This document shows positions 1-32,073 of a stretch of DNA of 32,073 nucleotides, piece by piece; position 1 is the first letter of the stretch; every line of letters begins with the position of its first letter. The notes under the pieces are model-generated. The model did not search any database and was not told where the DNA came from. It saw only the letters and a program-made list of their open reading frames with translations. Source of the stretch: Polyangia bacterium. Its GTDB lineage: Bacteria > Myxococcota_A > Polyangia > Polyangiales > Sandaracinaceae. The stretch spans positions 1 to 32,073 of the forward strand of contig JAUHXR010000071.1 in assembly GCA_030426845.1 (NCBI GenBank), written 5' to 3'. Both the position numbers and the translations under genes were made by a program.

Positions 1-608
1 GCGTCGACGTCCTCGACGAGGAGATAGACGAGCCAGTGGTTGGGCGCCGCGGCCATCGGCTTCTTGCGGATCGTCGCGCGCATCGCGTCGCCCTGCTTGA
101 GCACGACCGTGTCCGGCCCCATCGGCTCGGCCTGGTAGCCGACGAGCGCCTCGTAGAAGGCCGACGCCTTGGCGACGTCGTCGGTCATCAGCTCGTGCCA
201 GCAGACGCCGTGGAGCGCGGGCTCGGCCGGGGCCTCGCCGCTCGGGTCCGCGCTCGTCATCAGGGCGAAGGCCCCGCCAGTCGGCTCCTGCGCGAACACC
301 ATCCGGCCGACGCCTGGAACGTCGAAGGGCTCGCCGAGGAGCGTGCCGCCGAGGGACTTCGCCTTGGCCGCGCTCGCGTCGACGTCGTCGACCTCCAGGT
401 AGCTGACCCAGTGCTGCGGCACCCCGTCGGGGCCGTCCGCGATGCCAGCGAGCATGCGCTCGCCGCGCTTCATGACGAGGTAGGTACCCTGCTCGCCCAT
501 GTCCATCTCCTGGGCCACCCAGCCGAACAGCCCCCGGTAGAACTCGCTCGCCTGCCCGGGGTCGGCCGCCACCAGCTCGTCCCACACGAATCGCCCTGCG
601 TTGGTCAT
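1..608 (-). CDS. VOC (glyoxalase/bleomycin-resistance fold) family protein, two domains, 3' end outside window
   Basis: The reading frame starts at an ATG at 608 preceded by a strong Shine-Dalgarno sequence (AAGGAG, about 6 nt upstream) and runs open to the left edge, giving about 202 residues. Two homologous halves are visible. The first starts near residue 6 (FVWDEL, then EFYRGLFGW) and contains HWVSYLEVDDVD. The second starts near residue 132 (CWHELMTDDV, then AFYEALVGY) and contains HWLVYLLVEDVD. This duplicated beta-alpha-beta-beta-beta layout is typical of VOC proteins of the mycobacterial CFP30B type, usually about 260 aa, so perhaps 60 residues are missing. VOC proteins bind a metal or small molecule; the substrate cannot be told from sequence. 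It lies downstream of barrel A on the same strand, but a hairpin separates them, so it is probably transcribed on its own. Confidence 0.9.
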   Translation of the reverse strand, partial: MTNAGRFVWDELVAADPGQASEFYRGLFGWVAQEMDMGEQGTYLVMKRGERMLAGIADGPDGVPQHWVSYLEVDDVDASAAKAKSLGGTLLGEPFDVPGVGRMVFAQEPTGGAFALMTSADPSGEAPAEPALHGVCWHELMTDDVAKASAFYEALVGYQAEPMGPDTVVLKQGDAMRATIRKKPMAAAPNHWLVYLLVEDVD

Positions 609-713
609 CGTCGTCTCCTTCACGTGTCGCGGCGCCCCTCGCGCCGTCACCCCCCGGTCGAACGAGGCCCGGCGCGATCGACAGGTCGCCGAAAAATAAA
701 CCGACGGAACGAC

Positions 714-744
714 GACGCCCGACGCGGGGTCCGCGCCGGGCGTC
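714..744 (-). terminator. Rho-independent-like terminator after barrel A
   Basis: Two 14-nt arms (714-727 and 731-744) flank a 3-nt loop and pair completely in minus-strand RNA, with one G-U pair. The hairpin lies 24 nt past the stop codon of the barrel A gene. An A/T-rich stretch (690-700, read as TTTATTTTT on the minus strand) follows, but about 14 nt away, further than in a canonical terminator. Confidence 0.7.
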
Positions 745-767
745 CTCGAGAGGGCTCGCAGGTCAGC

Positions 768-2666
768 TCAGAAGACGTAGGCGATACGGGTCTGGAGCGT
801 CCACAGGAGCGACTGGCTCAGGCGCGGCCCGAGGGCGGGGCCCGCGTTCATGATCCCGAACTCGTTGGACCAGCGCATCTCGTCGTTCGGGCCCCAGCTC
901 ACCTTGAGGGCGAGGTCCGCCTCCCAGCCGAGGAGGCAGTCCGCCGAGAGCCCGCAGCCGCTGCTCTCCGGGCTGTCGCGGTTGTCCGGCAGCGCCACGT
1001 TGTCGAGGTGGTCGGCGAACGCGAGCAGGAACTGGCCGACGATCTCGAGGCCGGGAAGCGGCCGGTAGCGGATGTTCGGCAGGAAGTAGATCGAGTTCCA
1101 CACCCCGCCCTGCGACCACACGGCGTCGAAGGTCTCCGTGTAGGCGTTGGCGGTGCGGGCCGCGAGGACCCGCGGGTAGAGCAGCAGGCCGACGTGGTAC
1201 GCGGGGTTGTTCGGCCTCTGGCTCAGCACGTCGTAGCTGCCGACCGCGGTGATCGCGCCCTCCTGGCCGGTCGAGAAGCCCGCCTCGAGGTACGCGGCCC
1301 AGGTCGCGTACTGGAGCCACGCGTTGTCGGGTGACTCGACGCCGAGCCGCATCGCGCCGCCCCAGACGTTGGCCCCCAGCTCACGGCCGGTGCGGCCCGT
1401 GGACGGGTCGATCGAGCCCGCGAGGGCGAGGCCGCTGGTCACGCCCTGGATGGTGTAGAGCTCGCCCTCGGAGTAGAGGCCGACGTTGCGGCGCCCGAAC
1501 GCCGACCACCGCAGGCGGTAGAAGACGTCGCCGATGTAGATGCTGCTCGCGGTCGAGTCCTGGCCGCGATGCACGAGGACGGTGCCGACGCTGAGCTCGT
1601 CGCGTGAGTTCACGTCACTGTTGAATTCGTCGTCGCGCCAGGCGAGCGCGATGATCGTCTGCCAGACGTCGTCCTCGCTCCCGGTGACCCACGCGAACGG
1701 CGCGCTGCGGCGCGCCACGGGGTCGGCGGCCACCCCGAGGGAGTCCTCCACCAACCAGTCGTAGCCGATCGCGAAGACCAGCGGGGTCGGCCGCGAGTCT
1801 CCGCGGGTGAGCGCGTTGAAGATCGTGATCGGTCGGGTCGCGAAGAGCACGCGATCGAAGGTGGTGCCGTCCAGCGCGTCGCCGAAGTCGTTGGCGAACC
1901 CGTTGCCGCTGTTGAAGAGCAGACCCATGCCGCCCTGCGAGGCCTGCCGACCGATGCGGATCTGACCGATCGGGATCAGGAACTGGAGCCACAGCCGCCG
2001 GAGGCGGAAGGTCTGGCTCAGGTCCCCGTCGAGGAGGCTCGTCTCGCTCGGATCCGACGCGAAGAGCGGCGTGCCAATGATGCGCGCGTTGTCACCGAAC
2101 ACGACGTTGTCGAGCGCGTCGATCTGCATCTGGAGTGACGCGACCGGGTTCTCGCGGTCGGAGCCGAAGTCGATCGACGGGTTGAGGCGAAGGCGCATGA
2201 ACCCGTAGGCCGCGTGGGCCGCGCCGTCGAGCGTGGTGCTCGGCCCCGGCACCACCTGGCTGTCGGTCGTGACGAGCCGCGCGCGGTAGTAGCCATGCAG
2301 GCTCAGGTTGATCGGGATGTCGGTGTCCGCGTCCGACCCGGAGTCCGACCCGCCGGAGGGCGGGGGCGGCGGCGGGGGCGGCGGCGGCGGGGGAGGCGGC
2401 GGGGGAGGCGGCGGCGGCGGAGGCGGAGGCGCGGGATCGCCGACGTCTCCGCCGTCGTCCGGCTCGTCCGGCCCGGTGTCGCCCTCGTCACCCGGCTCTC
2501 CGTCAGGGGCGACGATGGCGACCTCGGAGTCGTCACCGTCGGTCCCCTCGTCGTCAACGCCGGCCTCGTCGGCGTCAGCGTCCTGGCTCGGAGGTTGCGC
2601 GAACGCCGCACCGGCGAACAGCCCGAGCCCCAGGACACAGAAGGTCCATAGCGAAAGCCTTCTCAT
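768..2666 (-). CDS. Predicted outer-membrane beta-barrel protein with acidic/poly-Pro linker (barrel A)
   Basis: Predicted 632 aa; function not recognised. ATG at 2666 follows GGGAGGAGCG, a good Shine-Dalgarno sequence. Residues 1-23 form a clear signal peptide ending AFA-Q. Residues about 24-78 are rich in Asp, Glu and Gly, followed by a run of 24 prolines and a Ser/Asp segment ending near residue 118. The remaining 500 or so residues alternate aromatic/hydrophobic and polar residues and end in AYVF, a terminal Phe as in outer-membrane barrels. The segment RLRRLWLQFLIPIGQIRIGR followed by FGD and VLFATRP is shared with the barrel B gene at 7122-9014, so the two are paralogs. The family looks porin-like and myxobacterial; a TIGR04551-type assignment is possible but unverified. 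I infer location in the outer membrane with the linker facing the periplasm or surface. Confidence 0.85.
   Translation of the reverse strand: MRRLSLWTFCVLGLGLFAGAAFAQPPSQDADADEAGVDDEGTDGDDSEVAIVAPDGEPGDEGDTGPDEPDDGGDVGDPAPPPPPPPPPPPPPPPPPPPPPPPPSGGSDSGSDADTDIPINLSLHGYYRARLVTTDSQVVPGPSTTLDGAAHAAYGFMRLRLNPSIDFGSDRENPVASLQMQIDALDNVVFGDNARIIGTPLFASDPSETSLLDGDLSQTFRLRRLWLQFLIPIGQIRIGRQASQGGMGLLFNSGNGFANDFGDALDGTTFDRVLFATRPITIFNALTRGDSRPTPLVFAIGYDWLVEDSLGVAADPVARRSAPFAWVTGSEDDVWQTIIALAWRDDEFNSDVNSRDELSVGTVLVHRGQDSTASSIYIGDVFYRLRWSAFGRRNVGLYSEGELYTIQGVTSGLALAGSIDPSTGRTGRELGANVWGGAMRLGVESPDNAWLQYATWAAYLEAGFSTGQEGAITAVGSYDVLSQRPNNPAYHVGLLLYPRVLAARTANAYTETFDAVWSQGGVWNSIYFLPNIRYRPLPGLEIVGQFLLAFADHLDNVALPDNRDSPESSGCGLSADCLLGWEADLALKVSWGPNDEMRWSNEFGIMNAGPALGPRLSQSLLWTLQTRIAYVF
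2358..2429 (-). repeat. 24-codon proline homopolymer tract
   Basis: Every minus-strand codon between these positions is CCN, mostly CCG/CCC with a few CCT, giving 24 consecutive prolines in the barrel A linker. On the plus strand it reads as G-runs of up to five broken by single C or A. The mixed codons argue that the tract is kept for its protein property (a rigid polyproline helix) and is not only a recent slippage product. Confidence 0.95.
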
Positions 2667-2837
2667 CGCTCCTCCCGGACGGATACCGCCCCTCGGCGTT
2701 TTTCCCGCGGTCGGGAGGCCGAAGTCAACGGAGTTCTGACGTTTTCGGGACCTTCCCGTCGCATGTCCCGGCGCACGGAGCGGAACACCGGGGGACGCGA
2801 GGAATAGCCGCGAGGGGCTCCACGGTCAGTGCGGCCC

Positions 2838-3764
2838 ATGAACACGTCGATGGTGGGACAGAGGCGCGCGACGCTCGTCGTCGCGCTGGTGATGGGCGCG
2901 GTCGGGTGCGGCGGGAGCGCCCCGGCGCCGGCGCGGACCGCGAGCGGCGGCGAGGACGCGGCGAGCGCGCACGCGGTCGAGGCGGAGCGCGGGCGGCTCG
3001 AGGGCGAGGGCGCGACCGAGGTCGCGATCGTGGTGCTCGATCCCCGCGACGGTCGCGTGCTCGCGTCGAGCGGCCCGGTCGAGGCGTCCGCGCCGATGGG
3101 CTCGAGCGTGAAGCCGTTCACCGTGGCGGCGGCGCTCGAGGCGGGGCTCGACCCGGAGCGGCGCTTCGACGGCGAGGGCGGGAGCTGGGTCGTCGACGGC
3201 ACGACCGAGGTGCGTGACTACACGCCGAGCGACTCGCTGAGCGCGCGCGACGTGCTGGTGCGCTCGTCCAACATCGGCGCGGCCAAGATCGTCGAGGCGG
3301 TCGGGGCGGCCCCGGTCGAGGCGATGTTCGCCCGGGTGGGCGCCGAGGCCCCGGCGGGCGGGAGCTGGCTCCTCCACGGGGGCGGCGTCGACGTCCGGGT
3401 GAGCCCGCTCGCCCTCGCGCGGGCCTACGGCGCGCTGGCCAACGGAGGCGAGCTGCGCGCGCCCGGCGAGGCCCGCGGCGAGCGCCTCTGCTCGCCCGAG
3501 GTCGCCCGCGCGGTCGGCGCGATGCTCGAGGCCGCGGTCTCCGACGAAGGGACCGGCCACCGCGCGCGCGTCCCGGGCGTACGCGTCGCCGGCAAGACCG
3601 GCACGCCGGCGGTCGGCGCGGGCGTCTTCGCGGGCTTCGCGCCCGTCGACGCGCCGCGCTACGTCGTGGTGATCCGCGCGGAGGCCCCGGGGGCGGTCGG
3701 CGGCACCCTCGCGGCGCCGGCCTTCTCCCGGCTCGTCGCGTCGCTCCTGGCCGACGCCCCGTAG
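2838..3764 (+). CDS. Small penicillin-binding transpeptidase-domain lipoprotein
   Basis: About 308 aa from the ATG at 2838; a GTG at 2829 or an ATG at 2850 are alternative starts, and none has a good Shine-Dalgarno sequence. A hydrophobic N-terminus ends in AVGC (Cys24), a plausible lipobox. All three transpeptidase/beta-lactamase-fold motifs are present: SSVK (Ser89 nucleophile, Lys92), SSN (143-145) and KTGT (253-256). The protein therefore probably has a complete DD-transpeptidase-like active site that binds peptidoglycan stem peptides or beta-lactams. It is much shorter than class B PBPs (about 570 aa or more) and has no glycosyltransferase or dimerisation domain. It could act as a stand-alone transpeptidase, a carboxypeptidase or a beta-lactam-sensing protein. 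It is divergent from barrel A and followed 47 nt later by the transglutaminase gene. Confidence 0.9.
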   Translation: MNTSMVGQRRATLVVALVMGAVGCGGSAPAPARTASGGEDAASAHAVEAERGRLEGEGATEVAIVVLDPRDGRVLASSGPVEASAPMGSSVKPFTVAAALEAGLDPERRFDGEGGSWVVDGTTEVRDYTPSDSLSARDVLVRSSNIGAAKIVEAVGAAPVEAMFARVGAEAPAGGSWLLHGGGVDVRVSPLALARAYGALANGGELRAPGEARGERLCSPEVARAVGAMLEAAVSDEGTGHRARVPGVRVAGKTGTPAVGAGVFAGFAPVDAPRYVVVIRAEAPGAVGGTLAAPAFSRLVASLLADAP

Positions 3765-3786
3765 GACTGGCGGCCTCTCGCGGCCC

Positions 3787-3811
3787 GGCCTGGGGTACCC
3801 TCTGCCAGGCC
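3787..3811 (+). terminator. Hairpin between the PBP and transglutaminase genes
   Basis: Arms GGCCTGG (3787-3793) and CCAGGCC (3805-3811) pair perfectly around an 11-nt loop. It lies 22 nt after the PBP stop and directly abuts the GTG start at 3812. It has no U-tract. It may end PBP transcription; the loop also contains TACCCT (3796-3801), a possible -10 element for the next gene. Confidence 0.4.
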
Positions 3812-6130
3812 GTGCACGTGACAAGACGCTTTGGGCTGGCGCCGGTCCTCCCGGCGCCGGCCCTCCTGACGCTGGCTCTCGTGGCGGTGGCGCTGCCCCC
3901 GCGCGGGGCTCGCGCGCAGCCGGCCGCCTCCGAGTCGGCCATCACCGTCGGCTCGCCGACGCCCCGCTGGGTCGAGCCGCTCGATGTCCCCGCCACCACG
4001 CCCGACGGCGAGGGCGGGTACGAGGACCTGCTCACCCAGATCGCGCTCCGGCCCGGACCGCGCGAGGGGCTGCGGTTCGTGCGCCGCGCCTACCACGTGC
4101 GCAACGCGAGCGGGGTCCAGGAGGCCTCCGAGCTCGAGGTCGCGGTGGCGGCGGACGAGACGCTCGCCTGGCACTACGCGCGCGTCCGCCGCGGGGGCGG
4201 CGTGACGGACCGGCTCCACGACGCCGGTCAGCTCCGCGTGATCCAGCCCGAGACGCGGCGCGACGAGGGCCTCTACGACGAGTCCCGCCACGTCGTCCTC
4301 ACCCTCGAGGACGTGCGCGCGGGCGACGTCATCGAGTACGCCTACACGATCCGACGTGACCTCTCGCTCTTCGGGGACCGCTACATCGAGCACGAGTCGT
4401 TCCCGGTCGGCTACTCCCGTCGCGTGCGCCTCGACGCGACCTGGCCGACCTCGCGCCCGGTCCGCGCGCGCCTGCGGGCGGTGGATCCGACGTGGGTGCT
4501 GCGCGACGAGCCCGGCGCGGTGCGGATCGAGGCGGTCGCGACCGAGCCGCCGGCCATGGTCGAGGACGCGCCGGGGTGGGCGCCACAGCGGCCCGCGATC
4601 GAGCTGAGCGAGTTCGGGACGTGGGCTGACGTCGCCGCGTGGGCCGCCGAGGCCTACGCGCCCGCGGCCGCGGAGCCCACGCCCGCCGGCGTCCCGCTCG
4701 AGCGCTTCCGCGCGGCCGGCGACGGCCCCCGCCCGGCGCGAGCCGCGCTCGAGTTCGTTCAGGACGAGGTCCGCTACCTCGGGCTCGAGATGGGTGAGCA
4801 CGCCCTCGTCCCGCACCTCCCGTCGGAGGTCGTCGCGCGACGATTCGGCGACTGCAAGGACAAGGCGCGACTCCTCGTCACGATCCTGGATGCCCTCGGC
4901 GTCGAGGCCGCGGTCGCGCTCGTGCACACCCGCCGGGGGCGCGACCTCGATGAGGCGCTCCCGTCGCCCTACGCGTTCAACCACGCGATCGTGGTGGCGG
5001 AGATCGACGGCCGCTCCGTGTGGCTCGATCCGACGCGCGCCGCGGAGCGCGGCCCGATCGGGGAGCGACCGCCGGTCGTCTTCGGGCGTGGCCTCCGGAT
5101 CCGGCCCGGAGCCAGCCTCGAGCCGATCCCCGTCGCGACGCCGACCGAGCCGCTCGTCGACATCGAGCAGCGCTTCGACCTGATGCGCAACCGCCCCAGG
5201 ATGGCCATCCGCACGACCTACCGCGGCGCAGAGGCGACCGACGTCCGCGCCGCGCTCCAGGCGTTCGGCGCGAGCGAGATCGGCGAGACCTCGCACGAGT
5301 TCCTCTCCGAGCGCACGGGCATGACCCTCAGCGTCGCCGATCCGCTCACCGTCGAAGACGACGAGGAGCACAACGTCTTGCGGATCGTCGAGACCTACCT
5401 CGTCGCGGACTTCTGGGGCACGGCCGGAGCAGACCTCACGCCGTGGGCGGTGATGTCGCGGCTGCCATCCGCCGACGCGCACCGCGGGGACCTCCCGCTC
5501 GCGATCGATCACCCGGTCTTCGTCCGCCACCGCGTCGAGGTGCGCGATCCCAACGGCTGGCAGATGCGGCCCGGATCGACCGACCTCTCCGCGCTGCCGC
5601 TGGTCATCCACCGGCAGGTCGAGGTCGAGGACACGCGCCTCGCGATCACGGTCACGCTGGAGAGCCGGGCCGACCACGTGCCCGCGGCGGAGGTCTCTGC
5701 GTTCGCGCGCGCGCTCGACGCGAGCGCCACGCAGCTCGAGTACGGGGTCACCAACGACCCCGAGCACATGGCGCCGGAGCCGACCGCCGCGCCCTCCGAG
5801 GTCGGCTTCGCCTGCGTCGGCGTCGTGCTGCTCCTCGCGCTCGGCGCGGGGCTGCGCATGGCGTACCTGGCCTGGCGGCGGAGGACGCGGCGCGTTCGCC
5901 ACCAGCGGGCCGCGACGCCCCGCCCGGGCGAGAGCCCCGAGACGGCGCTCGAGGCGGCCGATCTCGAGGCGGCGCGGGCCGCGCACCGCGGCTTTTCATG
6001 CTGCGGCGCGGCGCTCGACCCCGCCGACTGGGCCCGGGCCCGGTACGGGGAGGAGACGATCGCGGTGGCGTCGGCGACGTGCGCGGAGTGCGGCGAGCGC
6101 CACCGCGCGCACTACCGGCTCGGGTCGTGA
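3812..6130 (+). CDS. DUF3857/transglutaminase-like protein with C-terminal membrane segment and Cys cluster
   Basis: Predicted 772 aa from GTG at 3812 (another GTG at 3818); no Shine-Dalgarno sequence. A signal peptide ends near residue 36 (ARAQ). Residues about 60-270 resemble the DUF3857 beta-rich region usually found before a transglutaminase-like domain. The transglutaminase triad is intact: Cys348 in FGDCKDK, His391 in FNHAIV and Asp406 in WLDPT. Family members are secreted cysteine peptidase- or transglutaminase-like enzymes of unknown substrate. A membrane helix follows at about 664-688, then a basic stretch and a C-terminal domain with Cys730-Cys731 and Cys757-x-x-Cys760, which resembles a small zinc ribbon. 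The topology suggests the catalytic part in the periplasm and the Cys domain in the cytoplasm. Its stop codon lies inside a hairpin shared with the convergent lipoprotein gene. Confidence 0.9.
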   Translation: MHVTRRFGLAPVLPAPALLTLALVAVALPPRGARAQPAASESAITVGSPTPRWVEPLDVPATTPDGEGGYEDLLTQIALRPGPREGLRFVRRAYHVRNASGVQEASELEVAVAADETLAWHYARVRRGGGVTDRLHDAGQLRVIQPETRRDEGLYDESRHVVLTLEDVRAGDVIEYAYTIRRDLSLFGDRYIEHESFPVGYSRRVRLDATWPTSRPVRARLRAVDPTWVLRDEPGAVRIEAVATEPPAMVEDAPGWAPQRPAIELSEFGTWADVAAWAAEAYAPAAAEPTPAGVPLERFRAAGDGPRPARAALEFVQDEVRYLGLEMGEHALVPHLPSEVVARRFGDCKDKARLLVTILDALGVEAAVALVHTRRGRDLDEALPSPYAFNHAIVVAEIDGRSVWLDPTRAAERGPIGERPPVVFGRGLRIRPGASLEPIPVATPTEPLVDIEQRFDLMRNRPRMAIRTTYRGAEATDVRAALQAFGASEIGETSHEFLSERTGMTLSVADPLTVEDDEEHNVLRIVETYLVADFWGTAGADLTPWAVMSRLPSADAHRGDLPLAIDHPVFVRHRVEVRDPNGWQMRPGSTDLSALPLVIHRQVEVEDTRLAITVTLESRADHVPAAEVSAFARALDASATQLEYGVTNDPEHMAPEPTAAPSEVGFACVGVVLLLALGAGLRMAYLAWRRRTRRVRHQRAATPRPGESPETALEAADLEAARAAHRGFSCCGAALDPADWARARYGEETIAVASATCAECGERHRAHYRLGS

Positions 6131-6139
6131 TCCGAGCCG
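6116..6139. terminator. Bidirectional hairpin between convergent genes
   Basis: CGGCTCGG (6116-6123) and CCGAGCCG (6132-6139) form an 8-bp perfect stem with an 8-nt loop that contains the TGA stop (6128-6130) of the transglutaminase gene. The opposing lipoprotein gene stops at 6143. No U-tract is present on either strand. The position between convergent genes only 12 nt apart supports a two-way terminator. Confidence 0.55.
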
Positions 6140-6142
6140 CGC

Positions 6143-7081
6143 TCAGTCCATGCACTCGGCCGCGCCGTCGGCGCGGAGCGGGCCCACGTTGAGCACGGTG
6201 ACGTTGTCGGGGAAGATGCGCGCGGTCTCGCAACCCACCTTGACGAGCTCTCCGTCGACGTTGGCCCACGCCTCGACGCGGTAGGGGCGCTCGTCGACGA
6301 TCGGGACCTGCGGCACGACGTACAGGCCGTCGGGCGCGCTCTCGGTCGCGAGCGAGTTGGGCGTGTTGCCCAGCACGACGCCAGCGAAGTACGCGTAGCT
6401 CGGGTCGGAGGCGCTCGGGCCCTCCATGACGAAGTTGCCGTCCGGGTCGTACATGCGAACCCGCGCGTTGGCGATGTTGGCGTCGTTGCAGTCGTGGATC
6501 CGGCCGGCGACGATCGCGCGGCCCGGCTCGCGAGAGAAGCCGAGCGTGGCGGGGATCAGCTCGATGGTCACGCCCGAGACGCTCGTCCCGGTGACCGAGC
6601 CACCGGCCGACGCGGGCGCCGGCTCGTTGTACTGAAAGACACCGAACACCGTGTTGCGTCGGCTCGAGGGATCCTCGCGGGGGAACACCTGGTACGAGTA
6701 CCAACCGCCCGCCGGCATCATCACGCGCGCGTTGCCCGAGGCGTCGCTCACGATCTCCTGGCAGTTGGGGCCGCCGCAGTCCTGCGCGATGACGTTGTCG
6801 GTGAACACCCAGACCGTGATGTCGGGCACCTCGAAGTCGTCCGAGAAGTCTCGGAGCTGGAACTCCACGTCGACCGGCGCGCCGCCGGTGGGCGCGGTGC
6901 GGGTGCCGAGGCACGACAGGTCCAGGGTGGAGGGCTCGAACTCGTCCGCGCCCTCGAGGTAGACCTCGATCGGCGGAGGCAGGGCCACCGGAGGCCCGGC
7001 GTCGACCATCGGCTCACCGCCATCACAGGCCCCCGCGAGCGCGGCCACGGCCACCATCGATGCCAGTCGAATCCTCATCAT
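6143..7081 (-). CDS. Predicted lipoprotein downstream of barrel B
   Basis: Predicted 312 aa, not recognised as a named family. It starts at tandem ATGs (7081 and 7078) just after AGTGAGGGG; the second ATG gives better Shine-Dalgarno spacing. The N-terminus has a lipoprotein signal ending LAGAC (Cys19), followed by a Pro-rich spacer. The body is beta-rich and seems to hold two immunoglobulin-like or carboxypeptidase-regulatory-like segments: around 50-130 (DITVWVF, GNARVMMPAGGWYSYQVFP) and around 175-300 (AIVAGRIHDCNDANIANARV, RVEAWANVDGEL). Several cysteines (for example in DCGGPNC) may form disulfides, fitting export. Only 40 nt separate it from the barrel B gene upstream, so the two are probably one transcript and the proteins may work together in the outer membrane. 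Confidence 0.85.
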   Translation of the reverse strand: MMRIRLASMVAVAALAGACDGGEPMVDAGPPVALPPPIEVYLEGADEFEPSTLDLSCLGTRTAPTGGAPVDVEFQLRDFSDDFEVPDITVWVFTDNVIAQDCGGPNCQEIVSDASGNARVMMPAGGWYSYQVFPREDPSSRRNTVFGVFQYNEPAPASAGGSVTGTSVSGVTIELIPATLGFSREPGRAIVAGRIHDCNDANIANARVRMYDPDGNFVMEGPSASDPSYAYFAGVVLGNTPNSLATESAPDGLYVVPQVPIVDERPYRVEAWANVDGELVKVGCETARIFPDNVTVLNVGPLRADGAAECMD

Positions 7082-7121
7082 CCCCTCACTCCCTCGGCGC
7101 CCGTCCGCGCGCGCCCGTCTC

Positions 7122-9014
7122 TCAATAGCTGATCCCGAGGCGCGCGCGCATCATCCCGATCGGGTCCATGCTCCGGCCCTCGGCGTCGTCGAACGCCCGA
7201 CCGGGGAAAAAGACGCCTCCCTCGACGCCGCCGCTGAGGCGCACGCCCTCGGCCAGCTCGCCGCTCATCAGCACGCTCCCGTCGAGCTCGAAGCCCAGGT
7301 CGCGCCGCGTCGGGTCGCCGCCGCGCGGGTTCACGTTCGCGGAGCGCGCGCGCTGCTGGAAGACATCGACGTTGTCGGAGGAGGTCCACGCCACGACGGC
7401 CCCGAGCCGGCCCTCGAGCCACTCGAGGGGGCGCCACTTGGCGTAGGGGAAGAAATAGTAGGCGCCGCTCACCCCGCCGTTGGTGGGCAGCAGCTCCGCC
7501 CCGCGCGAGGGCCGCCCGAAGAGCTCCTCCGAGGACGCGAGGGCGGCGGTCCGCGCGCTCATCGCGGCCATCACCTCCGGGAAGAGGATGAGGCCGACGC
7601 GGTGGTCTGGGTCGAACGTCCCGCGTCGCTGCCAGCCGTCCTCGGCGTTGGAGTCGCCCGACGCGTAGCCGCCCTCGAGCACGAGATCGAAGTCGGTCGA
7701 CGTGCGGCCGAGCTGGACCGCGGCGAGGAGCTGCTCGACGTCCTGGGTCGGGTGCTCGACCGTCCGCGTGATCGACGTCGTGCCGCGCACGTAGGCGAGC
7801 TCGAAGGCGGTGAGGATGCGGCCGCCGCTCGGCTCGTCGAAGTACAGGTTCGCGAAGAGATCCCCGACGAACACCTGGAGCTCCTCGCCGTCGGCGTCCG
7901 TCTGGTTGCGGTAGGCGACGTAGCCACCGGCCCGGTTGTCGCCCTCCTCGTAGAAGGCGGCGACGAGGCCCTGGAACGCCTGGTCGTTGCGCCCGTCGAA
8001 GTCGGCGATCAGGTCCCACGCGACCCAGTCGCCCGCGACCGCGATCGTGAAGGGGCTGTCCTGGCCGGCGGGGCGCGTCGCGAACAGGAGGCGCCGCACC
8101 AGGTCGCCGTAGCGGTAGTCGCCGAACACCGGCGCCTGGTTGCCGCCGTTGCTGATGATGCCGAGCCCCCACGAGAACGCCTGCTGCCCGACCCGGAGCA
8201 TGCCGATCGGCGTGAGCCACTCGAGGTAGAGCTGCCGCAGCCGCAGGCCCGGGTAGCCGTACTCCTCGCGCGTCCACGCGGCGGGCCCCATCCCGGTCGC
8301 GAGGTCTCCGTAGGCGACGCCCCACACGAGGTCGACCTCGCCGACGAGCTTGAGGATCGGCCGCAGCGCGAGCTCGCCGCGCAGCCGCAGCCACTGCTCT
8401 CCCCAGGCGTTCGCGCCGTACTGGGAGGTCTCTCCGCTCGCGTCGCGCGGCATCGGCGTGAGGGGGAAGTCGCTGAGGAGCACGAAGCGGTGCCGGTACT
8501 CGCCGGTGATCCGCGCCCCGAACTGCAGGCCGGACTCGGAGTCGTCGTCGTCGGCCGGGTCCGAGTCGCTCGCGTCGTCGTCGGCCGACGTGGTGTCAGT
8601 GTCGTCAGCCTCTGAGTGGCTCGGCACGTCGTCGTCGCCCTCGTCCGTCTCGTCGGCGGATTCGGAGGCGTCGGTGGATTCGGAGGCGTCGGTGGATTCG
8701 GAGGCGTCGGTGGATTCGGAGGCGTCGGCGGATTCGGAGGCGTCGGCGCTCACGCCGCCGACGAGACCGTCGGTGTCGGCCGGCTCTCCCGGGCCTCCTG
8801 CGTCGGTCGCGTCGCCCACGCCGGCGCCCGGCTCTTCGTCGCTGGCCTCGTCGGGAGCGGCCGGATCCTCGGTGACCTCGGCGTCGGTCGGCGCGTCGGT
8901 CGGCGCGTCGGTCGGCGCCTCGTCGGTGGAGCCGCCCGCCGCGGGCTGGGCCTGCGCGCGGGTCGCCCCCCAGACGAGCGCTGCGATCACGAGGGTTTGC
9001 GCGAGGGCTCTCAT
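7122..9014 (-). CDS. Predicted outer-membrane beta-barrel protein with repetitive acidic linker (barrel B)
   Basis: Predicted 630 aa. I chose the ATG at 9014 because it opens a good signal peptide (MRALAQTLVIAALVWGATRA, then QAQ); the frame stays open far upstream without sensible protein. Residues about 25-165 are Asp/Glu/Ser/Thr/Ala-rich and contain tandem DAPT and DASEST repeats. The following roughly 465 residues look like an outer-membrane barrel and end in GISY. The central segment RLRQLYLEWLTPIGMLRVGQ, then FGDYRYGD and LLFATRP, matches the same region of barrel A, so the two genes are diverged paralogs with the same architecture (signal peptide, acidic linker, barrel). Substrate or role is unknown; porin, adhesin anchor or surface scaffold are all possible. 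The lipoprotein gene at 6143-7081 follows closely. The leader upstream contains two palindromes. Confidence 0.85.
   Translation of the reverse strand: MRALAQTLVIAALVWGATRAQAQPAAGGSTDEAPTDAPTDAPTDAEVTEDPAAPDEASDEEPGAGVGDATDAGGPGEPADTDGLVGGVSADASESADASESTDASESTDASESTDASESADETDEGDDDVPSHSEADDTDTTSADDDASDSDPADDDDSESGLQFGARITGEYRHRFVLLSDFPLTPMPRDASGETSQYGANAWGEQWLRLRGELALRPILKLVGEVDLVWGVAYGDLATGMGPAAWTREEYGYPGLRLRQLYLEWLTPIGMLRVGQQAFSWGLGIISNGGNQAPVFGDYRYGDLVRRLLFATRPAGQDSPFTIAVAGDWVAWDLIADFDGRNDQAFQGLVAAFYEEGDNRAGGYVAYRNQTDADGEELQVFVGDLFANLYFDEPSGGRILTAFELAYVRGTTSITRTVEHPTQDVEQLLAAVQLGRTSTDFDLVLEGGYASGDSNAEDGWQRRGTFDPDHRVGLILFPEVMAAMSARTAALASSEELFGRPSRGAELLPTNGGVSGAYYFFPYAKWRPLEWLEGRLGAVVAWTSSDNVDVFQQRARSANVNPRGGDPTRRDLGFELDGSVLMSGELAEGVRLSGGVEGGVFFPGRAFDDAEGRSMDPIGMMRARLGISY
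8654..8743 (-). repeat. Five 18-bp tandem repeats coding DASEST/DASESA
   Basis: Units at 8654, 8672, 8690, 8708 and 8726 are identical except for one position (cggcgg in units 1 and 5, cggtgg in units 2-4). The period is a multiple of three, so unit gain or loss keeps the barrel B frame and only changes linker length. Confidence 0.95.
8881..8916 (-). repeat. Three 12-bp tandem repeats coding DAPT
   Basis: Three perfect 12-bp units (gcgtcggtcggc) lie near the N-terminal end of the barrel B linker and code for the DAPT tetrapeptide. The repeat is in frame and acidic, like the 18-bp array nearby. Confidence 0.9.
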
Positions 9015-9015
9015 C

Positions 9016-9049
9016 GGTCCGCGGACCCCGGCGGGGTGGCGAGAAGGTA
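9016..9049 (-). promoter_or_regulatory. Barrel B leader: -10-like element and two palindromes
   Basis: Directly upstream of the ATG at 9014 lies a perfect 12-bp palindrome GGTCCGCGGACC (9016-9027). Next to it is a hairpin ACCCC-GGC-GGGGT (9025-9037). Beyond these, TACCTT (9049-9044 on the minus strand) could be a -10 element, giving a leader of roughly 30 nt without a Shine-Dalgarno sequence. The palindrome could be an operator or a translation-masking structure. Confidence 0.35.
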
Positions 9050-9161
9050 TTCCTGAGTCGAAGAAAAGGGAATGCCGGGCCGGGTCCCGCGTGTGGCACC
9101 GCACGTGGGGCCGCTGGTGGACCGACCGGGCGCCGTTCTTCGGCCGAGCGAGGCCAGATGC

Positions 9162-9167
9162 TATCAA
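9162..9167 (+). promoter_or_regulatory. -10-like element 6 nt before the lipoprotein start
   Basis: GCTATCAAG places TATCAA 6 nt ahead of ATG 9174. No Shine-Dalgarno sequence is present and no clear -35 is seen. The spacing implies transcription starting at or next to the ATG. Confidence 0.4.
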
Positions 9168-9173
9168 GCGTCC

Positions 9174-10964
9174 ATGCGCGCCTGGCCCCTGGTTCTGGCT
9201 CTTGCCCTCGGGGGCTGCGACTCGTGCGGCGGCGGCGGGCCCGTCCCGTTCGGGCTCGACGGATCGGCGGGGCGCGTGGAGCCGGACGAGGAGCCGCGGC
9301 CAGACCGCACGAGGGAGGCGCCGACCGAGGGCCGCGCGCTGCCGGCAGGCACCCGACGGGTCGAGGTGGAGGGAGCGCCCATCGCGTCGGAGCGCTCCCT
9401 GCGGGCGCTCTGGGCGCACGACGTCGACGGCGACGGCGATCGCGACGCGATCCTCGTGGCCGAGGGCGACCCCGCCGAGGGGCCCGTGCACCTGCTCTTC
9501 GCGCGACGCGACGGCGCACAGTTCGGCGAGCCGCGGGTGCTCGGCCGGGCGGCGCCCGCCGGCGCGGGCTGCGGCGTCGACGAGGCGACGATCGCGACGA
9601 CCGGGCCGTGGCTCGTCGCGCGCGCGACCGTGACCTGCGAGGGCGGCGGCGGCGGCGGTGAGGAGGTCTTCGTCCTGTCGGCCGAGGGCGAGCCACGCGT
9701 GCACGAGCGGCTCGGCACGATCGCGACCGACGAGCCGGGCGCGATCCGCCTCGCGCTCGGCCACGACGACGTCGACGAGGACGGCCGCGACGACCTGACG
9801 GTCGAGGTCGCGCTCACGACCCACGACCGCGAGGACCGCCTCAACCTGCACTGGCTCGACCGCCCGAGCGGGCTCTCGCGCCAGACCGACGAGCCCAACG
9901 CCACCCTCGACGCGCGCTCGCGCGAGGCGCTCCGCGCGCTGCGCGGCGACCCTCTGGCCGCGATCGCGGCCTCGCGCGCGGTCCTCCGGCTGCACCGCGC
10001 GGTCTGCGCGGAGCCCGGCCACGCGCGCCTCCGCGTCGGCAGCCGGGCGGGTCTCGACTGCGGCGACTCCGAGGGCGCGGGCCGCGCGATCACCACCGTG
10101 GTCCGCGGCCACGCCGCGCGCGGCGAGGCGATGGCCGCGATCGACGCCTACGCCGCGCTCGAGGACCCCGGCCGCCGCATCAACGACGAGCGCCGGCGCT
10201 ACGCGCGGGCCGCGCTCGCGAGCCTGCCCGGCGGGTCGGGCCTCACCCTGACCGAGGGGCCGCCCGTGAGCCCCCCGCCGGCACGTGACGCCACCCTCTC
10301 CGCGCTCGGATTCCTCGACGAAGACCGGGTGCTGGTCCGCGCGCGCGCGCCGCAGATCTGGACGATCGGCGGCGAGCTCGGGCCGGCCGATCCCGGCGCG
10401 GCCGACGTCCGCGTGCTCGACCCGCAGAAGCGCTTCCTCGTGGGGAGCCTCGAGAGCCGCTGCGGCGCGACCCGCCTCCGCGTCGCGCCGACGGCCTCGA
10501 TCGCGCCGGGTGTGATCGACGCGGAGGCGGCGTCGACCCCGACGCTCTACGGCGCACCCGACGCCTGCGCCGACGCCTGGCAGCCGGGCGGCGCGGGCTG
10601 GCGCCTGCTCGGCTGGGCGCCCCAGGGGATCGTCGCCGCGCGGGAGGCGGAGCTGCGGGTGGTGCCCCTCGACGTGAGCGCGCGCCCCACCCTGCCGCCG
10701 CGCACCCTCGACGCGGGGGAGCTGCCGCCGGCGCCGCTGCCGGCCGGCGCGGCGACCCTCGACGGACGCTTCCGCGTCGAGCTGCGCGGCCCCGCGGTGC
10801 TCCTCTACGACGTTCAGGGAGGCGCGGCGCCGCAGCTCCTGTGGCCCGAGGGCTGGGCTGATCGCGAAGGCACGCCGAGCCACCCCGCGGTCTCACCTTC
10901 CGGGCGGCGCGTCGCGGTCGTCCAGGGCGGCCGGGTCGTCCTGCTGGAACGGGCGTCGAATTGA
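9174..10964 (+). CDS. Lipoprotein with Asp-rich (FG-GAP/VCBS-like) calcium-loop motifs and beta-propeller-like body
   Basis: Predicted 596 aa. The frame is open further upstream (to about 9072), but ATG 9174 begins a clean lipoprotein signal MRAWPLVLALALGGCDSCGG with the acylated Cys at position 15. Two Asp-rich loops, DVDGDGDRD near residue 83 and DVDEDGRDD near residue 200, resemble the calcium-binding loops of FG-GAP/VCBS repeats found in integrin-like propellers. The middle (about 245-360) is Ala/Arg-rich and probably helical. The last 230 residues contain propeller-like strands, for example FLDEDRVLVRARAPQIWTIG and HPAVSPSGRRVAVV near the end, the latter similar to TolB/WD40-type blades. 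The exact family is not recognised. The TGA stop lies 32 nt before the next lipoprotein's ATG, so the two are probably linked. Confidence 0.85.
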   Translation: MRAWPLVLALALGGCDSCGGGGPVPFGLDGSAGRVEPDEEPRPDRTREAPTEGRALPAGTRRVEVEGAPIASERSLRALWAHDVDGDGDRDAILVAEGDPAEGPVHLLFARRDGAQFGEPRVLGRAAPAGAGCGVDEATIATTGPWLVARATVTCEGGGGGGEEVFVLSAEGEPRVHERLGTIATDEPGAIRLALGHDDVDEDGRDDLTVEVALTTHDREDRLNLHWLDRPSGLSRQTDEPNATLDARSREALRALRGDPLAAIAASRAVLRLHRAVCAEPGHARLRVGSRAGLDCGDSEGAGRAITTVVRGHAARGEAMAAIDAYAALEDPGRRINDERRRYARAALASLPGGSGLTLTEGPPVSPPPARDATLSALGFLDEDRVLVRARAPQIWTIGGELGPADPGAADVRVLDPQKRFLVGSLESRCGATRLRVAPTASIAPGVIDAEAASTPTLYGAPDACADAWQPGGAGWRLLGWAPQGIVAAREAELRVVPLDVSARPTLPPRTLDAGELPPAPLPAGAATLDGRFRVELRGPAVLLYDVQGGAAPQLLWPEGWADREGTPSHPAVSPSGRRVAVVQGGRVVLLERASN

Positions 10965-10996
10965 GTCCGGCCCGCCGCCCTGTTACTCCTCGCGTG

Positions 10997-12343
10997 ATGC
11001 GCCACCGTGCCGCTCGCGGGAGCCGTGCTGCTCACGGGACCTCCGTTGCTCGAGCAGCCTACGCCGCCGTGCTCGCCTCGTGCTGGTTGTGGGTCTCTTG
11101 CGGCGCGGGCGCCGCGCGCCCCGCCCCGTGCATGTCCGACCGCGAGTGCCACGGCTCGCGCGTCTGCCACCAGGGCAGCTGCATGTTCGAGGAGGAGGCC
11201 CGCGCGCACCTCGACCGCCAGCTCGCGGGCGAGGCGGGCGACCCCGACGGCACGCCGGGCGTCGACGCGGGGGTGACCGCGGGCGGGGAGGAGCCCGCGA
11301 CCGACCCGCCGCCCGCGCTGGCCGAGCGCCCGATGTTCATGGGCGGCCCGCAGCACACCGGGCGCTCTGGCCGACTCGGCCCCGCGGCTACCCCGTCGGT
11401 CGCGTGGACCCACCGCACCGGCGCGCGCGTCTTCGCCAGCCCGGTGGTCGGCCCGGACGGGACCATCTACGTCGGCTCTCTCGACCGTACGTTCCGCGCG
11501 ATCGGACCGGACGGCTCGCTGCGCTGGCGCTACTCGGGCCAGGACAAGTTCTATTCCAGTGCTGCGATCACCCCCGACGGCACCATCGTGGTGGGCTGCC
11601 ACGACCGGTCGGTCATCGCGCTGACCGCCCAGGGCCAGACCCGCTGGCGGCGCGAGCTGCCGGCGCCGGTGGACTCGAGCCCGGCGGTGTCCGACGACGG
11701 GACCATCTACGTCACCGCCGACGGCCTCTACGCGCTCGACCCGGAGGGCAACGTCCGGTTCCACCACGCGGCCGCGAGCGGGGTGCGCAGCTCACCCGCG
11801 ATCCACCCGGACGGATTCGTGGTCTACGGCTCGACCGACGGCCGGGTGGTCGCGGTGCGCGCCGACGGGCAGCTCGCGTGGGAGCTCCGGGTCAGCTCGA
11901 GCATCGAGTCGGCGCCCGCGATCGGCCCGGACGGCTCGATCTACATCGGCACCGACCGCGGACAGCTCGTCGCGATCTCACGCGACGGCCGCGAGCGCTG
12001 GCGTCACGAGGTGGGCGGCGACGTGCGCGCGACCCCCGCGATCACTCCCGACGGCACGATCGTCGTCGGCGCCTACGACCGCCAGCTCCACGCGGTGGGA
12101 GCCGACGGTCAGCCCCGCTGGACGCTCCGCACCGACGGGCGCATTCGCGCCTCCGCCCGCGTCGACGCCGAGGGGCGCATCTACGTCGGCTCGCAGGACG
12201 ACCACCTCTACGCGGTCAGCCCGGACGGCGAGCGCCTGTGGGACCGCAACATGGGCGAAGACATCGACTCGTCGGTCGCGTTCGGGCCCGACGGCACGAT
12301 CTACGTCGGCGTCGACGACGGCGGCGTCTACGCGCTCCGCTGA
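10997..12343 (+). CDS. PQQ-type eight-bladed beta-propeller lipoprotein
   Basis: Predicted 448 aa from ATG 10997 (a GTG at 10994 is possible; a TTG overlapping the previous stop is less likely). The N-terminus is basic, then hydrophobic, and ends in WVSC, a likely lipobox. A Cys-rich motif C-x4-EC-x4-VC-x3-SC follows (CMSDREC, then GSC), a disulfide knot common in myxobacterial surface lipoproteins. After an acidic/Pro spacer, eight blades of about 38-42 residues follow, each with the pattern SSPAxxPDGTIYVGSxDxxxxAxxPDGxxRW. These are PQQ-like (BamB/quinoprotein-type) repeats without the dehydrogenase residues needed to bind PQQ, so a scaffold or binding role is more likely than catalysis. 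The previous lipoprotein gene is 32 nt upstream. Confidence 0.9.
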   Translation: MRHRAARGSRAAHGTSVARAAYAAVLASCWLWVSCGAGAARPAPCMSDRECHGSRVCHQGSCMFEEEARAHLDRQLAGEAGDPDGTPGVDAGVTAGGEEPATDPPPALAERPMFMGGPQHTGRSGRLGPAATPSVAWTHRTGARVFASPVVGPDGTIYVGSLDRTFRAIGPDGSLRWRYSGQDKFYSSAAITPDGTIVVGCHDRSVIALTAQGQTRWRRELPAPVDSSPAVSDDGTIYVTADGLYALDPEGNVRFHHAAASGVRSSPAIHPDGFVVYGSTDGRVVAVRADGQLAWELRVSSSIESAPAIGPDGSIYIGTDRGQLVAISRDGRERWRHEVGGDVRATPAITPDGTIVVGAYDRQLHAVGADGQPRWTLRTDGRIRASARVDAEGRIYVGSQDDHLYAVSPDGERLWDRNMGEDIDSSVAFGPDGTIYVGVDDGGVYALR

Positions 12344-12370
12344 GGCCGGCGGCTCGCGGGTCGACCTCCC

Positions 12371-12435
12371 GCGAAGGCCTCACGCGAAGGTCTCACGCGA
12401 AGGCCTCACGCGAAGGCCTCACGCGAAGGCCTCAG
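12371..12435. repeat. Five 13-bp tandem repeats at the end of the response-regulator gene
   Basis: Units of gcgaaggcctcac start at 12371, 12384, 12397, 12410 and 12423. Unit 2 differs by one base (ggt for ggc) and unit 5 ends in g. The response-regulator stop codon (12434-12432) lies inside the last unit, and the array fills most of the gap to the convergent propeller gene. Confidence 0.95.
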
Positions 12436-12866
12436 TCGCGGCTGCGCGCGTTCTTGCGCCGGTGCCGCTCCACAGCCTCGAGCAGCTCCGGCACGTTGAA
12501 CGGCTTCTCGAGCCCCATGACCGCGCCGATCTGCGCGGCCCGATCTTGCGGCCCGTGGCTCGCCGTGAGCAGCAAGGCCGGCGGCGCCTCCTCGCGCAGC
12601 TCCTCGCGGAGCGCGCCGAGCACCATCCCGCCGTCCATGCCCGGCATCATGTAGTCGAGCACGAGCAGCCCGGGGGCGTGCTCCTTGGTCAGGGCGACGG
12701 CGGTCTGTCCGTCGGGGGCGGTGAGCACGGTGTGCCCCTCGCTCTGGAGGATGCGCGCGATGGCCTCCCGGAGGTGGGGGTCGTCGTCGATCACGAGGAT
12801 CGGGCGGTCGGGCCCGTCGGGGCCGTCGCGGTCGCTGCCGTCGTCGCTGCCGTCGTGGTCTGCCAT
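12432..12866 (-). CDS. Stand-alone response regulator (receiver domain only)
   Basis: Predicted 144 aa from ATG 12866, with GGAG about 8 nt upstream. An unusual Asp/Gly-rich N-terminal tail of about 22 residues is followed by one complete CheY-like receiver domain. Visible active-site residues are the acidic pair Asp27-Asp28 (VIDDD), phospho-acceptor Asp71 (LVLDYMMPGMDG), Thr101 (LLTAS) and Lys121 (GLEKPF). No DNA-binding or enzymatic output domain follows, so it probably signals by protein contact, in CheY or Spo0F style. No histidine kinase lies nearby, so its partner is unknown. It ends within a 13-bp repeat array. Confidence 0.95.
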   Translation of the reverse strand: MADHDGSDDGSDRDGPDGPDRPILVIDDDPHLREAIARILQSEGHTVLTAPDGQTAVALTKEHAPGLLVLDYMMPGMDGGMVLGALREELREEAPPALLLTASHGPQDRAAQIGAVMGLEKPFNVPELLEAVERHRRKNARSRD

Positions 12867-13229
12867 GGGGAGCTCCAGCTCGGGCCGGACCCTGTCACGC
12901 GGCCCGCGCCGCGCGCACGCAAGACCGGGCGGGGGGCGCTCTTTGTTCACGCGGCGCGGCGAAATCCTCAATGACCTCGTGAGGCGGTCCGCGCGTCGGA
13001 GGCCCACGAGGGCGATCCGTCGGCCCTCAGCGCGCGGACGCCCGGGGATCGCGCGCGACACCCCGAACCCGAGTGGGGGGTCACTCAGGGGTTTGACCGG
13101 CGAGCGGTTCGTGGCTAAGTCTGGGCCGCGGGCGAAGGTCTCTCGAGGCCTCCTGCGAACCCCTCCGGCGCGCGCTCCACGAAGAGCCGCGTTCCTTATC
13201 GAGATGCCCTGGATGGGCCTGAAGAGAAG
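12867..13229 (+). promoter_or_regulatory. 363-bp divergent intergenic region before rnr
   Basis: No convincing gene other than a possible 9-codon ORF at its right end. A weak sigma-70-like promoter toward rnr can be proposed: TTGACC (13093-13098), 16-bp spacer, CTAAGT (13115-13120). Open frames through the region on the minus strand are Arg/Pro/Ala-rich and do not look like protein. Confidence 0.3.

Positions 13230-13233
<4 letters not shown>
13204..13233 (+). CDS. Possible 9-codon upstream ORF overlapping the rnr start
   Basis: ATG 13204 opens the short frame MPWMGLKRR, whose TGA (13231-13233) overlaps the rnr ATG (13230-13232) as ATGA. Such overlap allows translational coupling. The frame is tiny and has no clear Shine-Dalgarno sequence, so it may be chance. 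Confidence 0.2.
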
Positions 13234-15689
<2,456 letters not shown>

Positions 15690-15801
15690 CGCCACCTTCC
15701 CCTCGCGTCCGCGCCGCGACGTGAGGCGGGGAGGTCGGCAGCGGATACGAGGACTCCCGGGAGCACGTCGACGAGCACGTGCGCATCGACACGCGCGGGG
15801 C

Positions 15802-16695
15802 TTACTCGGGGCCGAGGCGCTCGAGGACGACCGTCTGGGTGATGCCCTGTGAGTTCTCGGCCTCGAGCTTCACCAGGCCGACCTCCGGCGCGACCCACTG
15901 GACGCCGCGGCCGGTCTCGCCGTGCTCGCCGAACTGCTGGCTCTCCTCGTACTCGACCCGCCACGCCTCGAAGCGTCCGGCGGGGACCTCGATCGTCTCC
16001 TGCCGCTCGACCACGTGGCGGCGCGTGACGCGCAGCAGGCTCGGCTCGGTGACGCCGTCCGGCGGGCGCATGTCGGCCTGGCGCGGATCGAAGGTCGCCG
16101 TCCCGCGGAACCGGAGCCCGGGGGTCAGCGCGGCCGGCCATCGCCAGCGCCCCGCGCGCGCGGTGAGGCGCAGGCCGAGGCTCCGCTCGAGGATGCCGAA
16201 CCAGGGCTCCTCGGAGGACTCCCCCGGCACGCAGCGCGTGATGAGGTCGGCGCGCGCGAGCTCGGAGTCGTCGTCGGTCGCGATGACCCGCGCGAGCCAC
16301 AGCACCTGCACCTCGTCGTCGAGCCGTCGCGCCCGGCGCGCCTCGATGCGGAGCACCGCCTCGCGCTCCTGGTCGCTCTGGGTCCATCGGTAGCGGCGCC
16401 ACTGGCCCGCGCTGGACGGCACGAAGGGGTGCTCGCAGGCCTCGGCCTCCACCACGTCGTCGCCCTCGTCGATCGGCGCAGCCTCGCCCGCCTCCTCGCC
16501 CTCGAGCCCCTCGATCGGCACACGGCCCTCGAGGTCCTCGGGGTTGGGCACCACGATCGTGGTGTCACTGGGCCTCGCCGCGGGCGGCTCGTAGGTGCCG
16601 AGGTCCGGCTCCGGGTCCTCGCGCAGGGCGAGGTTGAGCGCGACGAGCCCTGCGACCGCGCCGCCCAGCACGAGCCAGATCCAGTGCCTGCGCAT
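15802..16695 (-). CDS. Membrane-anchored hypothetical protein, DUF3108-like C-terminal half
   Basis: Predicted 297 aa from ATG 16695; the frame is open much further upstream over the phosphorylase gene, but this ATG begins a clear signal-anchor (HWIWLVLGGAVAGLVALNLAL). An acidic, Pro-containing linker (about 27-80) leads to a beta-rich domain starting at HPFVPSSAGQWRRYRWT. Near the C-terminus, EVPAGRFEAWRVEYE and WVAPEVGLVKLE recall the pattern of DUF3108-like periplasmic proteins, in which paired strands surround a conserved PAG-F and W-AP-GLVK. Function is unknown; the assignment is by motif resemblance only. It is divergent from the nucleoside phosphorylase, with an 11-bp repeat array between them, and has no Shine-Dalgarno sequence but a -10-like TATAGA 6 nt ahead of the ATG. 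Confidence 0.8.
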   Translation of the reverse strand: MRRHWIWLVLGGAVAGLVALNLALREDPEPDLGTYEPPAARPSDTTIVVPNPEDLEGRVPIEGLEGEEAGEAAPIDEGDDVVEAEACEHPFVPSSAGQWRRYRWTQSDQEREAVLRIEARRARRLDDEVQVLWLARVIATDDDSELARADLITRCVPGESSEEPWFGILERSLGLRLTARAGRWRWPAALTPGLRFRGTATFDPRQADMRPPDGVTEPSLLRVTRRHVVERQETIEVPAGRFEAWRVEYEESQQFGEHGETGRGVQWVAPEVGLVKLEAENSQGITQTVVLERLGPE

Positions 16696-16701
16696 CGGTG
16701 C

Positions 16702-16707
16702 TCTATA
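16702..16707 (-). promoter_or_regulatory. -10-like TATAGA directly before the 15802-16695 gene
   Basis: On the minus strand GCTATAGAG puts TATAGA 6 nt ahead of ATG 16695. This is the best -10 match in the set of suspected leaderless starts. The -35 area is GC-rich and coincides with the edge of the 11-bp repeat array at 16728. Confidence 0.45.
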
Positions 16708-16727
16708 GCGCCTCGTCGCGCGGGCGG

Positions 16728-16873
16728 CCCGAAAGCGGCCCGAGAGCGCGACGAGAGCGGCCCGAGCGCGCCTCGAGAGCGGCCCGAGCCGCCGGAGAAT
16801 CACAGGAGCCCACCCGAGAACGGCCCGAGAACGGCCCGAGAACGGCCCGAGAACGGCCCGAGAACGGCCCGAG
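16728..16873. repeat. 11-bp tandem repeat array in a divergent promoter region
   Basis: Six degenerate units (consensus cccgagagcgg) run in register at 16728, 16739, 16750, 16761, 16772 and 16783. After a 19-bp break, five perfect cccgagaacgg units follow at 16813, 16824, 16835, 16846 and 16857, with a partial sixth. The 11-bp period is close to one DNA turn, so identical bases face the same side of the helix. Confidence 0.95.
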
Positions 16874-16931
16874 GCAGGCACAGACCCGACCGCAGGGAGG
16901 ACAATTGCTGCGCCTCGGCCCCCGCCTGCCC

Positions 16932-16937
16932 TACCCT
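16932..16937 (+). promoter_or_regulatory. -10-like TACCCT before the nucleoside phosphorylase
   Basis: CCTACCCTG places TACCCT 7 nt ahead of ATG 16945. No Shine-Dalgarno sequence is seen between them, which suits a leaderless transcript. Confidence 0.4.
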
Positions 16938-16944
16938 GCCGGGC

Positions 16945-18273
16945 ATGGCCAAGGCAGCGCCGCTCCCCACCGTCCCCGAGCTCATCGCGCTCAAGCGCGA
17001 CGGCAAGGCCCTCACCGCCACGCAGATCGAGCACCTCATCGACGGGTTCACCCGCGGCGAGGTCGCGGACTACCAGATGAGCGCGCTCGCGATGGCGATC
17101 TACCTGCGCTCGATGACGCCGGCGGAGACGGCGGCGCTGACCCTCGCGATGCGCGACAGCGGCGACGTCGTGAAGCTCAGCCAGGCGCGCGGTCGCTACG
17201 TCGACAAGCACTCGACCGGCGGGGTCGGCGACAAGGTCTCGATCTGCCTCGCCCCGATCGTGGCCGCCTGCGGCGTGCGCGTGCCGATGGTCTCGGGCCG
17301 CGGCCTCGGCCACACCGGCGGCACGCTCGACAAGCTCGAGTCGATCGAGGGCTTCTCGGTCGACATGAGCGTCGCGGACTTCGTCGCCCAGGTCGACTCG
17401 CTCGGCTGCGCGCTGATCGGTCAGACCGCGGACATCGCCCCGGCCGACAAGCGGCTCTACGCGCTCCGCGACGTGACGGGGACGGTGGAGTCCATCCCGC
17501 TGATCACCGCGTCGATCCTCAGCAAGAAGCTCGCAGAGGGCATCGACGCGCTCGTCCTCGACGTGAAGGTCGGGCGCGGCGCGTTCATGAAGAGCCTCGA
17601 CGACGCGCGCGAGCTGGCGCGATCGCTGGTGCGCGTCGGCAAGCTCGCCAAGAAGAAGGTCACCGCGATCCTCACCCCGATGGAGTCGCCGCTCGGACGG
17701 ACGATCGGCAACGCGCTCGAGACGCGCGAGGCGCTCGAGATCCTGACCGGGGGCGGCCCGCGCGACCTGCGCGAGATCACCTTCGTCCTCGGGGCCGAGA
17801 TGATCCGCCTGGCCGGCCTCGCCAAGGCCGAGGGCCCCGCCCGCGCGATGATGGCGAGCGTGATCGACAACGGCGCGGCGGCGCGGAAGATGCGCGAGAT
17901 CATCGCGGCCCAGGGCGGAGACGCCCGCGTGGTGGACGAGCCCGACCGGCTGCCGACCGCGCCGACCCGCGTGAAGGTCAAGGCGGACCGCGCCGGCTTC
18001 GTCCACGGCATCCACGCGCTCGAGGCCGGCATGACCGCCCTGGGCCTCGGCGCCGGCCGCACCCGCGCGGACCAGGCGATCGATCCCCGCGTGGGGATCG
18101 TGCTGCACAAGATCCGGGGCGACCGGGTGGCCGAGGGCGACGTGCTCGCCGAGCTGCACGTCGCCGAGCGCAAGGGCACCGCGCCGGCGGCGAAGCGCCT
18201 CCTCGCGGCCTACGAGATCAAGCCCCGTGCGCCGAAGCTCCAGCCGCTCGTGCTCGATACGATCCGGCGGTGA
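16945..18273 (+). CDS. deoA: Thymidine/pyrimidine-nucleoside phosphorylase
   Basis: Predicted 442 aa, matching DeoA (440) and Pdp (about 433). The enzyme splits thymidine or other pyrimidine nucleosides with phosphate to the base and (deoxy)ribose 1-phosphate in nucleoside salvage. The phosphate-binding signature KHSTGGVGDK is at residues 88-97, followed by SGRGLGHTGGTLDKLE and the substrate-site region YALRDVTGTVESIPLITAS with SKKLAEG. The helical N-terminal domain (DYQMSALAMAIYL) and the C-terminal domain (GAGRTRADQAIDPRVGI) are complete. DYQ-SALAMAI is closer to Pdp while other stretches resemble DeoA, so substrate range is uncertain. The start was placed at MAKAAPLP because the frame upstream runs over the repeat array without protein character. 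It is monocistronic, facing the acyl-CoA dehydrogenase. Confidence 0.96.
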   Translation: MAKAAPLPTVPELIALKRDGKALTATQIEHLIDGFTRGEVADYQMSALAMAIYLRSMTPAETAALTLAMRDSGDVVKLSQARGRYVDKHSTGGVGDKVSICLAPIVAACGVRVPMVSGRGLGHTGGTLDKLESIEGFSVDMSVADFVAQVDSLGCALIGQTADIAPADKRLYALRDVTGTVESIPLITASILSKKLAEGIDALVLDVKVGRGAFMKSLDDARELARSLVRVGKLAKKKVTAILTPMESPLGRTIGNALETREALEILTGGGPRDLREITFVLGAEMIRLAGLAKAEGPARAMMASVIDNGAAARKMREIIAAQGGDARVVDEPDRLPTAPTRVKVKADRAGFVHGIHALEAGMTALGLGAGRTRADQAIDPRVGIVLHKIRGDRVAEGDVLAELHVAERKGTAPAAKRLLAAYEIKPRAPKLQPLVLDTIRR

Positions 18274-18319
18274 CGGAGCTCGGGCGGGTCGCCGCAGGGC
18301 GAGGACGAGCGCACGGGAA

Positions 18320-18339
18320 CCGGGCGCTCGCGCGCCCGG
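18320..18339. terminator. Bidirectional hairpin between deoA and the acyl-CoA dehydrogenase
   Basis: CCGGGCGC (18320-18327), loop TCGC, GCGCCCGG (18332-18339) is a perfect 8-bp GC stem. It ends exactly where the TAG stop of the opposing acyl-CoA dehydrogenase begins (18340), 46 nt after the phosphorylase stop. No U-tract is present. Confidence 0.6.
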
Positions 18340-19485
18340 CTACAGGCCACGCGCCTTGGTGATGATCTCGTTCATGATCTCCCGCGTGCCGCCCCCGATC
18401 GGGTAGAGGCGCGCGTCGCGGTACAGCCGCTCGACGAGGACCTCGCGCATGTAGCCGTAGCCGCCGTGGATCTGCACCGCAGCGTCGCACACGAAGCTGC
18501 ACATGTCGGTCGCCACGTTCTTGGTCATCGCGGCCAAGGCCGGGTCCTCCTCGCCTCGCGCGTAGCGGACCGCGAGCTCGCCGGTGAGCGCGCGCGCGGC
18601 CGCGATCTGGCTGCTCATGTCGGCGAGCTTGTGGCGCAGCACCTGGAAGCCCCGGATCGGGCGGCCGAACGCCTCGCGCTCCCTCGAGTAGCGGATGGAC
18701 TCCCGCAGCGCGAGCTCCGCGATCGCGACGCACTGGCCAGCGATGAGCAGCCGCTCCTGCGTGAAGTTCGTCATGATGAGGAGGAACCCCGCGTTCTCGG
18801 CCCCGATGAGGTTCTCCGCCGGCACGCGGCAGCCGTCGAACGAGAGCTCCGCGGTATCGCTCGCCCACCAGCCGGTCTTCTTGAGCTTCTTGCTCACCGT
18901 GAACCCGGGCGTCTCGCGCTCGATGACGAGGAGCGAGATGCCGCCGTGCTGCTCGCCGCCGGTCCGCACCGCGGTCGTCACGAAGTCGCAGCGTGTCCCC
19001 GACGTGATGAACGTCTTGCTCCCGTTCACCACGTAGCAGTCGCCGTCCCGCGTCGCCGTGGTGCGGAGGCTCGCGACGTCGCTGCCGCCGCCGGGCTCGG
19101 TGATCCCGAGGGAAGCGATCTTGTCGCCACGCAGCACCGGTTCGACGAAGCGACGCCGCTGGTCGTCGGTGCCGTGCTTGAGGATCGGCGGGAGCGCGAT
19201 CGTGTGGCTGCCGAGGCCGACGCAGGTGCCGACCGAGTGTCCGGCGAGGATCTGCTCCTCGGCCGCGACGAGGAGGTGGGTCACGTCGCCGCCCGCGCCG
19301 CCGACCGACTCCGGGTAGCCGACGCCGAGGACGCCGGCCTCGGCCGCCTTGGCGTAGAGCGCGCGCGGGAACTCCTCCGCCTCCTCCCACGCGTGCGCGT
19401 GGGGGGCGATCTCGGTGGAGGCCCAGCGCCGGACCTGCGCGCGCAGCGCGGCGTGCTCGTCGCTCTCGAAGAGGTAGGTGCTCAC
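18340..19485 (-). CDS. Acyl-CoA dehydrogenase family flavoprotein
   Basis: Predicted 381 aa, standard for the family. I chose GTG 19485 (STYLFESDEHAALR) because it gives the usual N-terminal helix; an ATG 10 codons earlier is possible. FAD-dependent members introduce a C2-C3 double bond in acyl-CoA and pass electrons to ETF. Visible signatures are LGITEPGGGSDVASL near 120, NGSKTFITSG (FAD contacts) near 150, FGRPIRGFQVLRHKLADM near 265 and IHGGYGYMRE near 340. The site of the MCAD-type catalytic Glu (YEGT) reads IGGGT here, as in long-chain/isovaleryl-type members that take the base from another helix. Substrate chain length cannot be told. There are no beta-oxidation neighbours. A -10-like TATCCT lies 7 nt before the GTG. 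Confidence 0.95.
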   Translation of the reverse strand: MSTYLFESDEHAALRAQVRRWASTEIAPHAHAWEEAEEFPRALYAKAAEAGVLGVGYPESVGGAGGDVTHLLVAAEEQILAGHSVGTCVGLGSHTIALPPILKHGTDDQRRRFVEPVLRGDKIASLGITEPGGGSDVASLRTTATRDGDCYVVNGSKTFITSGTRCDFVTTAVRTGGEQHGGISLLVIERETPGFTVSKKLKKTGWWASDTAELSFDGCRVPAENLIGAENAGFLLIMTNFTQERLLIAGQCVAIAELALRESIRYSREREAFGRPIRGFQVLRHKLADMSSQIAAARALTGELAVRYARGEEDPALAAMTKNVATDMCSFVCDAAVQIHGGYGYMREVLVERLYRDARLYPIGGGTREIMNEIITKARGL

Positions 19486-19492
19486 GGCGCGC

Positions 19493-19498
19493 AGGATA
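19493..19498 (-). promoter_or_regulatory. -10-like TATCCT before the acyl-CoA dehydrogenase
   Basis: The minus strand reads GCTATCCTG, then 6 nt to the GTG at 19485 (7 nt from the hexamer). No Shine-Dalgarno sequence lies between. This match also favours GTG 19485 over the upstream ATG, which would lie upstream of the promoter element. Confidence 0.4.
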
Positions 19499-19578
19499 GC
19501 CCAGGCCGAGGCCACGCCGGGCGCGCCGCGCCCGCCTCAGGCGACCGCCGCGCCGCGTCGCGTGCGCCCCAAACACGA

Positions 19579-19611
19579 ACGCGGGCCGTGGCATCGCTGC
19601 CAGGCCCGCGT
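19579..19611 (-). terminator. Terminator hairpin of the rpoBC block
   Basis: ACGCGGGCC (19579-19587) pairs with GGCCCGCGT (19603-19611), and TGGCA pairs with TGCCA inside, around a TCGC loop; one unpaired g interrupts the stem. This is the strongest hairpin in the window and lies 46 nt past the rpoC stop. On the minus strand the tail reads TCGTGTTTGGGG, so only a short T-run follows. Confidence 0.8.
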
Positions 19612-19657
19612 CGGGTTGGGTCACGGCGTCGAGTCGTAGGACCGCGCCGCGGGGTGG

Positions 19658-23890
<4,233 letters not shown>

Positions 23891-23894
23891 CGGA

Positions 23895-28073
<4,179 letters not shown>

Positions 28074-28243
28074 TGCGGGAGCTCCCTTTGGCCCAGCGGG
28101 CCATGACCGAGTGGGTTTATTCGCTGCGTCGGTCTTCGCAGACGTCGTGGGAGAGGTGCCGCCCCACGCGGCGGACAAAGCTAGCTGCAGATCAAGCTGG
28201 CGGGCTCGAGGGTGAGCCGAGCGCTAAATACACGTGCACGGCC

Positions 28244-28262
28244 GGGGGCCGATCGGGCCCCC
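28244..28262 (-). terminator. Possible attenuator hairpin between rplL and rpoB
   Basis: GGGGGCC (28244-28250) and GGCCCCC (28256-28262) form a 7-bp GC stem with a 5-nt loop, 41 nt after the rplL stop and 171 nt before the rpoB ATG. E. coli has a partial terminator in the same gap that lowers rpoBC expression relative to L12; a similar role is inferred. A second small stem, GGCTC/GAGCC (28202-28217), lies nearby. Confidence 0.5.
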
Positions 28263-28302
28263 GTCCGCGCTACGCGTCAAAACGGAGTGGGCAGGGAGAC
28301 CA

Positions 28303-28686
28303 CTACTTGAGGGTGACCTTCGCGCCAGCCTCCTCGAGCTTCTTCTTGATGTCCTCGGCCTCTTCCTTGGAGACGGACTCCTTGATGGCCTTCGGAGCCG
28401 ACTCGACGAGGCTCTTCGCGTCCGCGAGGCCGAGGCTCGTGACCTCGCGCACCGCCTTGATCACGTTGATCTTCTTGGCGCCGACATCGGTGAGCTCGAC
28501 CGTGAACTCGGTCTGCTCCTCGACCGCCGCGGCCTCGCCGCCGCCGCCGCCGCCCGGGCCAGCCACGGCCACCGGCGCCGCCGAGACGCCCCAGTGCTCC
28601 TCGAGCTTCTTCACGAGGGCGGCCACATCCATGACGGACCAGGAGCTGAGCTCCTCGACCATCTGATCCACGTTCATGTTCGCCAT
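28303..28686 (-). CDS. rplL: Large ribosomal subunit protein bL12 (L7/L12)
   Basis: Predicted 127 aa, typical length. The stalk protein has an N-terminal dimerisation domain ([28 protein letters not shown]), a flexible Ala/Gly/Pro hinge with a run of six glycines, and the C-terminal domain that contacts translation factors ([28 protein letters not shown]...[11 protein letters not shown]...[11 protein letters not shown]). Factor-contact residues (the KINVIK and GLADAK areas) are conserved. It binds L10, encoded 141 nt upstream. The start ATG has a modest upstream AAGG/ACGGAA sequence. Confidence 0.99.
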
Positions 28687-28827
28687 TTTCCGTCTACCTT
28701 CTCAACTAAGCTCGCTCTCAGGCCTACCTCGGGTCCAATTCCTGCAGAGCGAATCAATCCTTGTGAAGCCCGCCAGCGGCGAGCGCAACCCGTTTGCTCG
28801 AAATGAGCGTGACAACGCTGAGGAATC

Positions 28828-29376
28828 TCAGCCCTCGCCCTCCTGCTTGCGCCGGTAGGCGTCAAGCACGTAGCCGAGGTTCTGGGCCGGCGCGTTGAGC
28901 TGCATGACCAGCTGCTGCATCGGCGCCATGAGCTGAGCGAGGAGCATCGCGCGAAGCTCGTCCTTGCCCGGCAGGTTGGCCAGCTCGTTCTCGACCCGGT
29001 CCGCGGTCAGCACTTCCTCGTCGAGGACGCCGGCCTTGAACTCGAGCTTCTCGTTGGCGTCGCTCTCCTTGCGGAACTTCTTGATGATCTTGGCGGCCGC
29101 GCTCGGGTCTTCGAACGACCAGGCGACGCCGGTCATCCCCTTGAGCTTGGACTCCAGGACCTCGTTCCCCTCGAGCGCGGTGCCCTTGAGCGCCTGCTTG
29201 ATCAGGCGGTTCTTGACGACCCGGTACTCGACGCCCGCCGCGCGGAAGCGCGCGCGGAGGTCGGTGACCTGCTCCACGTCGATGCCTTCGAAGTTGACGA
29301 AGACCGCCGCCATCGCCTTGTCGAAGCTCTCCTTGACGGAGCTGACGACCGCTTCCTTTTCAGTTCGCGTAGCCAT
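28828..29376 (-). CDS. rplJ: Large ribosomal subunit protein uL10
   Basis: Predicted 182 aa, slightly longer than E. coli L10 (165). L10 forms the base of the L7/L12 stalk: the N-terminal globular part binds 23S rRNA with L11 (FVNFEGIDVEQVTDLRARFRAAGVEYRVVKNRLIKQAL) and the C-terminal helix carries L12 dimers (AMLLAQLMAPMQQLVMQLNAPAQNLGYVLDAY). The start ATG follows GAGGAAGT. Only 13 nt separate it from rplA. The following 141-nt gap to rplL is less GC-rich than its surroundings. In other bacteria L10(L12)4 represses its own mRNA; the rplA-rplJ gap here is too short for the usual leader structure. Confidence 0.99.
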   Translation of the reverse strand: MATRTEKEAVVSSVKESFDKAMAAVFVNFEGIDVEQVTDLRARFRAAGVEYRVVKNRLIKQALKGTALEGNEVLESKLKGMTGVAWSFEDPSAAAKIIKKFRKESDANEKLEFKAGVLDEEVLTADRVENELANLPGKDELRAMLLAQLMAPMQQLVMQLNAPAQNLGYVLDAYRRKQEGEG

Positions 29377-29389
29377 GAGTACTTCCTCC

Positions 29390-30082
29390 TCAGGCCTCGA
29401 TCGAAGCGGGGTCGATGGAGATGCCGGGGCCCATCGTGCTGCTGAGCGTGATGCTCCGCAGGTACTGACCCTTGGCCGACGCGGGCTTGGCCCGAAGGAG
29501 GGCGTCCACGAGCGCCTTGACGTTGTCTCGGAGCTTGTCCGATTCGAACGAGCGCTTGCCGACCGGCGCGTGGACGATGCCCGCGCGCTCGACGCGGAAC
29601 TCGACCTTACCCGCCTTGACCTCCTGGACGGCCTTGGTGACGTCGAAGGTCACCGTACCGACCTTCGGGTTGGGCATGAGCCCGCGGGGTCCGAGGATGC
29701 GCCCGAGGCGACCGACCTGCCCCATCATGTCGGGGGTCGCGATCACCGTGTCGAAATCGAGCCAGCCTTCCTGGACCTTGGCCACGAGCTCGTCGGCGCC
29801 GATGTGATCGGCTCCGGCGGCCTCGGCCTCGATCGCCTTCTCGCCCTTCGCGAACACGAGCACGCGCACCGTCTTGCCGATCCCGTGCGGGAGCACGGTG
29901 GCGCCACGGACCATCTGGTCGGCGTGCTTGGGGTTCACTCCGAGACGGACGGCGAGGTCCACGCTCTCGTCGAATTTGGCGAACGACGCCTCCTTCACGA
30001 GATCGCAGGCCTCCTGGATCAGATAGAGCCGATCGCGTTCAACCTTCGCGATCGCCTCCTTTCTTCTCCTACCTGTCTTCAT
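29390..30082 (-). CDS. rplA: Large ribosomal subunit protein uL1
   Basis: Predicted 230 aa, close to the standard 234. L1 forms the mobile stalk at the ribosomal E site. The sequence shows [32 protein letters not shown] and the signature [23 protein letters not shown] 30082 is preceded by AGGAG at good spacing. A 156-nt gap lies between rplK and rplA, longer than usual, and could hold the L1 autoregulatory site known in other bacteria. Confidence 0.99.
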
Positions 30083-30224
30083 GAGTCATCTCTCCTGACG
30101 ACGAGACCGGGACCATCCCGCCTCGCCTCCCACCCGTGGTGGTAGTGCGACCGAGCCGTGAGGCTCGCTCGACGTGGCCGACCGGGGCCGACCATGCTCC
30201 ACGTCCCTCTCGGGGCGCGGTCGG

Positions 30225-30242
30225 CTGAGCTGCGGAGCTCAG
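30225..30242 (-). promoter_or_regulatory. Hairpin on the rplK stop codon
   Basis: CTGAGCT (30225-30231), loop GCGG, AGCTCAG (30236-30242) is a perfect 7-bp stem covering the rplK TGA (30241-30239). It lacks a U-tract and sits inside a cotranscribed block, so it may protect the 3' end, mark a processing site or act as a weak attenuator ahead of rplA. Confidence 0.4.
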
Positions 30243-30679
30243 TCGACGACGTCGACGCCCATCGAGCGCGCCGTGCCCGCGAGCGAGCGGGCGCAGGTCT
30301 CGAGGGAGCCGGCGTTGGTGTCCTGGATCTTCTCCTCGGCCAGCTTGAGGAGCTGGGCCTGGGTGATCTGGCCGACCTTGTCCTTGTTCGGCCGCGGCGA
30401 GCCGGAGCCCGGCTTCTTGCCGATCTTCAGCCCGAGCTCCCGCTTGATGAGCACCGAAGCGGGCGGCGTCTTCGTGATGAAGGTGAAGGAGCGGTCGCTG
30501 AAGACGCTGATCACCACGGGGATGATCAGGCCGTCCTGCTTCTGGGTGCGGGCGTTGAACTCCTTGCAGAACTGCATGATGTTCACGCCGTGCTGACCCA
30601 GCGCCGGGCCCACGGGGGGGGCGGGGTTGGCCTTTCCAGCGGAGAGCTGGAGCTTGATCTGTCCGATGACCTTCTTCAT
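30239..30679 (-). CDS. rplK: Large ribosomal subunit protein uL11
   Basis: Predicted 146 aa. L11 binds the GTPase-associated centre of 23S rRNA and is needed for stringent-factor activation and thiostrepton binding. The N-terminal domain has [20 protein letters not shown] with the proline pair at 21-22 where thiostrepton-resistance changes occur in other species; both are intact. The C-terminal RNA-binding domain reads [21 protein letters not shown] and ends in [10 protein letters not shown]. The ATG is 3 nt after the nusG stop, so translation is probably coupled. Confidence 0.99.
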
Positions 30680-30682
30680 TGC

Positions 30683-31213
30683 CTAAACCGTCTTCTCGAC
30701 CTGTCCGTAATCCAGCTCGACCGGCGTAGCGCGCCCGAAGATGGAAACAAGGACCTTGACCTTCTGCTTGTCGGGGTTGACCTCTTCGACCGTCCCCGTG
30801 AAGTTGGCGAACGCGCCGTCGATGACCCGAACGTGGTCGCCCGCCTCGAACACGACCTTCGGCTTGGGGCGCGCGGCGCCCTCGGCGACCTGGGCGGTGA
30901 TGGCGTCGATCTCGCTCATCGGCACGGGCGCCGGCTGACGGCCGCCCACGAACCCGCTGACCTTGGGGGTGTCCTTGACGAGGTGCCAGGTCTCGTCGGT
31001 CAGCTCCATGTTCACGAAGATGTAGCCAGGGTAGAACGTGCGGCTGGTGACCCGACGACCGCTCGGGCGGTTCTCGGTGACGTTCTCCTTCGGGATGAGG
31101 ATCTCCCCGAACTGCTCCTCGGCGCCGGCCTGGCGGATCCGCTCCTCGAGCGAGAGCTTCACCTTGCCCTCGTACCCGGAGTAGGCCTGGACCACGTACC
31201 ATTTCTTCGACAT
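30683..31213 (-). CDS. nusG: Transcription termination/antitermination factor NusG
   Basis: Predicted 176 aa from ATG 31213 ([15 protein letters not shown]), which follows AGGGA at fitting distance; 15 further in-frame codons upstream are not needed. The NGN domain (1-115, with [31 protein letters not shown]) binds the RNA polymerase clamp, and the KOW domain (about 120-176, [21 protein letters not shown]) contacts Rho or ribosomal protein S10. Together they suppress pausing and link transcription with translation. The gene lies between secE (52-nt gap) and rplK (3-nt gap), the usual bacterial order. Confidence 0.99.
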
Positions 31214-31265
31214 CGATCGTCCCTGGTTCGCTGAGCTCGGAGTCTGGTCGGGCTGCACGTCAGCC

Positions 31266-31667
31266 TCAGGTGGTCGAGTAGATCAGGTCCGTGAAAGCCG
31301 ACCACGCCGCGTCGAAGACGCCGAGGAAGACCGCGGCGATCACCGAGGTGACGATCACGACGATCGTGTTGCGCCAGGTCTCCGGGCGCGTCGGCCAGGT
31401 CACCTTGGAGAGCTCACCTGCGACCTCGTCCACGTAGGGCTTCACCCGGTCGTGGCGGTACAGCAGGTAGCCCACCAGGATGCCGAGGATCGCGGCCAGA
31501 CCGGTCACGAGGGTGCCGTCCGGCTCCGCGAAGTAGCTCCACACGAAGTTGATGAGCTTGTCGCCGATGAAGAACACCAGCGCGGCGACGCCCACGAAGG
31601 CGAACTGCACCCAGCGCTCGAGGCCGAGCGTCTTCGCCTCTTCGTACTGCTCTTCTTCTTCCGACAT
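31266..31667 (-). CDS. secE: Preprotein translocase subunit SecE
   Basis: Predicted 133 aa with three predicted membrane helices (about 19-40, 54-72, 102-122), like the long E. coli form and unlike the single-helix form of many bacteria. The conserved amphipathic segment [24 protein letters not shown] before the last helix clamps SecY. The N-terminus is acidic (SEEEEQYEE). ATG 31667 is preceded by CGGAG at good spacing and lies 19 nt after the tRNA-Trp 3' end, so the transcript must be processed between them. Confidence 0.98.
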
Positions 31668-31686
31668 GCCGCTACTCCGGGGGACT

Positions 31687-31759
31687 CAGGCCAGGAGGGA
31701 CTCGAACCCCCGACCTGCGGATTTGGAATCCGCTGCTCTACCAATTGAGCTACTGGCCT
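31687..31759 (-). tRNA. tRNA-Trp (anticodon CCA)
   Basis: A 73-nt cloverleaf: acceptor arms AGGCCAG/CTGGCCT with discriminator G, D arm GCTC...GAGC, anticodon stem GCGGA/TCCGC with loop TTCCAAA (anticodon CCA), variable AGGTC and T arm with GTTCGAGTCC. The 3' CCA is not encoded and must be added. The position between rpmG and secE is the common place for tRNA-Trp. Confidence 0.98.
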
Positions 31760-31789
31760 ATACCCGAACTCCTGTGCTTATTCCCCGCG

Positions 31790-31942
31790 CTATTTGGACT
31801 CCTGATGGAGCGTGTGCCGCTCGCACGCCTTGCAGTACTTCTGGATCGCGAGGCGCTCTTTGTCCTCTTTCTTGCGGGTCGTCTTGTAGTTGCGCGCGCC
31901 GCACTCGCTGCAGACGAGCGCGACGCGCACCCTACTCGCCAC
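31790..31942 (-). CDS. rpmG: Large ribosomal subunit protein bL33
   Basis: Predicted 50 aa from a GTG start at 31942: [20 protein letters not shown]. The two CxxC pairs (Cys11/Cys14 and Cys37/Cys40) are intact, so this is the zinc-binding (C+) form of L33, a small protein near the E site. It lies 4 nt after the tuf stop and 30 nt before tRNA-Trp. There is no strong Shine-Dalgarno sequence, and the start codon lies within a small hairpin spanning the tuf stop; translation probably depends on ribosomes finishing tuf. Confidence 0.97.
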
Positions 31943-31946
31943 GAGG

Positions 31947-32073
<127 letters not shown>

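What the first reader, a model, noticed from the sequence alone, without database searches (positions are those of the whole stretch)
3796..19498. Recurrent TAnnnT element 6-10 nt before start codons: likely leaderless genes
Six starts lack a Shine-Dalgarno sequence and carry a -10-like hexamer just upstream: 3796-3801 (10 nt before GTG 3812), 9162-9167 (6 nt before ATG 9174), 10984-10989 (TACTCC, 7 nt before ATG 10997), 16702-16707 minus (6 nt before ATG 16695), 16932-16937 (7 nt before ATG 16945) and 19493-19498 minus (7 nt before GTG 19485). Flanks repeat as GCTATC, GCTATA, CCTACC. A -10 at this distance puts the transcription start at or beside the start codon. By contrast, most genes of the ribosomal block have clear Shine-Dalgarno sequences. 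Leaderless mRNAs are well known in actinobacteria and Deinococcus, less so in Myxococcota.
Basis: partly seen in the sequence, partly recalled or inferred. Interest (0 to 1): 0.55.

Follow-up and report, generated by a model that had tools for sequence, protein, structure and literature searches.

The report
Genes probably transcribed without a leader
In this soil-bacterium relative many genes appear to have their promoter right against the start codon, so their messages would begin at or within a few letters of the protein code; this mode is well known in some other bacteria and here looks common, conserved and patchy within one phylum.

Summary
In the window, three of six sites are literal TAnnnT boxes scoring far above chance (GTG 3812, ATG 16945, GTG 19485); two are off-consensus but conserved in relatives (ATG 9174, ATG 16695); one (ATG 10997) is not supported. 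In 537 kb of the same genome, TAnnnT 5-10 nt before the start occurs at 50 of 406 starts called from codon usage alone, against 5.2 after shuffling and 7 of 6817 internal ATG/GTG. Genome-wide, GnTAnnnT-N7-ATG occurs 189 times, against 28 at a frame-matched spacer of 19. These starts avoid Shine-Dalgarno (SD) sequences, are rarely operon-internal and carry an extended -10 G: they look like promoters. Expected result: transcription starting 0-4 nt before the start codon in roughly 16-20% of genes. Acyl-CoA dehydrogenase orthologues carry this box or an SD, never both. No RNA data were available. The kind is known: Zheng et al. 2011 predicted it in 8 of 33 delta-Proteobacteria. Added here: quantification, promoter anatomy and a patchy distribution (14 of 57 Myxococcota genomes significant).

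The parts
3796..3801 (+). -10-like box TACCCT, 10 nt before GTG 3812 (DUF3857/transglutaminase-like protein)
   Evidence: sequence; score 10.2, p 0.0017 on shuffled upstream sequence; no informative orthologue start
3812..6130 (+). gene with proposed leaderless start GTG 3812
   Evidence: Pfam DUF3857 1e-19; codon-only start was 3881, the stretch 3812-3880 reads like a signal peptide (reading by eye)
9162..9167 (+). off-consensus -10-like box TATCAA, 6 nt before ATG 9174
   Evidence: score 3.4, p 0.042; orthologues L172/L173 TATCAC and L174 TATGAC before ATG
9174..10964 (+). gene with proposed start ATG 9174 (lipoprotein-like N-terminus, by eye)
10984..10989 (+). TACTCC, 7 nt before ATG 10997: not supported as a promoter box
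   Evidence: score 0.5, p 0.16; no matching box in L142-L144; start uncertain
10997..12343 (+). PQQ-like beta-propeller gene, start uncertain
   Evidence: Pfam PQQ_2 3.9e-57; 32 nt after the co-directional upstream gene, possibly in one operon
16702..16707 (-). -10-like box TATAGA (in GCTATAGA), 6 nt before ATG 16695
   Evidence: score 4.7, p 0.019; orthologues L107/L108 GCTATACGTGCCGGGATG
15802..16695 (-). DUF3108-like gene, codon-only start also 16695
16932..16937 (+). -10-like box TACCCT, 7 nt before ATG 16945
   Evidence: score 8.6, p 0.0049; comparable boxes before the start in L046-L048, L067, L069, L071, L074
16945..18273 (+). pyrimidine-nucleoside phosphorylase-like gene, codon-only start also 16945
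19493..19498 (-). -10-like box TATCCT, 7 nt before GTG 19485
   Evidence: score 12.0, p 0.0000 on shuffled upstream sequence; TAnnnT at 5-10 nt in 37 of 82 unique close orthologue upstreams
18340..19485 (-). acyl-CoA dehydrogenase gene, codon-only start also 19485

Best explanation
The boxes are -10 elements of housekeeping-sigma promoters, of an extended type (G-n-TAnnnT), placed so that RNA polymerase starts 0-4 nt before the start codon. The mRNAs would be leaderless or nearly so, and would be translated without an SD by ribosomes that recognise the 5'-terminal AUG or GUG. In this genome about 16-20% of genes would use this mode, alongside SD-led genes. Shown by sequence: motif, spacing, SD avoidance, operon position, conservation. 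Inferred: the transcription start, sigma factor and mode of ribosome binding.
For: Sharp spacing peak (16, 10, 12, 7 at 6, 7, 8, 9 nt, against about 1 elsewhere) and 50 of 406 against 5.2 shuffled (max 12 of 100 shuffles) and 7 of 6817 internal codons. Whole genome 189 against 28 (spacer 19) and 27 (spacer 21). In-frame starts with a score of 6 or more in 82 of 397 genes against 3 and 4 in the other frames (matrix partly trained on the same genes). SD in 3 of 50 box starts against 106 of 356 others, p=0.00013; co-directional neighbour within 30 nt 6 of 48 against 46 of 102 SD starts, p=8.6e-5. G two bases before TA in 36 of 50 (background 0.35), weak -35 excess 41 of 80 against 29.7. The same GnTAnnnT lies at -100..-26 of 10 of 44 SD-led first genes but 0 of 47 operon-internal ones, so it behaves as a general promoter element. 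Replicated in G001 (30 of 320 against 3.0) and 41 pooled loci (71 of 496 against 8.4). Acyl-CoA dehydrogenase orthologues: 37 of 82 against 2.7 shuffled, none with both box and SD.
Against: No 5' ends were measured. The -35 signal is weak and, at 4 or more matches, absent in G001 (2 of 30 against 2.2). Spacers 8-9 would leave a leader of a few nt if the start lies 7 nt after the hexamer. GTG starts are common among box starts (20 of 48), whereas E. coli leaderless translation favours AUG (recalled). 6 of 48 box starts lie within 30 nt of a co-directional upstream gene, where a promoter is less expected. Start calls are computational.
Confidence: 0.87

Rival explanations
1. The box is a translational or ribosome-binding signal (for example an A/U-rich S1-type site) in leadered mRNAs, not a promoter.
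For: It sits at about the distance of an SD and replaces it.
Against: Box starts are depleted where a gene follows a co-directional neighbour closely (6/48 against 46/102), which a translational signal would not be. G at -14 and a weak -35 accompany it. The same motif lies further upstream of SD-led first genes and not of operon-internal ones.
Confidence: 0.07
2. The boxes are chance AT-rich hexamers, or stop codons of upstream genes, picked after the fact.
For: Probably true of 10997 (p 0.16) and possible for 9174 (p 0.042).
Against: Genome-wide excess; TA[CT]nnT, which cannot begin with a stop codon, alone gives 30 of 406 against 3.0; only 1 of 50 boxes overlaps the stop of a called upstream gene.
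Confidence: 0.04
3. The boxes are promoters, but the true start codon lies further downstream, so these mRNAs have ordinary leaders and the N-termini are mis-called.
For: Codon-only starts for 3812, 9174 and 10997 lie 69-192 nt downstream.
Against: Chance would not fix the spacer to a start codon at 6-9 nt; 16695, 16945 and 19485 were called without upstream signals; in orthologues the box keeps its distance to the start codon while flanks diverge.
Confidence: 0.05

Closest known systems
TANNNT-type leaderless genes of bacteria (Zheng et al. 2011, PMC3160421; Actinobacteria, Deinococcus-Thermus, some delta-Proteobacteria)
   Same: TAnnnT with uninformative middle bases in a high-GC genome, first T about 12-15 nt before the start, no SD
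   Different: Here an extended -10 G is prominent (36 of 50); the main text of that paper names no 'Myxococc', Sorangium or Anaeromyxobacter and its supplement was not readable here
Mycobacterial leaderless transcripts (PMC3898074, PMC4633059)
   Same: Predicted architecture: -10 element against an ATG/GTG start, mixed with SD-led genes
   Different: There the 5' ends are mapped; here they are inferred (those papers seen only as search listings)
Extended -10 (TGnTATAAT) sigma-70 promoters (recalled)
   Same: G at -14, weak -35
   Different: The T of TG is only mildly enriched (0.25 against 0.146)

Membership tests
TANNNT-type leaderless bacterial genes | TANNNT with its first T about 12 nt before the translation start, above background | tested here: met
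   50 of 406 against 5.2 shuffled; peak spacers 6-9, first T 12-15 nt from the start; 189 against 28 genome-wide
TANNNT-type leaderless bacterial genes | No Shine-Dalgarno sequence | tested here: met
   3 of 50 against 106 of 356
TANNNT-type leaderless bacterial genes | Mostly first genes of transcription units | tested here: met
   6 of 48 closely co-directional against 46 of 102 SD starts
TANNNT-type leaderless bacterial genes | Primary transcript begins at or within a few nt of the start codon | not testable with these tools
   No RNA data for this organism; a M. xanthus Cappable-seq set exists (PMC8844925, passages read) but its tables were not readable here
TANNNT-type leaderless bacterial genes | Translation without SD from the 5'-terminal start codon | not testable with these tools
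   Needs ribosome profiling or reporters
Extended -10 sigma-70 promoters | G at -14 next to TAnnnT | tested here: met
   36 of 50 own, 18 of 30 G001, background 0.35
Extended -10 sigma-70 promoters | -35 element absent or weak | tested here: inconclusive
   3 or more matches to TTGACA in 41 of 80 against 29.7; 4 or more in 9 against 5.1
TANNNT-type leaderless bacterial genes: window site 10997 | Box scores above shuffled upstream sequence | tested here: not met
   p 0.16

The most novel reading that the evidence does not exclude
Leaderless expression is a major, lineage-patchy mode within Myxococcota, strongest in the high-GC Sandaracinaceae of the window and some other families and undetected in several others, driven by extended -10 promoters; orthologous genes switch between a box against the start codon and an SD, never carrying both, so the phylum offers a natural series for how one initiation mode turns into the other.
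Probability: 0.55. Interest if true: 0.55.

Novelty: new member of a known kind. Interest (0 to 1): 0.42.

Why it matters
If RNA mapping agrees, roughly one gene in five or six here starts without a leader, so SD-based start calling will mis-place many N-termini in these large genomes, and heterologous expression of their genes should take the box into account. The patchy spread among related families, with orthologues in either mode, makes the evolution between leaderless and SD-led initiation directly testable outside Actinobacteria.

Tried and rejected
Considered and set aside: stop codons of upstream genes as the source of TA (1 of 50); chance; a purely translational signal. The transglutaminase-like gene (3812) gave only two near orthologues with an alignable N-terminus and no box at the same place (L112, L113), so conservation is untested there; for the PQQ-like gene (10997) the orthologue starts differ and show no consistent box.

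Weak or negative results: Myxococcota loci with GC below 0.64 gave 7 of 136 against 4.3 shuffled, where my gene finder also found too few genes. G012 8 of 142 against 4.0 and G037 7 of 124 against 1.9 are small; G043 4 of 109 against 6.5 and G077 3 of 150 against 2.6 show nothing. Desulfobacterales loci 2 of 65 against 5.0. In one search (24 genomes, only the reversed pattern as control) the Pyxidicoccus genome gave 91 against 72 and the Byssovorax one 233 against 75; Desulfobacterales exceeded the reversed control too (748 against 422 in G104), so that control is unreliable in AT-richer genomes and I base nothing. The first pattern control (spacer 21) was not frame-matched, so I repeated it with spacer 19. 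Myxococcota literature: searches 'leaderless'+'myxococc', 'leaderless'/'transcription start site'/'Myxococcus xanthus', 'leaderless'+'Sorangium', 'leaderless'+'deltaproteobacteria'+'Shine-Dalgarno', 'leaderless'+'myxobacter' (12 of 22 listed) and a M. xanthus start-site search (12 of 398 listed) listed no paper about leaderless genes in Myxococcota; the library is open-licence only.
Full report
What was checked. The window is contig C128 of a 9.40-Mb draft genome. By record titles of its nearest named relatives it belongs to or near Sandaracinaceae (Myxococcota): the upstream region of a same-family genome's acyl-CoA dehydrogenase gene is identical to that of a Sandaracinaceae MAG (L076 and L225), and that of another to an uncultured Sandaracinus (L086 and L295).

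Genome-wide test. I took 537 kb of the same genome including the window and called genes from codon usage only, so that starts were not chosen by upstream signals. Of 406 starts, 50 have TAnnnT 5-10 nt upstream. Dinucleotide shuffles give 5.2 on average, 12 at most in 100; internal in-frame ATG/GTG codons give 7 of 6817; the peak is at 6-9 nt. In G001, a same-family complete genome (400 kb taken), the numbers are 30 of 320 against 3.0, and in 41 pooled Myxococcota loci with GC of at least 0.64 (of 59 loci of 8 kb or more, of 71 fetched) 71 of 496 against 8.4. Counting the stricter GnTAnnnT-N7-ATG over the whole genome gives 189, against 28 at a frame-matched spacer of 19 and 27 at a spacer of 21.

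How many genes. Allowing other in-frame starts near the codon-based one, 82 of 397 genes have a start scoring at least 6 (64 at 8 or more), against 3 and 4 (1 and 0) in the other two frames; G001 gives 49 of 320 (39). The other frames offer fewer candidate codons (1139 against 485 and 303), but per candidate the excess remains five- to tenfold. The matrix was trained partly on the same genes, so I read this as roughly 16-20% here and 12-15% in G001.

What the box is. Starts with the box rarely have an SD-like tetramer (3 of 50 against 106 of 356) and rarely follow a co-directional gene within 30 nt (6 of 48 against 46 of 102 SD starts; G001 3 of 30 against 42 of 105). A G two bases before TA occurs in 36 of 50 and 18 of 30 against a background of 0.35; a weak -35 excess is present (41 of 80 with 3 or more matches against 29.7; at 4 or more 9 against 5.1, none in G001 alone). 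The same GnTAnnnT lies 26-100 nt upstream of SD-led first genes (10 of 44; G001 4 of 48) but of no operon-internal SD gene (0 of 47; 0 of 43). This is what a promoter element does and what a translational signal does not. Boxes that cannot begin with a stop codon show the excess too (30 of 406 against 3.0), and one of 50 overlaps an upstream stop codon.

The six sites. With a matrix trained without the window, 19485-, 3812+ and 16945+ are strong, 16695- and 9174+ moderate, 10997+ at chance. Relatives support 19485 most: among 125 upstream regions examined (L098-L103 and L222-L224 were left out as truncated, paralogous or second copies), 112 are unique. Of the 82 from the closest proteins (64% identity or more, titles mostly Myxococcota or Deltaproteobacteria), 37 have TAnnnT at 5-10 nt (2.7 shuffled), 16 an SD, 29 neither, none both; of 22 more distant proteins 15 have an SD and none the box; of 8 Desulfobacterales 6 have an SD and none the box. 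Several of the 29 with neither carry near-boxes such as CATCCT or GAAGCT at the same place, close relatives included, which counts against strict conservation in the own family. For 16945, seven listed orthologues show a comparable box, while many others have a start reached from an A-rich upstream reading frame. For 16695, two orthologues share GCTATA; for 9174, three share TATnA.

Spread. In 57 Myxococcota genomes the spacer-7 count exceeds the spacer-19 count significantly in 14 (Bonferroni), the window's genome most (6.75-fold); the ratio is near 1 in every sampled member of families f14, f15, f17, f19 and f23 (0.83 to 1.46). Family codes carry no names. GC content was not separated from lineage.

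Comparison with print. Zheng et al. 2011 (PMC3160421; sections on archaea/Table 2 and on bacteria read, plus passages) predicted TANNNT leaderless genes in 8 of 33 delta-Proteobacteria genomes (mean 15.8%, 5.7-20.6), and describe TAnnnT with uninformative middle bases in high-GC groups. StartLink+ (PMC9581028, passages) states that leaderless transcription was predicted in 21.6% of bacterial species with GeneMarkS-2; that original paper was not held. PMC5397173 and PMC10783764 (passages) hold no mention of 'Myxococc'. A M. xanthus Cappable-seq data set exists (PMC8844925, passages); the genes shown there have leaders, which says nothing about the rest. So the kind is known; explicit treatment of Myxococcota was not found in the searches listed.

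Verdict. The finding is right in substance: a real set of promoters against start codons, most likely giving leaderless or nearly leaderless mRNAs. It is a new member of a known kind, with a useful comparative angle. Shown: sequence statistics and conservation. Inferred: transcription starts and mode of translation.

Noticed in passing
16724-16873: Imperfect 11-bp tandem array (GCGGCCCGAGA, 13.9 copies) fills much of the 249-bp gap between the divergent starts 16695 and 16945.
   Followed up: no
12365-12434: 13-bp unit CCTCACGCGAAGG repeated 5.4 times (94% matches) between convergent genes ending at 12343 and 12432.
   Followed up: no
8651-8748: 18-bp unit repeated 5.4 times at 97% inside the minus-strand gene 7122-8990/9014, which has no Pfam match.
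   Followed up: no
L144, L174, L106, L048, L078 (genome G003 contig C126, 62793-72519): The order FG-GAP-like, PQQ-like, DUF3108-like, phosphorylase, acyl-CoA dehydrogenase is kept in a same-family genome, and largely in G005 C130, while start signals vary.
   Followed up: partly
phylum sample: The box count ratio differs within single families (f12 6.31 to 1.22; f22 3.15 to 1.26), suggesting recent gains or losses or a GC effect.
   Followed up: partly
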